This document shows, one piece after another, positions 1 to 64,000 of a stretch of DNA of 64,000 bases. Below the pieces are notes generated by a model, which worked only from the letters and a program-made list of their open reading frames with translations, ran no database searches and had not been told where the DNA came from. The DNA is from Ruminococcus sp. (GTDB lineage: Bacteria > Bacillota > Clostridia > Oscillospirales > Acutalibacteraceae). The position numbers were made by a program, and so were the translations under genes. The stretch lies in the NCBI GenBank assembly GCA_017457955.1, contig JAFTGL010000002.1, positions 1 through 64,000 on the forward strand, written 5' to 3'. Numbering within the stretch: the stretch's first letter is position 1; every line of letters begins with the position of its first letter.

Positions 1-201
1 ACCCGTCGAGGGTTACTCCTCCTCTGCACCGAAAAATCCTCGAAAATTATCTCTTTCTCGGTGCGAAGCAGTTTTTGGCGAGCAGATTTGGGTCTGATCG
101 CGGCAAAACCACAGCGAACCCTGCCGGGTTCGCGAGGATTTCAACAAAGAGCAGGCGCAAATATGCCACCAAAAACCGATTGGGGTTCGGATTCTTTTAC
201 C
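1..201 (-). other. Structured leader of an off-window gene or RNA
   Basis: No convincing gene lies here. Read on the minus strand, the region follows a good promoter and runs off the left edge. It holds a perfect 8-bp hairpin at 114-133 (GCGAACCC, loop TGCC, GGGTTCGC) and a 7-bp long-range pairing of 26-32 with 58-64 (GCACCGA / TCGGTGC). A purine-rich AGAGGAGGAG stretch near 15-24 could be a ribosome binding site for a gene starting beyond the edge. It may be a 5' leader or a noncoding RNA; its identity is unknown. Confidence 0.4.
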
Positions 202-207
202 TTATAT

Positions 208-236
208 AATGTAGCACATCCGCGGGATTTTATCAA
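208..236 (-). promoter_or_regulatory. Sigma-A-type promoter, leftward
   Basis: Minus strand: TTGATA (231-236), 17-bp spacer, TACATT (208-213). Predicted start near 201, so about 200 nt of untranslated RNA would lie inside the window. Confidence 0.5.
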
Positions 237-258
237 GAGTTTCCTGACGAAGGGACAA

Positions 259-288
259 AAGAAAAGAGGCTGAAATTTCAGCCCCTCA
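259..288 (-). terminator. Rho-independent terminator of the small membrane protein gene
   Basis: The perfect palindrome GGCTGAAATTTCAGCC (268-283) is extended by AG/CT pairs and followed on the minus strand by a T-rich tail. It overlaps the stop codon of the upstream gene. Confidence 0.7.
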
Positions 289-876
289 TTCTCTGTAAAA
301 TACCTTCTCGGTATGGTCTCCCTTGATCAGGATGTTGCCCTCGACCTTGCTGACCTCATAATCCATCTCGTTGCCGTTGATGTCGAGCGCGATCTTCCAA
401 AGTGTCGGATGACCCTCTTTCCATGTCAGCGGCTCCATCTTGCCGTGATACACCTCGCCGCCCGCTTTCAGGATACAGGTTTTATTGCGGTAAAAGCTGA
501 ATGTTCTGGTGCCGTCCTGACTGTGAAAGACGTCAAAGATCGTCTTGTTGCCCGCAAGCTGGGTGATCACACTGTCAACCTCTTGATAATCCTGCTTGTG
601 CAGCTTACCGGAGAATTCCTTTCTTGCTTTCACGCCGAAATAGATACTGGTAAAGATCAGAATACCGCCGAGCGCAATAATACCGAAGCCAAAGTATCTT
701 ACATTTACGCCGAAGGAATCCATAGTTCCGTGCTGATAATAATAGTCGACCTGTTCATAAAAGTTATTGAATATCTTATCGCCGAGAATCGTCAGCACAA
801 AACCCGCCACGATGCACAGAGCGCCGATGATCCCTAAAACAATGCCTTTACTCTCGTCCTTTTGCAGCTTACTCAC
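286..876 (-). CDS. Small two-helix membrane protein, unknown function
   Basis: A 196-residue protein that I do not recognise. Two hydrophobic segments lie near residues 11-31 and 62-83 (reading from the GTG at 876), separated by a Tyr-rich loop. They are followed by a soluble C-terminal half of about 100 residues rich in beta-type sequence. The GTG at 876 is preferred because the frame can only be extended upstream to a GTG at 927, which lacks a ribosome binding site and would translate a palindrome just behind the promoter. The gene stands alone, between its own promoter and terminator. Function cannot be inferred. Confidence 0.6.
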   Translation of the reverse strand: MSKLQKDESKGIVLGIIGALCIVAGFVLTILGDKIFNNFYEQVDYYYQHGTMDSFGVNVRYFGFGIIALGGILIFTSIYFGVKARKEFSGKLHKQDYQEVDSVITQLAGNKTIFDVFHSQDGTRTFSFYRNKTCILKAGGEVYHGKMEPLTWKEGHPTLWKIALDINGNEMDYEVSKVEGNILIKGDHTEKVFYRE

Positions 877-900
877 CTGCTTTCTTTCAGCTAAAAGCGG

Positions 901-916
901 ACAAAATATATTTTGT
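901..916. promoter_or_regulatory. Perfect 16-bp palindrome, probable operator
   Basis: ACAAAATATATTTTGT is a perfect palindrome located about 20-35 nt downstream of the predicted transcription start of the membrane protein gene, in its untranslated leader if the gene starts at 876. This is a typical repressor roadblock position. The regulator is unknown. Confidence 0.45.
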
Positions 917-944
917 GAAACTTTCACAAATGTGTTCTGATAAT

Positions 945-973
945 AGTGTACACCTTATACAGAAAAAAGTCAA
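945..973 (-). promoter_or_regulatory. Promoter of the small membrane protein gene
   Basis: Minus strand: TTGACT (968-973), 17 bp, TACACT (945-950). Predicted start near 938. Confidence 0.5.
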
Positions 974-994
974 CGGCTGTTTTTGCTGTTAGAA

Positions 995-1042
995 CAAAAA
1001 ACGGAGCTGTCTGACGCTGAATGTAAGACAGTTCCGTTTTTT
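995..1042 (-). terminator. dnaJ terminator
   Basis: A 12-bp stem with one wobble pair (1001-1012 with 1026-1037) is flanked by A and T runs on both sides, so it can end the hrcA operon transcript and may act in both directions. Confidence 0.8.
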
Positions 1043-1046
1043 CGGT

Positions 1047-2177
1047 TTATTCAAATAAATCTTTCAGTTTATCCATGAAGCCTTTACGCTTCTGATAATT
1101 CTTATCGCCCGTTGCGGCGTCAAGCTCGCGGATCAGCTCCTTTTGCTTGCCGCTGAGGTTCTTCGGCACCTCGATGACGACCCTGACGAACTGGTCGCCG
1201 CGGCCTCTGCCGCCGAGGTGCTGGACGCCTTTGCCCTTGAGCTTGAATACGTCGCCCGGCTGGGTGCCCTCATGGATATCGTAGCTTGCCTTGCCGTCCA
1301 AGGTAGGCACGGTAACGGTTGCGCCCAGCGCCGCCTGCGCGAATGTGATTGGCAGGTCGCACCATACGTCGTCGCCCCTGCGCTCAAAGATCGGGTGGGG
1401 ACGGATACCGATATAGACATGCAGATCGCCCGCGGGACCGCCGTTCAACCCTGAGTTGCCGTGACCCGAAACGTTGAGCACCTGCTCGTCGTTGATACCG
1501 GCGGGAATGTTGATCTCCACACTTTTCTTGCGGCGCACCTGACCGCGCCCGTTACAGGTATGGCACGGGGTATCGACGATCTTGCCCCTGCCCTTGCACG
1601 CGTCGCAGGGACGGGAGGTCTGCACCGTACCGAAGGGAGTGCGCTGGTTGATCGTCACCTGACCTCTGCCGCCGCAGGCGGTACAGGTCTTGGGAGACGT
1701 ACCCTTCTGCGCGCCGGTGCCGTTACAGTCCTTACAGGTAGATACCGCCTGATACTGTACGGTTTTCTTACAGCCCTTTGCCGCTTCCTCAAAGCTGATG
1801 TACAGCTGGGTCTCGATATCGGAGCCGCGTCTCGGAGCGTTTGGATTCGCGTTTCGTCTTCCGAAGCCGCCGAAGAAGCTCGAGAAGATGTCGCCGAGGT
1901 CGATATCCTGACCGAACGGCGAGCCTGCTCCGCCCGCGCCGAAGTTCGGGTCTACGCCCGCATGACCGAACTGGTCATAACGCGCTTTTTTCTCGCTGTC
2001 GGAAAGCACCTCATAGGCCTCGTTGACCTCTTTGAACTTTTCCTCGGCTTCTTTGTCGCCGGGGTGCAGGTCGGGATGGTACTTCTTCGCCGCCTGACGG
2101 TAGGCTTTCTTTATTTCATCGTCCGAAGCGCCCTTGTTGACGCCTAAGACCTCATAATAATCTCGTTTATCTGCCAT
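1047..2177 (-). CDS. dnaJ: Chaperone DnaJ (Hsp40)
   Basis: Co-chaperone that delivers unfolded clients to DnaK and stimulates its ATPase in the cytoplasm. The 376-residue protein has the full type I layout: J domain with the HPD motif (KYHPDL), a Gly/Phe-rich stretch ([10 protein letters not shown]), four CxxCxGxG zinc motifs (starting CKDC, CTAC, CDAC, CHTC), and the C-terminal client-binding region. The start at 2177 (MADKRDYY) is chosen because GGGTGA sits at normal spacing, while the GTG four codons upstream has none. It is last in the hrcA-grpE-dnaK-dnaJ operon, separated from dnaK by a strong hairpin. Confidence 0.97.
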
Positions 2178-2201
2178 GGTTTCACCCACTTAAAAATGCA
2201 C

Positions 2202-2241
2202 TATGCGGGCGGGTAGTGCACAAGCCTTACCCGCCCGTATA
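2202..2241 (-). other. Stable hairpin between dnaK and dnaJ
   Basis: A 14-bp GC-rich stem (2202-2215 with 2228-2241, one wobble) with a 12-nt loop. On the minus strand it is followed by a short T run near 2191-2196. It may be a partial terminator, a processing site, or an mRNA stabiliser setting the dnaK:dnaJ ratio. Confidence 0.6.
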
Positions 2242-2333
2242 TCATATCATAGTTTACGTGAATCGTAAAGAGAAATCGAAACAGGAATCGGGTGCGGGCA
2301 GCGCCCGCCCTTCACTGTTATCCGTTCTCCGAA

Positions 2334-4169
2334 TCAGTCGACGTCCTTATAATCAGCGTCGTAAACGTTGCCGTCGTTATTCGGAGCAGCGCCCTGAGTC
2401 GGGTCGGGCTGTGCGCCTGCCGCCTGCTGAGCGGCAGCGTTCTGCTGGTACATCTTCGCGCCGATATCCTGCAGGCTCTTCATCAGGTCGTCCTTCGCGC
2501 CCTTGATCAGCTCGCTGTCGTTCTTAGCGATAGCGTCCTTGACAGCCGCGATCTTGGTGTTGAGGGTATCCTTATCCTCCTGAGCGATCTTGTCGCCGTT
2601 ATCGTTGATCAGCTTTTCAGCCTGATAAGCGACCTGCTCAGCCTCGTTCTTGTTGTCGACCTCTTCTCTGCGCTTCTTATCCTCAGCGGCATACTGCTCA
2701 GCTTCCTTGACAGCCTTGTCGATGTCGTCCTTAGACATGTTGGAGGTGTTACTGATCGTGATCTGCTGCTGAGCGCCGGTGCCGAGATCCTTCGCGGATA
2801 CGTTGACGATACCGTTCGCGTCGATATCGAAGGTGACTTCGATCTGCGGGATACCGCGGGGAGCCGGAGCGATACCGGTCAGTGCGAACAGACCGAGCTG
2901 CTTGTTGTCGCGGGCGAACTCACGCTCACCCTGTAAAATGTTGATCTCGACCTGCGTCTGGTTGTCAGCCGCGGTGGAGAAGATCTGGCTCTTCTTGGTC
3001 GGGATGGTGGTATTTCTGTCGATGATCTTGGTCATGATACCGCCCATGGTCTCAACGCCAAGGGACAGCGGAGTGACGTCAAGAAGCAGGAGACCGTCGA
3101 CCTCGCCGCCGAGAACGCCCGCCTGGATCGCCGCGCCGATCGCGACGCACTCGTCGGGGTTGATGCCCTTGAACGGCTCTTTGCCGATCAGCGCCTTGAC
3201 AGCGTCCTGAACAGCGGGGATTCTGGAAGAACCGCCGACCATCAGGACCTTGTTGATCTCGCCGATGGACAGACCGGAGTCGGACAGAGCGGTACGCACG
3301 GGACCCATGGTCTTTTCGACCAGATCAGCGGTCAGCTCGTTGAACTTCGCTCTGGTCAAAGTGAGGTCAAGGTGCTTGGGGCCGGTTGCGTCAGCGGTGA
3401 TGAAGGGCAGGTTGATGTTGGAGGTGGTCACGCCGGAAAGCTCGATCTTGGACTTCTCGGCAGCCTCTTTTAATCTCTGCATCGCCATCTTGTCGCCGGA
3501 CAGATCGACGCCTGTCTCGGTCTTGAAGGACTGTACCATCCAGTCGATGATACGCTGGTCGAAGTCGTCGCCGCCCAGGCGGTTGTTGCCCGCGGTAGCT
3601 AAAACTTCCTGTACGCCGTCGCCGATCTCGATGATGGAAACGTCGAAGGTACCGCCGCCGAGGTCATATACCATGACCTTCTGGTCGTTTTCCTTATCCA
3701 TGCCGTAGGACAGAGCCGCGGCGGTAGGCTCGTTGATGATACGCTTTACCTCGAGACCCGCGATCTTGCCCGCGTCCTTGGTCGCCTGACGCTGTGCGTC
3801 GGTGAAGTAGGCGGGAACGGTGATAACAGCGGAGTTGACCTTTTCGCCGAGGTACGCTTCCGCGTCAGCCTTCAGCTTCTGGAGCACCATCGCGGAGATC
3901 TCCTGCGGGGTGTAAGCCTTGTTGTCGATGTTTACCTTGTAGTTGGAGCCCATCTCTCTCTTGATAGAGGAAACGGTGCGGTCGGGGTTGGTGATCGCCT
4001 GACGCTTCGCGACCTGACCTACCAGACGCTCGCCGGTCTTAGAGAACGCGACGACGGAAGGGGTTGTTCTCGCGCCTTCGGCGTTTGCGATAACGACGGG
4101 CTCGCCGCCCTCGATAACTGCTACACAAGAGTTTGTTGTACCTAAGTCAATACCGATTGTTTTTGCCAT
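2334..4169 (-). CDS. dnaK: Chaperone DnaK (Hsp70)
   Basis: ATP-driven chaperone of the cytoplasm that works with DnaJ and GrpE. The 611-residue length is normal for Firmicutes. Visible landmarks are the N-terminal phosphate loop ([11 protein letters not shown]), the second nucleotide loop ([10 protein letters not shown]), the linker region before the beta-sandwich substrate domain ([11 protein letters not shown]), a helical lid, and a Gln/Ala-rich tail ending in an acidic segment (YDADYKDVD). A GGAGG ribosome binding site precedes the ATG. It is third in the hrcA operon. A 214-bp gap containing an inverted-repeat element separates it from grpE. Confidence 0.98.
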
Positions 4170-4191
4170 AATAATACCTCCGGATTAAAAT

Positions 4192-4355
4192 AATAAAGAA
4201 TAGAGAATACTTAATAATAATTTTGGTGACCGCCTGCGGCGGTATTTATATCAATGATGAATTCAGAACAGAGAGAAATGCTTTGATATCCACAGCATCA
4301 GCATTTCAATTCAAAAACCATCAGGTTTTCCCTTTTTTATTCTCTATTCTTTATT
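4192..4355. repeat. Inverted-repeat element between grpE and dnaK (MITE-like)
   Basis: The 18-bp sequence at 4192-4209 (AATAAAGAATAGAGAATA) recurs as its exact reverse complement at 4338-4355. Inside are further complementary arms (GAAATGCT / AGCATTTC near 4276-4308) and a 6-bp hairpin at 4229-4243. The 164-bp unit is AT-rich, has no gene, and sits within an otherwise compact operon. It could be a miniature inverted-repeat element or an RNA structure in the grpE-dnaK intercistronic region. Confidence 0.5.
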
Positions 4356-4383
4356 CATTATTCTTTTTTCTTTCAGAACGCCG

Positions 4384-4929
4384 TCAGGCGTTCGCTACTA
4401 CCACCATCGCGTGGCGGATGATCTTGTCGCCGATCCTGTAGCCCTTCTGATAGACCGCCGAGATCGAATTCTCGGGCAGGCTGTCATCCTCGGTCATGGA
4501 GACCGCGTTGTGCAGCTCGGGGTCAAAGGTGTCGCCCACCTCGCAGAAGGCTTCGACCTTCAGCTTTTCGAAGCTCTGCTTCAGCTGTTGGGCGATCAGC
4601 TCAATGCCCTTGCTGAATTCCTCGGGGACGTCCTTGCCCTCGAACTGGGCGAGAGCGTTGGTCAGGCTGTCCGCCAGCGGCAGGAGCTCTTTGACCGCGT
4701 GCGCGGTCGCGTCGTCATATATCTGGAGCTTTTCCGCAGAGGTACGCTTGCGGTAATTGTCGTACTCCGCATAAAGCCGGATGTACTTTTCCTTTTCGGC
4801 TTTCAGCTCATCCTGTAGCTTTTCTTCCGCCGTCGGCTCTTTCTTTTCCTCGACGGCTTCCGCAGTTTCCTCGGGTTCGTTCACCTTTTCGGTTTCCTCA
4901 GCCTCGGGCTTTTTCTTTTCTTTTTTCAT
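4384..4929 (-). CDS. grpE: Nucleotide exchange factor GrpE
   Basis: Dimeric factor that releases ADP from DnaK. The 181-residue protein has the usual plan: a charged, Lys/Glu-rich disordered start, a long coiled-coil (about residues 35-90, including YAEYDNYRKRT), a four-helix region, and the C-terminal beta domain with the GDTFDPELHNAV motif. The ATG at 4929 is preferred because AGGAG lies 8 nt upstream; the GTG three codons earlier overlaps that site. It follows hrcA closely. The stop codon falls inside a small hairpin (GAACGCC / GGCGTTC). Confidence 0.96.
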   Translation of the reverse strand: MKKEKKKPEAEETEKVNEPEETAEAVEEKKEPTAEEKLQDELKAEKEKYIRLYAEYDNYRKRTSAEKLQIYDDATAHAVKELLPLADSLTNALAQFEGKDVPEEFSKGIELIAQQLKQSFEKLKVEAFCEVGDTFDPELHNAVSMTEDDSLPENSISAVYQKGYRIGDKIIRHAMVVVANA

Positions 4930-4941
4930 CTCTATCACTCC

Positions 4942-5961
4942 TTACAGCAGATCGCCTATCGCGCGGGATACACAGCCCGCCGCGTAGATGACCTCGCTCA
5001 TAATGGTTCTGTAGTCGATCCTCAGCGGTGCTATCACCGCTACCGCGCCGGCGTTCTCGCCGCCGATCTCATAGCGGGCGGAGACGACCGCGCTGTTTCT
5101 CAGCTCGGGGATCTTACTTTCCTCGCCGAGATATATCATATGGGTGCGGCTGTTGTTCAGCAGCCCCGAGATACTTTTCGTATCGGATAGAAAGCGGATG
5201 GTGTTGCGGGCGCTGTCAAAATCGTAGCTGTCCGAGAACAGCAGATTGGTCTGACCCGCTACAGTGACGTTGATCTGCAGCGCGTCCTGCACCGCCTCAT
5301 AGATCGCCACCAACACGTCAGGGATAAAGAGCGTCAGCTCGCCCATTCCCGAAGCCGCCGTCTGCAAAAAGCCCTGTGTGACGTCCATGAGCTTCACGCC
5401 CGTGAATGCCTCGTTCACCGCCTTGTCAAACATGCTCAGCAGCTGCGGCGTCAAAACGAATTCGCATCGGAACAGCCTTGACTTCACCATGCCGTTCGAG
5501 GCGACCAGCACCGCCATCGAGGTGTGCCGTCCCGTCGATACGAAGCGTATTCGGTGAACTCTCGCGTCATCCGATGAAGGCGTCGTCGCAGCAGCCGCGG
5601 CTTTTGTCAGCTGGGACAGCACCGAAGCCGTCCGCGTCAGAATACTTTCGGGATTGCCGCCAGCGGAGCGGATATTGCGCTCCATGCTCTCACGCAGCCG
5701 TTCGGGCAGGATCGCGGGCTTCATCAGGTTGTCGATGTAGTAGCGATAGCCCTTCTTTGTCGGCACGCGTCCCGCCGAGGTGTGCGGCTGACGAAGGTAT
5801 CCCTCGTCGTCCAGCGCTTTCAGCTCGTTGCGGACAGTCGCAGAAGAAACATTCAGATCGGTCTCTTCCAAAAGCGCCTTGGAGCCGATCGGCTCACCCG
5901 AACGGATGTAGCTTTCCACAACGGCGGACAGTATCTTCTCTTTTCGTAAAGCGAGCCCCAT
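4942..5961 (-). CDS. hrcA: Heat-inducible transcription repressor HrcA
   Basis: Repressor that binds CIRCE elements and whose folding depends on GroEL, so that heat shock relieves repression. The 339-residue protein shows an N-terminal winged helix (about residues 1-75, with SSATVRNELKALDDEGYL and the HTSAGRVPT segment typical of HrcA) followed by the GAF-like and dimerisation region. AAAGGAGG precedes the ATG. It is first in its operon, directly behind a promoter and CIRCE, so it controls itself and grpE, dnaK and dnaJ. Confidence 0.96.
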   Translation of the reverse strand: MGLALRKEKILSAVVESYIRSGEPIGSKALLEETDLNVSSATVRNELKALDDEGYLRQPHTSAGRVPTKKGYRYYIDNLMKPAILPERLRESMERNIRSAGGNPESILTRTASVLSQLTKAAAAATTPSSDDARVHRIRFVSTGRHTSMAVLVASNGMVKSRLFRCEFVLTPQLLSMFDKAVNEAFTGVKLMDVTQGFLQTAASGMGELTLFIPDVLVAIYEAVQDALQINVTVAGQTNLLFSDSYDFDSARNTIRFLSDTKSISGLLNNSRTHMIYLGEESKIPELRNSAVVSARYEIGGENAGAVAVIAPLRIDYRTIMSEVIYAAGCVSRAIGDLL

Positions 5962-6007
5962 ACCGTCGCCTCCTTTGCAAAAGCTTTCGGAGCGCTTTCT
6001 TTGTTGT

Positions 6008-6034
6008 TTAGCACTCTCGATGGTCGAGTGCTAA
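6008..6034. promoter_or_regulatory. CIRCE operator (HrcA binding site)
   Basis: TTAGCACTC-N9-GAGTGCTAA, an exact match to the CIRCE consensus, just downstream of the hrcA promoter. Confidence 0.98.
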
Positions 6035-6046
6035 CTTACAATACAT

Positions 6047-6074
6047 AGTATAACCCAAAATCAGAAAAAGTCAA
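6047..6074 (-). promoter_or_regulatory. hrcA operon promoter
   Basis: Minus strand: TTGACT (6069-6074), 16 bp, TATACT (6047-6052), placed so that CIRCE overlaps the start region. The stretch 6075-6240 upstream holds only AT-rich sequence with short ATTCCT-type repeats. Confidence 0.85.
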
Positions 6075-6240
6075 TATTTTATTTGTGAATTTTTTGTAAA
6101 GCTCCCAATTTCTGTATTTTCCTCAATCAACTTTGTTCCTCCCAATATTTGATTGCGTTTATTTGTCAAAACCTTCCTCTTGATTCCATAACAAAACTTT
6201 TTTCATAATTCCTCATTCCTGATTCCTAATTATCCGTAAG

Positions 6241-6269
6241 TTGACATTTTCCGACAAACACTCTATACT
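6241..6269 (+). promoter_or_regulatory. Consensus promoter of the small membrane pair
   Basis: TTGACA (6241-6246), 17 bp, TATACT (6264-6269). Predicted start near 6276. Confidence 0.85.
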
Positions 6270-6301
6270 ATATATAATATGTATACATGGAGTTGATAAC
6301 C

Positions 6302-6580
6302 ATGATCCTCGCTATAGTGACAGCCGTCATCTGCTTTATCGCGGCTATCATCATGCTCACGCCGTATTTCCGCAAGATCACCCTGCTGCGCCCGATGGCG
6401 TTCTATCTGATCTTTCAGGGCGCGTGGCAGATCTTTTCCTACCTGATCTACGAGCTCTACCCCACCTCGGTCGTGCCGGGCTACGTCAACCGCATCGGCA
6501 CCATTCTCATCGTGCTGTACTACCTCTTCATCCTGTTCATGACCCGCACGAAGTCCAAGCGCAAAAAGAGGGATAAATAA
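6302..6580 (+). CDS. Small membrane protein, first of a tandem pair
   Basis: A 92-residue, very hydrophobic protein with about three membrane segments and a Lys/Arg-rich C-terminal tail (TKSKRKKRDK), so the tail is probably cytoplasmic. The ATG at 6302 is chosen because GGAG sits 9 nt upstream. The in-frame ATG at 6287 lies only about 10 nt behind the predicted transcript start and has no ribosome binding site. It overlaps the next gene by one base (TAATG), so the two are translationally coupled. It shares a pattern with that gene (GAWQIF against GVWELI, then a hydrophobic last helix), suggesting an old duplication. Function unknown. Confidence 0.65.
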   Translation: MILAIVTAVICFIAAIIMLTPYFRKITLLRPMAFYLIFQGAWQIFSYLIYELYPTSVVPGYVNRIGTILIVLYYLFILFMTRTKSKRKKRDK

Positions 6581-6834
6581 TGGGATACGTCTATACTGTC
6601 GTCTGGTTCCTTCTCGCGGCGTACCTGATCTACTCCGCTGTTAAGCGCTACCGTATGCCCATCATGTACATCCTGTCGGGCTTCATGGTATTCTTAGGCG
6701 TGTGGGAGCTGATCAACACCCTCTCACCCATCGACCTCAAGAGCGGCGTTTACGGCTGGATCTACCGCGGCGTTGCGGCGGTGATCCTGATTCTGTGCCT
6801 GATCTGGTACTTCTGGCTGAGAAACCGCGACTGA
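6580..6834 (+). CDS. Small membrane protein, second of a tandem pair
   Basis: An 84-residue protein with about three hydrophobic segments, ending in a short charged tail (WLRNRD). Its start ATG shares an A with the stop codon of the preceding gene. The central Gly-Val-Trp-Glu segment and the last helix align loosely with the first protein, so the pair may form a heteromeric membrane complex; that is inference. A small hairpin (CCACAA / TTGTGG) follows the stop. Function unknown. Confidence 0.6.
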   Translation: MGYVYTVVWFLLAAYLIYSAVKRYRMPIMYILSGFMVFLGVWELINTLSPIDLKSGVYGWIYRGVAAVILILCLIWYFWLRNRD

Positions 6835-6910
6835 TCTCCACAAGATGTTGTGGCTGAGATCATCCGCGTCTACTATCATCAAAAAAATCCGCAGAAAATC
6901 CACAAAACGC

Positions 6911-6939
6911 TTGCATTTTCCGCGTATTAATGGTATTAT
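6911..6939 (+). promoter_or_regulatory. rpsT promoter
   Basis: TTGCAT (6911-6916), 17 bp, TATTAT (6934-6939), leaving a leader of about 85 nt before rpsT. Confidence 0.75.
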
Positions 6940-7031
6940 TGATTGTACGTGAGAACGTGTATAACTAAGTTCGGCGCCGTGTTAAGCTGAATTTAGATTA
7001 CTATTTAACGAATCTTTAAGGAGGTGGGACA

Positions 7032-7292
7032 ATGCCGAATATTAAATCAGCTAAGAAGCGCGTTAAGGTTATCGCAACCAAAACAGCCCAGAACAAAGCC
7101 CTCAAGTCTGCCCTCAAGACCTACATCAAGAAGGCATACATTGCGGTTGATACAAACGCTGATGACAAGGCTGAGGCGGTACGTCTTGCTACTAAGAAAA
7201 TCGACCAGGCCGTTGCGAAGGGTCTTCTGCACAAGAACACTGCCGCGAGAGCGAAGTCTTCTCTGGCGAAGCGTCTGAACGCGTCCGCGTGA
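7032..7292 (+). CDS. rpsT: 30S ribosomal protein S20
   Basis: Primary binding protein of 16S rRNA in the small subunit. The 86-residue length and the sequence are typical: it starts MPNIKSAKKRVKV, is Lys/Ala-rich throughout and helical, and ends with KSSLAKRLNA. A strong AGGAGG ribosome binding site precedes the ATG. It is monocistronic, with its own promoter and a strong terminator. The roughly 85-nt leader could carry autoregulation, as for S20 in other bacteria, but I see no clear 16S mimic. Confidence 0.97.
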   Translation: MPNIKSAKKRVKVIATKTAQNKALKSALKTYIKKAYIAVDTNADDKAEAVRLATKKIDQAVAKGLLHKNTAARAKSSLAKRLNASA

Positions 7293-7315
7293 TCGAATGT
7301 CAAAGCAATAACCTT

Positions 7316-7343
7316 AAAAGCAGGCTTTCGCCTGCTTTTTTTG
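7316..7343 (+). terminator. rpsT terminator
   Basis: Stem AAAAGCAGGC / GCCTGCTTTT with a 4-nt loop, followed by a T run. Confidence 0.95.
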
Positions 7344-7372
7344 TTTGCTTTAAGCATCCGTTACCTCTCGCT

Positions 7373-7413
7373 GTCATTGCGAGCCCTTTAGGGCGTGGCA
7401 ATCCCACAAAGAG
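7373..7413. repeat. Dispersed palindromic repeat (TCATTGCGAG...GTGGCAATC type)
   Basis: The segment begins TCATTGCGAGCCC and continues through GGGCGTGGCAATC, forming an imperfect hairpin. From memory, similar TCATTGCGAG/GGCAATC units occur in many copies between genes in diverse bacteria. Only one copy was noticed here. Confidence 0.5.
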
Positions 7414-7471
7414 AAGTGCCTTTTTTCTGCCACTTGTACATTCTGCCTAAATTCATACCCGTATTTTTGGA

Positions 7472-7500
7472 TTGCACACCATCGAACGTTATGGTAGAAT
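7472..7500 (+). promoter_or_regulatory. Promoter of the 7.5-kb noncoding RNA
   Basis: TTGCAC (7472-7477), 17 bp, TAGAAT (7495-7500). The predicted start near 7507 coincides with the first base of a long RNA stem. Confidence 0.7.
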
Positions 7501-7506
7501 AAAGTT

Positions 7507-7751
7507 GCCAACAATTACAAACTGAATAATCAGTGCATTTTATATGTATCAGTATAAGTGTGCCTATTTTAACGCATTACTATGTTAGATGTGTTTTTTG
7601 CTTTTGTAAAAAACACGGCTCTACTATTAGACACTCTAACTTAGTTTTATGCTAAAATAGGCTTGTACTGATATGTTTGTAATTGTTTGGCGACGATTTC
7701 GGAGCTTCGTGTTTTTTGGGCGTACGGCTTTTGAAGTCGTACGCCTTTTTT
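7507..7751 (+). ncRNA. Noncoding RNA with long closing stem, 6S-like candidate
   Basis: The predicted transcript begins with GCCAACAATTACAAAC (7507-7522), which pairs with 7675-7691 with one bulged base. An asymmetric internal loop of about 23 nt follows. Then comes a second helix (GCCTATTTTA at 7562-7571 with TAAAATAGGC at 7653-7662, extended by the CAGTA/TACTG arms), a bubble, a GTTAGA/TCTAAC helix and an apical hairpin (GTGTTTTTT / AAAAAACAC). A terminator ends the unit. A rod of about 185 nt with its 5' and 3' ends paired and a large internal bubble is the plan of 6S RNA, which binds RNA polymerase. The alternative is a leader with an attenuator for the gene at 7777. Confidence 0.6.
7719..7751 (+). 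terminator. Terminator of the 7.5-kb noncoding RNA
   Basis: GGCGTACG (7719-7726) pairs with CGTACGCC (7738-7745), with an extra CTT/AAG inside, followed by six T. It stands 26 bp before the next start codon. Confidence 0.9.
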
Positions 7752-7776
7752 ATTACCCGGAAACGAAGGAATCAAA

Positions 7777-8616
7777 ATGCAAACAGACAAAACAATAGGC
7801 GCCGATAATCTTCCCGTATCGATCTGTTATAACGGTAATTATATCTGTAAGACCGATCTGATGATCTATATCAATAATTTGCTCCGCATGAACCGGTTAT
7901 TCGATCAGATGAGAGCCGAAAACAAGAAACGCGACACAAAGATCGAGGGACTCAAGGCGCTTGCCAAAAGAAAGCAGTTTTATCTTCCCACTCGATCTGC
8001 ACCGCAAAAGCCGACCGGACTGAGCGCCCTTTCATCTTCTAAAAGACAAAAATATGAAAAAGAACTTTGGGACTACAATCTCTGGCTTTCTCAGGAAGAC
8101 GATCGACGCGCCATATTAGCACGGCAGGAAAAGGAAGAGGATGAGCGAATCGCGGATATCTATAAAGAAATCGATCAAATACGAGACGAGCAATTTGCAA
8201 CTATCAACGCAATGGCTGAGCTGACCGAACTGCATCGTCAGGAGTATGAAAAGCAGATCATCTCCCCCGATTACCGCGATCCTGACATTTTGGAGCTATT
8301 GCTCTCCTATCTCTTTAACAACCGCGCCAATACGCTGACCGAAGCGATCAATCTCTATCACGAGGAAATGCATCGCAGACAGGTTGAACAAATGCTGAAC
8401 AAGCAATCCCGCTTTGCCGAATTGCAGTTAAAGTCACAACAGCAAATGGCGCGTGATAATATGCGGGCGCAGTTGGCGTTGATTGAGGAACAACGTATCA
8501 CCCGCCAACAGCAGGCGGAACAGGCACAGCAGCAGCTAAACGCTATCAATGAAGCAAAATCGGTCATCAAGGACATTCGCTTTTACGAGCAAATGCTATA
8601 TTTACAAAATTTATAA
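7777..8616 (+). CDS. Cassette A coiled-coil protein (CYNG / EAIN-YHEEMHR family)
   Basis: A 279-residue soluble protein of unknown function and a clear paralogue of the protein at 44697-45467. Shared landmarks are a CYNGNYI segment near residue 13, a KPTG-ALS segment near residue 80, a long charged coiled-coil, and the best conserved block LLLSYLFNNRANTLTEAIN followed by YHEEMHR (about residues 170-195). A Gln-rich helical tail ends the protein. GAAGGA precedes the ATG. The next gene begins 14 bp downstream, an MGLF/Sel1 gene as in cassette B. There is no signal peptide, so it is probably cytoplasmic or peripheral. The region is more AT-rich than its neighbours. Confidence 0.7.
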   Translation: MQTDKTIGADNLPVSICYNGNYICKTDLMIYINNLLRMNRLFDQMRAENKKRDTKIEGLKALAKRKQFYLPTRSAPQKPTGLSALSSSKRQKYEKELWDYNLWLSQEDDRRAILARQEKEEDERIADIYKEIDQIRDEQFATINAMAELTELHRQEYEKQIISPDYRDPDILELLLSYLFNNRANTLTEAINLYHEEMHRRQVEQMLNKQSRFAELQLKSQQQMARDNMRAQLALIEEQRITRQQQAEQAQQQLNAINEAKSVIKDIRFYEQMLYLQNL

Positions 8617-8630
8617 AAGGAGATCAAATT

Positions 8631-9524
8631 ATGGGATTATTCAGTAGGAAAAAGAAAGAAAAGTATGTACCGGATTACCCTCTTGAGTACTATGTAAACC
8701 AAATTGATGTTGATGTGTTCAAGGAAATAGTCTATAACAACTTAAATGCTTCCATCATTATAGGCTCGAAAGAAAAACATGATAGTTACGTTTACGCTAA
8801 TGATATGACTTTCAAATATTGGAACCTTTGGACTATTTCATTATCAGAACAAGGAAAGTTTGATGAATAAGCAGATAAAGCCTTAAAATTCTATGGAATA
8901 ATACATTCAACTAAATATGAGCTTAAAAACTTTTTGGAAACTGCCGCGGAAAAAGGCTGCGGTATTGCCGCCATCTATTTAGCACTCCACTATGAACACG
9001 GCATTGGTGTAGAAAAGGACTCTGCAAAAGCAAATTCCTACTACAGCATGGCGCAGACCGTTGATCCGTCCGTGACCCCGATCATCGACATCATCAATGC
9101 GGTAAAACAAAAAATGTGGTTCCGCTATGACTGGTGCACCGATCAGGACGAAACCCTCGCGGTTAACCTGTGGTTCAACAACAACGAGGGTTGGAACGAA
9201 AGCGATGTCAGCCACTGCGACATGGTCGCCGCCTTAGACAGTAGGCTGAGAACAGATTACTTACGTTTTACCACATGGCTTTTGTTCTATTACGCTTCAA
9301 CAGATAACAGCGTATGGGCAAAGGGTATGCTGGGCTATGCTCTGAAAGACTACCGCGAATATGTACAAAGCAACCGTCTTTATGATTTTTTATCAAATGA
9401 AACGGTCGAAGATATAGATAAAGCAGGTTTTTCTCTTTTGCTGGAACTCTGGAACATGAGTCAAAGCGGCAACGGCTTCGCCAACAAATTCTGTTTGGAT
9501 TTTGACATCTATCCCCGCGCATAA
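8631..9524 (+). pseudogene. Cassette A MGLF/Sel1-repeat gene, interrupted by an in-frame TAA
   Basis: The reading frame opens at 8631 (MGLFSRKKKEK) behind a good AAAAGGAG site and stops at TAA 8868-8870. It then continues in the same frame to 9524 with protein-like sequence, including a Sel1-type repeat (AAIYLALHYEHGIGVEKD followed by YYSMA). There is no frameshift: a single nonsense codon separates a 79-residue start from a long remainder, and no ribosome binding site supports restart. The intact paralogue is at 43797-44672. This is best read as a recent pseudogene, though a sequencing error, phase switching or readthrough is possible. It follows the coiled-coil gene by 14 bp. Confidence 0.7.
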
Positions 9525-9560
9525 ACAATTCTTCACATTACCGCGATACAACGACACTTT

Positions 9561-9628
9561 CACAAAAAACAACACCGACCCCTGAAGCCGGATCAAGTCT
9601 GCTCTCAGAGATCGGTGTTGTTTTTGTG
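9561..9628. terminator. Bidirectional terminator between cassette A and acpP
   Basis: A 17-bp arm (CACAAAAAACAACACCGA region, 9561-9578) pairs with 9612-9628 around a 33-nt loop, giving A and T runs on either side. It serves the two convergent transcripts. Confidence 0.8.
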
Positions 9629-9655
9629 ATATAGCTGTCGTCGCTGTATCTGCAA

Positions 9656-9883
9656 TTACTTTTGATTACTTTCAAGGAACTTGACGATGTCGCCGACGGT
9701 CTCGAAGGTCGCGAGCTCCTCGTCGGGGATGGTGATACCGTGATCCTCCTCGATGGTCATGAGCAGCTGCAGGATGTCGAGGCTGTCCGCGCCGAGATCC
9801 TCTTTGATACGGCTGTCGAGGTTGATCTCCATGCCGTTCAGATGTAGCTGTTCGTCCAAAATCTTTTTCAGATCTTCAAACAT
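9656..9883 (-). CDS. acpP: Acyl carrier protein
   Basis: Carries acyl chains as thioesters on 4'-phosphopantetheine. The 75-residue acidic protein has the attachment motif GADSLD (the Ser is the modified residue) and the usual four-helix sequence pattern. AGGAG precedes the ATG. It is last in the lipid operon, 16 bp after plsX, whose product makes acyl-phosphate from acyl-ACP and runs the reverse reaction for fatty acids taken up by FakAB. The rest of the fatty-acid synthesis genes are not here, so this could be a second ACP. Confidence 0.93.
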   Translation of the reverse strand: MFEDLKKILDEQLHLNGMEINLDSRIKEDLGADSLDILQLLMTIEEDHGITIPDEELATFETVGDIVKFLESNQK

Positions 9884-9899
9884 AGTATTGTCTCCTGTT

Positions 9900-10904
9900 C
9901 TATGATAAATTTGCCAATGCGTTTTCTATCTCCGCGTTCATCGCGCCCGCGGACATCTTGTAGGCTTGGTTGATACAGATCCGCACCGCGTTCGCGTCCG
10001 AACTGCCGTGACCTTTTACGATCGTCTTTTCACAGCCCAGCAGCACCGAGCCGCCGTAGTTGTGATAGTTCATGAACTCCTTTTCCTCCATGAACATCTT
10101 CTTCATCAGCAGAGCGCCGATTTTATAGATAGTCCTACTGTAGATGTCCTTTTTCAGCTTTTTGAGCAGCTCCAACGCCGTGCCCTCGGTCGTCTTGACC
10201 AGCACGTTGCCCGAGAAGCCGTCGCACACGACGAGGTCGTATTTACCCGAGAGCAGATCGCGGCTCTCCATGTTGCCGACAAAGTTGATACTGCCGCAGT
10301 CTTTAAGCATCGGATACGCCGCCTTGCGCAGGTCGTCGCCCTTTTCGCTCTCCACGCCGATATTCAGCAGGGCGACGCGCGGGTTTTTGATCCCGTACAC
10401 ATTTTTCAGATACGCCGAGCCGAGTATCGCCTGATGGAGCAGCATTTCGGGAGTGATGTCCACATTCGCGCCCGAGTCGCAGATACCGACGATCCCGCCG
10501 GTCATGGTCGGGAGCAGCGGACAGAACGCCGGACGGCGGATGCCGCGGATACGCCCGATCCTGAGGGTCGCGGCGGCGATCAGCGCGCCGGTCGCGCCGG
10601 TCGATACCACACCCGCGATGTCAGGTTCCTTTCGCAGCATGGTGATGGCCTTGATCATCGAGCTTTCACGTTTGAGGCGGATCGCGTCGGTGGGCTTATC
10701 TTCGCCTGTAATCACCTCGGGAGCGTGGACGATCTCGATGCGATCGCCCGCGTAACCTAAACGGTCAAGCTCCGCTTTTATCGTATTTTCATCGCCTGTC
10801 AGGATCAGGCTCAAATCCTCATGCTCCTTTAAGGCGAGCACAGCGCCCTCTACGTTTGCCGAGGGGCTTTTGTCGCCGCCGCAGCAGTCTACAATTATCT
10901 TCAT
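9900..10904 (-). CDS. plsX: Phosphate acyltransferase PlsX
   Basis: Interconverts acyl-ACP and acyl-phosphate, feeding PlsY for phosphatidic acid synthesis at the membrane surface. The 334-residue length fits. Landmarks are the Gly-rich start (MKIIVDCCGGDKSPSANVEG, where most homologues have DAMGGD), the VSTGATGALIA segment, SGANVD, and the VVCDGFSGNVLVKTTEG motif. The Cys-Cys in place of the usual Ala-Met is a mild oddity. It lies between a GNAT gene (24 bp) and acpP (16 bp) in an operon with fakA and fakB, which make acyl-phosphate from exogenous fatty acids, so the pathway is locally complete. Confidence 0.95.
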   Translation of the reverse strand: MKIIVDCCGGDKSPSANVEGAVLALKEHEDLSLILTGDENTIKAELDRLGYAGDRIEIVHAPEVITGEDKPTDAIRLKRESSMIKAITMLRKEPDIAGVVSTGATGALIAAATLRIGRIRGIRRPAFCPLLPTMTGGIVGICDSGANVDITPEMLLHQAILGSAYLKNVYGIKNPRVALLNIGVESEKGDDLRKAAYPMLKDCGSINFVGNMESRDLLSGKYDLVVCDGFSGNVLVKTTEGTALELLKKLKKDIYSRTIYKIGALLMKKMFMEEKEFMNYHNYGGSVLLGCEKTIVKGHGSSDANAVRICINQAYKMSAGAMNAEIENALANLS

Positions 10905-10928
10905 TATCGTACTCTCTTAATATAATGA

Positions 10929-12053
10929 TTACTGACCGATCTTCTTCACATAGGCGCGGCGGCGCTTATGCTTGACCTCTTTAAAGCGCTTCCACTGGTT
11001 CTGGATCGCGGCGTTGGTTTCGAGGTTGAGATTGGTTTCCGCGTACTCGATGCTGTCATCTTTAAGCATTTTCAGCACTTCTGCCGAAATCGCCGTAGAC
11101 ACGCCGCGGTTCAGATAGGTGGGGTCGACCGCGATCAGTCCGAAATCGATCACCGTCGGATGTTTGATCGCTTTCAGCAGGCGGATCAGTGCGGCAGGCG
11201 TCAGCTTCCCTTTCGACTTCTGCACTGCCTTCGCGATAGACGGGAAGCATACGCCGATACAGACCGCCCTGTCGTTTTCGTCGAGGATGATCGCGACATG
11301 CTTTAGATCGACGATCAGCTTAAACGACTTGATGATCTCATCCTTCATCGCCTTGGTAAACGGAACAGTCCCGTACAAATTCTCATAGCCTTTATCGATC
11401 AGCCCGAAGAAGTCGTCGCCGTACTTGTTGATAAAGTCGTCGATATTTTTCGCCTGACCAAAGTGCAGGTGATAGCGGTTCATGACAAAATCCGCCATCT
11501 TCTGCATGGTGCCGTCGTCGTTTTCGGGCGGATAGATCTTGCTTTCCGTCCAGTCGACTTCCTTTTCAAAGCCCAGACTCTCGATCAGCTTGCCGTAATA
11601 TTCATAGTTATACTGTTCCTCAAAGGTCGAGAGCTGATCAAAGCCGTCCACCAGCAGACCCTCGCGCTCGAGGTCGGAGAATCCCAGCGGACCGCAGATG
11701 GTGTCCATGCCCTTGTTCTTCGCCCATTTCTCTACCGCGTCGAACAGCTTGTCGGCGACTTCCTGATTCTCCACAGCGTCAAAGCGGGTGAAGCGCACTC
11801 GCTTTTCGTTGTTCTTTTCATTTGCGGCACGCTGGATAATGCCCTGTATCCTGCCGACAGGCTTTTCACCGTCAAACGCTAAGTAGTTAACGATATCACA
11901 GCAGTCGTTATAGGTAAAGTTCTTTTTGAACATCCCTTTTTCGTCGCCGTAAAGCGGCGGGACAAAGTAGGGACAGTCGCGATACAGGTCAAGCGGAAAG
12001 TCGATGAACTGCTTTTGTTCTTTCTTTGTTTTAACTTCTCTGACAGTGATCAT
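10929..12053 (-). CDS. GNAT-family acetyltransferase-like protein
   Basis: A 374-residue cytoplasmic protein resembling the GNAT-fold family that starts with an FPLDLYRDCPYFVPP-type segment. A central CGPLGFSDLEREGLL stretch and a C-terminal GNAT half (GLIAVDPTYLNRGVSTAISAEVL, then NLNLETNAAIQNQW) are visible. Its substrate is unknown. AAGGAG precedes the ATG. It lies 9 bp after fakB and before plsX, so a role in lipid or acyl-chain metabolism is plausible by position only. It is intact, with the operon's usual C-rich codon use. Confidence 0.75.
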   Translation of the reverse strand: MITVREVKTKKEQKQFIDFPLDLYRDCPYFVPPLYGDEKGMFKKNFTYNDCCDIVNYLAFDGEKPVGRIQGIIQRAANEKNNEKRVRFTRFDAVENQEVADKLFDAVEKWAKNKGMDTICGPLGFSDLEREGLLVDGFDQLSTFEEQYNYEYYGKLIESLGFEKEVDWTESKIYPPENDDGTMQKMADFVMNRYHLHFGQAKNIDDFINKYGDDFFGLIDKGYENLYGTVPFTKAMKDEIIKSFKLIVDLKHVAIILDENDRAVCIGVCFPSIAKAVQKSKGKLTPAALIRLLKAIKHPTVIDFGLIAVDPTYLNRGVSTAISAEVLKMLKDDSIEYAETNLNLETNAAIQNQWKRFKEVKHKRRRAYVKKIGQ

Positions 12054-12062
12054 AGCGGCTCC

Positions 12063-12938
12063 TTACAGGCTTCTTCTCTTCGCGTGGAAGCATACGCCGA
12101 CGGTGTTGGGGCCGCAGTGGCTGCCCGCGGTCGGATTGACGTCCACGATCTGGGTCTGCAGGTCGTCGCCGTAACGCTGTTTGAGGAGCTTTTCGATCTC
12201 CTCGGCGATATCGCGGCAGTCGGCATGACCGACGAGCACACGGTGATCCTTGACGTCCTCGCCGAGCGCGTCAACATAGCTGAGCAGGCGTTCCATCGCC
12301 TTGACTCTGCCCTTTTCCTTGCCGACGGATACCATCTTGCCCTCTTCGTTCATGTAGATGATCGGGCGGATACCCAGCAGGGTGCCCATCGTGCCCGCGA
12401 TACCGGAAACACGGCCGCTGTGGCGGAAGAATTTGAGGTCGTCCGCAAAGAAGTAACAGCCGACCTTATTGATCTCGGTCTTTGCCCACTCGAGCATTTC
12501 CTCGGCGCTCTTGCCGGCTTTGTACATATCGCCGATCTCCAGAACAGGCAGCAGCGAGCAGAGGGTGATGCCCATGGTGTCGATCTCATAGAATTTGCGG
12601 TCGGGGTACTTTTCGAGAAGCTCCTTCACGGCGATGTCCATGTTATCGAAGGTCGCTGTCATATTGCGGGAGAAGTGGACGTACAGGATGTCGTCCCCCG
12701 CCTTGAAGAACGGCTCAAAGTAATCCTTGTACTTCTGCGTCGAGATTGCGGAGGTGTTCGGCAGAACGCCTCCGCGGAGCTTGTCATAGAACGCGTGCGC
12801 GTCAAATTCCTCGAAATCCTCATACGGATAGGTCGTCACGCCGTCAATGGAATACGGCATGCTGATCATGTGGTACCCGAATTCTTTCGCCTGTTTCGGA
12901 GTCAGATCGGTATCGGTATCGGTAAATAAAACTAACAT
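12063..12938 (-). CDS. fakB: DegV family fatty-acid-binding protein (FakB)
   Basis: Binds a fatty acid and presents it to the kinase FakA. The 291-residue protein has the DegV plan: an N-terminal TDTDTDLTP strand-loop, the lipid-head-group motif PNTSAISTQKY (Thr-Ser), an EIDTMGITLC segment, a RHSGRVSG loop and the C-terminal VGHADC / HCGPNTVGV region. GAGGGA precedes the ATG. It lies 12 bp after fakA and in the same operon as plsX, the clearest contextual support for FakB function. Chain specificity cannot be read from the sequence. Confidence 0.88.
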   Translation of the reverse strand: MLVLFTDTDTDLTPKQAKEFGYHMISMPYSIDGVTTYPYEDFEEFDAHAFYDKLRGGVLPNTSAISTQKYKDYFEPFFKAGDDILYVHFSRNMTATFDNMDIAVKELLEKYPDRKFYEIDTMGITLCSLLPVLEIGDMYKAGKSAEEMLEWAKTEINKVGCYFFADDLKFFRHSGRVSGIAGTMGTLLGIRPIIYMNEEGKMVSVGKEKGRVKAMERLLSYVDALGEDVKDHRVLVGHADCRDIAEEIEKLLKQRYGDDLQTQIVDVNPTAGSHCGPNTVGVCFHAKRRSL

Positions 12939-12950
12939 AATGTCCCTCGC

Positions 12951-14591
12951 TTATTCTAATATCAGTATATAATCGTAGATCGGCTGGCCGCCGTTCACCA
13001 TAATCACCTCGGAGCGCTTATACTTCGCGCTGAGTTCATCAACCATTTTCTGCGCATTGTCGGAATCGGGATCACAGCCCGCTAAGATCAGCAGGATATC
13101 ATAATTGCCCGCGCTGAGCTTGTCGCACAGCCCGATCATCGCGTCCTCGGCGGTCTTTTCATCCACATAGATGTCGTCCCCGACAAAGCCGATGTAGTCG
13201 TCCTTGACGACCTCGACCGCCCCGCCCGAGACGTCGCGCGAAGCGCGGGAGACCATGCCCGTCACGACCCCGCTGATGATGTCGTTGAGGTAGGCGGTCA
13301 CCGCGTCGGCGTCTCCGACAGTGGTGTCGAACATCGAGATCGCGGAGTAGCCCTCGCCGATGGTCTTGGTGCGGATGATACGGACATCCGCGTTATCGTA
13401 AAGCTCAGCCGCCTGCTCAGCGGTGAGGATGATATTGCTGTTGTTGGGGAAGACATAGATGATCTCTGCGTCGGTCTCTTCAAACGCCTTGACCAGATCC
13501 TCTGCGGAGGGATTCATGCTCTGACCGCCGTCGACGACCACGTCGACGCCCAGCGAGGTGAACAGGCTCCGTATGCCGTCGCCTGCCGCCACGGTCACAA
13601 TACCGAACGGCTTGAGCGGCTTGCGCTTCTTTAATTTCAGCTCCTGCATACCGTGACTGCCGTTGTGCTGGAGCGTCATGTTCTCCATCTTGGTGGTCAG
13701 GAATTCGCCGTACTGCTGACAGTGGTTGAGGATATCGCCGGGACGCTTGGTATGCACATGCACCTTGACGATGGTGCCCTCCTTAAAGCAGACAACCGAA
13801 TCGCCCACACTGTTGAGCCATGCGATAAAGCCGTCTAGATCAAAGCTGTCGATATCGATTTTGCTCTTTTGCAGACGCAGTAAAAACTCGGTACAGTAGC
13901 CGAACTCCAGCACGCTGTCCTCGGTGAACGCGTCGAGGTTCACCTGAGCGGGCTGAGCGGAACCGCTGACGGTCAGCGCCTCGAACCTTCCGCCCGCAAG
14001 CGCTTCCTGCATACCCTGCGCGATGTAGACAAAGCCCGCGCCGCCCGAGTCGACCACGCCCGCTTCCTTGAGCACGTCCAGCTGATCGGGCGTTCTGTCC
14101 AGCGACTCCATCAGCTCGGGGAGCAGGATGTCAAACAGCTCCTCAAAGCTCTTCGGCTGAAGGTCGGCGACCTTCTCCACACCCTCGCGGTACACGGTCA
14201 GGATCGTGCCCTCGACAGGCGTCGAAACCGCGCCGTATGCCTCGGTCACGCCCTGTCTGAGCGCCGTGATAAAGCCGTTTACGTCAAGCACCTCGGCATC
14301 GTCCATGCCCTTCGCAAGTCCCGAGAAGATACGCGAGAGGATAACGCCCGAGTTGCCGCGCGCACCGAGAAGCATTTCCCGCGCCGCGCTGCCGGCGGTC
14401 TGAGCGATCATTTCGCTTTCCTGCGCCTTGGTCGCGCCGGCGTTCACCGTCATGAACATGTTGTCACCCGTATCGCCGTCGGGGATCGGAAACACATTCA
14501 GGTCGTTGACCGCGGTGCGGTTGGCGTTCAGTCTTTGAGCGCCCGCACGCAGCATATTCAGATACATGATACCGTCAATTTGTTTTATCAT
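12951..14591 (-). CDS. fakA: Fatty acid kinase FakA (DAK2 domain)
   Basis: ATP-dependent kinase that phosphorylates FakB-bound fatty acid to acyl-phosphate. The 546-residue protein has an N-terminal DAK2 nucleotide domain with the Asp-rich metal site (NVFPIPDGDTGDNM), a GARGNSGVILSRI loop, the DSGGAGFVY segment, a middle domain and a C-terminal DegV-like domain (FGIVTVAAGDG onward). The start at 14591 (MIKQIDG) is preferred because GGAAGGAAA lies at normal spacing; the TTG six codons upstream overlaps that site. It is second in the lipid operon, followed at once by fakB. Confidence 0.93.
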   Translation of the reverse strand: MIKQIDGIMYLNMLRAGAQRLNANRTAVNDLNVFPIPDGDTGDNMFMTVNAGATKAQESEMIAQTAGSAAREMLLGARGNSGVILSRIFSGLAKGMDDAEVLDVNGFITALRQGVTEAYGAVSTPVEGTILTVYREGVEKVADLQPKSFEELFDILLPELMESLDRTPDQLDVLKEAGVVDSGGAGFVYIAQGMQEALAGGRFEALTVSGSAQPAQVNLDAFTEDSVLEFGYCTEFLLRLQKSKIDIDSFDLDGFIAWLNSVGDSVVCFKEGTIVKVHVHTKRPGDILNHCQQYGEFLTTKMENMTLQHNGSHGMQELKLKKRKPLKPFGIVTVAAGDGIRSLFTSLGVDVVVDGGQSMNPSAEDLVKAFEETDAEIIYVFPNNSNIILTAEQAAELYDNADVRIIRTKTIGEGYSAISMFDTTVGDADAVTAYLNDIISGVVTGMVSRASRDVSGGAVEVVKDDYIGFVGDDIYVDEKTAEDAMIGLCDKLSAGNYDILLILAGCDPDSDNAQKMVDELSAKYKRSEVIMVNGGQPIYDYILILE

Positions 14592-14649
14592 ATGAAGATT
14601 TCCTTCCAAATAGATTTATACTTCAATATAGATTGATATTCAACAAGGG

Positions 14650-15720
14650 TCATCCCTTATCCTTTTGCTGGATCTTGATGATGGTCTCGAGGATCCTTTC
14701 AGCCGCGTCGGAGTGGGCGTACTGCGACTGCTTGCTCTTCATCCGCTGAGCCAGCGCCTTTTCCTCCGCGAGCCGCCGCGCCTGCGCGATGGTATCGCGT
14801 ACAGACCCCGCCTTGAGCGACATATCCTGCGACGCGAAGAATTCCGCGATCTTGCGCTCGCTGCCGCGGGAGGTCATGATGTGCACCAGCGGAGCGCCCG
14901 CAACCGCCGCCTCATAGCTTTCATAAGCCAGCGGCTTTGTCAGCACAACGTCAGCGCCTTCCATATAGATGTTCAGGCTCTTGGTCAGCGTGATCAGACG
15001 GATACTGCTTTCCCCGCGGAACTTCTGCATGAGCCGTTCCTTGACTTCGCTGTCGCGCGGGAGCAGAACATACAGCAGAAAGCTCTCGTCCTCTGCGCTG
15101 AGCATTTCCACACAGATATCCCGCACCTCTTCAAAGCTCATGCCGCCTGCCAGAAACAGGTATACACGCTTATCCTGCGGGATCACCAGATAATTCCGCG
15201 CGCCCCATTTGCCGAGCGTCCTGCGGAACGCCTTCGGCACGGGCAGACCGAAGTTATACAGGCGGTCGGTGCCGATCCCGTGGCGTATCATATAATATTT
15301 TATCTCTTCCTGGGCGATAAAATAACCGTCCAGCAGAGCAGCAGAGCGGATCGACGCCGTTTCATAGTCGGAGATCAGCGCATAGCACATTGGGCGCAGT
15401 CCTGCCTGCTTTGACAGGGACATCACCTTGACCGAGTAGGTGTCGGTGCAGATGACCGTGTCGATATCGCTGTCATTGATATACCGCGTCAGAGCGGAGA
15501 TAAAGTTGTAATCCAGCGGATCATACGCCTTGTAGACCGTGCTCAGCAGCTCCTTAGCCCTCTGCACAAAGCGGCTGTAACGCGAAGCCGCGCGCTTTGA
15601 CAGCGACATGAGCTGTTTGAGCTCTAAGGTCTCAACGGTTGAACCGTTCTCCTTCGCCTGCTCTATCAGCGCAGTACCCACTCCGGGCAGCGCGTTGTAA
15701 GACAAAACCAACAGCTTCAT
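14650..15720 (-). CDS. Glycosyltransferase of the MGDG synthase / UgtP type
   Basis: Probable GT28-type enzyme that moves a sugar from a nucleotide donor to a lipid or other acceptor. In the 356-residue protein I see an N-terminal GVGTALIEQAKENG loop, the FISALTRYINDSDID region where MGDG synthases read a fate-of-Golgi-like ADxVI(C)TD segment (VICTDTY), a hinge followed by YLFLAGGMSFEEV, and the C-terminal donor site (GADVVLTKPLAYESYEAAVAGAPLV). Being first in an operon with fakA, fakB, plsX and acpP, it probably makes a diacylglycerol glycolipid. AAAGGAG precedes the ATG. The exact acceptor is not known. Confidence 0.7.
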   Translation of the reverse strand: MKLLVLSYNALPGVGTALIEQAKENGSTVETLELKQLMSLSKRAASRYSRFVQRAKELLSTVYKAYDPLDYNFISALTRYINDSDIDTVICTDTYSVKVMSLSKQAGLRPMCYALISDYETASIRSAALLDGYFIAQEEIKYYMIRHGIGTDRLYNFGLPVPKAFRRTLGKWGARNYLVIPQDKRVYLFLAGGMSFEEVRDICVEMLSAEDESFLLYVLLPRDSEVKERLMQKFRGESSIRLITLTKSLNIYMEGADVVLTKPLAYESYEAAVAGAPLVHIMTSRGSERKIAEFFASQDMSLKAGSVRDTIAQARRLAEEKALAQRMKSKQSQYAHSDAAERILETIIKIQQKDKG

Positions 15721-15795
15721 ACAACTCTCCTTTCTCTCGCGGCAGCAGCCAATACCTCAATCGGAACAAATCTCATTAAACCTACTACCCCATTC

Positions 15796-15825
15796 TTGAC
15801 TTTAACCTCATATGTGTAATATAAT
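15796..15825 (+). promoter_or_regulatory. Promoter of the TetR gene
   Basis: TTGACT (15796-15801), 18 bp, TATAAT (15820-15825). It lies in the 222-bp divergent region shared with the lipid operon. No clear leftward promoter could be named there. A GGAGT/ACTCC hairpin follows the predicted start. Confidence 0.65.
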
Positions 15826-15942
15826 ACAAATTGTGGAGTATTTGTGCAACTCCATTAATACGCCTGAGTGGTGCAATTACCACAGTTCTGTCGCTAAATG
15901 TCGAAAATACCACATTTGTGTAAAATACTTCGGAGGACAGCC

Positions 15943-16536
15943 ATGCCAACAGAAAAACACACGGTCGACCGCAGAGTCGTCAAAACCAAGCGCGCCATCA
16001 AAAACGCCTTCGCGAAGCTCCTGTCCGAAAAGGACATCAACGATATCACCATCAGCGATATCGCGGCGGTCGCGGACATCAACCGCAAGACCTTTTACAA
16101 TTACTACGCGGGCGTTCACGAGGTCATCGACGAGATCGAGGACGACATCATCGGTCACGTAGACGACGCCCTGACCGAGATCGACTTCAAAAGCAGCCTT
16201 GAAAGTCCCTACCTGATATTCGAAAAGCTGACCAACGTCATCAACGCCGACATGGACTTCTTCGGCTATCTGCTGAGCATGAACAGTAACGTCAGCCTGA
16301 CCAGCAAGATCGCCGATCTGCTGAAAAACAAGTGCAAGGTGCTGATCATGCGGTATATAGATATCGATGAAATGCGCATCGACATCATGCTCGAGTTCAT
16401 GATCTCGGCAATGGTCGCGGTCTACCGCCGCTGGTTCAACTCCGACCGCAGCGAGCCGGTGGAGGAGATCAGCAACCAGATCAAGATTCTCGCCTTTCAG
16501 GGGCTGAACGGATTTTTAGATATTGATTTCATATAA
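15943..16536 (+). CDS. TetR-family transcriptional regulator
   Basis: A 197-residue one-component regulator. The N-terminal helix-turn-helix is clear: TKRAIKNAFAKLLSEKDINDITISDIAAVADINRKTFYNYY (given in two parts: residues about 11-30, and 31-52 ending KTFYNYY). The C-terminal ligand/dimer domain is about 140 residues. The ATG at 15943 follows GGAGGA; an earlier in-frame ATG at 15898 lacks a site. It is divergent from the glycosyltransferase-fakAB-plsX-acpP operon, so it may control that operon in response to an acyl-type ligand. This is inferred from position alone. Confidence 0.85.
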   Translation: MPTEKHTVDRRVVKTKRAIKNAFAKLLSEKDINDITISDIAAVADINRKTFYNYYAGVHEVIDEIEDDIIGHVDDALTEIDFKSSLESPYLIFEKLTNVINADMDFFGYLLSMNSNVSLTSKIADLLKNKCKVLIMRYIDIDEMRIDIMLEFMISAMVAVYRRWFNSDRSEPVEEISNQIKILAFQGLNGFLDIDFI

Positions 16537-16545
16537 TGCGCAAAC

Positions 16546-16588
16546 AGCAAAGCCTGCCGCGGATCTCTCCGCGACAGGCTTGCTTTAT
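16546..16588. terminator. Bidirectional terminator, tetR / dockerin protein
   Basis: AGCCTGCCGCGG pairs with CCGCG-A-CAGGCT around a 6-nt loop, with A-rich and T-rich flanks on both strands. It lies between two convergent genes. Confidence 0.85.
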
Positions 16589-16620
16589 TTATTATATACC
16601 TTCTGTTTTCTGAATCATGT

Positions 16621-18765
16621 TTACCATCTGCCTCCGGGACCGCCTGGCTGATTGCCGCCGCCCGAAGAGGTGGAGGGCGAGCAGCTTGTGCCGCCCGATA
16701 CCGTCCCGCCTGTGCCGTAGCCGTAGCTGTTGAGCGTGCCGCTGTAGGTGCCGCCCGTAACGAACTTCACGTTCGACAGGGATGATGTGCTGTCGGAGTA
16801 GAACAGGATACCGAGGCTGCCGGAGAGCTGACTCTTGACCGCCGCGAGGACGCTGCCGCTGCTGTCGGTCACGCATACGGTCGAGCCCTTGGTCACAGAA
16901 CCGATGCTCTTGTTATAAACAGCGTTGCCAGTCTTAGAGGTGATGTCCTCCCACATCGCGCTTGCGGAGCAGAGAGCCGCGACCGTACCGCCGTTGAAGC
17001 CGACCGTACCGTCCGCGTCTACCGCGAAGTTACCGCCTGAGTTGGGACCCTGCACCACGACGATACCGCCGTTGAAGTTCAGCGCGCCGTTCGAGTCGAC
17101 GCCGTCGCCGGATGAGACCACATAGACCTCGCCGCCGTTGACGGTGATGGCGTTATTGGAGGAAGAGCCGGGCTGGAAGGGGTTCTGACCTGGTCTGCCG
17201 CCCTGCGAGCTGCTGTCCTGACCGCCCGCTGCGTTGATGCCGTCGTCGGACGCGACCACGCTGATAACGCCGCCGTTGATGATGACGTCGTTGCCCTCAA
17301 GACCCTCATAGCTCTTGGTGATGATGATGGTGCCGTCCTCGATGGTGAGGGTGGTGTCGGCATGCATGCCGTCGTCGCCGGAGCTGATGTTGAACTCGCC
17401 GCCGTAGATGGTGACGTTGCCGTTACAGTGGACGCTGTCGTCGCCGCTATTGATAGTATACGTACCGCTGTTGACATAGAGGTCGGATTCCGCCTTGATG
17501 CCCTTGCCGGTCGTGTTCGCGGTGAGGTCGATGTTCTCCGTTGTCAGGGTAGAAGCCGCCGTGACCGCCTCGTCGCCCGAGGTGAGATCATACGTACCGC
17601 CGGTCAGGTTGACCGCCGCATTGCCGTTGATACAGTCATCAGTAGTATTCAGCGTATAAGTACCCGCGTCGATCACGATGTCGAGGTCAGCCTTGATCGC
17701 CTTGCCGACCGCGGTGATATTCGCGGTCTTTAACAGCGTCAGATTCAACGTGCCCTCGCTGTCGATACCGTCGGAAGCGGAGTTGATAGTGATCTCCACG
17801 TTCTTGCCGTTCACGGTGATGTCGTCGTTCGCGTGGATCGCGTCTTTCGCGGTAGTGGTGATATTGAACACGCCGTTCTCAATCGAGATATCGTCGCTGG
17901 AGCTGATACCGTGCTTGTAGTTGCCGGTCACGTTCAAGGTGCCCTTGCCCTTGATCTCGAGGGTATCGTCGCTGTTCAGCGTGCCCTTCGCCGCCGAGCA
18001 GTCGACCGTGTAGGTGACGCCGTTCACGGTGTAATCGGTCGCCGCCGCATAGGTCGCGCCGTCGACCAGCGTATTAGTCGTGCCGCTCTCGAGGGTGATA
18101 AACGACTTCTTGTCGCGGTCAAAGTAGATCGCAGGACCGCTCGTATTGGTCAGGCTCATGCCGTTGAGTCTTAATTTCACCTTATCGTTGATGTCTTTTT
18201 CATCGCCGGTGTAGACGTAGATCATGCCGTCGGAGCACGTTCCGGTGACCTCCCAGTCGCCGCCCTCGGTGATAAAGACGATGTTGCCGACAACATACGC
18301 GCCGTTTCCTGTGACGGTAATGCCGCTGTCGGAGAGAACGATCGTGCCGGTATTTTCTTTCCATTCGTCGCCGGTCAGCTCCGCCTCAGTGGGAGCGACC
18401 GTCTCAGCCTCAGTCGGCGTTACTTCGGATGTGATCGGTTCACCGACGTCACAATTCACCGTGATACCGACCAGCCAGCGCTGGATCAGAGTCGCGTCAA
18501 GGATGGTAGGCTCACCGTCGCCGTCAACGTCCGCGGCGAGCTGTGCCTCATCCGACATTTCCACAATACCGACCAAAAATCGCTGGATCACGGTCGCGTC
18601 GAGGATGGTGATCTCGCCGTCGAGGTCGGCGTCGCCGAGCAGCAGTTCATCAGCCGCAGTCTGCACAGCGTCCGTTTCAGCCGCCGAAGCCGCCGTCATC
18701 GGCAGCATCATCACGGTGATCAGGATGGATAAAAGTATCGCGATGGGTTTGAGGTGTTTGCGCAT
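16621..18765 (-). CDS. Secreted beta-helix carbohydrate-binding protein with N-terminal dockerin
   Basis: A 714-residue exported protein. It has a signal peptide (about residues 1-28), then a type I dockerin with two EF-hand-like repeats (GDADLDGEITILDATVIQRF and VDGDGEPTILDATLIQRW), then a Pro/Thr/Glu linker. The rest is a long right-handed beta-helix of Asn/Gly-rich rungs with repeated SSDD, NSGDDSV, SSGDDGM and SDDGINA turns. It resembles the DUF4353 / Cthe_2159-type family, known to bind polysaccharide and calcium. The tail is Gly/Pro-rich. The ATG at 18765 follows AAGGAG. The dockerin would anchor it to a cohesin of a cellulosome-like complex. An N-terminal dockerin is less usual than a C-terminal one. 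Confidence 0.85.
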   Translation of the reverse strand: MRKHLKPIAILLSILITVMMLPMTAASAAETDAVQTAADELLLGDADLDGEITILDATVIQRFLVGIVEMSDEAQLAADVDGDGEPTILDATLIQRWLVGITVNCDVGEPITSEVTPTEAETVAPTEAELTGDEWKENTGTIVLSDSGITVTGNGAYVVGNIVFITEGGDWEVTGTCSDGMIYVYTGDEKDINDKVKLRLNGMSLTNTSGPAIYFDRDKKSFITLESGTTNTLVDGATYAAATDYTVNGVTYTVDCSAAKGTLNSDDTLEIKGKGTLNVTGNYKHGISSSDDISIENGVFNITTTAKDAIHANDDITVNGKNVEITINSASDGIDSEGTLNLTLLKTANITAVGKAIKADLDIVIDAGTYTLNTTDDCINGNAAVNLTGGTYDLTSGDEAVTAASTLTTENIDLTANTTGKGIKAESDLYVNSGTYTINSGDDSVHCNGNVTIYGGEFNISSGDDGMHADTTLTIEDGTIIITKSYEGLEGNDVIINGGVISVVASDDGINAAGGQDSSSQGGRPGQNPFQPGSSSNNAITVNGGEVYVVSSGDGVDSNGALNFNGGIVVVQGPNSGGNFAVDADGTVGFNGGTVAALCSASAMWEDITSKTGNAVYNKSIGSVTKGSTVCVTDSSGSVLAAVKSQLSGSLGILFYSDSTSSLSNVKFVTGGTYSGTLNSYGYGTGGTVSGGTSCSPSTSSGGGNQPGGPGGRW

Positions 18766-18880
18766 AGTTTTCACTCCTTCATTGATTCGGGATTTGTCCC
18801 ATTTATCATTTGACGCTTCAATTATGACTTGTCAATATGATCTCTGTGTGGCAAAAATGTGAAAACTATGTGAAAATTGA

Positions 18881-18909
18881 TTTACAACCCGCCCGATTTC
18901 ATGTAATAT
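18881..18909 (+). promoter_or_regulatory. Promoter of the DUF1624 gene
   Basis: TTTACA (18881-18886), 17 bp, TAATAT (18904-18909) in the divergent gap after the dockerin protein gene. Confidence 0.5.
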
Positions 18910-18940
18910 AATATCGATAAATGAAAAGGCAAGTGAAAAA

Positions 18941-19693
18941 ATGACCGAAATAAAAGTATCTCCCCGCTACAGCCTGCTCGACGCCGTCCGTGCCGTCGCC
19001 GTCATCAATATGATCGCCTACCATCTATGCTACAACATCTTCTGCGTTTTCGGCGTGTGGGCGGATTTCTACCGCGCGATGCCCGTCATCATCTGGGAGC
19101 GCTTCATCTGCTGTACCTTCATCATCGTGTCGGGCATGTCGATGAACTTTTCCCGCCACGGCTGGCGGCGTGGTATCATCGTCAACCTATGCGGCTTTCT
19201 CGTCACTGCCGTCACCGTGCTGATCATGCCTGACCAGCAGATATGGTTCGGCGTGCTGAACTTTCTCGGCTGTGCCATGCTGATCACCTTCGCCCTGCGC
19301 GCGGAGCTCAGCCGTATCAAGCCCCTTATCGGGACGATCGTCTTTTTCGTCCTTTTCATGCTGTTCTATGGGATCCCATGCGGATTTATCGGGCTGTTTT
19401 CCTATCCGCTGATCACCCTGCCCGAAGCACTGTATGAGTATCGCTGGCTCGCCTTCCTCGGCTTTCCGCCCGACGGCTTTTACTCCGCCGACTACTTCCC
19501 GCTGCTCCAGTGGATCTTCCTCTACCTCTTCGGCTATGAGCTGTGGCGGTTCATCGCGCAAAAAGGTCTCGACCGCTTCTTCTATACAAAAATCCCCGTG
19601 CTCGATTTCATCGGCAGACACAGCCTTATCATCTATCTTGCCCACCAGCCGCTGCTATACGGCGTCTGCTGGTTGATCTTCAATCTGATATAA
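18941..19693 (+). CDS. DUF1624 / heparan-alpha-glucosaminide acetyltransferase-like membrane protein
   Basis: A 250-residue polytopic membrane protein with about seven hydrophobic segments. The start RYSLLDAVRAVAVINMIAYHLCYN, with its His in the first helix, and the end FIGRHSLIIYLAHQPLL match the acyltransferase-type DUF1624 family, whose eukaryotic member acetylates terminal glucosamine. The substrate here is unknown but is likely a cell-envelope glycan. It is a single gene between its promoter and a bidirectional terminator. The start codon lacks a strong ribosome binding site; AAGTGA is the nearest purine run. Confidence 0.8.
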   Translation: MTEIKVSPRYSLLDAVRAVAVINMIAYHLCYNIFCVFGVWADFYRAMPVIIWERFICCTFIIVSGMSMNFSRHGWRRGIIVNLCGFLVTAVTVLIMPDQQIWFGVLNFLGCAMLITFALRAELSRIKPLIGTIVFFVLFMLFYGIPCGFIGLFSYPLITLPEALYEYRWLAFLGFPPDGFYSADYFPLLQWIFLYLFGYELWRFIAQKGLDRFFYTKIPVLDFIGRHSLIIYLAHQPLLYGVCWLIFNLI

Positions 19694-19695
19694 GA

Positions 19696-19732
19696 ATAAA
19701 AGCCTGCAGCAATTCACCGCTGCAGGCTTATC
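19696..19732. terminator. Bidirectional terminator
   Basis: AAGCCTGCAGC (19700-19710) pairs perfectly with GCTGCAGGCTT (19719-19729) between convergent genes. Confidence 0.9.
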
Positions 19733-19739
19733 TAATATA

Positions 19740-20900
19740 CTAATCTATCCCGACCAGCTTCAAGCCGATCGCCGAGCCGAAGTACACTGCCATATCCGCC
19801 GCCATCCCCTGCGGATCTCCGTCAGGCGTGTTGGAGAGGACTGTCAGAAAGAAATCATACTCGGGCACATAGAACACCGCGCTGTAAAACGACGGGATAT
19901 AGCCGTAGTGATAAACGACCTTTGTAGCGCCCTCGTCATTGATCATCAGCCCGTAGCCGTAGCCCAGCTCATCCGCGGAGCTGTAATTCTTTGTCATCAT
20001 CTTCAGCGAATCCTCGCCGACGACCTCGCCCGCCATCATTCCGCGGTACCACCGATACAAGTCCTTCGGAGTCGTCAGGATATCGCCGCAGCCGTATTCC
20101 ACGCCCTTGTAGGGGTAATAATCCTTTTTGAACTCGCTCAGATCGGGCTGTGCGACGGTCGCGCCGATAGAATCGTCAAAGTCGTCGATAAACGCCGAGT
20201 GCTCCATCCCGAGCGGCTCGAAAATATGCTGACGCACATATTCGTGATACTCCATCCCGCTGACCTGCGCGACGATCTCGGCCAGCAGTGCATAATTCGC
20301 GTCGGAATAGTCGAACCGCTTTCCCGGCTCAAACAACAGCTCCTTTGACAAGAAAAACTCACGGATGATCTTGCGGTTTTCCTCCGCGGCCGCCTTGTCA
20401 GAGATAACGATACCCGTCTCCTCACTGTCGTCACAGCTCACGACCACCTTCCCGTTACGGTTATCCACGGAATAATCGGGGATACCCGAGCGCTGGTACA
20501 ACAGCTCCTCAACGGTGATATCGTCGCAATATTGATAGTCGGAAAAGTACTTCCTCAGCGTATCCTTGAGATCGAGCTGCCCTGCCTCATATAATTGCAT
20601 GATGCTCGAAGCGGTGAACTGCTTCGTCAGCGAAGCGACGCCGAAGGCGGTCTCGGTCGTACAGGCTTCATCCGCCGTCGCCATACCCGCGCCGCCGTCA
20701 AAGATCTCTTCGCCCTGATACACGGCGTACACCGCGCCGCTGAACCCGCGGTCATTCATCATCGCGGAAAGCCGCGTTTGTATTCGGTTTTTATCCTCTT
20801 CGGTCAGCGTTTTCACAGGCGCCTTACACCCCGCGATACATCCCGCCAGCATTACCGCGCACAGCAGCAGCGCCGACAATTTCATCTGTTTTTTCATCAT
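19740..20900 (-). CDS. Serine hydrolase lipoprotein (beta-lactamase / class C PBP family)
   Basis: A 386-residue exported lipoprotein. The signal peptide ends in a lipobox (VMLAGC), so it is anchored outside the membrane. The penicilloyl-serine fold motifs are present: SLTK (SxxK) near residue 94, YAN (YxN; YSDANYALL) near residue 205, and YHYGYIP as the third HxG-type motif. The family includes D-alanyl-D-alanine carboxypeptidases, esterases and AmpH-like peptidases; the substrate cannot be fixed here. It starts with two ATG codons after GAGGGT. It lies just after the Gx-transporter gene on the same strand and may be read together with it. Confidence 0.85.
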   Translation of the reverse strand: MMKKQMKLSALLLCAVMLAGCIAGCKAPVKTLTEEDKNRIQTRLSAMMNDRGFSGAVYAVYQGEEIFDGGAGMATADEACTTETAFGVASLTKQFTASSIMQLYEAGQLDLKDTLRKYFSDYQYCDDITVEELLYQRSGIPDYSVDNRNGKVVVSCDDSEETGIVISDKAAAEENRKIIREFFLSKELLFEPGKRFDYSDANYALLAEIVAQVSGMEYHEYVRQHIFEPLGMEHSAFIDDFDDSIGATVAQPDLSEFKKDYYPYKGVEYGCGDILTTPKDLYRWYRGMMAGEVVGEDSLKMMTKNYSSADELGYGYGLMINDEGATKVVYHYGYIPSFYSAVFYVPEYDFFLTVLSNTPDGDPQGMAADMAVYFGSAIGLKLVGID

Positions 20901-20904
20901 ACCC

Positions 20905-21408
20905 TCATTTTTTCCAATTCTTTAAGCGCAGAGTCACAAACTGCGCGCATAACCCCGTAAACAGTCCCGCAAGACACCCCGATACCAGCAGGAACGGATA
21001 GTACAGTATCAGCTGCGGCGTCTGCATGACGATCAGCGCCGCCGCCATCTGACCCGTGTTGTGCAGTACAGCGCCCAACACCGACGCGATCCACAGGTGT
21101 TTTTCATCGATCCACCGCCTGAGCAATAACATTCCTATCAGGCACAGCGCCGCACCTGACGCGCTGTAGATCAGCGCCATGAAGTTGCCGCTGAATACCG
21201 CGCCCAGCGCCAGCCGCACCGCGACGACCGCCGCCACCTCATGCGCCTTGTAGTGATACACCGCGTACACGGTGATGATATTCGACAGCCCCAGCTTGAT
21301 CCCGGGGATGGGAAAGGGGTTGGGGATCTGCAATTCTATGACAAAGATGATCAGCGCGACCGCTGTCAGCACACTCAGCTCCGTCAATCTCCTTACTCTC
21401 GCGCTCAT
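20905..21408 (-). CDS. Gx transporter family protein (heptaprenyl diphosphate synthase component I-like)
   Basis: A 167-residue membrane protein with about five helices. The sequence IPNPFPIPGIKLGLSNIITVY and the Gly-rich RLALGAVFSGNF segment are typical of the Hpre_diP_synt_I / Gx transporter family, which resembles ECF-type substrate-binding membrane proteins. The ATG at 21408 is preferred (GAGG 5 nt upstream); a GTG two codons earlier is possible. The preceding NusG-II gene overlaps its start. Together with that gene and the divergent apbE it forms a group that, in other Gram-positive bacteria, belongs to flavin-based extracytoplasmic electron transfer. Confidence 0.85.
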   Translation of the reverse strand: MSARVRRLTELSVLTAVALIIFVIELQIPNPFPIPGIKLGLSNIITVYAVYHYKAHEVAAVVAVRLALGAVFSGNFMALIYSASGAALCLIGMLLLRRWIDEKHLWIASVLGAVLHNTGQMAAALIVMQTPQLILYYPFLLVSGCLAGLFTGLCAQFVTLRLKNWKK

Positions 21409-21410
21409 CG

Positions 21411-21776
21411 TCACCTCGTCACCGCGTCAACACTGTCGACGCTGTCCGTGAACTCGATCACCAGCTTGTGCGGCAGACAGACGATCGGCATCGACGAGCT
21501 TCTCAGCCACCCCATGTTCACGCAGGTTTTGTCGGGGCAGTCTGCGTCCGACACCCTGATTTGATGGTTCTGGATCTCGACGGTATTGACGTGCCCCTCA
21601 TAGGTCACGTCAAACGTTCTGTCCTCTGCGGTACTCAGATCGATCGTTTCGATGACCTCGCCGTCCGAGACGATCCGCACCGTGTTTTTCTGCGGCGCGG
21701 TCAGCACGAACACAGAACCGACAATGCCCGCGATAAAGATCACCGCTATGATAATGATAAAGACCTTGTTCTTCAT
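21411..21776 (-). CDS. NusG domain II-containing membrane-anchored protein
   Basis: A 121-residue protein with one N-terminal membrane helix (residues about 5-27) followed by a small extracytoplasmic beta domain. The pattern VSDADCPDKTCVNMGW with ICLPHKL-like end (IVCLPHKLVIEF) is the NusG-II family signature, with a Cys pair in the middle and one near the end. AAGGGA precedes the ATG. It overlaps the Gx-transporter gene at its stop. The same pair occurs beside ApbE and FMN-binding proteins in other Firmicutes, which suggests an electron-transfer accessory role. Confidence 0.85.
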   Translation of the reverse strand: MKNKVFIIIIAVIFIAGIVGSVFVLTAPQKNTVRIVSDGEVIETIDLSTAEDRTFDVTYEGHVNTVEIQNHQIRVSDADCPDKTCVNMGWLRSSSMPIVCLPHKLVIEFTDSVDSVDAVTR

Positions 21777-21849
21777 CTGCTTCCCTTAACTTTCATTACG
21801 ATAGCAAATATTTTAGCACATTAAATCGCAATATGCAATATCTATGTCA

Positions 21850-21878
21850 TTGACTATCCGTCAAAGATGTGCTAATCT
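21850..21878 (+). promoter_or_regulatory. apbE promoter
   Basis: TTGACT (21850-21855), 17 bp, TAATCT (21873-21878). The predicted start falls at or next to the apbE ATG at 21885. Confidence 0.5.
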
Positions 21879-21884
21879 TGAAGC

Positions 21885-22907
21885 ATGAATATGCTGAAAA
21901 AAGGCGCCGTCTGCGCCGTTATCCTGTCCCTGATCCTCACCGTGACCGCCTGCGGCAGCACAAAGCCCGTCACATCCTCTTTTGAAGCGATGGACACGCT
22001 GATGTCGCTCACCGTCTACGGCGACGAGAGTATCTGTGACGCTATCGAAAACCGCATCCTGACGCTCGATGAAACGCTCGACGCGACCGACGAGAACAGC
22101 GAACTTTACCGCTTGAATACTAAGAAATCCGCGACGGTCAGCACCGATACCGCCGATCTGCTCAGCCGTTCCCTGCAGCTCTGCAAAGAGCTCGACGGCA
22201 GCTTCGACATCACCGTCTATCCTGCCGTTCTCGCATGGGGCTTCACCACAGGCGAATACCGCGTCCCCGACGACAGCGAGCTGAAAACCCTCGCCGAAAA
22301 CATCGACTATACCGCCGTCAGCTTGGACGGCGATACCGCCTCTATCCCCGAAAACGTCATGCTCGACCTCGGCGCGGTCGCGAAGGGCTATGCCGCGGAT
22401 GAATCCCTCAACATCCTGCAAGACAGCCCCGCGCAGGCGGCAGTCCTCAACCTCGGCGGCACCGTCTGTCTCTACGGCAAAAAGCCCGACGGTACGCGCT
22501 TCAAGGTCGGTATCGCCGATCCCGAAAATCCCGCAGGCTATTTCGGCTATCTTTCCTGCGGCGAAGGCGTTGTCGCGACCTCGGGCGGCTATGAGCGGTA
22601 TTTCGAAAAGGACGGCGTCACCTACATCCACATCCTTGACCCCGCTGCCGCGAAGCCCGTCAATAACAACATCCGATCGGTCACCATCGTCTGTGACGAC
22701 GGAACAAAAGCCGACGCCATGTCCACCGCCCTGTTCGTCATGGGACTCGACAAGGCGACGGGGTATTATCAAAATCACGACGGCTTTGATTTCATCATCC
22801 TCACCGACGACAACAAATTATATATCACCGAGGGTATTTACAATGACTTCACCCTCGCCGACGGCTATGACTTCACTATCGAGAAAGTCGGCAAATCATC
22901 CGATTAA
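21885..22907 (+). CDS. apbE: FAD:protein FMN transferase ApbE, lipoprotein
   Basis: Attaches FMN through a phosphoester bond to Thr/Ser of target redox proteins outside the membrane. The 340-residue protein has a signal peptide with lipobox (LTVTAC), the AMDTLMSLTVYG start, the LDLGAVAKGYAAD motif and LNLGGTV, and near the end the metal-binding DDGTKADAMSTALFVMG segment. It is divergent from the NusG-II/Gx-transporter genes. No FMN-binding substrate protein is present in the window, so the target must be elsewhere. A second start at 21891 is possible; neither has a clear ribosome binding site. Confidence 0.93.
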   Translation: MNMLKKGAVCAVILSLILTVTACGSTKPVTSSFEAMDTLMSLTVYGDESICDAIENRILTLDETLDATDENSELYRLNTKKSATVSTDTADLLSRSLQLCKELDGSFDITVYPAVLAWGFTTGEYRVPDDSELKTLAENIDYTAVSLDGDTASIPENVMLDLGAVAKGYAADESLNILQDSPAQAAVLNLGGTVCLYGKKPDGTRFKVGIADPENPAGYFGYLSCGEGVVATSGGYERYFEKDGVTYIHILDPAAAKPVNNNIRSVTIVCDDGTKADAMSTALFVMGLDKATGYYQNHDGFDFIILTDDNKLYITEGIYNDFTLADGYDFTIEKVGKSSD

Positions 22908-22919
22908 AGGAGCACTGTT

Positions 22920-23291
22920 ATGCGCAAAACCAAAAGATCCGGCTCATTTTTCCTGATCCTCTTATTCAACATCATGCTCAACTTCCGCCTCACCATCCCG
23001 GGATGGATCCTGCTCGTCCTGACGTTCATCATCCCGCAGTACATCAAGTGGTGGTACTGCCTTGTCTACTTCGGGGCGTTCCTGTTATATATGGTCGTCT
23101 GGATGCTGGTGCTGTGGGGACTGGGCGCATGGGCAAACTCCGTACCGCCGACCCCTCCGGTCAAGAACAAAAATCCCTATTCGGTGAAAAGCAACGCCGT
23201 TCCGAAACCCATCGAGAACAAAAACCCCTATTCGGTCGGGAGCGCCGCGTCATCGAAGCTAACCGAACCCAATCAAAGAGAAGGAGAATGA
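22920..23291 (+). CDS. Small membrane protein with repeated NKNPYSV tail
   Basis: A 123-residue protein with a basic start (MRKTKRSG), two or three hydrophobic segments (about residues 10-70) and a Pro/Asn-rich soluble tail. The tail holds the motif NKNPYSV twice (KNKNPYSVKS and ENKNPYSVGS), 18 residues apart. AAAGGAG precedes the ATG. It lies 12 bp after apbE and only a few bases before the esterase gene, so all three probably share a transcript. I do not recognise the family. Confidence 0.65.
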   Translation: MRKTKRSGSFFLILLFNIMLNFRLTIPGWILLVLTFIIPQYIKWWYCLVYFGAFLLYMVVWMLVLWGLGAWANSVPPTPPVKNKNPYSVKSNAVPKPIENKNPYSVGSAASSKLTEPNQREGE

Positions 23292-23293
23292 AC

Positions 23294-24445
23294 ATGAAAA
23301 AAGCACTTTGCCTGATCTTCTGTATCGCGCTTCTTGCGCTGACCCTCACCGCCTGCGGTTCATCCGACAGCGGCACACCGCTTTTCACGGTCGTGGACAA
23401 AGCGACCCGTGAAAATGTCACCGCGACCTTCAAAAATACCGATAGCGGCGACACCCTCGAAGTCAAGATGACAAAGAAAGACCTTTCGGGCGACAGCTTT
23501 GCCTTCTACACCTGTCACGCCGACACAGCGCTTTATGACCGCGTTATCATCGACTCTGACGGTCTTGAGACCGAGGAGCTCGCTTACAACGATTATTGCA
23601 CAGCATGGGATCTGACCTCCGGACGCGCATACCCCGGTACTGATCCCGAAGCGGTTGCACCGAAATATGAGCGTAAAACCTTTGATTATCAGAAGCGCAC
23701 CAAGGACATCCTGATCCGGACGCCCGAGGATTACGGCGAAAATCCCGATGAAAAATACTCTGTCATCTACATGACCGACGGTCAGAACCTCTTTGACCGC
23801 TCCGCCACCTCCACCGGCAGCTGGGCAGTCGCCGAAAGCGCGCTCGCGATGGCTGAGAACGGCGGCGAAAAATGCATCATTGTCGGTATTGAGAACGCCG
23901 ACAGCTGGCGCGACGACGAGCTGACCCCCGACATCGGCGAGGTTCTCTCCGAGGACTACGAGGACGGTCACGGCGAATATTTCTCCGACTTTGTCGTCGA
24001 CACTGTCATGCCCTACATCAACGAAAATTACAGCGTCTATACCGACCGCGAGCACACCCACATCTGCGGCAGTTCCTCGGGCGGTATCGAGAGCTTTTAC
24101 ATCGCGATGGAGCACCCCGATAAATTCAGCTCCGTCGGCGCCCTGTCCCCCGCCTTCCTGCTGTACAGCGACGAAACATGGGTCGATTATCTGAGTAAGA
24201 AGGACTTTTCCGAAAACGCTCCCCTCGTCTACCTCTACTGCGGCAACGGCAAAGCCGACCAGCTCGAACAGCAGCTCTATATCGGCACCGTCGCCATGCC
24301 CGACACCCTCAAAAAAATCGGCTACCCCGAGGATAAGGTGGTCATGAAGCTCTACGAAGACGGCATCCACAACGAAATGTACTGGCGAGCGGTCTTCCCC
24401 GACTACCTCAAATACGCCTTCCCGAAAACAGAATCTGCACAATAA
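23294..24445 (+). CDS. Lipoprotein esterase, alpha/beta hydrolase (esterase D / enterochelin esterase-like)
   Basis: A 383-residue secreted hydrolase anchored by a lipobox (LTLTAC). The catalytic fold is clear from the YSVIYMTDGQNLF segment, the nucleophile elbow GSSSGG and the late His in YEDGIHNEMYW. A roughly 100-residue domain precedes it. Family members hydrolyse siderophore or carbohydrate esters; the substrate is open, but acetyl- or feruloyl-esterase activity would fit a plant-fibre organism. The ATG at 23294 is used because AAGGAG is 7 nt upstream; an ATG at 23288 overlapping the previous stop is too close. The frame runs open further upstream but that part overlaps the preceding gene. 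Confidence 0.82.
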   Translation: MKKALCLIFCIALLALTLTACGSSDSGTPLFTVVDKATRENVTATFKNTDSGDTLEVKMTKKDLSGDSFAFYTCHADTALYDRVIIDSDGLETEELAYNDYCTAWDLTSGRAYPGTDPEAVAPKYERKTFDYQKRTKDILIRTPEDYGENPDEKYSVIYMTDGQNLFDRSATSTGSWAVAESALAMAENGGEKCIIVGIENADSWRDDELTPDIGEVLSEDYEDGHGEYFSDFVVDTVMPYINENYSVYTDREHTHICGSSSGGIESFYIAMEHPDKFSSVGALSPAFLLYSDETWVDYLSKKDFSENAPLVYLYCGNGKADQLEQQLYIGTVAMPDTLKKIGYPEDKVVMKLYEDGIHNEMYWRAVFPDYLKYAFPKTESAQ

Positions 24446-24466
24446 ACGCCTGATTTACACATTACA

Positions 24467-24502
24467 AAAGGCTGTTTCATCCAACAAGGTGAAACAGCCT
24501 TT
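24467..24502. terminator. Bidirectional terminator
   Basis: AAAGGCTGTTTCA (24467-24479) pairs perfectly with TGAAACAGCCTTT (24490-24502). The stop codon of the minus-strand XRE gene lies at its edge. Confidence 0.9.
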
Positions 24503-24701
24503 ATCTTTTATCACTCAGACCAAGAATATAACCTGTCGAGGTATGATAAAACCTCGCCAATGCTATCAGCACATCGGTCGGGATATCTCTCTTGCCCAGC
24601 TCATAACGCGAATATGCTACTTGCGTGCAATTCAGATAGGCGGCAATATCCTTCTGCAATAAATCATTATCTTCCCGAAGCTCTCTGATTCTTTGATACA
24701 T
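24501..24701 (-). CDS. Small XRE-family repressor
   Basis: A 66-residue protein that is little more than one helix-turn-helix (LQKDIAAYLNCTQVAYSRYELG), followed by the usual ARFYHTSTGYILGLSD end. It is close in sequence to the regulator at 45577-45771. GAGGAG precedes the ATG. It lies 18 bp after another XRE gene on the same strand, so the two may be co-transcribed. It probably binds the inverted repeat upstream of the pair, or a distant site; the target is unproven. Confidence 0.85.
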   Translation of the reverse strand: MYQRIRELREDNDLLQKDIAAYLNCTQVAYSRYELGKRDIPTDVLIALARFYHTSTGYILGLSDKR

Positions 24702-24719
24702 CTGCCGCTCCTCTATATA

Positions 24720-25001
24720 TTATATAGAACCTTTCATGTCGTCAATAATGAGTCTTATATGTGATATCTGTTTATCGGTCAGACCGCTGACGTCTATGAC
24801 TTTTTTATCATCCAGATTCAGTAAATAATCCGTGCTGACCGAAAAATACTTTGCTATTTTCACGAGCATATCGACAGACGGCATGATGTTATCGTTCTCC
24901 CAATTGGAAATACTTTGCTTGGAAACGAAAAGAGCTTCTGCTAAATCGACCTGACTGACACCTTTTGCCAGTCTCAATTTCTTGATATTCTCGCTCAGCA
25001 T
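24720..25001 (-). CDS. XRE-family repressor
   Basis: A 93-residue regulator with an N-terminal helix-turn-helix (VSQVDLAEALFVSKQSISNWEN) and a short C-terminal extension (VIDVSGLTDKQISHIRLIIDDM) that probably dimerises. GGAG precedes the ATG. It is divergent from the membrane protein at 25136. The gap contains an ACAATAC-N4-GTATTGT inverted repeat overlapping both promoters, so it likely represses itself and its neighbour. The area is AT-rich and accessory-like. Confidence 0.87.
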   Translation of the reverse strand: MLSENIKKLRLAKGVSQVDLAEALFVSKQSISNWENDNIMPSVDMLVKIAKYFSVSTDYLLNLDDKKVIDVSGLTDKQISHIRLIIDDMKGSI

Positions 25002-25046
25002 ATTATCACTCCGTCAAATTTTTTAATACTATTGTATAATTTTTAC

Positions 25047-25075
25047 TTGACATTTATACAATACTTTGGTATTGT
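25047..25075 (+). promoter_or_regulatory. Promoter of the 25136 gene
   Basis: TTGACA (25047-25052), 17 bp, TATTGT (25070-25075), overlapped by the inverted repeat. A leftward promoter TTGTAT-17-TATACA can be read across the same stretch. Confidence 0.5.
25058..25075. promoter_or_regulatory. Inverted-repeat operator
   Basis: ACAATAC (25058-25064), 4 bp, GTATTGT (25069-25075), with another ATTGTAT copy near 25031. It is placed between the divergent XRE and membrane protein genes. Confidence 0.6.
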
Positions 25076-25135
25076 AATATTAGACCACAAAACACCGTAA
25101 GCAACGGAATAACTAATACAGAGGCGAAACGACAA

Positions 25136-25567
25136 ATGACCAAACCAGAAAAAACAGGGCGAATAATAGGTGTTTTGGAAATATTTACTACGGGAATATG
25201 GACGATAAGTTTTATTCTAATCATTATCGGTTTATTAATCGGTCAAGGTCTGCATTATGTTAAATTCTTTATTTTTATATTCAGTTATTTATTCTTCTCT
25301 GTTCTACTCGCTATGTTCGGCGTTATCAGCACAGTCACAAAGAGAAGTATAGCCCCTGTTATGTCAATCCTCCTGTTAAGTATATCGGTTATTGAACATG
25401 CATTTATCATAGATCATATCGTACGGTCTTTTACAAGATATAGCACGATTCATTTGTCGATATCAATCATAGAAATCATCTCGGCTCTCGCAGGTATCAT
25501 CTTCATTGCATATTATCTTTCCGAACCCAAACAGCCTTCGTTAAACATAGGTGAGACCACGCTGTAA
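25136..25567 (+). CDS. Four-helix membrane protein, unknown
   Basis: A 143-residue, Ile/Phe-rich integral membrane protein with four hydrophobic segments and short polar ends. No motif was recognised. GAGG lies about 12 nt upstream of the ATG, a weak site. It is divergent from an XRE repressor and is probably its main target, which gives a repressor plus membrane protein unit. The base composition is AT-rich. After the stop, 25643-25675 holds a hairpin without a T run. Confidence 0.55.
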   Translation: MTKPEKTGRIIGVLEIFTTGIWTISFILIIIGLLIGQGLHYVKFFIFIFSYLFFSVLLAMFGVISTVTKRSIAPVMSILLLSISVIEHAFIIDHIVRSFTRYSTIHLSISIIEIISALAGIIFIAYYLSEPKQPSLNIGETTL

Positions 25568-25642
25568 TATTGCATAATATCTGATGGATTTTTTACTTAG
25601 AAGCTTACCCGGCTGTTCCATAATTAATCCGTCGGTATTAGA

Positions 25643-25675
25643 AAAGCCCCCTTTCTCATTCGGAAAGGGGACTTT
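25643..25675 (+). terminator. Hairpin after the 25136 gene, weak terminator
   Basis: AAAG-CCCCCTTTC pairs with GAAAGGGG-ACTTT around a 7-nt loop, with one internal mismatch. The following sequence is only partly T-rich. Confidence 0.5.
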
Positions 25676-25725
25676 GGATTATACTTGCTCAGCACCGGTC
25701 AAAATATGATAAAGGAAGAAAACAC

Positions 25726-26121
25726 ATGAAAAATACTTACTGCGGAGAAGAAACAGTTAAACTTCTTTCGTCTAATCCGCCACTATCTAAAGCAACTCCT
25801 GTCGCGAGTTTGTGGCTCGCGAGCATTGGTATTATCTGCGATATCGCATGCTTGTTTTTCTCAGCCAATCGTTTAACGCTATCTTTCATCTTCGCTGTTA
25901 TCGGTATGCTTACAGGTCTCACGGCGTTAATCCGAATTTTATGCTTTATTGATCATCATCGGTTAAGCGGTATGGGAATCTTCGCCTTGATCCTGTCAAT
26001 TACTGCGTTTGATCTCGGAGCTATTTTGCTGATAACCGATATCTTGATTGCAACAAACATCTACGCATTTTTTACTGCGTGGATAAACAATATTGATTTA
26101 AAGCCGGATTCAATACTATAA
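25726..26121 (+). CDS. Membrane protein, degenerate relative of the next gene
   Basis: A 131-residue protein with three or four hydrophobic segments. Its GMGIFALILSITAF segment parallels GIGVVGLVFSCIAI of the next protein, suggesting a DUF4190-type membrane unit. The N terminus has a single Cys (TYCGEE) where the next protein has a four-Cys zinc ribbon, so the ribbon may be lost. AAAGGAAG precedes the ATG. It lies 27 bp before the next gene and is probably co-transcribed. Function unknown. Confidence 0.6.
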   Translation: MKNTYCGEETVKLLSSNPPLSKATPVASLWLASIGIICDIACLFFSANRLTLSFIFAVIGMLTGLTALIRILCFIDHHRLSGMGIFALILSITAFDLGAILLITDILIATNIYAFFTAWINNIDLKPDSIL

Positions 26122-26148
26122 GCATCAAAAACAAAAAGGAGTTATTCT

Positions 26149-26661
26149 ATGTATTGTAAAAACTGCGGAACAAAAATGATCGACGGTGCGCCGTATTGTC
26201 CTGATTGCGGTGCCAAATCTGAGATACCATCTGCCAATCAGCCTATGCCCGCCCCGACCGCGTATGCAAATACCCCGCCTGCACCGGCTGTATATACAGT
26301 TCCTTCCGAAACATCCCGACCTGTTTCTACCCCGAATCCCGTAGCCGGTTTTATTTTTTCCATTATTGGTATGGCCTTTATCTTTACTGCTTGGCAATTT
26401 ACATTGCTGGGGTTTTATAATAATTATCCCGCTTTGATATTTGGTGTCATTGGGTTGATCTTCGGCGTGATCTCCTTGATCCTCATTTTGACTTATAAGG
26501 GCAAATACCACAGTCTGCATGGTATCGGCGTTGTCGGGCTGGTGTTTTCCTGTATAGCCATCCTATTTGCCGTTATTCTGATCGTAGCTTTTGTCAGCGT
26601 CCAGAATTCCTCCCGAAATACCGCAAACAACCTTCGTGAACTCGAAAAGCTCTTTGACTAA
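26149..26661 (+). CDS. Zinc-ribbon membrane protein (DUF4190-like)
   Basis: A 170-residue protein with an N-terminal zinc ribbon (CKNCG, then CPDCG), a Pro/Thr-rich linker and a C-terminal pair of membrane hairpins resembling DUF4190. Such proteins are common in Firmicutes and poorly characterised. AAAGGAG precedes the ATG. It is the second gene after 25726. It ends with a charged helix (NLRELEKLFD). Confidence 0.75.
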   Translation: MYCKNCGTKMIDGAPYCPDCGAKSEIPSANQPMPAPTAYANTPPAPAVYTVPSETSRPVSTPNPVAGFIFSIIGMAFIFTAWQFTLLGFYNNYPALIFGVIGLIFGVISLILILTYKGKYHSLHGIGVVGLVFSCIAILFAVILIVAFVSVQNSSRNTANNLRELEKLFD

Positions 26662-26718
26662 GATGATTATTCTGACTCGAATAGTTACTACTATTTTTAA
26701 AACTCTTTTAATCGGACG

Positions 26719-26746
26719 TTGATTACGCTTTTCCTTGCATTATACT
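26719..26746 (+). promoter_or_regulatory. Promoter of a possible small RNA
   Basis: TTGATT (26719-26724), 16 bp, TATACT (26741-26746). The predicted start near 26753 coincides with the first base of a perfect hairpin. Confidence 0.45.
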
Positions 26747-26752
26747 TGTTTA

Positions 26753-26868
26753 ATACATTTGGATTTCCACATTGCTCCAAATGTATGAATGGGGGATCGC
26801 CTTTACCTCGGCGATCCCCCAAAACATTAGATATCAACCAAAAAAGCTGCCCCGCAAGGAGCAGCTTT
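26753..26868 (+). ncRNA. Candidate small RNA of three consecutive hairpins
   Basis: In a 228-bp gap there are three hairpins in a row. The first is ATACATTTGGA/TCCAAATGTAT (26753-26786, 11 bp perfect). The second is GGGGGATCGCC/GGCGATCCCCC (26791-26820, 11 bp perfect). The third is AAAGCTGC/GCAGCTTT (26843-26868). A promoter ends just before the first. The third hairpin probably terminates both this transcript and the convergent gene. There is no coding potential. The first two hairpins could instead be leftovers of terminators. Confidence 0.35.
26841..26868 (-). terminator. Terminator of the zinc-ribbon gene at 26890
   Basis: AAAGCTGC (26843-26850) pairs with GCAGCTTT (26861-26868). On the minus strand it is followed by a T-rich run. 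Confidence 0.7.
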
Positions 26869-26889
26869 CATTATGCTTATATATTACGA

Positions 26890-27492
26890 TCAAGCGTTCT
26901 TCTTATAAACGGTCTTGTCGAGCAGCGTATTGATCCACGGGATCTTGCTGATGAGCGGGAGATCCTTCTTGTTGCCCTTAGCGGCGTTGACAATACCGAT
27001 GATAGCCAGAACAAAGAAGAAGATGCTGCCCAGCCAGAAGATGGTATCAAAAACGGTATAAACGGTGCTGTTAGTGTAGTAGGAATAATAGAACAGGGTC
27101 TCCCAGTGACCGGGGAAGATCGCGTTGATGATCACGAGCAGGATCTTCGTGGTGATCGTATAAGCCAGCTCGGTCGCGAAGAGCGTAGCGCCCTGCTTTA
27201 CGTGATACTGACAGTACGGAGATTCCTTCTTCACAAACATGGGGATCAGGAATAACAGACCTACATAAGACAGCCAAGCAAGACCTCTGTTCTGCTGAAC
27301 ATCCTGATCGGGCATGACCGTCGGATTAACGGGAGCCGCATAATTCTGCTGGGGAGCCTGCTGAGCGTTCACCTGCTGAGGAGCCGCCTGTGCAGCCTGC
27401 TGAGCAGCCTGAGCGTTTACTGCTGTGCCGCAGTAGGGGCAGACGTTAGCGTTTTCGGGCATCTGCTGACCGCAATTTTGACAAAAAGCCAT
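26890..27492 (-). CDS. Zinc-ribbon membrane protein (DUF4870-like)
   Basis: A 200-residue protein with a zinc ribbon at the start (FCQNCGQQM, VCPYCG), a Gln/Ala-rich linker of about 45 residues, and a C-terminal membrane domain whose GLAWLSYVGLLFLIP start and YCQYHVKQGA segment match the DUF4870 / Tic20-like family. It ends with a Lys-rich tail. GAGG precedes the ATG. It is a single gene with its own promoter. Function unknown; family members are thought to be small membrane adaptors. Confidence 0.8.
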   Translation of the reverse strand: MAFCQNCGQQMPENANVCPYCGTAVNAQAAQQAAQAAPQQVNAQQAPQQNYAAPVNPTVMPDQDVQQNRGLAWLSYVGLLFLIPMFVKKESPYCQYHVKQGATLFATELAYTITTKILLVIINAIFPGHWETLFYYSYYTNSTVYTVFDTIFWLGSIFFFVLAIIGIVNAAKGNKKDLPLISKIPWINTLLDKTVYKKNA

Positions 27493-27550
27493 AGTAATAA
27501 CCTCACTTTATTTGTTCCGACCTTTTGCCGGAACTATATTTTACGATATC

Positions 27551-27579
27551 ATTATAAAAACATATTTTTTCAAAGTCAA
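27551..27579 (-). promoter_or_regulatory. Promoter of the 26890-27492 gene
   Basis: Minus strand: TTGACT (27574-27579), 17 bp, TATAAT (27551-27556). The rest of the gap up to 27800 is AT-rich; only a second weak TTGACT near 27724 was noticed. Confidence 0.8.
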
Positions 27580-27801
27580 CTGACGCGATTCAACTTTGGA
27601 GAAGGCTATAAAAGCCGTTCCCGACAGAATTTCCCTTTTGTAATATTTAACAATAAGCGTTCATAATTTTTGGTAATTCGGCTAATTTTTAACCGTTCCC
27701 AAAAGTCACGAAACTTCTTTCTATTGACTTTGTATAAAATCGGGAATTATTTTTTGTTTGTTATCACGAAGCGCGTTTTGGCAATCTTTCATTTTCTCCC
27801 C

Positions 27802-27831
27802 TTGAATTTGCCTATGAGTTTATAGTATAAT
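27802..27831 (+). promoter_or_regulatory. Promoter of the SPFH operon
   Basis: TTGAAT (27802-27807), 18 bp, TATAAT (27826-27831). Start near 27838, leaving a 70-nt leader. Confidence 0.65.
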
Positions 27832-27908
27832 TACGGTGTATGATAATATGCAGCCGCAAAACCCCATGCTGCCATCTACATGAGTTTCTATATTTAGGAG
27901 GAAATACT

Positions 27909-29261
27909 ATGGGTCTTATCAAAGCAGGCTTAGGCGCCGCAGGCGGCGTTCTTGCCGACCAGTGGAAGGAATTCTTCGTTTGCGACGCGATGCCGAAAAC
28001 CGTTCTCGCGCGCAAGGGTCAGAAAAAAACATCCGGCAGATCATCCAACACCAAGGGCTCGGATAACGTTATCACCAACGGTTCCGGTCTCGTCGTAGCG
28101 GACGGTCAGTGCGCCCTCATCACCGATCAGGGCGTCGTCGCGGAGATCTGCGCCGTCCCCGGTGAGTATACCTACAATTCCCAGACCGAGCCGTCCATCT
28201 TCACGGGCAAGTTCGGCGACAGCTTGAAGCGCACCTTCAAGGAGATCGGCAAGCGCTTCACCTACGGCGGCGAGCCTCCCAAGGATCAGCGCGTTTACTA
28301 CTTCAACACCCTCGAGCTGATGGAAAACCCCTTCGGCACCGCCAATCCCATCCCCTTCCGCGTTGTCGACAGCCGTCTGGGTCTCGACCTTGACGTCAGC
28401 GTCCGCTGCAACGGCTACTACAGCTACATCATCGACAACCCGATCCTGTTCTATACCAAGGTCTGCGGCAACTTCGCAGGCGGCGATTATCTGCGCGCGG
28501 AGCTTGACAAGCAGCTAAAGACCGAGTTCATCAACGCACTGCGTCCCGGCTTCGGCAAGCTCTCTAACCTCGAGATCCGTCCCAACCAGATTCCCAACCA
28601 CGAGGAGGATATGATCAACGCCCTCAACGAGATCCTCGACGAGAAGTGGGGACAGCTGCGCGGCCTGAAGCTCGTATCCATCGCGTTCCAGAACGTCGAC
28701 CTCCCCGAAGAGGATCAGAAGATGCTCAAGGAGGTTCAGCGCAACGCTGCGTTCATGAACCCCAACATGGCTGCAGCCCACCTCGTAGGCGCTCAGGCGC
28801 AGGCGATGCAGGACGCCGCCAACAACCAGAACGGCGCTATGGGCGCGTTCATGGGCATGGGCATGGCTCAGGGCATGGGCGGTGCGAATGCCGCAAGCCT
28901 CTTCCAGATGGGTCAGCAGCAACAGCAACAGGCGCCCCAGCAGGCTCCCGTACAGCAGAAGCCGACTACCAACCCCCCAAACAACACGCCCGCGTGGACC
29001 TGTCCCTCCTGCGGCAAAACCGCTACCGGCAAGTTCTGCCCCGAGTGCGGCACCAAGAAGCCCGAAGCTGACGGCTGGACCTGCCCCTCCTGCGGCAAGG
29101 TGAACAAGGGCAAGTTCTGTGCCGAGTGCGGCACCAAAAAGCCCGAGGGCGCTCCGCTGTACAAGTGCGACAAGTGCGGCTGGGAGCCTGAGGATCCCCA
29201 CCACCCGCCGAAGTTCTGCCCCGAGTGCGGCGATATCTTCGACGACAACGACAAGGTATAA
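27909..29261 (+). CDS. SPFH-domain protein with C-terminal zinc ribbons (YdjI-like)
   Basis: A 450-residue protein of the virion-core-like SPFH group. The N-terminal band-7 domain spans about residues 55-290 (including RLGLDLDVSVRCNGYYSY and GKLSNLEIRPNQI). A Met/Gly- and Gln-rich linker follows, then three zinc ribbons (CPSCG/CPECG, CPSCG/CAECG, CDKCG/CPECG). AGGAGG precedes the ATG at 27909; longer in-frame starts lie in the leader. It is first of three genes with a zinc-ribbon protein and a TPM protein. The set matches YdjI-YdjG-YdjH of Bacillus subtilis, linked there to PspA-type membrane stress. No pspA gene is adjacent here. Confidence 0.85.
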   Translation: MGLIKAGLGAAGGVLADQWKEFFVCDAMPKTVLARKGQKKTSGRSSNTKGSDNVITNGSGLVVADGQCALITDQGVVAEICAVPGEYTYNSQTEPSIFTGKFGDSLKRTFKEIGKRFTYGGEPPKDQRVYYFNTLELMENPFGTANPIPFRVVDSRLGLDLDVSVRCNGYYSYIIDNPILFYTKVCGNFAGGDYLRAELDKQLKTEFINALRPGFGKLSNLEIRPNQIPNHEEDMINALNEILDEKWGQLRGLKLVSIAFQNVDLPEEDQKMLKEVQRNAAFMNPNMAAAHLVGAQAQAMQDAANNQNGAMGAFMGMGMAQGMGGANAASLFQMGQQQQQQAPQQAPVQQKPTTNPPNNTPAWTCPSCGKTATGKFCPECGTKKPEADGWTCPSCGKVNKGKFCAECGTKKPEGAPLYKCDKCGWEPEDPHHPPKFCPECGDIFDDNDKV

Positions 29262-29273
29262 TTGATTTGTGAG

Positions 29274-29303
29274 CGAAAGGCTATAGAACCCTATAGCCTT
29301 TCG
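29274..29303 (+). other. Perfect hairpin between SPFH and zinc-ribbon genes
   Basis: CGAAAGGCTATAG pairs with CTATAGCCTTTCG around AACC, 13 bp. There is no T run, so it more likely shields or processes the mRNA or partly ends transcription after the first gene. Confidence 0.55.
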
Positions 29304-29330
29304 GCTTCATACAACCGATAAGGAGATAAC

Positions 29331-30413
29331 ATGGCAGTACATGAATATAAATGTCCGTGCTGCAGCGGTGCGTTAGCCTTTGACAGCACGGTACAAAAGA
29401 TGAAATGCCCCTTCTGCGATACCGAGTTTGAGGTCGAGACCCTCAAAGCCTATGACGAGGATCTGCAGAACGAGGGTACCGATAACCTTGACTGGGATAC
29501 CAATGCAGGTACACAGTGGACGGTAGACGAGGCGACAGGACTGCGCTCCTACGTCTGCCAGAGCTGCGGCGGCGAGATCGTCGGCGATGAAAACACCGCG
29601 GCGACCGAGTGCCCCTTCTGCGGCAACCACGCCATCATGATGCAGCAGTTCTCGGGTTCCTTAAAGCCCGATTACGTCATCCCCTTCAAGCTCGACAAGG
29701 AAGCCGCGAAGGCGCAGTATAAAAAGCACCTCATGGGCAAGTTCCTGCTCCCGAAGGTGTTCAAGGACGAGAACCACATCGACGAGATCAAGGGCATCTA
29801 CGTCCCGTTCTGGCTCTTCGACTCCAACGCGGACGCCGACATCCGCTTCCGCGCCACCCGCACCCGCAGCTGGTCGGACTCCGACTACAACTACGTCCAG
29901 ACCTCTTACTTTTCCATCTACCGCGCGGGCTATATCGGCTTTGACCACGTTCCCGTCGACGGCTCCACCCGCATGGCGGACGATCTGATGGAGAGCGTCG
30001 AGCCCTTCAACTTCTCCGAGGCGGTCGATTTCCAGACAGCCTACCTGTCCGGCTACTTTGCCGACAAATACGACGTCACCGCCGAGGATTCCATCGGCAG
30101 AGCGAACGAGCGTATCAAGAACTCGACCGAGGACGCGTTCCGCAATACCGTACAGGGCTACGCGACCGTCACTCCCGAGTATTCCTCCGTCCGTCTGCAT
30201 GACGGCAAAACCAAATATGCCTTCTATCCCGTATGGCTTCTGAACACCACCTACAAGGATGAAAAGTTCACCTTTGCCATGAACGGACAGACAGGCAAAT
30301 TTGTCGGCAACCTTCCCACCGACCGCGGCAAGTTCTGGAAATTTGCCGGTCTGATCACAGTCATCGCGGGCGCCGTTATCTACGGCGGCATGTGGCTGGC
30401 TCAGCTGTTGTAA
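29331..30413 (+). CDS. Double zinc-ribbon membrane protein (YdjG-like)
   Basis: A 360-residue protein starting with two TFIIB-type zinc ribbons (CPCCSG...CPFCDTEF and CQSCGG...CPFCG). A long soluble domain follows, containing IKGIYVPFWLFD and YAFYPVWLLNTTY segments, and there is one C-terminal membrane helix (about residues 335-357). It is often mislabelled as a primosomal or helicase-type protein because of the ribbons. AAGGAG precedes the ATG. It is second in the SPFH operon; its C-terminal anchor and soluble part fit a membrane-surface scaffold for the SPFH protein. Confidence 0.8.
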   Translation: MAVHEYKCPCCSGALAFDSTVQKMKCPFCDTEFEVETLKAYDEDLQNEGTDNLDWDTNAGTQWTVDEATGLRSYVCQSCGGEIVGDENTAATECPFCGNHAIMMQQFSGSLKPDYVIPFKLDKEAAKAQYKKHLMGKFLLPKVFKDENHIDEIKGIYVPFWLFDSNADADIRFRATRTRSWSDSDYNYVQTSYFSIYRAGYIGFDHVPVDGSTRMADDLMESVEPFNFSEAVDFQTAYLSGYFADKYDVTAEDSIGRANERIKNSTEDAFRNTVQGYATVTPEYSSVRLHDGKTKYAFYPVWLLNTTYKDEKFTFAMNGQTGKFVGNLPTDRGKFWKFAGLITVIAGAVIYGGMWLAQLL

Positions 30414-30425
30414 GGAGGCGCCGAC

Positions 30426-31205
30426 ATGACAAAAAGAATCATATCCTTAATCTTTGTTCTCCTGCTTGCCGTATCCGTCGCTCTCGTTCCCGCGTCCGCG
30501 GAAACAACCTACAGAGCGGTGCTGGATGACTCGGCAAACCTGCTCAGCACCGAGGAAGAAACCGCCCTCGCCGACATGATCGCTCAGGTCAGCGCGAAAA
30601 ACAAGTGCAACATCGCTTTCGTCACCGTCAACGACCTGTACGGCGCGAACTTCTCTCACAACGGCACCACACAGGACTATGCCGATATGTACTATGAGAC
30701 CAACTTCGGCAAGAATACCGACGGTCTTGTCGCCCTGCTGGTACTCTCCGACGAGTACGGCAAGCGCACGATGTATTTCTCCACCTCCGGCAAGTGCATC
30801 AAACGCCTGTCTGACAGCGAGCGTGAAAGCATCCTCGACGACATCATCGACAATCACAATCCCGACAGGACCAGCTACTATGAGTTCCTGTACGCCGCGG
30901 CGCTGGATCTGCAGGAAGTCTTACCTCCCCACGTCAAGTGGTATATGATCCCTCTCTCGCTTCTGATCGGCTTCGGAATCGCGATGATCATCATGATGAT
31001 CCTGCGCGGTCAGCTCAAGAGCGTGAAGATGGAACGCGGCGCGGTCAACTATGTCCGTCCCGGCAGCATGAACGTCACCGCTTCGCGTGATACATACCTC
31101 TACAGCACCATCAGCCGTACCGCAAGACCCAAGGACAGCGGCGGCTCGAGCTCCCACACCAGCTCCGGCGGCGGCACCCACGGCGGAGGCGGCCGCAGCT
31201 TCTGA
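30426..31205 (+). CDS. TPM-domain membrane protein (YdjH-like)
   Basis: A 259-residue protein with a signal peptide, an extracytoplasmic TPM domain (LDDSANLLSTEEETALADMI, then KNTDGLVALLVL), a membrane helix near residue 175, and a cytoplasmic tail ending in Gly/Ser-rich low-complexity sequence (HGGGGRSF). TPM domains were described as acid phosphatase-like in the plant thylakoid protein TLP18.3. AAGGAGG precedes the ATG, 12 bp after the zinc-ribbon gene. It completes the three-gene set. Confidence 0.85.
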   Translation: MTKRIISLIFVLLLAVSVALVPASAETTYRAVLDDSANLLSTEEETALADMIAQVSAKNKCNIAFVTVNDLYGANFSHNGTTQDYADMYYETNFGKNTDGLVALLVLSDEYGKRTMYFSTSGKCIKRLSDSERESILDDIIDNHNPDRTSYYEFLYAAALDLQEVLPPHVKWYMIPLSLLIGFGIAMIIMMILRGQLKSVKMERGAVNYVRPGSMNVTASRDTYLYSTISRTARPKDSGGSSSHTSSGGGTHGGGGRSF

Positions 31206-31237
31206 TAAACATACTTTCATCCGTTCGGCGGATAACG

Positions 31238-31269
31238 ATCGACCCCCATGCTCCTGCATGGGGGTCGAT
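31238..31269 (+). terminator. Terminator of the SPFH operon
   Basis: ATCGACCCCCATGC pairs perfectly with GCATGGGGGTCGAT around TCCT (14 bp). A T-rich stretch follows at a small distance. Confidence 0.75.
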
Positions 31270-31360
31270 TTGCGCTGTTGCTTTTTATATTGTTATCATA
31301 CTGACCGGATATACTTTACGGAAACAACCGCAAAGAATATCAGTTTTTATCGGGGGAATA

Positions 31361-32578
31361 TTATACCACCTGAAAAATATAAAACTTCAGATAATCGGTT
31401 TCCTCAACCCCCCACAGGATGGGATGGTCGGCGCTCTGCTGTCTGCATTCGATCTGCCGTAAGCTGACGTTCGCGTCAGCGGCGGCGGAATACAGCATCT
31501 TTCTGAACTGCTCGTCCGGCATGAAGTGCGAACAGCTGCACGTCGCGAGGTACCCGCCTCTGGGCAGCAGCTTCATCGCCTTGAGGTTGATCTCCTTATA
31601 GCCCCTCTCAGCCGAGCGCGCGGTCGAGCGGGATTTTGTAAAGGCGGGCGGGTCGAGGATGATCAGATCCCAGTCCTGCCGATGCTCGTTCTGCGCCTGC
31701 GTCAACAGCTCAAACACGTTCGCCGTCACGAAGTCGATGTTTGTAAAGCCGTTAAGCTGAGCGTTCCGTTTCGCCATGTCGACAGCCGTCTGCGACACGT
31801 CCACCGCGGTCACATGCTCCGCGACCGTCGCGGCGTTCAGCGCGAACGCTCCCGTATGCGTGAAGCAGTCCAGCACCCGCTTGCCCTTCGCGATTTTCGC
31901 GACGGCGCGGCGGTTGTATTTCTGGTCAAGGAAGAAGCCCGTTTTCTGACCATTTACGTAATCGACCAGATAGCGAATACCGTTTTCGGTGATCTCCACC
32001 TCGCCGCTGAGGTCGTCCCTCAGACCATCCATTCTGTAAAAGCCCTTGTACTGCTCCATGCCCTCCAGCTCGCGCACCTTCACATCGTTGCGCTCATAGA
32101 TCGCGTCGATCCCGTACCCGCGCTCGCGGAGCGAAGCAACCAGATTGCGGAACAGCAGTTCCTTGATCCGTTCAACGCCCAGCGACAGCACCTGCGTCAC
32201 CAGCACGTTTTCGAATTTGTCCACCGTCAATCCCGGGAAGCTGTCCGCCTCGCCGAAGATCAGCCGGCAGGAGGAAAAGTCCTCACCCATCACCGTCAGG
32301 CGATAGTCGATCGCGTAGTCGATGCGGCGGCGGTAAAACGCCTCGTCAAATTTATCGTTCGCGTTCTTTGAGATGATCCTCACACGGATCTTTGAGTGAT
32401 CGTTGATATACCCCGAGCCGAGGTACTTTCCCTTCTCGGTCAGCACGTCGACGATATCGCCGTTTTCATAGCCGCCGTCTATATCGAGTATCTCGTCATG
32501 ATACACCCAGATATGACCGCTTTTGATGAAGCGCTCGCACTTTTTGCTCACCGTCACACGGGGATAGATTCTGTCCAT
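31361..32578 (-). CDS. rlmI: Class I SAM-dependent rRNA methyltransferase, RlmI family
   Basis: Methylates a cytosine of 23S rRNA (C5 of C1962 in E. coli numbering), if orthologous. The 405-residue protein has an N-terminal PUA domain (SGHIWVYHDEI, then ENGDIVDVLTEKG), a linking region, and a Rossmann methyltransferase domain with VLDCFTHTGAFALNA, AVDVSQTAVDMAKRN and the catalytic-loop motif LDPPAF. The start at 32578 (MDRIYPRV) has GGAG upstream; the frame is open for 34 more codons but these would be a hydrophobic, Cys-rich extension with no ribosome binding site. Single gene. Confidence 0.9.
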   Translation of the reverse strand: MDRIYPRVTVSKKCERFIKSGHIWVYHDEILDIDGGYENGDIVDVLTEKGKYLGSGYINDHSKIRVRIISKNANDKFDEAFYRRRIDYAIDYRLTVMGEDFSSCRLIFGEADSFPGLTVDKFENVLVTQVLSLGVERIKELLFRNLVASLRERGYGIDAIYERNDVKVRELEGMEQYKGFYRMDGLRDDLSGEVEITENGIRYLVDYVNGQKTGFFLDQKYNRRAVAKIAKGKRVLDCFTHTGAFALNAATVAEHVTAVDVSQTAVDMAKRNAQLNGFTNIDFVTANVFELLTQAQNEHRQDWDLIILDPPAFTKSRSTARSAERGYKEINLKAMKLLPRGGYLATCSCSHFMPDEQFRKMLYSAAADANVSLRQIECRQQSADHPILWGVEETDYLKFYIFQVV

Positions 32579-32664
32579 AATTTGCTCCTGTATCACTTTT
32601 TTCGAAGATATTATACCACAACAAAACAAAATAGCAACCGTCAAAGCACAGCAAAATGCACGTG

Positions 32665-32693
32665 TTGCAAAAACTGTCAATATATGGTATAAT
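32665..32693 (+). promoter_or_regulatory. Promoter of the 32746 gene
   Basis: TTGCAA (32665-32670), 17 bp, TATAAT (32688-32693). Confidence 0.75.
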
Positions 32694-32745
32694 TACCTAT
32701 ATTGGAAAAATATGTCAACACCCCTGACAGGAGGTCGTTTCAGAC

Positions 32746-33432
32746 ATGAACAATCTGTGGAACAACTATAAGCAAAAGGCGCAGGATATCCGTCCGTTTC
32801 TGCGGACAAAAACCGGCTCTCGGCTGGCGATCCTCGCCATTCTGGACTTCATCGTGCTGTTTTTCGCGCCGCTGCTGCACGGCTTCGTCGGCACGGCGAT
32901 CTTCGGCTGTGTCGCAAGCGTCTATCTCATGCTTGTCTGGCGCCGATACGACAAAGAGCATGTTATCGTTCCGACGGTGATCCTCTGTATCCCGATGCTG
33001 CTCGATATGGCGATCTATCACGAGCTGTCCGTCGTGGTCGGCTTTCTCGTCGCGATCATTGCGATGTTCATCGTCGCGCTCAGCCCTTTGATCGGCTTCT
33101 TCGACAGCGTCACCGATCTGCTGACGTCCCTGCTAATCGCGGGCGCGCTGTGCGTCGTCGTCGTGGTTTTCGCATGCGTCATGCTGATACTGGTACAGAT
33201 CGCGTGGTGGATCCTGTGCATCATCGCCTTCTTCATCGTCGTCGCGGTGTTCATGGGCGTCGTATTCTCCACAGCGGCATACACCGCATCGGACGGCAGA
33301 CGTCAGGCGCGCCGCAACCGCGAGAGGGAGAACACCTCTCAGGAGGAACGCTACCGCGAGTACCGTCCCCGCAAGCGCGACACAAAGGTCTATAACCTCG
33401 ACGAAGAGGATTTCAAAGATATTGATGAATAA
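32746..33432 (+). CDS. Polytopic membrane protein with charged cytoplasmic tail, unknown
   Basis: A 228-residue protein with five or six hydrophobic segments between residues 25 and 175. A strongly charged tail follows: Arg-rich (DGRRQARRNRERE), then ending acidic (YNLDEEDFKDIDE). No family was recognised. AGGAGG precedes the ATG at rather long spacing (12 nt). It is a single gene. The tail composition suggests an interaction with nucleic acid or other proteins at the membrane, but nothing proves it. Confidence 0.6.
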   Translation: MNNLWNNYKQKAQDIRPFLRTKTGSRLAILAILDFIVLFFAPLLHGFVGTAIFGCVASVYLMLVWRRYDKEHVIVPTVILCIPMLLDMAIYHELSVVVGFLVAIIAMFIVALSPLIGFFDSVTDLLTSLLIAGALCVVVVVFACVMLILVQIAWWILCIIAFFIVVAVFMGVVFSTAAYTASDGRRQARRNRERENTSQEERYREYRPRKRDTKVYNLDEEDFKDIDE

Positions 33433-33474
33433 TGTGATAATACTGATTCTCAATATAATCAAGGATCGGTATAA

Positions 33475-33611
33475 AGAGGAAAGCGTGCACATGAGTGCAC
33501 GCTTTCTCTTGGGGATAAATCCAAATAAAATGAGGGTTTTTGTATACGAACCCGAGTGGTTCGTATGAGGAGGGTAGAACATACAAGGAGTTGCGGTATC
33601 TCGCTTGCATT
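33475..33611 (-). ncRNA. Candidate leftward sRNA with CU-rich motifs
   Basis: In the 307-bp gap, the minus strand has a TATAAT (33618-33623) with only a poor -35 (TTCACA at 19 bp). It is followed by C/U-rich single-stranded segments (CTCCTTG and CCCTCCTC near 33567-33597) complementary to ribosome binding sites. Next comes a 9-bp hairpin (33544-33566), and a 12-bp terminator hairpin at 33479-33506 with a T-rich end. The order promoter, CU-rich loops, hairpin, terminator is typical of mRNA-repressing sRNAs of the RsaE type. There is no coding potential. Confidence 0.4.
33479..33508. terminator. Bidirectional terminator hairpin
   Basis: GAAAGCGTGCAC (33479-33490) pairs perfectly with GTGCACGCTTTC (33495-33506). 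It serves the rightward membrane protein gene and the possible leftward sRNA. Confidence 0.8.
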
Positions 33612-33739
33612 GTCTATATTATAACGGATAATTTCTGAAATTTGTGAACGTTCTATTAACTGAGATTTAACAATTTTCAAATTGTCGTAAGGCGTTTAGA
33701 ACCGCCGCCAAAATCGATTCGTGTTCAAAGCCTTCTGCC

Positions 33740-34348
33740 TTACTCATAATTTCTGATCAGGGTAACCACCTTACCCAGCAAAACCGCCTTATCGACGATG
33801 ATCGGCTCATAGGCGTCGTTCTCCGGCTGGAGACGGATATGCCCCTTCTCCTTATAAAAGCGCTTGACCGTCGCGCTGCTCTCGCCGCTGACCTCATCCT
33901 CCACCATCGCGACCACGATATCGCCGTTGTCGGCGGTGGGCGTGCGGTTGATGATGATGATATCGCCGTCATAGATGCCCGCGTTGATCATACTTTCACC
34001 GACGACGCGCAGGGCGAACAGCTCCCTGCCCTTGCTGATATCCTTCGGGACGGGGATGTAGGTCTCAATGTCCTGCACAGCCAGGATCGGCTGACCCGCG
34101 GTAACGCGGCCCATCAGCGGTACCTTGGAGGTCGGCTGTTCGTTTTTGAGACGGATACAGCGGTTGAGTCCCTCTTCACGCTCGATCAGTCCGCGCTCCT
34201 CGAGCGCTTTCAGATGATAGGCGACCGTCGAGGTGGAGCGAAAGCCCGTTGCCTCGCACAGCTCGCGCACCGAGGGAATACGTCCGTTTTCGGAACATTC
34301 GAGAATATAATCATAGACCTTTTGCTGACCTGATGTTAAAGGTTTCAT
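33740..34348 (-). CDS. lexA: LexA repressor
   Basis: SOS repressor that cuts itself when RecA filaments form. The 202-residue protein has an N-terminal winged helix (SVRELCEATGFRSTSTVAYHLKALEERGL), the Ala-Gly cleavage site in RVTAGQP, and the serine-lysine dyad (GESM with the Ser, and SSATVKRFY with the Lys). The start at 34348 follows AAGGGTGA; upstream in-frame codons lie in the promoter region. It is a single gene with a matching SOS box overlapping its -35 element. Confidence 0.97.
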   Translation of the reverse strand: MKPLTSGQQKVYDYILECSENGRIPSVRELCEATGFRSTSTVAYHLKALEERGLIEREEGLNRCIRLKNEQPTSKVPLMGRVTAGQPILAVQDIETYIPVPKDISKGRELFALRVVGESMINAGIYDGDIIIINRTPTADNGDIVVAMVEDEVSGESSATVKRFYKEKGHIRLQPENDAYEPIIVDKAVLLGKVVTLIRNYE

Positions 34349-34384
34349 ATAATCACCCTTGTTCGTAAAATATTGATTAATGAT

Positions 34385-34413
34385 ATTATACCATATCATT
34401 TCACAAAAAGCAA
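34385..34413 (-). promoter_or_regulatory. lexA promoter
   Basis: Minus strand: TTGCTT (34408-34413), 17 bp, TATAAT (34385-34390). Confidence 0.8.
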
Positions 34414-34424
34414 ATGTTTGTTCG
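34411..34424 (-). promoter_or_regulatory. SOS box (LexA operator)
   Basis: CGAACAAACATTTG matches 12 of 14 positions of the Bacillus-type box CGAACRNRYGTTYC and overlaps the lexA -35 region, as expected for autoregulation. Confidence 0.75.
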
Positions 34425-34502
34425 ACTTTTATACAAAAAGTTTTTTAACGGAAATTGGTGAATATTGCTATAAATCCCCAAGTATTTTTTACATAAATAT
34501 GC

Positions 34503-34531
34503 TGGAATTTTATATTTATTTACTATATAAT
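34503..34531 (+). promoter_or_regulatory. Promoter of the CotH-dockerin gene
   Basis: TATAAT at 34526-34531 with a weak TGGAAT (34503-34508) 17 bp upstream. Confidence 0.45.
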
Positions 34532-34576
34532 GAACTTGCAAGCATTTAGGATTTAAAACATAGAAGGAGTATTATT

Positions 34577-37500
34577 ATGAAAAGACTGATTTCCCTCATC
34601 CTCGCAATGGTCTTGATCGTAACAGCATTTGCCGTCGTGCCCATCGGCGCGGCCGATAACGACGGTTTTCAGGTCGGTGACGAGCTGTACCTGAAGATCG
34701 AGAACCCCGCCGACTGGGCGACCACCTCCGATCCCATCCTATACGTCAACTTTACTGACGCTTCCCGGGCGGAAAACGGCGGCACATCCGTTATCATCGC
34801 CACCGCCGACAAGGATCGCTTTGATCCCTCTACAGGCGTGACCTATAACAGCGGGTACGGTCTCTACAAATACACCGTTACCGCTGCCGACGCGGGCAAG
34901 ACCGTCATGCGCTTCTGGCGCGGCAACAGCGAAAAGCTCTGGAACGAATCCGTTGTCCTCACCGCGGCCGACCTTGCGGCAGGCAAAAACACCGCCGTCG
35001 TCACCGACTGGTCGGATACAGGCTACCTCACCGCCACAGGCGTCGACGTCCCCGATCCGACCGATCCCCCTGTCGCTCCGACCGAGCCCGTGGAAGGCGT
35101 TCCGATCACTGCCGCCGCGCCGAACAGCTTGTACGCGCACGCTGTCAGCGGCGCTGACGATACAGAAGCATGGGTAAAGTGGTACAAGGTCGACAACACC
35201 TACTATTTCTTCCTGCCCTCTTCCGCGAAGGCATATGACACGGTCGAACTGTATAATACCTATCCGAACGACGTCATTCTCAACGGCACCCGTATCTCTG
35301 CCAACAGCTCGGCGTCATTCTCTGCCGAAGCAGGAAAAACCTACCGCGCTTCCGTCGAGGTGCTTGACCTTTCCATCAATGTTCAATTCCTGTTCTCCTC
35401 TGCCGAAGCCGCCCTGTGGGTCAACAACGCAGACAGCTTCAGCGGGCACAGCGACTTTTTCGCCTATCTGCAGGCGGATAAGTCCAATTCTGTCGCCGCC
35501 TCCGGCGCGATCGCAACCCCCGACGGCAAGGTCGAGAGCGCCGATATCAAGAAGATGAAGGGCCGCGGCAACACCTCGTGGAACGCCGACAAAAAGGGCT
35601 TCAACGTCACCTTCCAAAGCGCGATCACTCTCGCGGGCATGGAGAAGTGCAAGAAGTTCTCCCTGATCTCCAATTTCCAGGACGCCGCTATGGCGCGCAA
35701 CCGCATCCTCTTTGACCTTTCCGACGAGATCGGCGTACCCTATTCCTCCGACAGCCGTTTCATCGACCTATACACCAACGGCGTCTATCAGGGCACCTAC
35801 CAGATGTGCCAGAAGGTCGACGTCGGCAAGAACACCCTTATCAGCGATTTCGAGGAAGACGACTACCTCGATACCGCGACGGGCGGCGTGAAGTCCGATT
35901 TCTCCTTTGTCGCCGAGATCGACTCCAGCCCCGCGGCGGACGACTTCCACTTCACCGTCAATAACGGCAACAACCTGACCATGAAAGCGCCCGAGCTTAC
36001 CTTTGACGACCCCAACTATAACGCCGTCGAAAGCTATATCAAAAACAAGTACAACACCATGTACAGCAGCCTCGGCAGTACGAACGTCAACGACTACATC
36101 GATATCAATTCCCTCGCCAAGGTCTACCTGATCAACGAGCTGGGCAAGAACTGGGACAGCGGCGCGTCCTCCTTCTACCTAACCTTCAAGGCGGATAAAG
36201 ACGGCGCCTATAAATTCTTCGCCTCGCCCGTATGGGACTATGACAATTCGCTGGGCAACGCCCGCGGCGTCAGCAGCGACCTGAGAAACATGGGTATCAA
36301 CGATTATCTCCTCCCCTCAGGCTGGTTCTCTACCAAGAAAAACGGCTACAACGGCCCCAACTTCCTCGCCGAAGCGGTCAAGAACCCCGTCCTGATGGCT
36401 GAGGTGCGCCGCGTATGGTTTGAGGACTTCCTCCCCGCGCTTGACAAGCTGAATTCTACAGGCGTCAACAGCGGCGAGATCTATTCCTCCGACGTCTACG
36501 CCGACATCCTGCGCGATTCCGCCGAGATGAACTACAAGATCTGGAAGCTCGACACCAACGGCAGCTGGACAGCCGACCACGGCTCTCTGAGAAAGTACAG
36601 CGCTGTTTACACCTATAACGAGTACGGTCAGGTCACCGGCGTGAACCTCTCTCAGGACAGCCGCAATACCACCTACAACCAGTACACCTTCGACGGTCAG
36701 ATGGACTACATGATGGACTGGACAAACTCCCGCGCGGCGTGGATCAGCGCCCAGTACATCGCGGACTATGTTCCTTCCGACCCCGTCATCCCCACCGAGC
36801 CCGTGACCGAAGCGCCCACAGAAGCGCCGACCCTGCCCCCTGAAGACGTCATCACTCCCGACCTCACCGACGCGATCGCCGCGTGGGTATTTGACGCGGC
36901 CGACAAGACCGAGGGCGACAAGCTGACCGAGTACGGCAATGCCGACGACGGCTATGCCGCTACCCACGGCACAGGCAAAATGACCCTCACCGTCAGCGGT
37001 GAAAAATCCCGCGCTCTCGAGTGGAGCGCCCCTGAGTACGGCAAGTCCGGCGCCCTCATGACCCCCATCATGGCGGCAGGCTCCAAAAATCCGTGGGGGA
37101 CCCCTTACATCAACCTGAACGTCCCGACCAAGGGCTATGACTCCCTCAAGCTCACCATGTACCTTGCGGGCTCCAACAAAGCCCCTGCCAGCTGGAAGCT
37201 CCAATACAGCTTGAACGGTACAGACTTCACCGATATCGACGGTCAGGTATTCACCATCACCGCCGACTTCCGCAAGCTCCTCACCGCCTATTTTAACAAA
37301 TCCGACCTTCCCGATTTTGCATACAGCTCAGCACCAGAGACTCTCAATCTGCGCCTTGTCCCCGTCGACATGACCACAGTCAACGGCGGCAATGCCCTCG
37401 ACGCACCGTCCTCAGGCGAGATCGCGCTCAACTATATCGTCGTACAGGGACACAAGGTCACTTATGACGACGTTGTGATGGGCGACGCGGACGGCAGCGG

Positions 37501-37681
37501 CGACGTCGATATCATCGACGCCACCATTCTGCAGCGTTTTATCGCGGGCATCAATACCCTGACCTCCTCGCAGATCGTTGCGGCTGACGTTACCCGCGAC
37601 GGCGAGCCCGATATCATTGACGTCACGGTCATCCAGCGGGCGCTCGCGGGCATCGACAATAAATATCTTGATCTGTCATAA
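34577..37681 (+). CDS. Secreted CotH-domain protein with C-terminal dockerin
   Basis: A 1034-residue exported protein. In order: signal peptide (1-26); a beta domain to about residue 165; a Pro/Thr linker; a CotH-type domain of about 550 residues with MKGRGNTSWNADKKGFNV, DLYTNGVYQGTYQMCQKVD and SPVWDYDNSLGN; a second linker (PTEPVTEAPTEAPT); a further beta domain; and a type I dockerin at about 972-1034 (GDADGSGDVDIIDATILQRF, then ADVTRDGEPDIIDVTVIQRA). CotH of Bacillus spores is an atypical protein kinase; dockerin-linked CotH proteins are recurrent in cellulosomal Ruminococcus, with unclear function. AGAAGGAG precedes the ATG. The cohesin-like gene follows. Confidence 0.9.
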   Translation: MKRLISLILAMVLIVTAFAVVPIGAADNDGFQVGDELYLKIENPADWATTSDPILYVNFTDASRAENGGTSVIIATADKDRFDPSTGVTYNSGYGLYKYTVTAADAGKTVMRFWRGNSEKLWNESVVLTAADLAAGKNTAVVTDWSDTGYLTATGVDVPDPTDPPVAPTEPVEGVPITAAAPNSLYAHAVSGADDTEAWVKWYKVDNTYYFFLPSSAKAYDTVELYNTYPNDVILNGTRISANSSASFSAEAGKTYRASVEVLDLSINVQFLFSSAEAALWVNNADSFSGHSDFFAYLQADKSNSVAASGAIATPDGKVESADIKKMKGRGNTSWNADKKGFNVTFQSAITLAGMEKCKKFSLISNFQDAAMARNRILFDLSDEIGVPYSSDSRFIDLYTNGVYQGTYQMCQKVDVGKNTLISDFEEDDYLDTATGGVKSDFSFVAEIDSSPAADDFHFTVNNGNNLTMKAPELTFDDPNYNAVESYIKNKYNTMYSSLGSTNVNDYIDINSLAKVYLINELGKNWDSGASSFYLTFKADKDGAYKFFASPVWDYDNSLGNARGVSSDLRNMGINDYLLPSGWFSTKKNGYNGPNFLAEAVKNPVLMAEVRRVWFEDFLPALDKLNSTGVNSGEIYSSDVYADILRDSAEMNYKIWKLDTNGSWTADHGSLRKYSAVYTYNEYGQVTGVNLSQDSRNTTYNQYTFDGQMDYMMDWTNSRAAWISAQYIADYVPSDPVIPTEPVTEAPTEAPTLPPEDVITPDLTDAIAAWVFDAADKTEGDKLTEYGNADDGYAATHGTGKMTLTVSGEKSRALEWSAPEYGKSGALMTPIMAAGSKNPWGTPYINLNVPTKGYDSLKLTMYLAGSNKAPASWKLQYSLNGTDFTDIDGQVFTITADFRKLLTAYFNKSDLPDFAYSSAPETLNLRLVPVDMTTVNGGNALDAPSSGEIALNYIVVQGHKVTYDDVVMGDADGSGDVDIIDATILQRFIAGINTLTSSQIVAADVTRDGEPDIIDVTVIQRALAGIDNKYLDLS

Positions 37682-37716
37682 AACGAAATTAACACTCTGT
37701 TCACCAACCAAAGCTC

Positions 37717-37757
37717 AGCCCTTGATACAATAGTTATATCAAGGGCTTGCATTTTTG
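37717..37757 (+). terminator. Terminator of the CotH-dockerin gene
   Basis: AGCCCTTGATA (37717-37727) pairs with TATCAAGGGCT (37737-37747), then a T run. The next promoter begins inside it. Confidence 0.85.
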
Positions 37758-37775
37758 CTTTCAATCCTTTACAAT
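37747..37775 (+). promoter_or_regulatory. Promoter of the cohesin-like/dockerin gene
   Basis: TTGCAT (37747-37752), 17 bp, TACAAT (37770-37775). Confidence 0.6.
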
Positions 37776-37809
37776 ATAGTTGTATCTATCTTTCTTTCGG
37801 AGGGATAAC

Positions 37810-38628
37810 ATGAAAAAAATCCTCAGTCTGGTATTGGTCGTAACGGTTATCGCGTCTATGCTTGCGGTCTTTTCACTGCACACATCGGCGGCGGATAACA
37901 AAACGCTGACGATCACCTGCCGCGGCGAGACGCTTGCCGAGCTTCCCGTCGGCAGCGAGTTCATCTTCCGCGTCGGCATCAACAGCGGCGGATACACCGT
38001 CAACGCGGCGGACGGCGAAGTCCGCTATGACTCAAACTATGTTCAGGTCGTCGAATACGGTACGACCAGGAGCAGCGGAGAGATCAACATGGACGCTTAC
38101 AGCTTTCCCGCTTCCATTCGCAACTCCAGCCTTGCTTCCTCCTACACCACGGCAAAAAACCAGATCCTCTATAACTTTGTCAAGCTCAACAAGGGCGGCG
38201 TCGGCACTTTCTCCGACGTCAACGCCCACTATTTCAAGGTGCGCTTCAAGGCGATCGCCCCCGGCACAACAGAGGTCAAGCATTATTTCCATGATTTGGT
38301 TCATATCGAGGGAAAAGATAATCTGCGGCTGATCCACAACAGCAAGCCGAACGACAAGCTCGATCCCATCCCCTACAGCGTCGAGACCGCGGAAGCCGCG
38401 GCGGGCTATGTCGGCGACGCTGACGGCGACTGGCAGCTGACCGTCATGGACGCGACCTTCATCCAGTATCTTTCCGCGGGCAGAGACAGCACGTACAATC
38501 TGATCAGCGCCGACGTCAACGGCGACGGCGAGGTCAACCTCAGAGACGCCCTGAACCTCCTGCGCTACAGAGCCAAGATGAACTATGACGGCAATGTCGG
38601 CGAGTGGATTTTCTTATCTGAACAATAA
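37810..38628 (+). CDS. Secreted cohesin-like domain plus dockerin protein
   Basis: A 272-residue exported protein. After a signal peptide (about 1-27) comes a single beta-sandwich domain of about 145 residues with a cohesin-like pattern (VGSEFIFRVGINSGG, then EVRYDSNYVQVVEYG, then a late FKVRFKAIAPGTTEV). A type I dockerin at about 200-260 follows (GDADGDWQLTVMDATFIQYL, then ADVNGDGEVNLRDALNLLRY), with a short tail. One cohesin-type module with one dockerin is the plan of an adaptor scaffoldin. The beta domain could instead be a carbohydrate-binding or Ig-like module of the same fold. The ATG at 37810 follows GGAGGG. Confidence 0.75.
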   Translation: MKKILSLVLVVTVIASMLAVFSLHTSAADNKTLTITCRGETLAELPVGSEFIFRVGINSGGYTVNAADGEVRYDSNYVQVVEYGTTRSSGEINMDAYSFPASIRNSSLASSYTTAKNQILYNFVKLNKGGVGTFSDVNAHYFKVRFKAIAPGTTEVKHYFHDLVHIEGKDNLRLIHNSKPNDKLDPIPYSVETAEAAAGYVGDADGDWQLTVMDATFIQYLSAGRDSTYNLISADVNGDGEVNLRDALNLLRYRAKMNYDGNVGEWIFLSEQ

Positions 38629-38637
38629 ATCAACAGC

Positions 38638-38665
38638 AAAGGCGCGGTCAATTGACCGCGCCTTT
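38638..38665. terminator. Bidirectional terminator, perfect palindrome
   Basis: AAAGGCGCGGTC-AATT-GACCGCGCCTTT, perfectly symmetric, between convergent genes. Confidence 0.95.
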
Positions 38666-38667
38666 TA

Positions 38668-38988
38668 TTATTTCTCTTCAAATTCCGAAAGATGATATTT
38701 TTCATACAGCTCGTCAACCGCTTTTTCGGGCTGATCCTCACCTGTCTGTATCTCATTTTCATCCCCGATCGGTTCATCATCGCCGTCTTCATCTTCCGCG
38801 TCTGCCGGTAACACACGGAACATCCAGAAGCATATCCCGAATATCGCGCCGGAACCGACGACCTGTATGATCGGAAACACCGCCGAAGCGCCGATGACAA
38901 GAGAGCGTATCAGCGTCACCAGCGAGAACAGAAGCGCCGCCGCTGACACACCGAACGCGATCTTGATGATCAGATTCCTGCTTTTCAC
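38668..38988 (-). CDS. Small membrane protein with acidic tail
   Basis: A 106-residue protein with two hydrophobic segments (about residues 5-27 and 33-52) and a highly acidic C-terminal half (DAEDEDGDDEPIGDENE). The GTG at 38988 is chosen because GGAGG lies 7 nt upstream, just at the end of the HAD phosphatase gene. Its start is one base past that gene's stop codon, so the two are coupled. No family was recognised. The longer frame upstream overlaps the HAD gene and is unlikely. Confidence 0.6.
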   Translation of the reverse strand: MKSRNLIIKIAFGVSAAALLFSLVTLIRSLVIGASAVFPIIQVVGSGAIFGICFWMFRVLPADAEDEDGDDEPIGDENEIQTGEDQPEKAVDELYEKYHLSEFEEK

Positions 38989-38989
38989 C

Positions 38990-39727
38990 TTATGCCTCCG
39001 TAATATAGCCGAGGATCTTGCGCACGTCGCCGTCCATGATCTTCCAGCGGGCATGGATCTCGCTCTCGTCCTTGACCTCGGGACTGATCTCCTGATGGAT
39101 ATACAGCCCGTCGATACCCGCGCTCTTCGCGCCCTGCATATCGGAGTTCTTATCGTTGCCGACCATCAGACATTCCTTCGGGTCAAGGTGATATTTTTCT
39201 ATGAGCTTTTCAAAGAACTGACGCTGCGGCTTGCACACGCCCTCCTCACTGCTGATCATGATGCCGTCGAAATACCCGAGGATCCCCAGCTCGTCCATCT
39301 CGGGGATGGTAAAGCTCTCCTGCGCGTTAGAAAGTAAAAAGATCTTCTTGCCCGCTTCGCGCAGACCCTCCAGCAGTTCGATCACGCCGTCATACAGCCG
39401 GATGAACTGGGTCGAATCCTCTCTGAACCTGTGCGCCGTATCGCGCAGGAGCATTTCATCCGCGTCGACTCCCTTGTCCTTGTACAGCTGTCTGAACACC
39501 TGCAGCAGGTCGATATCCAGATATTTATAGGTCAGGTGCGTCAGCTTTTGGCGGCGATATGCACGCTTGACGTACTTTATATAAGAAGTCCTCAGCTCAC
39601 CGGGGCTGAACGAAGCGCCGCCCATCGCGAACACCTGCACCGCCTTGCGCCAGAAGTCGATGGAATATTCGTCGGTACGGATATCGATCAGCGTACCGTA
39701 TAGATCAAAGATAATGTTGTTATACAT
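38990..39727 (-). CDS. HAD-superfamily hydrolase
   Basis: A 245-residue cytoplasmic phosphatase-like protein. Motif I is DLYGTLID (a single Asp followed by Tyr, as in many YjjG-like nucleotidases), motif II is LLSNAQ, motif III the Lys of VCKPQRQFFEKL, and motif IV GNDKNSDMQGAKSAG. The cap domain lies between residues 15 and 100. The ATG at 39727 follows GAGGTG; an ORF extension of ten codons has no site. It is co-transcribed with the small membrane protein. Substrate unknown. Confidence 0.85.
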   Translation of the reverse strand: MYNNIIFDLYGTLIDIRTDEYSIDFWRKAVQVFAMGGASFSPGELRTSYIKYVKRAYRRQKLTHLTYKYLDIDLLQVFRQLYKDKGVDADEMLLRDTAHRFREDSTQFIRLYDGVIELLEGLREAGKKIFLLSNAQESFTIPEMDELGILGYFDGIMISSEEGVCKPQRQFFEKLIEKYHLDPKECLMVGNDKNSDMQGAKSAGIDGLYIHQEISPEVKDESEIHARWKIMDGDVRKILGYITEA

Positions 39728-39913
39728 AAGCACCTCGAACAATGTATGATTCAGCATTATTTCTGTAAAAATATTTTATCAATAAAGCGCCGAAAATTCC
39801 ATACATATTTAGAATAAGATATTCCGACCTTTCCCGCGAATTTTTGTGCAAAATCCGATTGCTGTCCCATCAGGGTATCACCATGTCATTGCACATCCGC
39901 TCGCGGCCGCGTT

Positions 39914-39939
39914 GATTAGGCAGTTAGCTTCAACTAATC
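39914..39939. other. Hairpin in the 39.76-40.0 kb gap
   Basis: GATTAG pairs with CTAATC around a 14-nt loop. The 380-bp gap upstream of nifJ otherwise holds only an ACCGG-TGCG-CCGGT hairpin near 39981-39994, the nifJ promoter and its leader. No gene is seen in it. Confidence 0.35.
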
Positions 39940-40003
39940 GCAAATGGCTTTTTTATCCGCTTATTTTTCCAAAAATAAAAACCGGTGCGCCGGTATTTTC
40001 CCC

Positions 40004-40032
40004 TTTACAGAAACGACAAAAAGTGATAATAT
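40004..40032 (+). promoter_or_regulatory. nifJ promoter
   Basis: TTTACA (40004-40009), 17 bp, TAATAT (40027-40032). The roughly 100-nt leader contains a hairpin (AGTTCG... / ...CGAACT, about 40045-40070) and a GTAAGA/TCTTAC pairing. Confidence 0.65.
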
Positions 40033-40137
40033 ATTAAGCGGATAAGTTCGGGGATTTGCCCCTCGAACTAACCGGAAATCCGCGTTGGTGTAAGAAAGAG
40101 CTCATCTTACAGCAATGCAAACACAGGAGGAAAACAC

Positions 40138-43100
40138 ATGGCAAGAAAAATGAAATCCATGGACGGCAACAACGCCGCAGCTTGGGTGTCCTATGCGTTC
40201 ACCGAAGTAGCCGGCATTTACCCCATCACACCGTCCAGCCCAATGGCAGACTACGTTGATCAGTGGTCGGCACAGGGCATGAAGAACATCTTCGGCACTA
40301 CCGTCAAGGTAGAAGAGATGCAGTCTGAGGCAGGCGCGGCAGGTACCGTACACGGCTCGCTGAACGCGGGTGCACTGACCACCACCTACACCGCTTCTCA
40401 GGGTCTGCTGCTCATGATCCCGAACATGTACAAAATCGCGGGCGAATTACTCCCGTCCGTATTCCACGTTTCCGCCCGCTGCGTAGCGAGTCACGCGCTG
40501 AACATCTTCGGCGACCACAGTGACGTCTATGCCTGCCGTCAGACAGGTTTCGCGATGCTGGCTGAGACCAACCCGCAGGAAGTCATGGATCTGGGCGCTG
40601 TCGCTCACCTCGCTTCCATCAAGGGCAGAGTTCCGTTCATCAACTTCTTCGACGGCTTCCGTACTTCTCACGAGATCCAGAAGATCGAGATCTGGGACTA
40701 TGATGATCTGAAAGAAATGACCGATATGGACGCAGTTCAGGCGTTCCGCAAGCGCGCTCTGAACCCCGAGCATCCCACCATGCGCGGCTCTCACGAGAAC
40801 GGCGATATCTTCTTCCAGCACCGTGAAGCCTGCAACAAGTACTATGACGCTCTCCCCGAGATCGTTGAAGAGTACATGGACAAGGTCAACGCCAAACTCG
40901 GCACCGATTACAAGCTGTTCAACTACTACGGCGCTCCCGACGCTGAGCGCGTCATCGTAGCGATGGGCTCCATCTGCGACGTCGCGGAGGAAGTTATCGA
41001 CTACATGAACGCGAACGGCGAGAAGGTCGGTCTTGTCAAGGTTCGCCTGTATCGTCCCTTCCGTGCCGACAAGCTCGTCGAAGCGATCCCTGCAACCGCA
41101 ACCAAGATCGCAGTCCTCGACCGCACCAAAGAACCCGGCGCTCTGGGCGAGCCGCTCTACCTCGACGTAGTCGCAGGTCTTGCTACTCAGGGTCGCACCG
41201 CTAAGGTCGTCGGCGGCCGCTACGGTCTCGGCTCCAAGGATACTCCTCCTTCCAGCGTATTTGCTGTATACAAGGAGCTTGCTAAGGAGAATCCGCGCCA
41301 CAACTTCACCATCGGTATCGTTGACGACGTCACCGACCTCTCTCTGCCCGAGGAGCCCGCTCCCAATACTGCGGCGGAAGGCACCATCGAGTGCAAGTTC
41401 TGGGGTCTCGGCGGCGACGGCACCGTTGGCGCGAACAAAGACTCCATCAAGATTATCGGCGACCACACCGATAAATATGTACAGGCATACTTCCAGTATG
41501 ATAGTAAAAAGACCGGCGGTATCACCATCAGCCATCTGCGCTTCGGTGACAAGCCCATCAAGTCCCCCTACTACATCAACAAGGCTGACTTCGTCGCCTG
41601 CCATAACCCCTCCTACATCCTCAAGGGCTACAAGATGGTTCAGGACGTTAAGCCCGGCGGCGTGTTCCTGATCAACTGCCAGTGGACTCCCGAGGAGCTG
41701 AACACCCATCTGAACGCTGAGACCAAGCGCTATATCGCGAAGAACGACATCAAGCTCTACACCGTCAACGCGATCGACATCGCTGCCGAGATCGGTCTGG
41801 GCAAGCGCACCAACACCGTTCTGCAGAGCGCGTTCTTCTCCCTCTCCAAGGTTCTGCCCGAGGAAGAAGCCATCGGCTACATGAAGGAAAAGGCTCAGAA
41901 GTTCATGAAGAAGGGCAAAGAGATCGTCGAGATGAACGAGAAAGCGATCGACGCCGGCGCTACCGCTTATGTCAAGATCGACGTACCCGCTGACTGGGCT
42001 GACGCTCAGGATGCTGCCGCTGCTGTTGCAAACGTCGAGATGACCAAGCTCGAGAAGCAGGTCGAGGGCATCATGGAGCCCGTAGGCAAGATGGACGGCG
42101 ACAGCCTGCCCGTATCCGCCTTTGTTGACCATGCCGACGGTACCTTCGAGCAGGGCGCATCCGCGTTCGAGAAGCGCGGCGTAGCCGTTCTGGTTCCCGA
42201 GTGGAACAACGAGACCTGCGCTCAGTGTAACCGCTGCGCGTTCGTCTGCCCGCACGCTACCATCCGTCCCTACGCGATGGACGAGGCGGAAGTTGCCGAC
42301 GCTCCCGAGAACATCAAGTACGGTAAGAGACCCGTTAACAAGGTTTACAAGTACACCCTCGCTGTTTCTCCCTTCGACTGCATGGGCTGCGGCGTCTGCG
42401 TAGGCGTCTGCCCGACCAACTCTCTGAAGATGGTTGCCCGCGAGTCTCAGGACGATCAGCAGGCAGTATTCGATTATTGCGTATCCAAAGTCACCGAGAA
42501 GCCCGAGACCACTGCGAAGATCAACGTGATCTCCTCTCAGTACAAGCAGCCGCTGCTCGAATTCTCCGGCTCTTGCGCAGGCTGTGCCGAGACCTCTTAC
42601 GCGCGTCTCGTTACCCAGCTCTTCGGCGACAGAATGTATATCTCCAACGCGACCGGTTGCTCCTCCATCTGGGGCGGTCCTGCCGCTACCTCTCCCTACA
42701 CCGTCAACAAGGACGGCCACGGCCCCGCATGGGCAAACTCCCTGTTCGAAGACAACGCTGAGCACGGTCTCGGTATGTTCCTCGGTCAGCGCGCGATCCG
42801 CGACCGTCTGATCGCAGACGTCAAGGAAATGGCTGCCGACGAGAGAGCTACCGCTGAGCTCAAAGCTGCTGCCGACGAGTACCTCGCTACCCTCAATGAC
42901 GGCGAGAAGAACACCGCCGCTTCCAAGGCTCTGCTTGCAGAGGTCGAAAAGGTCGGCGACCAGTGCCCCTACGCGAAGGACATCATCGACAACAGCGAAT
43001 ATCTCTCCAAGAAGTCCGTATGGATCTTCGGCGGCGACGGCTGGGCATATGATATCGGCTTCGGCGGCGTAGACCACGTACTCGCTACCGGCGAAGATGT

Positions 43101-43662
43101 CAACATCATGGTATTCGATACCGAGGTTTATTCCAACACCGGCGGTCAGGCTTCCAAGGCTTCCAACATCGGTCAGGTCGCGCAGTTCGCGGCAGCCGGT
43201 AAGGCGATCCAGAAGAAGTCCCTCGCTGACATCGCTATCTCCTACGGCTACATCTATGTCGCACAGATCGCGATGGGCGCTGACATGAACCAGACCCTCA
43301 AGGCGATCCAGGAAGCAGAAGCATATCCGGGTCCGTCGCTGATCATCGGCTACGCTCCCTGCGAGATGCACTCCATCAAGGGCGGCATGCAGAACTGCCA
43401 GAAGGAAATGCAGAGAGCTGTCGCTTGCGGCTACTGGAACAACTTCCGTTATGATCCCAGACTCAAGGCTGAGGGCAAGAACCCGTTCATCCTCGACTCC
43501 AAGGCTCCGACCGAGTCTTACCGCGACTTCATCATGAACGAGGCTCGCTACTCCGCACTGACCCGCTCCTTCCCGCAGAGAGCAGAAGAGCTCTTCCAGA
43601 AGGCAGAGGACACCGCGGCAGCCCGCTTCGAGACCCTCACCGAGCGCGCCAAGGGCGAGTAA
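40138..43662 (+). CDS. nifJ: Pyruvate:ferredoxin (flavodoxin) oxidoreductase
   Basis: Oxidises pyruvate with CoA to acetyl-CoA and CO2 and reduces ferredoxin, the central step of fermentation. The 1174-residue single-chain enzyme has all domains: the N-terminal domain with YPITPSSPMAD, the CoA-related middle part, two 4Fe-4S clusters (CAQCNRCAFVCPH and CMGCGVCVGVCP, about residues 695-765), a further Cys pair in GSCAGCAET, and the C-terminal thiamine diphosphate domain with GDGWAYDIGFGG. CAGGAGGAA precedes the ATG. Strong codon bias indicates high expression. Single gene with a strong terminator. Confidence 0.98.
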   Translation: MARKMKSMDGNNAAAWVSYAFTEVAGIYPITPSSPMADYVDQWSAQGMKNIFGTTVKVEEMQSEAGAAGTVHGSLNAGALTTTYTASQGLLLMIPNMYKIAGELLPSVFHVSARCVASHALNIFGDHSDVYACRQTGFAMLAETNPQEVMDLGAVAHLASIKGRVPFINFFDGFRTSHEIQKIEIWDYDDLKEMTDMDAVQAFRKRALNPEHPTMRGSHENGDIFFQHREACNKYYDALPEIVEEYMDKVNAKLGTDYKLFNYYGAPDAERVIVAMGSICDVAEEVIDYMNANGEKVGLVKVRLYRPFRADKLVEAIPATATKIAVLDRTKEPGALGEPLYLDVVAGLATQGRTAKVVGGRYGLGSKDTPPSSVFAVYKELAKENPRHNFTIGIVDDVTDLSLPEEPAPNTAAEGTIECKFWGLGGDGTVGANKDSIKIIGDHTDKYVQAYFQYDSKKTGGITISHLRFGDKPIKSPYYINKADFVACHNPSYILKGYKMVQDVKPGGVFLINCQWTPEELNTHLNAETKRYIAKNDIKLYTVNAIDIAAEIGLGKRTNTVLQSAFFSLSKVLPEEEAIGYMKEKAQKFMKKGKEIVEMNEKAIDAGATAYVKIDVPADWADAQDAAAAVANVEMTKLEKQVEGIMEPVGKMDGDSLPVSAFVDHADGTFEQGASAFEKRGVAVLVPEWNNETCAQCNRCAFVCPHATIRPYAMDEAEVADAPENIKYGKRPVNKVYKYTLAVSPFDCMGCGVCVGVCPTNSLKMVARESQDDQQAVFDYCVSKVTEKPETTAKINVISSQYKQPLLEFSGSCAGCAETSYARLVTQLFGDRMYISNATGCSSIWGGPAATSPYTVNKDGHGPAWANSLFEDNAEHGLGMFLGQRAIRDRLIADVKEMAADERATAELKAAADEYLATLNDGEKNTAASKALLAEVEKVGDQCPYAKDIIDNSEYLSKKSVWIFGGDGWAYDIGFGGVDHVLATGEDVNIMVFDTEVYSNTGGQASKASNIGQVAQFAAAGKAIQKKSLADIAISYGYIYVAQIAMGADMNQTLKAIQEAEAYPGPSLIIGYAPCEMHSIKGGMQNCQKEMQRAVACGYWNNFRYDPRLKAEGKNPFILDSKAPTESYRDFIMNEARYSALTRSFPQRAEELFQKAEDTAAARFETLTERAKGE

Positions 43663-43704
43663 TCACGGTTTAAAACCAAATCATACATTACCGTAAGATA
43701 AACG

Positions 43705-43740
43705 ATCACCCCCGAGAGCAATCTCGGGGGTGATTATTTA
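43705..43740 (+). terminator. nifJ terminator
   Basis: ATCACCCCCGAGA (43705-43717) pairs perfectly with TCTCGGGGGTGAT (43722-43734), then TATTTA. Confidence 0.9.
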
Positions 43741-43796
43741 ATAACTTAATCGCCATATCAAAATGCTACTATATCGTTTTTTGACATCCGAATCCG

Positions 43797-44672
43797 TTAG
43801 AATTCTGTATTATTGATTCTACATGCGTGGATTGCATGTGGATCTCCCGCCTGCGCCTGAAGCCATACCTTAGCAGCAAGTGCAACAAGGCTCTCATTGC
43901 TATATTCCCCCCTAATTTCAATTTCGTTATCAAAGAAGGTATCTTGTTGCATATTTACCCTTTTCTTTATAAAGTTACTTGTATTTAATGTACTAAATGG
44001 ATAACCCTTTTCTTGACACATAATTGTACCTAATGTTGTCAGCTTTCTCAGCATTTTACAATCATCAGAATTGAGATGCTTCGTTATTTCACGCGTTGTC
44101 GTATCCGGACATTCCGGAGTGGTACTAAAGAATAAGTTACTTAAAACAAACTCGTCTCTTTCCTTAAAGATGCTCTTGTCATATGGAGCGGTCCGCAGAT
44201 AATCCAATAAAGGCAACAGATGACATCCTTGTTCTTTTGCGATTTGGTAATGATAATCAGCCATACCCGGACTCGTTTCATGTAAACCAGTCATTAAACC
44301 ATACTCTTTGTTTACCCCCAGAAAAAACGCAACATTTGGGTCATCTCCCCTTTGTTCAATTATCTCGAGGATTGATACCGGTAAAATCGTTCCCCGTCTG
44401 AAATCTTTAAATTTAGAAGGTAATTTATGTGTAAATATTCTTTTATAATCATACGCTTCACAGTGATCAGAAATTGAATAATAGGATGTTAACTTTAATG
44501 ATATCGGATATCCCACCCGAGAACTGTAGAAGTTCTCTGTTTCTTCATTGTCTATGTATACGATTCTTATGCTTGAAAAAGCCATGCGTTCCAGCACTGA
44601 TGACGGCTCCTGCTGTAAGAATTCTTCAATTGTTTCACACTGTTGTGTTTTTTGTTTTCCGAATAATCCCAT
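43797..44672 (-). CDS. Cassette B MGLF/Sel1-repeat protein
   Basis: A 291-residue protein of unknown function starting MGLFGKQK, like the broken gene of cassette A (MGLFSRKK). A Sel1-type repeat is visible at about residues 110-145 (FFLGVNKEYGLMTG, then YHYQIAKEQGC), and a final helical pair ends the protein (LVALAAKVWLQAQAGDPHA). Sel1 repeats usually mediate protein-protein contacts. There is no signal peptide. It lies 24 bp after the coiled-coil gene and is probably co-transcribed. The composition is AT-rich. Outside the start and the Sel1-like part, similarity to the cassette A copy is low by eye. Confidence 0.65.
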   Translation of the reverse strand: MGLFGKQKTQQCETIEEFLQQEPSSVLERMAFSSIRIVYIDNEETENFYSSRVGYPISLKLTSYYSISDHCEAYDYKRIFTHKLPSKFKDFRRGTILPVSILEIIEQRGDDPNVAFFLGVNKEYGLMTGLHETSPGMADYHYQIAKEQGCHLLPLLDYLRTAPYDKSIFKERDEFVLSNLFFSTTPECPDTTTREITKHLNSDDCKMLRKLTTLGTIMCQEKGYPFSTLNTSNFIKKRVNMQQDTFFDNEIEIRGEYSNESLVALAAKVWLQAQAGDPHAIHACRINNTEF

Positions 44673-44696
44673 ACTTATAATCCTTTCTTGTTATAA

Positions 44697-45467
44697 TTAA
44701 TTTGTAAGCAAATTAAGAAAAGAGAAAAACTCCGCCCCCTGAGCAGCTTTTTTGGCGTCCTCTGCTGCCTCCAAAGCTTGCCGTTGAAGCTCACGCTGCT
44801 CTTTTAAAACCTGCATTTGCTGCCACGCCATATCCATTTGCTCTCGTCGCATTCTTTTGACTTCTACCAGTTGTTCTTGTGACAACAACATCATCTGCAT
44901 ACGATGCATTTCCTCATGATAAATATTAATCGCCTCGGACAATGTCATTGCTCTGCCGCTGAACAGATAGTTCAATAACAACTCGGGTATATTATCTAAG
45001 CGATATTGCAGAGCTATAACATTTAATGCTATGAGTTCTTTATAACGATTGCCGACATAATTCATCCGTCCCATCATTTTGAAATCTTCATCCATAATTT
45101 TTTCCCGACGTTTCTTTATTTTAGCTATTCGCGCATCCTCTTCAGCTTCTAAGCGCATTCGTTCTTTCTCTCTTTGATCAGTCGTATTCAACCACTGCTG
45201 ATACTCTCGTTTTCTCTTACCTGACAGTGCAGTAAATCCCGTTGGCTTTTCCACAACAGGCATAAAAATTTTCCGTCTCGTCATCAACAACTCCAACTGA
45301 TTCAATTCCTTATTATGTTCATCTATTAATTTCGGAAATCCATCCGCCTCTTTTTTCAAATCAATTATTTCATAAAGATAAAGTATAAGTTCAGCCTTTG
45401 TAATGTATTTTCCGTTATAACAAACTGACAACTCACTAAAGCCTTCACCTAACTGAACATCATTCAT
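44697..45467 (-). CDS. Cassette B coiled-coil protein (CYNG / EAIN-YHEEMHR family)
   Basis: A 256-residue soluble protein and paralogue of 7777-8616. Shared blocks are LSVCYNGKYITKAEL near the start, KPTGFTALS near residue 75, a Lys/Glu-rich coiled-coil, and LLLNYLFSGRAMTLSEAIN followed by YHEEMHRMQ (about residues 163-195). A helical Gln/Glu tail follows. The ATG at 45467 has AGAGGTGA upstream; six earlier codons overlap that site. It is divergent from a small XRE repressor, with inverted-repeat operators in between, so the cassette is probably kept silent until a signal. Function unknown. Confidence 0.7.
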   Translation of the reverse strand: MNDVQLGEGFSELSVCYNGKYITKAELILYLYEIIDLKKEADGFPKLIDEHNKELNQLELLMTRRKIFMPVVEKPTGFTALSGKRKREYQQWLNTTDQREKERMRLEAEEDARIAKIKKRREKIMDEDFKMMGRMNYVGNRYKELIALNVIALQYRLDNIPELLLNYLFSGRAMTLSEAINIYHEEMHRMQMMLLSQEQLVEVKRMRREQMDMAWQQMQVLKEQRELQRQALEAAEDAKKAAQGAEFFSFLNLLTN

Positions 45468-45491
45468 CAAATCACCTCTTCTCAAAAGTTT

Positions 45492-45509
45492 TAGTACTTT
45501 TAAGTACTA
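45492..45509. promoter_or_regulatory. Operator 1 of cassette B
   Basis: TAGTACTT-TT-AAGTACTA, an 8-bp perfect inverted repeat just downstream of the cassette promoter (-10 at 45517-45522). Confidence 0.65.
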
Positions 45510-45516
45510 TATACGA

Positions 45517-45545
45517 ATAATATCATATGAAGATGGTAAAGTCAA
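45517..45545 (-). promoter_or_regulatory. Cassette B promoter
   Basis: Minus strand: TTGACT (45540-45545), 17 bp, TATTAT (45517-45522). Confidence 0.75.
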
Positions 45546-45566
45546 TAGTATCAATCAGTACTATTG
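45543..45566. promoter_or_regulatory. Operator 2 of cassette B
   Basis: CAATAGTA (45543-45550), 8 bp, TACTATTG (45559-45566). It overlaps the cassette -35 and lies just before the XRE start, sharing the AGTACTA half-site with operator 1. Confidence 0.6.
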
Positions 45567-45576
45567 GGGCGATTTT

Positions 45577-45771
45577 GTGTATTTTAAACGATTAAGAGAT
45601 TTACGGGAAGATCATGATTTAAAGCAAAAGGACATTGCAGAATATCTCGGAATTGCACAAACAGTCTATTCCAGATATGAGCGAGGTTTCCAAACTATTC
45701 CGGTTGAGCATTTGATAAAGTTGGCGGACTATTATCAAGTTTCAACCGACTATATTCTCGGCAGAAGGTAA
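45577..45771 (+). CDS. Small XRE-family repressor, divergent from cassette B
   Basis: A 64-residue helix-turn-helix protein (LKQKDIAEYLGIAQTVYSRYERG, read in two parts, then LADYYQVSTDYILG). The only plausible start is the GTG at 45577, with GGGG about 6 nt upstream. It is similar to the XRE protein at 24501-24701. The two inverted repeats between it and cassette B share an AGTACTA half-site and cover the cassette promoter, so it probably represses the cassette and itself. AT-rich like the cassette. Confidence 0.85.
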   Translation: MYFKRLRDLREDHDLKQKDIAEYLGIAQTVYSRYERGFQTIPVEHLIKLADYYQVSTDYILGRR

Positions 45772-45798
45772 AACTCCATTATTATCTGTTTTGTTTAC

Positions 45799-45827
45799 TT
45801 GACAAACCTCGTCCATAATGCGATAAT
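45799..45827 (+). promoter_or_regulatory. valS promoter
   Basis: TTGACA (45799-45804), 17 bp, GATAAT (45822-45827). The leader is only about 57 nt, too short for a T-box. Confidence 0.8.
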
Positions 45828-45890
45828 ATATAGGTTAGAGTATAATTGCTCATATTATGACAGATTTTACATGAGAGGAAGGCTATCTAT

Positions 45891-48584
45891 ATGGCAGAAC
45901 TCAACAAGTCCTACGATCCAAAGCAGGTCGAGGACAGGATATATCAGTATTGGCTGGAGCACAACTACTTCCACGCCAAGGTCAACCCCGACAAAAAGCC
46001 CTACTGCATCGTCATGCCGCCGCCCAACATCACTGGTCAGCTGCATATCGGTCACGCGCTGGACAACACCCTGCAGGACATCCTGACCCGCTGGCGCCGC
46101 ATGCAGGGCTATGAAGCCCTCTGGCTGCCCGGTACCGACCATGCCTCCATCGCGACCGAGGCGAAGATCGTCGAAGCCATGCGCAAGGAAGGCATCACCA
46201 AAGACGACCTCGGACGCGAGAAGTTCCTCGAACGCGCGTGGGAATGGAAGCGCGAGTACGGCGGACGCATCACCAAGCAGTTCTGGAAGCTGGGCGTTTC
46301 CTGCGACTGGGAGCGCGAGCGCTTCACCATGGACGAGGGCTGCTCCAACGCCGTCAAAGAGGTATTCGTCAAGCTCTACAACGAGGGTTTGATCTACCGC
46401 GGCAACCGCATGGTCAACTGGTGCCCGCACTGCTGCACTTCTATCTCGGATGCAGAGGTAGAGTATGAACAGCAGAACGGTCATTTCTGGCACATCCTCT
46501 ATCCGGTCAAAGAGACCGGCGAGATGCTGGAGATCGCGACCACCCGTCCCGAGACTATGCTGGGCGATACTGCCGTCGCTATCAACGTCGAGGATGAACG
46601 CTACAAGCACCTCCACGGCTGCCACGTCATCCTCCCTCTCATCAATAAAGAGATCCCGATCGTGTGCGACGAGCACGCCGATATGGAAAAGGGTACCGGC
46701 GTCGTTAAGATCACCCCTGCCCACGACCCCAACGACTTTGAGGTCGGTCAGCGCCATGATCTGCCCATCGTGCGCTGTTTCACCTACGACGGTCACATGA
46801 CCGGCGCCGAGGACGTCGCCGCCTACGAAGAGTTAAAGGCTAAAGGCAACCTTAGTGAGAACGAGCCGGAAGTCCTCGACTGCGGCAAGTACGCGGGTCT
46901 GACCACCGACGAAGCCCGCAAGGTCATCGTCAAAGACCTCACCGACCTCGGTTTACTCAAAGAGATCGAAGATCTCTCCCACGACGTCGGCACCTGCTAC
47001 CGCTGCCACACCACCATCGAGCCGATGGTCTCTAAGCAGTGGTTCGTCAAGATGGCGCCCCTCGCTGGACCCGCCATCGAATGTGTCCGTGACGGACGCA
47101 CAAAATTCATCCCCAAGCGCAGTGAAAAGATCTACTTCAACTGGATGGAGAACATCAAAGACTGGTGTATCTCCCGTCAGCTCTGGTGGGGTCACCGCAT
47201 CCCCGCCTACTACTGCGACAAGTGCGGCGAGACCGTTGTCGCAAAGGAAACTCCCGCCGTATGCCCCGCCTGCGGCTGCAAGCACATGGTGCAGGATGAA
47301 GACACCCTCGATACCTGGTTCAGCTCCGCGCTCTGGCCGTTCTCGACCCTCGGCTGGCCCGAGAACACCGAAGAGCTGAAATACTTCTACCCCACCGACA
47401 CCCTCGTCACCGGCTACGACATCATCTTCTTCTGGGTCGCGCGCATGATCTTCTCGGGTATGCACAACATGAACGACGTACCCTTCCGCACCGTGTTCAT
47501 CCACGGTCTGATCCGTGACGCGCAGGGCAGAAAGATGTCAAAATCCCTCGGCAACGGCGTAGATCCGATCGAGGTCATCGACAAATACGGCGCCGACGCT
47601 CTTCGCTTCTTCCTCGCGACGGGCAACTCCCCCGGCAACGACATGCGTTTCTCCGAGGAACGCGTCGAGAGCTGCCGCAACTTCGCAAACAAGCTCTACA
47701 ACGCCAGCCGTTTCGTGCTGATGAACATAGAGGGTCACGATGTTCCCTTAGAGCTCCCCGAGGACTTGAAGCTCGAAGATAAGTGGATCCTCTCCACCCT
47801 CAACACCCTCTGCAAGGACGTCACCGACAACCTTGAGAAGTTCGAGCTGGGTATCGCGGTACAGAAGCTGTACGACTTCATCTGGGACTGCTTCTGCGAC
47901 TGGTACATCGAGCTGAAAAAATCCGCTCTCTACAGCGACGATGAAGCCGCCGCGCAGGGCGCAAGACAGGTTCTCGTCTATGTCCTCGACAAGATCTTGA
48001 AGCTCCTGCATCCGTTCATGCCCTTCATCACCGAAGAGATCTGGCAGAACATCCCCCACGAGGGCGAGACCATCATGCTGCAGCAGTACCCCGAATTCAC
48101 CGACGCGCTGTGCTTTGACCGTGAAGCCGCCGACATGGAAAAGATCATGCAGGCGATCACCGCCATCCGTACCCAGCGCAACGAGATGAACGTCCCGCCT
48201 TCCAAGAAAGCGAAGCTCTATATCGCGACCAAGTCGACGACCACCTTCGCCCACGGCGTCGAGTTCTTCAAGAAACTCGCCTCTGCAAGCGAGGTCGAGA
48301 TCGGCGAAGAGTTCAGCATCGACGGCGCGGTCACCGTCGTCACTGCCGACGCAAAACTCTACATCCCGATGAACGAGCTGGTCGACATGGAAGCCGAGCG
48401 CAAGCGCCTGACCAAAGAGCTGGAGCAGACCAAAAAGATGCTCGCTCAGGATGAAGCTAAGCTCAGTAATCCGGGCTTCATGGGCAAAGCTCCCGCCCCC
48501 GTTATCGAGAAGATCAAAAATCAGGCGGAGCGCGAGCGCGAGAAGATCACCCTGATCGAAGCCGCCATCGCAAACTTAAAATAA
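45891..48584 (+). CDS. valS: Valyl-tRNA synthetase
   Basis: Charges tRNA-Val and edits mischarged threonine. The 897-residue class I enzyme shows the PPPNITGQLHIGHAL motif (HIGH), a CP1 editing domain (ATTRPETMLGDTAV and GTGVVKITPAHDPND), a zinc-ribbon pair (CDKCG, CPACGC), WFSSALWPFSTLGWP, the KMSKSLGN loop, an anticodon-binding domain, and a C-terminal coiled-coil arm (residues about 830-895). GAGAGGAAG precedes the ATG. Single gene with its own promoter and terminator. Confidence 0.98.
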   Translation: MAELNKSYDPKQVEDRIYQYWLEHNYFHAKVNPDKKPYCIVMPPPNITGQLHIGHALDNTLQDILTRWRRMQGYEALWLPGTDHASIATEAKIVEAMRKEGITKDDLGREKFLERAWEWKREYGGRITKQFWKLGVSCDWERERFTMDEGCSNAVKEVFVKLYNEGLIYRGNRMVNWCPHCCTSISDAEVEYEQQNGHFWHILYPVKETGEMLEIATTRPETMLGDTAVAINVEDERYKHLHGCHVILPLINKEIPIVCDEHADMEKGTGVVKITPAHDPNDFEVGQRHDLPIVRCFTYDGHMTGAEDVAAYEELKAKGNLSENEPEVLDCGKYAGLTTDEARKVIVKDLTDLGLLKEIEDLSHDVGTCYRCHTTIEPMVSKQWFVKMAPLAGPAIECVRDGRTKFIPKRSEKIYFNWMENIKDWCISRQLWWGHRIPAYYCDKCGETVVAKETPAVCPACGCKHMVQDEDTLDTWFSSALWPFSTLGWPENTEELKYFYPTDTLVTGYDIIFFWVARMIFSGMHNMNDVPFRTVFIHGLIRDAQGRKMSKSLGNGVDPIEVIDKYGADALRFFLATGNSPGNDMRFSEERVESCRNFANKLYNASRFVLMNIEGHDVPLELPEDLKLEDKWILSTLNTLCKDVTDNLEKFELGIAVQKLYDFIWDCFCDWYIELKKSALYSDDEAAAQGARQVLVYVLDKILKLLHPFMPFITEEIWQNIPHEGETIMLQQYPEFTDALCFDREAADMEKIMQAITAIRTQRNEMNVPPSKKAKLYIATKSTTTFAHGVEFFKKLASASEVEIGEEFSIDGAVTVVTADAKLYIPMNELVDMEAERKRLTKELEQTKKMLAQDEAKLSNPGFMGKAPAPVIEKIKNQAEREREKITLIEAAIANLK

Positions 48585-48596
48585 TCATACATACAC

Positions 48597-48626
48597 AAAG
48601 CCGCATCCGGAAGATGCGGCTTTCGT
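48597..48626 (+). terminator. valS terminator
   Basis: AAAGCCGCATC (48597-48607) pairs with GATGCGGCTTT (48613-48623). Confidence 0.85.
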
Positions 48627-48642
48627 ATTTTGCATATAAGAA

Positions 48643-48672
48643 AACGGCGCGTTCCAAACAGAACGCGCCGTT
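48643..48672 (-). terminator. Terminator of the 48692 lipoprotein gene
   Basis: AACGGCGCGTTC pairs perfectly with GAACGCGCCGTT around CAAACA. The minus-strand tail TTTTCTTAT is T-rich. Confidence 0.85.
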
Positions 48673-48691
48673 AATATATTAACCAATCTGA

Positions 48692-49486
48692 TTAGTTTAC
48701 GCTGCCTTCGCCGTGGAAATAAACCTTGACGTCGTCATAGCTGTCGACGCCTTCGACAGAGCTGTAGAAGTAGTCATAACCTCTTTCGGTCGCGCCGGGC
48801 TTGATCTCAGAATCATCGTCCTCGCAGTAGCTGTTCTCAACGTCTACCAGCACGCCCTTGTTATAGAAGAAAGCGTGGAACCAAACGTACTTCGCGGGGA
48901 TCTTGCCGTTGTTTGTCAGGCTGACGATGACCTTATCCTCAGCAGGAGTGACTTCCATCGTCAGATCCTGGTCGACCGCAGCATAATAATCCTTGTTGAT
49001 CTCCTCATAGGTTACTTTGTACTCAAAGGTCGCGTACTCTTTATCACCGCAGTCAAGGTAATCCATGCATACGGTGGTGCCGTTGGCGACACAATCGATA
49101 TAACCGTCGTCATAGTCGACGAGCTTGCCGTCCGCGCCGAGGAAATCAACGGTCGCTTTGACATCGATATCCTTGCCGGTTTTGTTGGTAACAAGCAGAT
49201 AGACATAGTTGCCGTAATCATCGGAGTAGGGGATCGCGTTGATCTCCAGACCGTCCGCAACCTTATTGTTGCCCGTATTGACCGGAGCGGTTTTGTTGAT
49301 GTTGGTGTTGCTGCTGGAAGCAACGTTGTTATCGACCGCCTGTGTAGCGACCGGATTGCTGTCGCCGTTATCAACAACAGAAGAGGGAGAGTTGATCTCG
49401 GGGATGACGATCTTGGGCTGACCGCAGCCAACAAGCGCCGCGGCTAAAACGACCGCAATGATCATAGCGATAATTCTTTTGCTCAT
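48692..49486 (-). CDS. Lipoprotein with FxLYD-like beta domain, unknown
   Basis: A 264-residue exported lipoprotein: signal peptide with lipobox (AALVGC), a Ser/Asn/Thr-rich spacer of about 50 residues, then a beta-sandwich region that looks like two repeats (about 78-165 and 166-255, with YLLVTNKTGKDIDVKATVDF and KVIVSLTNNGKIPAKYVWF). Such domains resemble the FxLYD group that contributes to surface protein interactions. It has its own promoter and terminator. Function unknown. Confidence 0.65.
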   Translation of the reverse strand: MSKRIIAMIIAVVLAAALVGCGQPKIVIPEINSPSSVVDNGDSNPVATQAVDNNVASSSNTNINKTAPVNTGNNKVADGLEINAIPYSDDYGNYVYLLVTNKTGKDIDVKATVDFLGADGKLVDYDDGYIDCVANGTTVCMDYLDCGDKEYATFEYKVTYEEINKDYYAAVDQDLTMEVTPAEDKVIVSLTNNGKIPAKYVWFHAFFYNKGVLVDVENSYCEDDDSEIKPGATERGYDYFYSSVEGVDSYDDVKVYFHGEGSVN

Positions 49487-49514
49487 AATAACCTCACTTT
49501 AAATGAAAGAATTT

Positions 49515-49537
49515 CTGAAATCATGACCCGATTTCAG
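49515..49537 (-). other. 5' leader hairpin of the 48692 gene
   Basis: CTGAAATC (49515-49522) pairs perfectly with GATTTCAG (49530-49537) directly behind the predicted transcript start. Confidence 0.4.
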
Positions 49538-49545
49538 TCGTATAT

Positions 49546-49574
49546 ATTATATCATCATTATAGGCGCCTGACAA
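49546..49574 (-). promoter_or_regulatory. Promoter of the 48692 lipoprotein gene
   Basis: Minus strand: TTGTCA (49569-49574), 17 bp, TATAAT (49546-49551). Confidence 0.75.
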
Positions 49575-49602
49575 TATCTAATTACAAAAAATGTCAAATT
49601 AC

Positions 49603-49629
49603 CCCCCTGCTGTACATTCGAGCAGGGGG
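49603..49629 (-). terminator. hisS-aspS terminator (probable)
   Basis: CCCCCTGCT (49603-49611) pairs with AGCAGGGGG (49621-49629). The minus-strand tail is only moderately T-rich. Confidence 0.6.
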
Positions 49630-49693
49630 TTGTTTGTCTATAATAGATAGATTAACAATGGCGCTTATTTACGTTATGGCAAAAATTTATCTT

Positions 49694-51475
49694 TTATTCT
49701 TTCTCGCTGAGCCGGATTCCCAGCACCTCAAGCGACTCGTCGTCCACCTCAGAGGGGCAGTTGCTCATCAGCTCGCTGGCGTTCTGCACCTTCGGGAAAG
49801 CGGTGACGTCTCTGAGGCTGTCCGCGCCGCACATCAGCATCGCGATACGGTCAAGACCGATACCCATGCCGCCGTGAGGCGGAGCGCCGTACTTGTACGC
49901 TTCAACTAAGAAGCCGAATTTCGCCTCGATCTCCTCGTCGGTCATTTTCAGCGCGCGGAACATCTGCTGCTGTAATTCATAGTCGGTGATACGCATAGAA
50001 CCCGAGCTTAACTCCGTACCGTTGAGCGTCAGGTCATACGCCTTCGCGATCACCTTGCCGGGATCGGATTCGAGGTATTGCAGACATTCTTCCTTCGGCA
50101 TGGTGAAGGGATGGTGCATCGCGATCCACTCGCCGCTTTCCTCTTCCTTTTCAAAGAACGGGAAGTCGACGATCCACACGAACTTGAACACGTCCTTCGG
50201 GATCAGGTCGAGCTGTCTGCCGACCTCCAGACGCAGCGCACCCAAAGTCGGGAGTGTAACGGAATTCTTGTCTGCGACGATCAGTACAACGTCGCCTTTT
50301 TCCGCGCACAATGCATTGATGATTCTATCGAGATCGCCCTCGCCGAGGAACTTGTTGAAGGAGCAGTTCGGCACATCCTCTGCCCAGCGGATATACGCCA
50401 GACCCTTCGCGCCGATACCCTTGACGAACTCGGTCAGCTTGTCGATCTTCTTGCGGGTCAGAGCCGCCGCGGCATTCTTCGCGACGATCGCGCGCACCGA
50501 ACCGCCGTTTTCGATCGCGCTCTTGAATACAACAAAATCGATATCCGCGACCGCTTCGCTCAGGTCCTGGATCGGCATGCCGAAGCGCACGTCGGGCTTA
50601 TCGGAGCCGTAGGTGTTCATCGCGTCGGTATAGGTCATGCGCTCAAAGGGAACGTCAAGCTCGATCCCCTTGATCTCCTTAAAGAGCCTGTACATCAGCC
50701 CCTCGTTGATCTCCATGATATCGTCGACGTCCACAAAGCTCAGCTCCATATCGATCTGGGTGAACTCCGGCTGACGGTCGGCTCTGAGGTCCTCGTCGCG
50801 GAAACAGCGCGCAAGCTGAATGTATCTGTCAAAGCCCGACAGCATCAGAAGCTGCTTGTAGATCTGCGGCGACTGGGGCAGAGCATAAAACTTGCCGTTA
50901 TGGATACGCGAGGGCACGAGGTAGTCGCGTGCGCCCTCAGGGGTCGATTTGATCATCATCGGGGTCTCGATCTCGATAAAGCCGTTGTCATAGAAGTAGT
51001 CCCGCGCGATCTTCGCGATCTTCGAGCGGGTGATGATATTCTGCTGCAGGGGGGCGCGTCTGAGATCAAGATAGCGATATTTCAGACGGATATCCTCCGC
51101 GGTCTTGGAGTCGTCCACGATCTCAAAGGGCGGCGTCTGCGCCTTGGAAAGGACGCGCAGGTCGCTGACCTCGATCTCGATATCTCCCGTAGGGATCTTA
51201 TTGCTCTTCGCGGAACGCTCTCTGACCGTACCGACGGCACAGAGCACAAACTCAGAGCGGGCAGTGAATGCCTTGTCAAAGATTGCCTTGTCGGTGTTAT
51301 CGTCAAACGCCAGCTGTACGATACCCGTGCGGTCGCGCAGATCGATAAAGATCAATTGTCCGAGGTCGCGCTGACGCTGTACCCAGCCGCAGACGGTGAC
51401 CTCTTCTCCGATGTTTGCCGCTCTCAGCTCGCCGCAGTAATGCGTGCGTCTGAGACCTGTCATAAATTCTGCCAT
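49694..51475 (-). CDS. aspS: Aspartyl-tRNA synthetase
   Basis: Charges tRNA-Asp. The 593-residue bacterial-type class II enzyme has an N-terminal OB-fold anticodon domain (VTVCGWVQRQRDLGQLIFIDLRD, in two parts), motif 2 (QLARCFRDEDLRADRQPEF), the bacterial GAD insertion (about residues 290-410), and motif 3 (GMGIGLDRIAMLMCG). GAGGAAGGG precedes the ATG. It lies 15 bp after hisS in a two-gene operon, a common Firmicutes pair. Whether it also charges tRNA-Asn depends on gatCAB elsewhere. Confidence 0.97.
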   Translation of the reverse strand: MAEFMTGLRRTHYCGELRAANIGEEVTVCGWVQRQRDLGQLIFIDLRDRTGIVQLAFDDNTDKAIFDKAFTARSEFVLCAVGTVRERSAKSNKIPTGDIEIEVSDLRVLSKAQTPPFEIVDDSKTAEDIRLKYRYLDLRRAPLQQNIITRSKIAKIARDYFYDNGFIEIETPMMIKSTPEGARDYLVPSRIHNGKFYALPQSPQIYKQLLMLSGFDRYIQLARCFRDEDLRADRQPEFTQIDMELSFVDVDDIMEINEGLMYRLFKEIKGIELDVPFERMTYTDAMNTYGSDKPDVRFGMPIQDLSEAVADIDFVVFKSAIENGGSVRAIVAKNAAAALTRKKIDKLTEFVKGIGAKGLAYIRWAEDVPNCSFNKFLGEGDLDRIINALCAEKGDVVLIVADKNSVTLPTLGALRLEVGRQLDLIPKDVFKFVWIVDFPFFEKEEESGEWIAMHHPFTMPKEECLQYLESDPGKVIAKAYDLTLNGTELSSGSMRITDYELQQQMFRALKMTDEEIEAKFGFLVEAYKYGAPPHGGMGIGLDRIAMLMCGADSLRDVTAFPKVQNASELMSNCPSEVDDESLEVLGIRLSEKE

Positions 51476-51490
51476 ATTTAACCCTTCCTC

Positions 51491-52795
51491 TTATTGATTC
51501 GCTGTTTTTTGATACTGCGCGTCGAGCTTTGCCGCCGTGAACGCGCTGACAAAGCCGTCGGTGTCGAGCGGGATCTCCGTCTGGTCACCCGATTCCATAT
51601 TCTTCAGTTTCGCCGTACCGTTCGCGATCTCGTCGTCGCCGAGGACGATAGAGAACCGCGCGCCGAGCTTATCGGCGTACTTCATCTGCGCTCTCAGACC
51701 TCTGCCGACGACGTCGAACTCCGCGTACATCCCCGCTTTGCGTAAAGCGTTCGTCAGCTCACTCGCCTTTTTATGCGCGTTTTCACCCATGGAAGCGACG
51801 TAAATGTCACAGCTTGCGGGAGCGGGGATCTCGATCCCCTGTGCGTCGAGGGTCAGCAGCAGTCGTTCGATACCTGCCGCAAAACCCAGGGCAGGCATCG
51901 CGTTGCCGCCCAATTCTTCGATCAGTCCGTCATAGCGGCCGCCACCGCAGATAGTACTCTGCGCGCCGATATCGCCCGAGATAAACTCGAACACGGTTTT
52001 AGTATAGTAGTCCAGACCTCTCACGATGGTCGGATTCACGGTATATTCCACGCCGTTCGCGTCAAGATAGTTCTTCACGCTGTCGAAGTGCTCCCTGCAC
52101 TCGTCGCAGAGATAGTCAAGCACCGTCGGCGCGTCCTTCGCGATCTCATGGTCGTGCGGCACCTTGCAGTCGAGCAGGCGCATCGGATTACGGCTCAGGC
52201 GCTCCTGACAGTCCTCGCACAGGTCGTCCTTATACTGCGAAAAGTATTCGGTCAGCGCCTTGTGATACTCCGCGCGGCACTTCGGGCATCCGATGGAGTT
52301 GATCTCGAGACGGATGTTTTTCAGTCCCAGACGGTCAAAGATATTCGCCGCCGCAGTGATCAGCTCCGCGTCAGCGGCAGGATTCTTCGTGCCGTAGCAC
52401 TCCATACCGAACTGGTGGAATTCTCTGAGCCGTCCCGCCTGCGGCTTTTCATAGCGATAGCAGGAGGTCAGGTAATACGCCTTGATCGGCAGAGGATCAT
52501 TGTGCAAGCCGTGCTCAAGAAACGCACGTGCCGCGCCCGCGGTACCCTCGGGACGGAGCGTAATGCTGTCGCCGCCTTTGGTCAAGAAGGTGTACATCTC
52601 CTTCTGCACCACGTCGGTGGTGTCGCCGACGCCGCGCTCAAAGAGGTTAGTGTGCTCAAAAACAGGGGTGCGCATTTCCCTGTAGCCGAATGCCCGCGCC
52701 TCGTCGCGGAAAATATTCTCCAGAAACTGCCAGCGATAGCTGTCGCGGGGCAGTACATCCTCCGTCCCGCGCGGCTTCTTTGTAATCAACGCCAT
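51491..52795 (-). CDS. hisS: Histidyl-tRNA synthetase
   Basis: Charges tRNA-His. The 434-residue class II enzyme has motif 1 around FGYREMRTPVFEH, motif 2 (SCYRYEKPQAGRLREFHQFG), the histidine-specific VRGLDYYTKTVFEF, motif 3 (ALGFAAGIERLLL), and a C-terminal anticodon domain. The start at 52795 (MALITKKPRG) is required by family alignment; AAAGG lies upstream. The 43 extra in-frame codons upstream fall in the promoter region and are not translated. First gene of the hisS-aspS operon. No T-box is present. Confidence 0.96.
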   Translation of the reverse strand: MALITKKPRGTEDVLPRDSYRWQFLENIFRDEARAFGYREMRTPVFEHTNLFERGVGDTTDVVQKEMYTFLTKGGDSITLRPEGTAGAARAFLEHGLHNDPLPIKAYYLTSCYRYEKPQAGRLREFHQFGMECYGTKNPAADAELITAAANIFDRLGLKNIRLEINSIGCPKCRAEYHKALTEYFSQYKDDLCEDCQERLSRNPMRLLDCKVPHDHEIAKDAPTVLDYLCDECREHFDSVKNYLDANGVEYTVNPTIVRGLDYYTKTVFEFISGDIGAQSTICGGGRYDGLIEELGGNAMPALGFAAGIERLLLTLDAQGIEIPAPASCDIYVASMGENAHKKASELTNALRKAGMYAEFDVVGRGLRAQMKYADKLGARFSIVLGDDEIANGTAKLKNMESGDQTEIPLDTDGFVSAFTAAKLDAQYQKTANQ

Positions 52796-52857
52796 ATATA
52801 TCAACCTTTCATGGTAGAGAATTGAAATGCAGTAATATCGCAAATTTCGCTTTATAG

Positions 52858-52886
52858 AGTATAGCACAAAAACCCGCAAGCCGCAA
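52858..52886 (-). promoter_or_regulatory. hisS promoter
   Basis: Minus strand: TTGCGG (52881-52886), 17 bp, TATACT (52858-52863). A TCGCAAATTTCGC sequence resembling a Zur half-site lies at about 52838-52850, next to the start. Confidence 0.65.
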
Positions 52887-52942
52887 TAGCCGATTTTCGT
52901 TTTTCCGCGATCGTGAAACTGCATAAAAGTATCCGATCATGA

Positions 52943-52963
52943 ATTTGCAACTCTGTCGCAAAT
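52943..52963. promoter_or_regulatory. Upstream Zur-type operator (imperfect)
   Basis: ATTTGC-N9-GCAAAT, sharing half-sites and 21-bp length with the perfect operator at 52998 and lying just upstream of the zur -35. Confidence 0.5.
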
Positions 52964-52967
52964 TTTG

Positions 52968-52996
52968 TTGACTTTCCCTCCCCGTTATGTTATACT
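52968..52996 (+). promoter_or_regulatory. zur operon promoter
   Basis: TTGACT (52968-52973), 17 bp, TATACT (52991-52996). Confidence 0.85.
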
Positions 52997-52997
52997 G

Positions 52998-53018
52998 ATT
53001 TGCGAATGATTCGCAAAT
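52998..53018. promoter_or_regulatory. Zur box, perfect 10-1-10 inverted repeat
   Basis: Half-site ATTTGCGAAT, one central base, then its reverse complement, directly behind the -10. A third half-site (GATTCGCAAAT) follows at 53022-53032. The 21-bp geometry is that of Fur-family operators. Confidence 0.8.
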
Positions 53019-53046
53019 CGAGATTCGCAAATTGGAGGCGAATATC

Positions 53047-53439
53047 TTGTCAAAGTATATGACAAAACAGCGCAAGATCCTCACCGACTACCTCGCTCAG
53101 CACACCGACGAGAGTATTTCCGCCGGTCAGATCGCCGAAGCGCTTGCCGATACCATCAGCAAAAGCGCCGTTTACCGCAACCTTTCCGCCCTCGAAGCCG
53201 AGGGAAAGATCCGCCGCGTCGTCAGCGGCAACAGCCGTGAGGTCGTCTACCAGTACGTTGACGGACACGACTGCAAAGGCTGTCTGCACCTGAGCTGTAC
53301 CAAATGCGGCAAAACCGTCCACATGCAGAAGCAGATCGCCGACACGCTGGTCGACAGCGTCGCCGCGAATGATAACTTCTCCATCGACAAAGGCGAGACC
53401 GTCATCTACGGCGTCTGCGCCAAGTGCGCCAAAGCATAA
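53047..53439 (+). CDS. zur: Fur-family zinc regulator (Zur)
   Basis: A 130-residue metal-responsive repressor. The winged helix spans about residues 5-80 (ISAGQIAEALADTISKSAVYRNLSALEAEGKI, read in parts). Two CxxC pairs for the structural zinc are visible (CTKCGK and CAKCAKA), and a metal-sensing cluster is suggested by GHDCKGCLHLSC. A TTG at 53047 is the likely start, as GGAGG ends 8 nt upstream; the ATG four codons later is a weaker choice. Zinc specificity is inferred from the ZnuABC genes in the same operon and the 21-bp inverted repeat at its own promoter. Confidence 0.88.
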   Translation: MSKYMTKQRKILTDYLAQHTDESISAGQIAEALADTISKSAVYRNLSALEAEGKIRRVVSGNSREVVYQYVDGHDCKGCLHLSCTKCGKTVHMQKQIADTLVDSVAANDNFSIDKGETVIYGVCAKCAKA

Positions 53440-53452
53440 GAAAGGTATGATC

Positions 53453-53743
53453 ATGAAAAAACATTTGATTGCAACAGTGCTGGCATTGATCCTCGTTCTT
53501 GCCGTCGCGCTGTCAGCCGCCGCTGTCGTGATGGAAGCGACGCACGACTGCACCGGCATCGACTGTCACATCTGTGAGATACTCAAAACCATCATCGATA
53601 TCGTACGCACAGTGTCTTTGACAGCGGTTCTGATCCTGCTATATATGATCATCGGCAGCCCGCAGCGTTTGACTCGTTTGTTTTCTGCCGATTTGATCTG
53701 TTTCAGCACACCCGTTTCCGAAAAAATCCGACTGCTGAATTAA
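53453..53743 (+). CDS. Small membrane protein with HDC-CxxC motif in the zinc operon
   Basis: A 96-residue protein with an N-terminal hydrophobic segment, a short extracytoplasmic loop carrying the Cys/His motif HDCTGIDCHICEIL (about residues 33-46), and a second membrane helix. This hairpin with a metal-type loop suggests a zinc-binding or sensing accessory. The ATG at 53453 is preferred (AAAGG 7 nt upstream) over the one two codons earlier. It lies 13 bp after zur and 43 bp before znuA. I have seen comparable HxC-CxxC hairpins near zinc genes, but the family has no firm name. Confidence 0.65.
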   Translation: MKKHLIATVLALILVLAVALSAAAVVMEATHDCTGIDCHICEILKTIIDIVRTVSLTAVLILLYMIIGSPQRLTRLFSADLICFSTPVSEKIRLLN

Positions 53744-53786
53744 ACCTCCCGATTTCTCAGACAAATAATCTTAGGAGGTATCAATC

Positions 53787-55286
53787 ATGAAAAAAATCAT
53801 CGCTGTATTACTCAGCGTTTTTATGGCAGCGTCAGCCCTGACAGGCTGCGGCACTGCCGACCCGACCGAAAAAAAGAGCGATCAAATCAAGGTCGTCGCC
53901 ACCATCTTCCCCATCTATGACTGGGTGAAAGAGGTCGCGGGCGACGATATCGACGTCAATCTCGACATCCTGCTCGACAACGGCGTCGACCTGCACTCCT
54001 TCCAGCCCACCGCGAAGGACATCATGGACATTTCCGACTGCGACATCTTCATCTATGTCGGCGGCGAGTCCGACAAATGGGTCGACGAGACCCTCGCACA
54101 GGCGGATAACAAGGATATGATCGTCCTCGATCTCATGGACATCCTTGCAGACAGTGTCAAAACCGAGGAAGTCAAAGAAGGCATGGAAGCCGATCATGAC
54201 CACGAACACGGGCATGATGAAATTGAGGAGACCGATATTAAGGATCGCACCCTTGCCGAATTCAACGGAGAGTGGAAGTCGCTGATCCCCTTGCTCAACA
54301 ACGGCGATTTGGACGAATATGTCGAGCATGAAGCCGAGGAAGAGTCTGAAACAAAAGAAAATATTACAAATGAGCTGGCTGAAAAATGGGCATGTAACGC
54401 GACTGAAATTGCCATCAAAGATAATAAAATCACTTTTACTTATGAAGATGGAAAAACAGCAGAAGCAGAGTACACCTATGCTGGTTATTCATTAAAGAAA
54501 GACGAAGACGGAGACATCACAGGCGTTCGTTATCAGTTTGAGACCGATTCTGCCAACGCACCGAAATATGTACAGTTTAATGACCACGGACACGAACCCG
54601 CTGAAGAAGTGGAGCATTTCCATGTATATTTCGGTAACGAAAGCTTTGGTGCGTTGACCAACGCATCCGCAAATCCCTTCTTCGTGCCCAAAAAAACTAC
54701 CGCAGAAGAAGTCCTTTCAGAACTGATGGAAGGTCATGAACACGAGGAAGAAAATGACGAGCATGTCTGGCTCTCTTTAAAATGCGCTGAGAAGATTGTG
54801 CAAAAGATCGCTAACGCTCTGTCTAAAAAAGATGCACAACACGCTGATGTCTTTAAGGATAACGCCGCTGCTTACACCGAAAAGCTCTCCGACCTTGATC
54901 AGCAGTATCAGACAGCCGTCGATAACGCCGCCGTCAAGACGCTTCTGTTCGGCGACCGCTTCCCGTTCCGCTACATGACCGACGACTATGGTCTTGACTA
55001 TTACGCCGCATTTGCCGGCTGTTCGGCAGAGACCGAAGCGAGCTTCGAGACCATCCTGTTCCTCGCGGACAAGGTCGACGAACTTGGTTTGAAAACCATC
55101 ATGCAGATCGAAGGCTCCGACGGCTCCATCGCCAAGACCATCAAGGACAACACCGCCGCTAAGGATCAGCAGATCCTGACCCTCGACTCACTCCAGAACG
55201 TCACCCGCGACCGTATCGACGCAGGCGAGACCTACCTCTCCATCATGCAGAGCAATCTCGACGTCCTCAAACAAGCGCTCTCATAA
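53787..55286 (+). CDS. znuA: Zinc-binding lipoprotein ZnuA with nested ZinT domain
   Basis: The 499-residue substrate-binding protein of the zinc ABC transporter. Lipobox Cys is residue 21. The N-lobe of the ZnuA fold spans about 33-130, with zinc ligand His70 (VDLHSF). A His-rich stretch at 137-143 (HDHEHGH) follows. Then comes a ZinT domain at about 150-312 (DRTLAEFNGEWKSLIPLL; zinc-type EHFHVYFG at 276-283), a second His-rich stretch (GHEHEEENDEHVW, ligand His326), and the ZnuA C-lobe (LLFGDRFPFRYM, YAAFAGCS). In streptococcal AdcA the ZinT domain is C-terminal; here it sits inside the His loop. The DNA of the insert is more AT-rich than both flanks, suggesting a transferred module. Confidence 0.9.
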   Translation: MKKIIAVLLSVFMAASALTGCGTADPTEKKSDQIKVVATIFPIYDWVKEVAGDDIDVNLDILLDNGVDLHSFQPTAKDIMDISDCDIFIYVGGESDKWVDETLAQADNKDMIVLDLMDILADSVKTEEVKEGMEADHDHEHGHDEIEETDIKDRTLAEFNGEWKSLIPLLNNGDLDEYVEHEAEEESETKENITNELAEKWACNATEIAIKDNKITFTYEDGKTAEAEYTYAGYSLKKDEDGDITGVRYQFETDSANAPKYVQFNDHGHEPAEEVEHFHVYFGNESFGALTNASANPFFVPKKTTAEEVLSELMEGHEHEEENDEHVWLSLKCAEKIVQKIANALSKKDAQHADVFKDNAAAYTEKLSDLDQQYQTAVDNAAVKTLLFGDRFPFRYMTDDYGLDYYAAFAGCSAETEASFETILFLADKVDELGLKTIMQIEGSDGSIAKTIKDNTAAKDQQILTLDSLQNVTRDRIDAGETYLSIMQSNLDVLKQALS

Positions 55287-55314
55287 CAAGAACAACCCAC
55301 AGGAAGGAACAAAT

Positions 55315-55998
55315 ATGCCACAGATAAAATGTACCGACCTCAGCCTCGGCTACGGCTCCCAGGAGATCCTCACGGGGCTCTCCTTTGAGGTCAACGCGGG
55401 CGATTACCTCTGTATCGTCGGCGAGAACGGCTCGGGTAAAACCACGCTGATGAAAACCCTCTTAGGGCTGAACAAGCCGCTTTCGGGAAGCATCGAATTT
55501 TCCGACGGCGTCACCTCGCGCAAGATCGGCTATCTGCCCCAGCAGACCGACGTCCAGCGCGATTTCCCCGCCTCCGTGCAGGAGATCGTCCTCTCGGGGT
55601 GCCTCGGACGCGACGGCTTCCGTCCCTTCTACAGCAAGGCGGACAAAGCCCTCGCCGCGCAGAACATGGAGCGCATGAATATCACGAAGCTGAAAAAGCG
55701 CTGTTACCGTGAGCTGTCAGGCGGACAACAGCAGCGCGTACTTTTAGCCCGCGCCCTCTGCGCGACAGAAAAGATCCTTCTCCTTGACGAGCCTGTCGCA
55801 GGACTCGATCCCAAGGTCACCGCCGATATGTACGAGCTGATCGACAGCCTCAATAAAGACGGCGTGACGATCATCATGATCTCCCACGACGTCGACAAGG
55901 CGGTACAATACGCTTCCCACATCCTGCATATCGGCAGCGAGCTGTTCTTCGGTACGCGTGACGAGTATATCGCAAAGGAGGGGGCACATCATGACTGA
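55315..55998 (+). CDS. znuC: Zinc ABC transporter ATPase
   Basis: A 227-residue ATP-binding subunit. Walker A is GENGSGKTT, the Q-loop lies in LPQQTDV, the signature is LSGGQQQR, Walker B is ILLLDEP, and the H-loop is MISHDVD. GGAAGGA precedes the ATG. It lies 28 bp after znuA and overlaps the permease gene by 8 bases, so the three form one transporter. Its start is regular and the codon use matches the genome, unlike the middle of znuA. Confidence 0.95.
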   Translation: MPQIKCTDLSLGYGSQEILTGLSFEVNAGDYLCIVGENGSGKTTLMKTLLGLNKPLSGSIEFSDGVTSRKIGYLPQQTDVQRDFPASVQEIVLSGCLGRDGFRPFYSKADKALAAQNMERMNITKLKKRCYRELSGGQQQRVLLARALCATEKILLLDEPVAGLDPKVTADMYELIDSLNKDGVTIIMISHDVDKAVQYASHILHIGSELFFGTRDEYIAKEGAHHD

Positions 55999-56845
55999 TA
56001 TCTTCTCCACCCTCGCGTTCTATCTCGAGCGCAATTTTGTGGTCAACGCCCTGATCGTCGGCGTGCTGATCGCCCTGTGCTCCTCGCTGTTGGGCGTCAC
56101 GCTGGTCTTGAAGCGCTATTCCTTCATCGGCGACGGGCTATCCCATGTCGCGTTCGGCGCGATGGCAGTCGCCGCGGTGGTCGGACTGACCAACGAAATG
56201 CCCCTTGTACTGGTCATCACCGTCATCAGCGCGGTACTCCTGCTCCGCATGGGCAAGAACGCCAAGATCAAGGGCGACGCCGCGATCGCCATGATCTCGG
56301 TCGGATCGCTTGCGATCGGTTATCTGCTGATGAACCTGTTCAGCACCTCGTCGAACCTTTCCGGCGACGTCTGCTCCACCCTCTTCGGCTCCACCTCGAT
56401 CCTCACCCTCACCTCATTCGACGTGTGGATGTGCATTATCCTGTCGATGATCGTGGTACTGTTCTTTATCCTGTTCTACAACAAAATTTTCTCCGTCACC
56501 TTTGACGAGAGCTTCGCCCGCGCGACAGGTCAGAAAGCGGGCTTATACAATCTGTTGATCGCCATTGTCATCGCGGTCATCATCGTCGTATCCATGCAGC
56601 TGGTCGGCTCTCTGCTGATCTCCGCGCTGGTCATCTTCCCCGCGCTGTCAGCCATGCGCGTGTTCAAGAGCTTCAAGAGCGTCACCGTCTGCGCCGCGAT
56701 CGTATCGGTCATCAGCGCGCTGATCGGTCTCTTAACGTCCATTTTGGCGGGCACGCCCGTCGGCTCCACTATTGTCGCGGTGGACATCGTCGTATTCATT
56801 CTCTTTTCGGTTATCGGAAAATTTACCAACGGAGGAAAAGCATGA
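55991..56845 (+). CDS. znuB: Zinc ABC transporter permease
   Basis: A 284-residue integral membrane protein of the ABC-3 family, with about eight hydrophobic segments. Typical sequences are VTLVLKRYSFIGDGLSHVAFG and VSMQLVGSLLISALVIFPAL. The ATG at 55991, after GGAGGGGG, lies inside the end of znuC (8-base overlap). The last codons overlap the lipoprotein gene. The ALFGSTSIL-type middle loop is typical for zinc and manganese permeases; zinc is chosen because of ZinT and Zur. Confidence 0.94.
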   Translation: MTDIFSTLAFYLERNFVVNALIVGVLIALCSSLLGVTLVLKRYSFIGDGLSHVAFGAMAVAAVVGLTNEMPLVLVITVISAVLLLRMGKNAKIKGDAAIAMISVGSLAIGYLLMNLFSTSSNLSGDVCSTLFGSTSILTLTSFDVWMCIILSMIVVLFFILFYNKIFSVTFDESFARATGQKAGLYNLLIAIVIAVIIVVSMQLVGSLLISALVIFPALSAMRVFKSFKSVTVCAAIVSVISALIGLLTSILAGTPVGSTIVAVDIVVFILFSVIGKFTNGGKA

Positions 56846-57339
56846 AAAAACTAACCGCATTATTTTTCGCATTATTGATGATCGCATCCCTCGCCGCCTG
56901 CGGCGGCAGCGCCGATCCCGCTTCATCCGTTCCCGCTGAGCAAACAGCGGCCGAAGCGCAGACCGTTACCGAAGCGGATGCCTCCGAAGTCTCTGCCGAC
57001 GGCATTGACATCGACCTCACAACCATGAGCGCCACGATGGTCTATTCCGAGGTGCAAAACATGATGATGAATCCCCGGAGCTACATTGGCAAGACCGTCA
57101 AGATGCAGGGCGCTTTGAATGTCGCCGAAGAAAACGACCAGCGCTACTTTGCCTGCATCATCAAGGACGCCACCGCCTGCTGCGCACAGGGTATTGAGTT
57201 CGACTGGGCAGGCGACCACGCCTATCCCGACGATTATCCCGAGCAGGGCGAGGATATCACCGTCGTCGGTTCTTTCACCACCTACAAGGAGAACACCCAG
57301 ACCTACTGCCAGCTCGCGAACGCCGAACTGACCTTCTGA
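56842..57339 (+). CDS. Small OB-fold-like lipoprotein of the zinc operon
   Basis: A 165-residue exported lipoprotein (lipobox SLAAC), with an Ala/Glu/Thr-rich spacer to about residue 55. A compact beta domain follows, with NPRSYIGKTVKMQGALNV, a Cys-Cys pair in ATACCAQGIEFDW, and VVGSFTTYKE. This is the pattern of an OB fold and is reminiscent of the C-terminal part of the DUF1980/YcgQ family, which is also zinc-regulated in Bacillus. GGAGG precedes the ATG, and the start overlaps the znuB stop (ATGA). It probably helps zinc capture or delivery outside the membrane; this is inferred. Confidence 0.75.
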   Translation: MKKLTALFFALLMIASLAACGGSADPASSVPAEQTAAEAQTVTEADASEVSADGIDIDLTTMSATMVYSEVQNMMMNPRSYIGKTVKMQGALNVAEENDQRYFACIIKDATACCAQGIEFDWAGDHAYPDDYPEQGEDITVVGSFTTYKENTQTYCQLANAELTF

Positions 57340-57356
57340 TCTCAAAAAGCGCAAAG

Positions 57357-57390
57357 AGCCTTCTTCCGATAACGGGAGAAGGCTTTTCTA
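57357..57390 (+). terminator. Zinc operon terminator
   Basis: AGCCTTCTTCC pairs with GGGAGAAGGCT (one mismatch), then TTTTCTATTT. Confidence 0.9.
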
Positions 57391-57400
57391 TTTACAGTGC

Positions 57401-57429
57401 TTGCATTTTTTACCATACTATTCTATAAT
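57401..57429 (+). promoter_or_regulatory. Promoter of the 57459 gene
   Basis: TTGCAT (57401-57406), 17 bp, TATAAT (57424-57429). Confidence 0.85.
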
Positions 57430-57458
57430 AAGGCTATCAATAATAAGGAGAGTTGAAA

Positions 57459-58535
57459 ATGTACGAACAACCTTTCAATCCTTACGCCTCCAACGTCGCC
57501 ATCGTCAAGGATTATTTCAAAAGCGGTAAGGTGCTGTTTATCGGTATCATGTATATCATATCCGCCGTCCTCGGTATCCTGAACGTCATCACGACGCCGT
57601 CTGACGCCAACTATTATGAGATCATGCGATTATTGGAAGAAATGGGGATCGACGCCTCCGACGCTTCAGCGTATATCGCGTCATCGTCGGCTTCCACCGT
57701 CGTCGCTGTCCTCGTATCCTCTGTCGTCACCATTCTCACGGCGGTCGCGTTCATCATCCTGTTTGCAAAGAGCCGCAGCAACGACCCCAACTCGAACCCG
57801 AAAGCGGGAGCAGGTATCCTGCACGTCCTCGCGGTCATTTCCTTTGTCTGTTCGATCGTTATTACTGTTTTTGCCGTGATCTTTTATCTGCTGGTCGTCG
57901 TCCTCGGACTTACCCTGTCCAACAATTATTACAGCGACAGCACCACAACGGAAGCCACCGTCGTTATGATCCTCGTCGGCATCCTTTTGGCGATCGTGCT
58001 GTTCCTGCTGATCTTCGCGAACGCAAATCGCAAGAACTACTACCGTTCTGTCAAGAACAGTCTCACCACCGTTGAGCTACAGAACACCGGCGCCACAGCG
58101 TGGGGCGTTCTCCGCATCATCGCCTCGGTCTTTCTCGGCATCGCCGCACTGACCACGCTGATCCGCACGCTCACCTCTTATATCACCCTCAGCTCTATCC
58201 TGTCGCTCGTCACCCTGATGGTCACGTTCGTGATCGAGATCCTCAACGCCTCTATCGCGCTGGGCTTCAGCAGACATATCAAGCGCCACAAATACGGCTA
58301 CAGCAGCACGCCCTACAACAGCGGCTATGTTCCCGGTCCGACCGTCCCGACATATCAAAACGATCAGCCTACCTATTACAGCGGCGCTCAGATCCCGTCC
58401 GACCGTCCGACCGTTCCTTATAACGACAGCTTCTCGGACTACAACGCACCCGTAAGACCCGCCGTATGTCCCAACTGCGGCGCACCCGTGGATGAGAACT
58501 CCGCGTTCTGCGGCAACTGCGGCACAAAGCTCTGA
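57459..58535 (+). CDS. Polytopic membrane protein with C-terminal zinc ribbon
   Basis: A 358-residue protein with about six hydrophobic segments (residues 20-280), a Tyr/Pro-rich flexible linker, and a C-terminal zinc ribbon (VCPNCGAPVDENSAFCGNCGTKL, Cys pairs at both ends). The ribbon-at-the-end layout is the reverse of the other zinc-ribbon membrane proteins in this window. AAGGAG precedes the ATG at 57459; a TTG two codons earlier is less likely. Single gene. Function unknown. Confidence 0.75.
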   Translation: MYEQPFNPYASNVAIVKDYFKSGKVLFIGIMYIISAVLGILNVITTPSDANYYEIMRLLEEMGIDASDASAYIASSSASTVVAVLVSSVVTILTAVAFIILFAKSRSNDPNSNPKAGAGILHVLAVISFVCSIVITVFAVIFYLLVVVLGLTLSNNYYSDSTTTEATVVMILVGILLAIVLFLLIFANANRKNYYRSVKNSLTTVELQNTGATAWGVLRIIASVFLGIAALTTLIRTLTSYITLSSILSLVTLMVTFVIEILNASIALGFSRHIKRHKYGYSSTPYNSGYVPGPTVPTYQNDQPTYYSGAQIPSDRPTVPYNDSFSDYNAPVRPAVCPNCGAPVDENSAFCGNCGTKL

Positions 58536-58551
58536 TAACAACCAAAACAAC

Positions 58552-58584
58552 AAAGGCAACGGTACCGACATACCGTTGCCTTTT
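58552..58584. terminator. Bidirectional terminator
   Basis: AAAGGCAACGGTA (58552-58564) pairs perfectly with TACCGTTGCCTTT (58571-58583), between convergent genes. Confidence 0.9.
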
Positions 58585-58597
58585 ATCATAGTCTCAC

Positions 58598-59269
58598 TTA
58601 TCCGTTTTTCACACGCTTATAGCGGAACAGCGTATTTTCCGCCCATTCGCGGTCAATTTTGATGAATCCGCTGAGCTTCTTGTCGTTGCCGCAGATGGCG
58701 TTGACGATCTTCATGCTCTTGCGGTAAATCTCCAGCCTCGCGCTCTGCACGAACGGCTCCGCGTCCTCGCCGATAAAGTAGGTAAAGCCGATGGTATTCG
58801 TCTCGCGGTTGTACATCGTCAGATATCCCTCAGACACCCTGCCGATGTCATGCTTCTTCGCGACCATCTCGCTGATCGCGTATTTGGTCAGCTCCACCGC
58901 CATATCGTCCAGTCCCGACTCAAAGATAAAGATTTTCTCCTTCATCGAGTTGAAGTCGGCGGTAATGCGCTTGCGGATCCCTTTCAGGTTGCGGTAATCA
59001 TCCTCCAGCGCCCTGTCCTCCAGCTGAAAGCGGTCGATCTGCGGGATCAGGTATACCATAAACCTGCGCTTCATATCATTATACAGCAGCGGATAAGTAT
59101 ACCGTGCCTCATAGCCGCAGCTTTCACAGCGGTATTTCAGGATCTTCCCCTGCAGCAGCGCGTTCTTGAACTGAGGGTCATTGGTCGCGTTGATGCTGAT
59201 ATACAGATGCGCGCCCTGCGTGTGGTTACACTTCGGACAGGTCACATCCTTGGAGATCACATTTGACAT
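58598..59269 (-). CDS. CpXC domain protein
   Basis: A 223-residue cytoplasmic protein that starts with the CpXC-type zinc module (VTCPKCNHTQ, later YRCESCGYEARYTYPLLYND). An alpha/beta region of about 140 residues follows, ending basic (FRYKRVKNG). The family is widespread in Firmicutes and uncharacterised. GAGG precedes the ATG. Single gene, convergent with the zinc-ribbon membrane protein gene. Confidence 0.85.
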   Translation of the reverse strand: MSNVISKDVTCPKCNHTQGAHLYISINATNDPQFKNALLQGKILKYRCESCGYEARYTYPLLYNDMKRRFMVYLIPQIDRFQLEDRALEDDYRNLKGIRKRITADFNSMKEKIFIFESGLDDMAVELTKYAISEMVAKKHDIGRVSEGYLTMYNRETNTIGFTYFIGEDAEPFVQSARLEIYRKSMKIVNAICGNDKKLSGFIKIDREWAENTLFRYKRVKNG

Positions 59270-59359
59270 AATACCACCTCAAACCATTCACCAATATACT
59301 CTATTCTACCACATTTTACCGCAATTGCAAATTATTTATACAACTTTTACAAATAGTTA

Positions 59360-59388
59360 TTGATTTTCTGCGTAAATAGTGCGATAAT
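59360..59388 (+). promoter_or_regulatory. Promoter of the 59420 gene
   Basis: TTGATT (59360-59365), 17 bp, GATAAT (59383-59388). Confidence 0.7.
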
Positions 59389-59419
59389 AAACTCAGCAAA
59401 CTATATCGGAGGTACGATT

Positions 59420-60130
59420 ATGGATATTACCAATAACATCAAAAACGGATTAGTATTTGTCGGCGAAACAGTCTCTGAGATTGCTGCCTCTGTCGCTGAG
59501 AAGAACCGCCTGCGCGTACAGCTCAACCACATCAAGGGTCTGATCAAAGCGGATTCCGCGACCCGCGACCAGGCGTATGTCGAGCTGGGACGTTATTTCT
59601 ATGAGAATCTGCGCGAAGGTACCTCCCCTGAGAACGAGGCTATCTGCGCCGTGATCGACGCGGCAAACGACCGCATCAGCAAGGCGTCATTAAAGTATGT
59701 TGAACTGCTCAACATCCAGAACGACACCAAGATCCGTTCCGAAAACGCCGAAAAACTCGCGAAAGCAGTTTCCGAGAAGGCTGCCGCCACCGCGAAGGTC
59801 GCCAAGGAAAAAGGCGCCGAAGCGCTGGATAAGGCAAAAGCCGCCACTGCCGATCTCTCCGAGAAGGCGAAGGTGACCGCTGCTGACCTTGCCGAGAAGG
59901 CAAAAGTGACCGCTGCTGACCTCAAGGACAAAGCCGCCGATAAAGCGGAAGAGCTGAAAGAGCGCTTTGATCCCGAAGCCAACGAGGATCTTGAAGAGCT
60001 GATCGCCGCCGAGCAGGAAAAGATCGCCGAAGCCGCCGAAGAAGCTGCCGACGAAGTCAAGGAGACCGTCGAAGAGGTCAAAGAAGCCGTCGAGAACAGC
60101 GAAGAATCCCCCGAGGACATCGGCTTCTAA
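59420..60130 (+). CDS. Helical protein with 11-residue LEA-like repeats
   Basis: A 236-residue, almost wholly helical protein. Residues 1-120 form an Ala-rich domain of unknown family, with QLNHIKGLIKADSATRDQAYVELGRYFYENL. Then come at least three 11-residue repeats of the form K-x-x-x-A-D-L-x-E/D-K-A (residues 140-172; KVTAADLAEKA is one unit), flanked by looser copies. The C-terminal 50 residues are very acidic. Eleven-residue helical repeats are typical of LEA-type and lipid-surface proteins. The ATG at 59420 follows GGAGG. Single gene. Confidence 0.7.
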   Translation: MDITNNIKNGLVFVGETVSEIAASVAEKNRLRVQLNHIKGLIKADSATRDQAYVELGRYFYENLREGTSPENEAICAVIDAANDRISKASLKYVELLNIQNDTKIRSENAEKLAKAVSEKAAATAKVAKEKGAEALDKAKAATADLSEKAKVTAADLAEKAKVTAADLKDKAADKAEELKERFDPEANEDLEELIAAEQEKIAEAAEEAADEVKETVEEVKEAVENSEESPEDIGF

Positions 60131-60150
60131 AGTTACTACCGCTAAACACC

Positions 60151-60185
60151 AAAAGCTGCCGCATTTTACATGCGGCAGCTTTTTT
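60151..60185. terminator. Bidirectional terminator
   Basis: AAAAGCTGCCGCAT (60151-60164) pairs perfectly with ATGCGGCAGCTTTT (60170-60183), then further T. Confidence 0.95.
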
Positions 60186-60196
60186 GATTTGCCTGA

Positions 60197-60916
60197 TTAC
60201 TGCGTATGGTTCTCTCCTGTCCCCGGCTCAGCCTTGAACTGTAATCCGTCGTCCCTCTCCCACAACAGCACCGAGTTCTCCGTCATATTATCAACATCCC
60301 TCGTCGGCGAATACATCTGCCAGATATCTCCTTCGACATACCGCAGCTCATCAATGGGCGTGGAATCCGTGCCATCGAGCGTTGTAAGAAATAGTTCATG
60401 TTTTGTTGCATCATTCTCGCCGTCAAACAGATTACTCCAAGGCGTGGAATAGATATCAACATACCAAATGAGCTTCTCGCCGTCAAAAACCTCATACTGA
60501 TCGTAGGTGTACATCCTTCCCGTGTAATCCAGATACATACACTCTGCACCGCCGACCTCGCGCACATCCACTTTGAAACGTTCTTTTTCATATACAGCCG
60601 GTATCCGGATATTATTCAGAATAAACACCACCGCCACTATCACGATCACCCCGATGATACATGACACGACCGCCGTCACGATCCGTTTCTTTCGTATCTT
60701 CTTCTTCGCCGCCAGTATTGCCTGCTTTTCCGCTTCGACCGCCTTCAAGCCGATATTCAGCTCTATCTCGCGCTTCATCTGCGCATATTTCTCCGCGCAG
60801 TCCGCGCACTCCGCCAAATGCTCTTCCACGAGCGCCTTTGTATCCTCGCTGACCACCTCGTCCGCGTACAGCGGCAGAAGATCGCCGATCACATTACAAT
60901 TGATTCTGTCCATCAT
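60197..60916 (-). CDS. Anti-sigma factor with N-terminal zinc finger (zf-HC2)
   Basis: A 239-residue single-pass membrane protein. The N-terminal cytoplasmic zinc-binding region has Cys7 and the HLAECADC motif (HxxxCxxC, residues 33-40). A Lys-rich stretch precedes one membrane helix (about 79-100), followed by an extracytoplasmic domain of about 135 residues that presumably senses a signal. Its first codons overlap the end of the sigma factor gene, a standard arrangement. The outer domain was not recognised. Confidence 0.85.
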   Translation of the reverse strand: MMDRINCNVIGDLLPLYADEVVSEDTKALVEEHLAECADCAEKYAQMKREIELNIGLKAVEAEKQAILAAKKKIRKKRIVTAVVSCIIGVIVIVAVVFILNNIRIPAVYEKERFKVDVREVGGAECMYLDYTGRMYTYDQYEVFDGEKLIWYVDIYSTPWSNLFDGENDATKHELFLTTLDGTDSTPIDELRYVEGDIWQMYSPTRDVDNMTENSVLLWERDDGLQFKAEPGTGENHTQ

Positions 60917-61397
60917 GCTCCTCCAGTTCCTTCAGTATCATCATTTTCGCGCGGTAATAGGTCACTCTCGTCCACCCCGCGCTTTTGCCGAACAGCTTTC
61001 CGATCCTTTCGAAATCCAGTTCCCCGAACACCCGTAAGCTGAACACCTCTTTATACGGCTCCCGCAGACCATGCAGGGATTCGTGTATTCGATAAGCGCT
61101 CTCGCTGTCCGTCAGCCTGTCCTCGATCGGCGTCTGACGGTCATCCTCCAGCGGCAGATCGGGCTCCAAGCTCACGTCCCTGTGATTCTTCCGCAGATAA
61201 GAGAGATAGCTGTTCTTTGCTATGGTAAACAGCCACGCGCGGATATCCTTTCGCCCGTCAAAGCTGTCGATCTTTTTCAGCGCCTTAAAGAACGTCTCCT
61301 GCGCAATCTCCTCACATAAGCCTTCATCCGCGCACAAACTGCGTACATAGTAGTACACTTCCTTAAAGTACCGCCGATATATCTCGTCAAAATCCAC
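60894..61397 (-). CDS. ECF-type RNA polymerase sigma factor
   Basis: A 167-residue alternative sigma factor. Region 2 spans about residues 5-70 (CEEIAQETFFKALKKIDSF, IRAWLFTIAKNSYLSYLRK) and region 4 about 105-160 (YKEVFSLRVFGELDFERIGKLFGKSAGWTRVTYYRAK, read in parts). The GTG at 61397 (MDFDEIYRR) is preferred because AAAGGGGG lies 7 nt upstream; the GTG six codons earlier overlaps that site. It is co-transcribed with its membrane anti-sigma factor through a 23-base overlap. The regulon is unknown. Confidence 0.9.
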   Translation of the reverse strand: MDFDEIYRRYFKEVYYYVRSLCADEGLCEEIAQETFFKALKKIDSFDGRKDIRAWLFTIAKNSYLSYLRKNHRDVSLEPDLPLEDDRQTPIEDRLTDSESAYRIHESLHGLREPYKEVFSLRVFGELDFERIGKLFGKSAGWTRVTYYRAKMMILKELEEHDGQNQL

Positions 61398-61457
61398 TTC
61401 CCGACCCCCTTTCACCTAACTAACGCGCCATGGTCCATTATGTTACAATAAATTCAT

Positions 61458-61499
61458 ACAAAAAACAACAGCGCGGCAGATTTCTCTGCCACGCTGTTG
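61458..61499 (-). terminator. Terminator of the 61547 gene
   Basis: CAACAGCG-C-GGCAGA pairs with TCTGCC-A-CGCTGTTG. The minus-strand tail is TTTTTTG. Confidence 0.9.
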
Positions 61500-61546
61500 A
61501 TATGGTTATTCCATCTTACTGAAAGTGCCGTACCTTTACGCTCGAC

Positions 61547-63349
61547 TCAAAGCGGCGCTTCCTCTTTTGGCATAAACAGTTTTTCATTCTCCAACAGCAG
61601 CTGCCGCGCCTGATAAGACGCCAGATCAAAGCCGCGGAAATCATAGGGTTTCAGCTCTTCTGCGCTGTAACTCCGCGTTACGTAGTCCCATTCTCCCTGT
61701 TTATGCAGACGTCTCCACCGCGCGTACAGCTCATCCCGCGCGTCCTGCGCCGCCTGAGGATCTTTGTCATCCGCCAGCTCTATCAAAGAGGGCACGGCAG
61801 CGGCGCCCAGCTCAGTGATGGTGTCCACGTCCACAGTGTTCAGCGCACCGCTCTGATACGCCCGCACGTTGTATTCCGCCACCATGCGGTCCACGCCGAT
61901 AAAATTGATCGCAACCACAAAAACCGCTCCTACAACGACTGCCGTTTTCAGATAAGGAAACCTTCTGACAAAAATATGGATCATCAGCGCCGCGAACACA
62001 ACGGCAAGGAAGATCATGAACAGGGTCGTCAGGATTCTCATCCTTGTCAGACCGAAAGCGTCCATATACATCTTCATCTTCGCCGCTTCCGTGAACACCA
62101 GCACCAAGGAGAACACACAGAGGAACAGCGACGTCAGCTGAATGCCCAAAGGCAGCTTATCCCCCTGTTTCCGCGATAAAGCGGTGCTGAGTATCACGAT
62201 CAGGATGTTGATGACACTGACGGCAGTCAGCTCAAAGAAACCCCTGCGCGCATATTCCGCATGGGTAAAGCCCTCCGGCAGAAAGCCCAAAAAGCCGTTG
62301 AAAAAATAAGATAACTGCGAAAACAGATACGCAACGTACACAAGGCTTACGCCCAGCAGGAAAAAGGTGAGGACGGTAGGATCCAATCCCTTGCCGCTTT
62401 CCTCGCGGCGATTTCTTTGGATGTCACGAATACAAAACAGCTGACTGAACACCAAAATAAACATCGGCACAGCCAAAAACAACGTCCAGATCTTTTCGCT
62501 GAACCTGCTGAGATCAATGCTCTCCAGCATCCCCTGAAATGCCTGATCCGCCCCTGAGAGCAGGACGATCAGGATCGCCGCGATCGGCAGCGCGATCAGC
62601 AGACCGAGCATTGCCTTTCCGACCACAGCTTTCTGTTTCGCGTTTGTCTCCCGTTCCCGATGAAACAGCCCGTACATGCCTGCACCGATCTTGCCGAAGC
62701 TCGCGCCAAAAGCGGTATAGAAAAAGTCGCCGATAGAACGGAAAGTGCCCGATGTCCATTCTCTCAACTCCATGCCGTCCATTAAGATACAAGTGAAAAG
62801 TATCAGCAAACAGAGCAGAGTCAACAGCTTCATCCCGCTGTCCGCACTGAATACCAGGCTGGCACATCCGAGAACAGAAACTGCGACACATGCGACGGTA
62901 TAGAAACCCGTGTGACGCCAATCGTGTTTCAGATAAGCAAGGCTCACAGCCAACAGCAGCCCCGCACTCAAAGCAAATCCGACGCCGATCCCGCCTGCCC
63001 AGAGCAGACAATCCATCATCCCAAAGCTCAGTACAGCAACCAAAATCGCCATCACCAGATCGCGGCTTTGACTTTTCCTACCCTTGAATACAGGCTTGGG
63101 CTGATTATGATAGGGGTTAACGGGAACATTTCCCGTTTGAGGCTGAGACTGTACAGTACCGATCACTGCACCGCCCATTTGCGGCGGATACGGTGCATAA
63201 CCGGGATTAGGCTGGACCGTCTGCTGCCATACCGGAGGCGCTTGCGGCGTCTGAACGGTATTCATCGGAGCAGCTGCCCCCGCAACATTCTTCGGAACAT
63301 TGCCCTCGGGATTGACCGTGCTCAAAGGCTGTACATTTTGATTCATCAT
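61547..63349 (-). CDS. Large membrane protein of DUF4153/DUF4173 type
   Basis: A 600-residue protein with a Pro/Gln/Asn-rich cytoplasmic start of about 90 residues, then about twelve hydrophobic segments (residues 95-500). A soluble end of about 90 residues follows, containing AAVPSLIELADDKDPQAAQDARDELYARW and a KPYDFRGFDLASYQARQ segment. The membrane part with YLFSQLSYFFNGFLGFLP and YARRGFFELTAVSVINI recalls the DUF4173 family. The start at 63349 (MMNQNVQ) has AAAGGA upstream; the frame is open 43 codons further but that part covers the presumed leader. Function unknown. Confidence 0.75.
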   Translation of the reverse strand: MMNQNVQPLSTVNPEGNVPKNVAGAAAPMNTVQTPQAPPVWQQTVQPNPGYAPYPPQMGGAVIGTVQSQPQTGNVPVNPYHNQPKPVFKGRKSQSRDLVMAILVAVLSFGMMDCLLWAGGIGVGFALSAGLLLAVSLAYLKHDWRHTGFYTVACVAVSVLGCASLVFSADSGMKLLTLLCLLILFTCILMDGMELREWTSGTFRSIGDFFYTAFGASFGKIGAGMYGLFHRERETNAKQKAVVGKAMLGLLIALPIAAILIVLLSGADQAFQGMLESIDLSRFSEKIWTLFLAVPMFILVFSQLFCIRDIQRNRREESGKGLDPTVLTFFLLGVSLVYVAYLFSQLSYFFNGFLGFLPEGFTHAEYARRGFFELTAVSVINILIVILSTALSRKQGDKLPLGIQLTSLFLCVFSLVLVFTEAAKMKMYMDAFGLTRMRILTTLFMIFLAVVFAALMIHIFVRRFPYLKTAVVVGAVFVVAINFIGVDRMVAEYNVRAYQSGALNTVDVDTITELGAAAVPSLIELADDKDPQAAQDARDELYARWRRLHKQGEWDYVTRSYSAEELKPYDFRGFDLASYQARQLLLENEKLFMPKEEAPL

Positions 63350-63652
63350 CAACATCCTTTCAATCATCAAATTTCGTTTCTTTCTGATTACGTGCGGGAC
63401 TTCTGTGATGGCATGATCCGCTTTTAATACCCGTATTTTATTCTTTAACGTCGGGTAAAAGTCAAGCATTTTATTCAAATTAAGGAACTTTTTTCAAATT
63501 TCGATTTATTTCCGATCTCAATAAACAATACATCCCGCCGCACTTCAACTATTAGATGGAAAGAACCGCAAAACGTTACAACCTTTTATAATAATGTCAG
63601 GAAAAATATTTCCGCAACCCTACCTTCCCTATATCCAATCTGATTTTCAAAC
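63350..63652 (-). other. Leader and gap upstream of the 61547 gene
   Basis: AT-rich stretch without a convincing gene. A TTGACT (63460-63465, minus strand) lies 17 bp from a poor -10 (AATAAA), so the promoter is uncertain. Confidence 0.3.
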
Positions 63653-63695
63653 AAAAACAACAGCGCAGTCACACATGTATGGACTGCGCTGTTGT
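63653..63695 (-). terminator. Terminator of the right-edge XRE gene
   Basis: ACAACAGCGCAGTC (63657-63670) pairs perfectly with GACTGCGCTGTTGT (63682-63695), followed on the minus strand by a T run. Confidence 0.9.
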
Positions 63696-64000
63696 TACAT
63701 ACTGTTTTTATTTTTATATGTGATATACGCTATATATTCTTTTACTTCCGCTATATCCTTATCACTAAAGCTATCGGGTACAAGCACGATATTTTTTCCT
63801 CGCTGAAAAGAATACTGCGTATCTGTCAGCCCCAATAAGTAATCGAGTGACACATTGAAAAATTTCGCCAAAATTACCTTTAGGTGATCGTCGGGATCGC
63901 TTCTGTTACATTCGTATGAAGATATAGTGTTACTTGAAACGCCCAATAAATCTGCTAAATCAGCTTGTGATACACCCTTGTCTTTTCTCAACTCCTGTAG
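63695..64000 (-). CDS. XRE-family repressor, cut by the window edge
   Basis: At least 101 residues are visible; the reading frame continues past the edge with LQELRKDKG, so the true start lies outside. The helix-turn-helix is VSQADLADLLGVSSNTISSYE, followed by LKVILAKFFNVSLDYLLGLTD and a short C-terminal segment (FSDKDIAEVKEYIAYITYKN) like that of the XRE protein at 24720-25001. Its target is not visible. Confidence 0.85.
   Translation of the reverse strand, partial: LQELRKDKGVSQADLADLLGVSSNTISSYECNRSDPDDHLKVILAKFFNVSLDYLLGLTDTQYSFQRGKNIVLVPDSFSDKDIAEVKEYIAYITYKNKNSM

Follow-up and report, generated by a model that had tools for sequence, protein, structure and literature searches.

Copy A of a gene pair that occurs twice in the 64,000-nt stretch of Ruminococcus sp. 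DNA analyzed here (hereafter, the window) is preceded by a structured leader RNA that we consider a candidate for a new regulatory family. In our reading, leader and gene pair were acquired together, the leader belongs to a new family of covarying transcription attenuators, and the two encoded proteins act as scaffold and adaptor. We assign this explanation as a whole a probability of roughly 0.68. The features on which it draws are listed in Table 1.

Table 1. Features of the two gene-pair copies and their control regions, in window coordinates.
Feature	Position	Strand	Description
Leader promoter	7472..7500	+	TTGCAC, 17 nt, TAGAAT, extended -10 (TGG); read from sequence
Leader RNA, ~250 nt	7503..7752	+	Structured RNA family without Rfam 15 match; model R1 238.6 bits (by construction)
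P1 closing helix, 5' strand	7504..7522	+	GTTGCCAACAATTACAAAC; partner 7675-7694
Inner hairpin	7591..7616	+	GTGTTTTTT/AAAAAACAC; arms 7591-7599 and 7608-7616
Pseudoknot, 5' strand	7608..7621	+	AAAAAACAC-G-GCTC; complementary to 7709-7717 and 7701-7705
P1 closing helix, 3' strand	7675..7694	+	GTTTGTAATTGTTTGGCGAC
Pseudoknot, 3' strand	7701..7717	+	GGAGC-TTC-GTGTTTTTT; abuts terminator
Intrinsic terminator	7718..7752	+	13-bp stem and T run; ends 24 nt before coiled-coil ATG
Coiled-coil-like protein, copy A	7777..8616	+	279 aa; ORF, alignment to copy B
MGLF protein, copy A, first piece	8631..8870	+	79 aa; closes at in-frame TAA
MGLF protein, copy A, second piece	8871..9524	+	217 codons, same frame; weak Sel1 match
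MGLF protein, copy B	43797..44672	-	Intact, 291 aa
Coiled-coil-like protein, copy B	44697..45467	-	256 aa; ORF, alignment to copy A
Operator-like palindrome	45492..45509		TAGTACTT-AA-AAGTACTA
Copy B promoter	45517..45545	-	TTGACT, 17 nt, TATTAT
Operator-like palindrome	45543..45566		CAATAGTA-8 nt-TACTATTG; overlaps -35 of copy B promoter
XRE-type regulator gene	45577..45771	+	64 aa, divergent from copy B; HTH_3 E=4.1e-16

The region spanning the leader (7500-7780, 281 nt) folds with a z-score of -9.65, and its elements recur in a set of 97 leader copies assembled as described below. Immediately upstream, 95 of the 97 have the promoter motif TGnTAnnnT, compared with 7.8% of random 52-nt stretches, and a -35 match at a spacing of 16-18 nt is present in 85; GCCAAC near the start and TTTGGCG are both kept in 82. 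Two-sided changes were observed at 9 of 17 pairs of the closing helix P1 (32 distinct sequences), at 5 of 9 pairs of the inner hairpin, and at 7 of 11 modeled pairs of the terminator, where 99.4% of alignment cells are paired. In other genera, the P1 core changes from GCCAA/TTGGC to GCGAC/GTCGC (loci L145, L146, L147, and L157, as well as L148 by reading inside the match).

The 3' arm of the inner hairpin and the 5' strand of the pseudoknot overlap at 7608-7616, and because both use the same AAAAAACAC strand, the two structures would be mutually exclusive. When pseudoknot strands were swapped between sequences, the mean pairing energy was better with a strand's own partner, and none of 5000 permutations was as good across 50 sequences. 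The same test on 17 family-level sequences gave 1 of 5000, with L152 not forming the helix. Within the genus, 130 of 5000 were as good; the strands are nearly invariant there, and no pair shows two-sided changes. Across genera, the strands co-vary, as illustrated by AAAAAUGCAAAUUCC with GGAGUUUGCGUUUUU in L141. No antiterminator opening the terminator stem was identified in the leader. A candidate pairing of GGCGACGA with the terminator 3' arm was dropped after inspection by eye, as varying terminators lose it.

A DNA search of the window's own genome (G000; 1.83 Mb, 74% complete, 15 contigs, with the window on contig 11 of 66,085 bases) returned three more leader copies, each situated shortly before a gene. 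One of these genes encodes a small protein that has hydrophobic segments and matches nothing in Pfam. The products of the other two both begin in a signal-like manner, with fn3 domains in one and BspA-type leucine-rich repeats (LRRs) in the other; a dockerin-like stretch is also visible by eye in the last. The three copies fold with z-scores of -7.3, -6.6, and -8.5, and RNAalifold on the four aligned own-genome copies gave 53 pairs, 12 with two-sided changes. A covariance model (R1, E<=0.001) matched 96 of 161 genus genomes with up to ten matches per genome, leaving 65 genomes with none; the weakest matches may be chance, since the short calibration gives rough E-values. Among the best 33 R1 matches, an alignment that includes the 4 training sequences and is favored by having been fitted to R1, 95.6% of cells are paired and 29 of 45 pairs show two-sided changes. 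None of 500 shuffles scored as high, and slid alignments were 39-46% paired.

A second model (R2) yielded 97 elements in 93 loci, comprising 30 loci from the R1 search, three from the own genome (L042, L046, and L048), and 60 further R1 matches (every match of at least 78 bits that had no locus yet, and one of 60 bits from G117, a genome of another species of the same genus). At E<=1e-5, R2 found the leader in 14 of 70 family genomes; these were sampled one per genus with the own genome included, which corresponds to 13 other genera. In 27 rpsT loci of other genomes, taken as a negative control, the leader was not matched at E<=0.01. The closest relatives of the copy A leader (L050-L052, 82-83% identical) precede genes with signal-like starts that resemble BspA-type LRR genes by eye, and leader copies are arranged in tandem at at least two loci (L135 and L090). 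Against Rfam 15, no family passed its gathering cut-off over the window element, a relaxed search returned only sub-threshold chance matches there (best E=0.37), and the elements at 3 + 20 further loci gave no match.

The position of the leader relative to genes points to action in cis. Nine of the 97 elements have less than 200 nt of downstream sequence, leaving 88 that could be examined. A same-strand open reading frame linked to a ribosome-binding site (RBS) lies within 200 nt downstream of 76 and within 60 nt of 55; no such frame was found within 200 nt of the remaining 12. The opposite side, an imperfect control because the promoter also lies there, gave 23 and 2, respectively. By a simple hydrophobicity rule (heuristic signal or transmembrane segment), 62 of the 76 downstream genes, or clients, encode products predicted to be exported or membrane-like, and the count for 70 other genes from these loci is 31 (Fisher P=3e-6); the coiled-coil protein of copy A is among the 14 clients not called exported. 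Domain scans covered 64 of the 71 client products of at least 100 aa, seven near-duplicates having been dropped by eye, and found LRR_5 (BspA-type) in 20, dockerin in 16, CHAP in 7, and a ricin-type lectin in 5. From the conserved covarying structure and the same-strand 5' position, we infer that the leader is cis-acting, and an orphan attenuator or riboswitch-like class is the best reading.

Turning to the proteins, the two first genes are paralogous, as the earlier note on this DNA had proposed, with 35% identity over 237 aligned residues (E=5e-42); they are called coiled-coil-like on the basis of amino-acid composition. Blocks that the note had quoted also recur in the G117 protein as YNG near the start, KP-G--ALS, and LLL-YL---RA-TL--AIN-YHEE, and first-gene identity among the three copies is 33-50%. 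The following gene begins with MGLF on the same strand at both places, 14 nt downstream in copy A and 24 nt in copy B, again as described, while the G117 partner (297 aa) starts 30 nt 3' of its coiled-coil gene. The second gene of copy A is not the single open frame that had been assumed: an in-frame TAA at 8868-8870 splits it into 79 and 217 codons, which may reflect either decay or a mistake in assembly. The earlier note mentions neither this break nor the leader RNA that precedes copy A.

Paralogy of both genes had been claimed; it is direct for the first genes, and for the second it runs through the third copy. MGLF B barely aligns with the larger piece of MGLF A (24% identity over 75 residues, E=0.005), and the first 79 residues of MGLF A gave no alignment to it. 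We consider the two related because both align to the G117 protein, MGLF B over its whole length (E=3e-17) and MGLF A through its larger (E=3e-7) and first (E=0.001) pieces. Second-gene identity among copies is 20-28%, the lowest value being for the larger piece of A. The Sel1-type repeat attributed to both copies did not hold up as such, since the one PF08238 repeat of copy A scores 23.8 bits where Pfam requires 30.7, and nothing in Pfam, Sel1 included, matches copy B. A three-sequence MGLF profile compared with solved structures nevertheless found Sel1/TPR-type proteins as its best matches, albeit weakly (E=0.0015 and up).

The pair is rare. Homologue searches covered 198 relatives (protein A as query), 161 genus genomes (three-sequence profile), and 391 class and 394 order genomes, in partly overlapping sets, and returned three full-length coiled-coil homologues in total, two in the own genome and one in G117. 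These are the only 2 of the 161 genus genomes with full-length coiled-coil genes; the MGLF profile finds the same two, and a single genome, the window's own, among the 394 of the order. A scan of 84,980 species with two short peptide patterns, which reaches close relatives only, returned the G117 contig as the sole relative (ONLA01000054.1, uncultured Clostridiales bacterium, RUG394; identical over the 10,768 bases compared). Each of the three full-length coiled-coil genes is immediately followed by an MGLF gene, and no MGLF homologue lacking the coiled-coil gene was found in the 161 genus and 394 order genomes. The two genes are thus a conserved pair in every full-length copy found. The earlier note would have taken coiled-coil homologues that usually lack an adjacent MGLF/Sel1 gene as refuting the pairing; the searches did not show this, and the pairing is supported at three of three loci and those only. 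The two proteins may accordingly work together.

Copy A probably represents a sporadic, horizontally acquired unit between rpsT and acpP. A search with rpsT gave a match in 28 of 30 genus genomes. In G017, whose rpsT is 94% identical, rpsT and acpP are ~125 nt apart without leader or cassette; in G012, also 94% identical, ~870 nt of other DNA separates them, and the element is again missing. The other rpsT-matched genomes had no acpP within the stretch of up to 1.5 kb examined beyond rpsT. Because the G017 site is empty of both leader and genes, they would have been either gained at this site in the window's species or lost in the relative. The surroundings are AT-rich, as noted earlier, with 42% GC at copy A and 38% at copy B relative to 50-59% in most other 2-kb intervals of the window; the 24-28 kb region is also low. 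Records of phages and plasmids gave no match for coiled-coil protein A, the only protein of the pair queried there, and scans of viral contigs found no relative of the coiled-coil or MGLF profile. A phage origin was rejected on these grounds.

The block LLL-YLF--RA-TL-EAIN-YHEEMHR, cited earlier as shared by the two copies, is not limited to the pair. It lies within a ~64-residue module in the C-terminal half of the coiled-coil protein that also ends zinc-ribbon/membrane proteins of other Clostridia, and the own genome encodes one such protein as well (L037:6453-7082). A profile comparison (hhalign) aligned 64 columns with a probability of 98.2% (E=5.6e-14). None of five module-bearing proteins scanned has an above-cut-off Pfam match. 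Assigning a function to the module from its gene neighbors was tried and rejected: among 34 neighbors scanned of 50 listed, only zinc ribbons recur (3 of 34). For the cassette itself, likewise, no common neighbor or above-cut-off Pfam family suggests a biochemical role. Because the genes stay paired, the C-terminal module is shared, and the partner has a Sel1-like repeat, we propose a joint role in which the coiled-coil protein would be a cytosolic scaffold whose C-terminal module docks a common target, with the MGLF/Sel1-like protein binding as adaptor.

Copy B appears to be controlled differently. The leader model matches only copy A in the window, and copy B has no leader RNA. Instead, an XRE-type regulator gene (HTH_3, 59.2 bits vs a cut-off of 23) sits 109 bp away in divergent orientation, with two palindromes of perfect 8-bp arms between it and copy B, which is probably under a divergent XRE repressor rather than a leader. 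The G117 copy has the same promoter hexamers and spacing upstream. No XRE gene adjoins it; the neighbors there encode a CotH/dockerin protein and a GGDEF-EAL protein. By Pfam, the neighbors of copy A are ribosomal protein S20, acyl carrier protein, and a PlsX-type protein, and those of copy B are pyruvate:ferredoxin oxidoreductase and a valyl-type tRNA synthetase. Of the XRE genes and defence islands that the earlier note had thought worth seeking nearby, then, an XRE gene is present at copy B only, and the other flanking genes at both copies are housekeeping by Pfam. PADLOC 2.0 gave no match at E<=1 for seven coiled-coil and MGLF proteins, and among eight neighbor proteins the XRE protein alone matched, to regulator models (HTH_VI, the best, E=7e-9; capH, 1e-7; RmrA; and others) in a way that may reflect no more than the common XRE fold. 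In PHROGs, matches below 1e-3 were limited to the L003 protein and the MGLF A piece, the latter through its Sel1-like region. The description of the pair as undescribed accordingly holds within Pfam, NCBIfam, PHROGs, and PADLOC, and its classification as an effector, stress, or defence module finds no backing in PADLOC or in the housekeeping neighbors.

Given these data, we weighed other explanations for the leader. The element could be a stand-alone gene for a trans-acting small RNA that precedes genes by chance or joint inheritance, which would suit a complete promoter-to-terminator unit and the 12 of 88 elements without a nearby frame. We regard this as unlikely: 55 of 88 elements end within 60 nt of a same-strand, RBS-linked start as opposed to 2 on the promoter-bearing side, and the clients, diverse as they are, are enriched in exported proteins. 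It is far less probable that the element is a promoter-carrying mobile palindromic (MITE-like) repeat that inserts ahead of genes. The palindromic character, the several copies in many genomes, and the placement of some at contig ends would fit such a repeat, yet copies within a genome (87 pairs; median 48%, best 69% identity) are no more alike than copies between genomes (4569 pairs; median 48%), so that near-identical same-genome copies are lacking, and the compensatory helix changes and the fixed orientation to the gene also speak against it. Targets of LoaP, a NusG-paralogue antiterminator, are hairpin-bearing leaders before genes, and the present leader resembles them by analogy. This account is the least probable of all those considered, and was disfavored by counts of NusG-domain (PF02357) proteins, which were matched in 31 of 37 genomes, themselves incomplete: G000, G015, G017, and G035 each have a single such protein and 6 to 9 elements, whereas a second was found only in G030, which has one element.

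The gene pair admits rival readings as well. A patchily occurring, AT-rich two-gene operon could be an XRE-controlled toxin-antitoxin or defence system, the more so with an XRE gene that matches PADLOC regulator models (HTH_VI, capH) and operator-like palindromes at copy B. We judge it improbable, if not dismissible, on several counts: PADLOC matches neither protein of the pair nor seven further neighbors, the viral-contig, phage, and plasmid searches were empty in the scopes given above, copies A and G117 have no adjoining XRE gene (by eye, and for G117 also by domain scan), and copy A is retained with a broken second gene. That the pairing is a coincidence or the recent duplication of one locus is very doubtful. 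Only three loci are available, which leaves some room for it; order and a spacing of 14-30 nt have nevertheless been kept despite divergence to 33-50% (first gene) and 20-28% (second gene) identity, at three different sites in two species.

We therefore return to an acquired unit in which a cis-acting attenuator precedes a scaffold/adaptor pair. Copy A would comprise the leader RNA, the coiled-coil-like gene, and its now-broken MGLF/Sel1-like partner. RNA polymerase would start at the leader's sigma70-type promoter and normally halt at the terminator, and a signal (a small ligand, a protein, or a physical cue) would shift the balance between inner hairpin and pseudoknot. With the pseudoknot abutting the terminator stem, that balance could set read-through into the downstream gene. 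Genus-wide, the leader would control mainly exported, surface, and membrane proteins, with the cassette as a minority, non-exported client. Copy B would yield the same protein pair, probably via the divergent XRE repressor.

Together, these observations make a leader present in more than half of the genus genomes searched (96 of 161) and 13 other genera of the family, and unmatched in Rfam, a candidate orphan riboswitch or attenuator. Its client list of BspA-type repeats, dockerin, CHAP, lectin, and lipoprotein-like products suggests that one signal may govern bacterial surface display. With the cassette comes a small protein pair, itself undescribed, whose copies appear to use an RNA leader in one case and an XRE regulator in the other, and this apparent difference in control logic would allow RNA and promoter control to be compared on paralogous genes. 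We lean, by a narrow majority of our confidence, toward the broader proposition that a new family-wide pseudoknotted leader, a candidate orphan riboswitch, sets much of the surface and secreted repertoire in uncultured Clostridia and was co-opted by an undescribed mobile two-protein system. The repertoire meant here consists of BspA-type LRR, dockerin, CHAP, lectin, and lipoprotein products.

A structured leader with a terminator is a known kind of regulator; neither this family nor its set of clients seems to have been described in the literature and databases searched. With the riboswitch and attenuator leaders of Rfam (Cis-reg), ours shares a covarying fold, a pseudoknot, a competing hairpin, a terminator just before the ribosome site, and several copies in many genomes; it differs in having no Rfam 15 match and in clients that are mostly exported rather than drawn from one pathway. 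Our search of the open-licence literature gave no prior description of the leader or the gene pair, and the one related report concerns a leader (PMC5815224). There, the 5'-UTR of the C. papyrosolvens xyl-doc cluster is presented as a putative riboswitch before dockerin genes, which reportedly blocks transcription until corn stover relieves the block. The likeness lies in a stem-loop leader proposed to switch, ending transcription ahead of a dockerin-protein cluster. The xyl-doc leader, compared here by description, is as reported there longer (>400 nt) and belongs to one cluster in four Clostridium species. On the protein side, Sel1 repeat proteins (PF08238) resemble the MGLF partner through the Sel1-like repeat of copy A and the profile's weak contact with solved Sel1 structures; they differ in having repeat arrays where MGLF A has a single repeat below the curated cut-off and MGLF B has no Pfam match. 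The closest known counterparts of the coiled-coil protein are unnamed zinc-ribbon/membrane proteins ending in GRADT-x-EAIN (for example, L037:6453-7082, L026, and L034), which share the 64-column C-terminal module and, as judged by eye, carry zinc ribbons and/or hydrophobic segments in place of the coiled-coil N-terminal half.

In the leader RNA family, the core of the closing helix, P1, reads GCGAC/GTCGC instead of GCCAA/TTGGC at loci from other genera (L145, L146, L147, L148 and L157). This exchange is a compensatory swap, and it falls within the most conserved helix of the leader.

Weaker leader matches were also found in the genome from which the window derives (G000); no RBS-linked ORF lies within 200 nt of the one on contig C7. 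Clustered leader elements were observed at several loci: three stand in a tandem row at L135:2538-3186, two lie close together at L090:515-1086, and two at L131:501-2567 are each followed by a gene of their own.

Weaker leader matches in the genome of the window
Feature	Location	Score (bits)
Leader match	G000:C7:92463-92700	80
Leader match	G000:C5:13433-13628	60
Leader match	G000:C15:117078-117306	47

An interspersed repeat, gtcattgcgagccctttagggcgtg-caatcccacaaag, is located at window 7373-7411 and occurs, with one difference, between rpsT and acpP as well in the genus relative G012 (L160). The third AT-rich island of the window (~24-28 kb) lacks a coiled-coil/MGLF pair and carries two further XRE-type genes (24501-25001, minus strand; HTH_3 match by Pfam), alongside which small membrane and zinc-ribbon proteins were recognized by eye.

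Near the third cassette, in G117 (L024:2057-3264), a Ser/Thr kinase gene (PF00069) is divergent to one encoding a 142-aa protein, which has no Pfam match and appears HTH-like by eye. Outside the cassette, a small protein with hydrophobic segments from the window's own genome (L037:6453-7082, minus strand) ends C-terminally in the GRA-T-EAL module, which it has in common with the coiled-coil protein.
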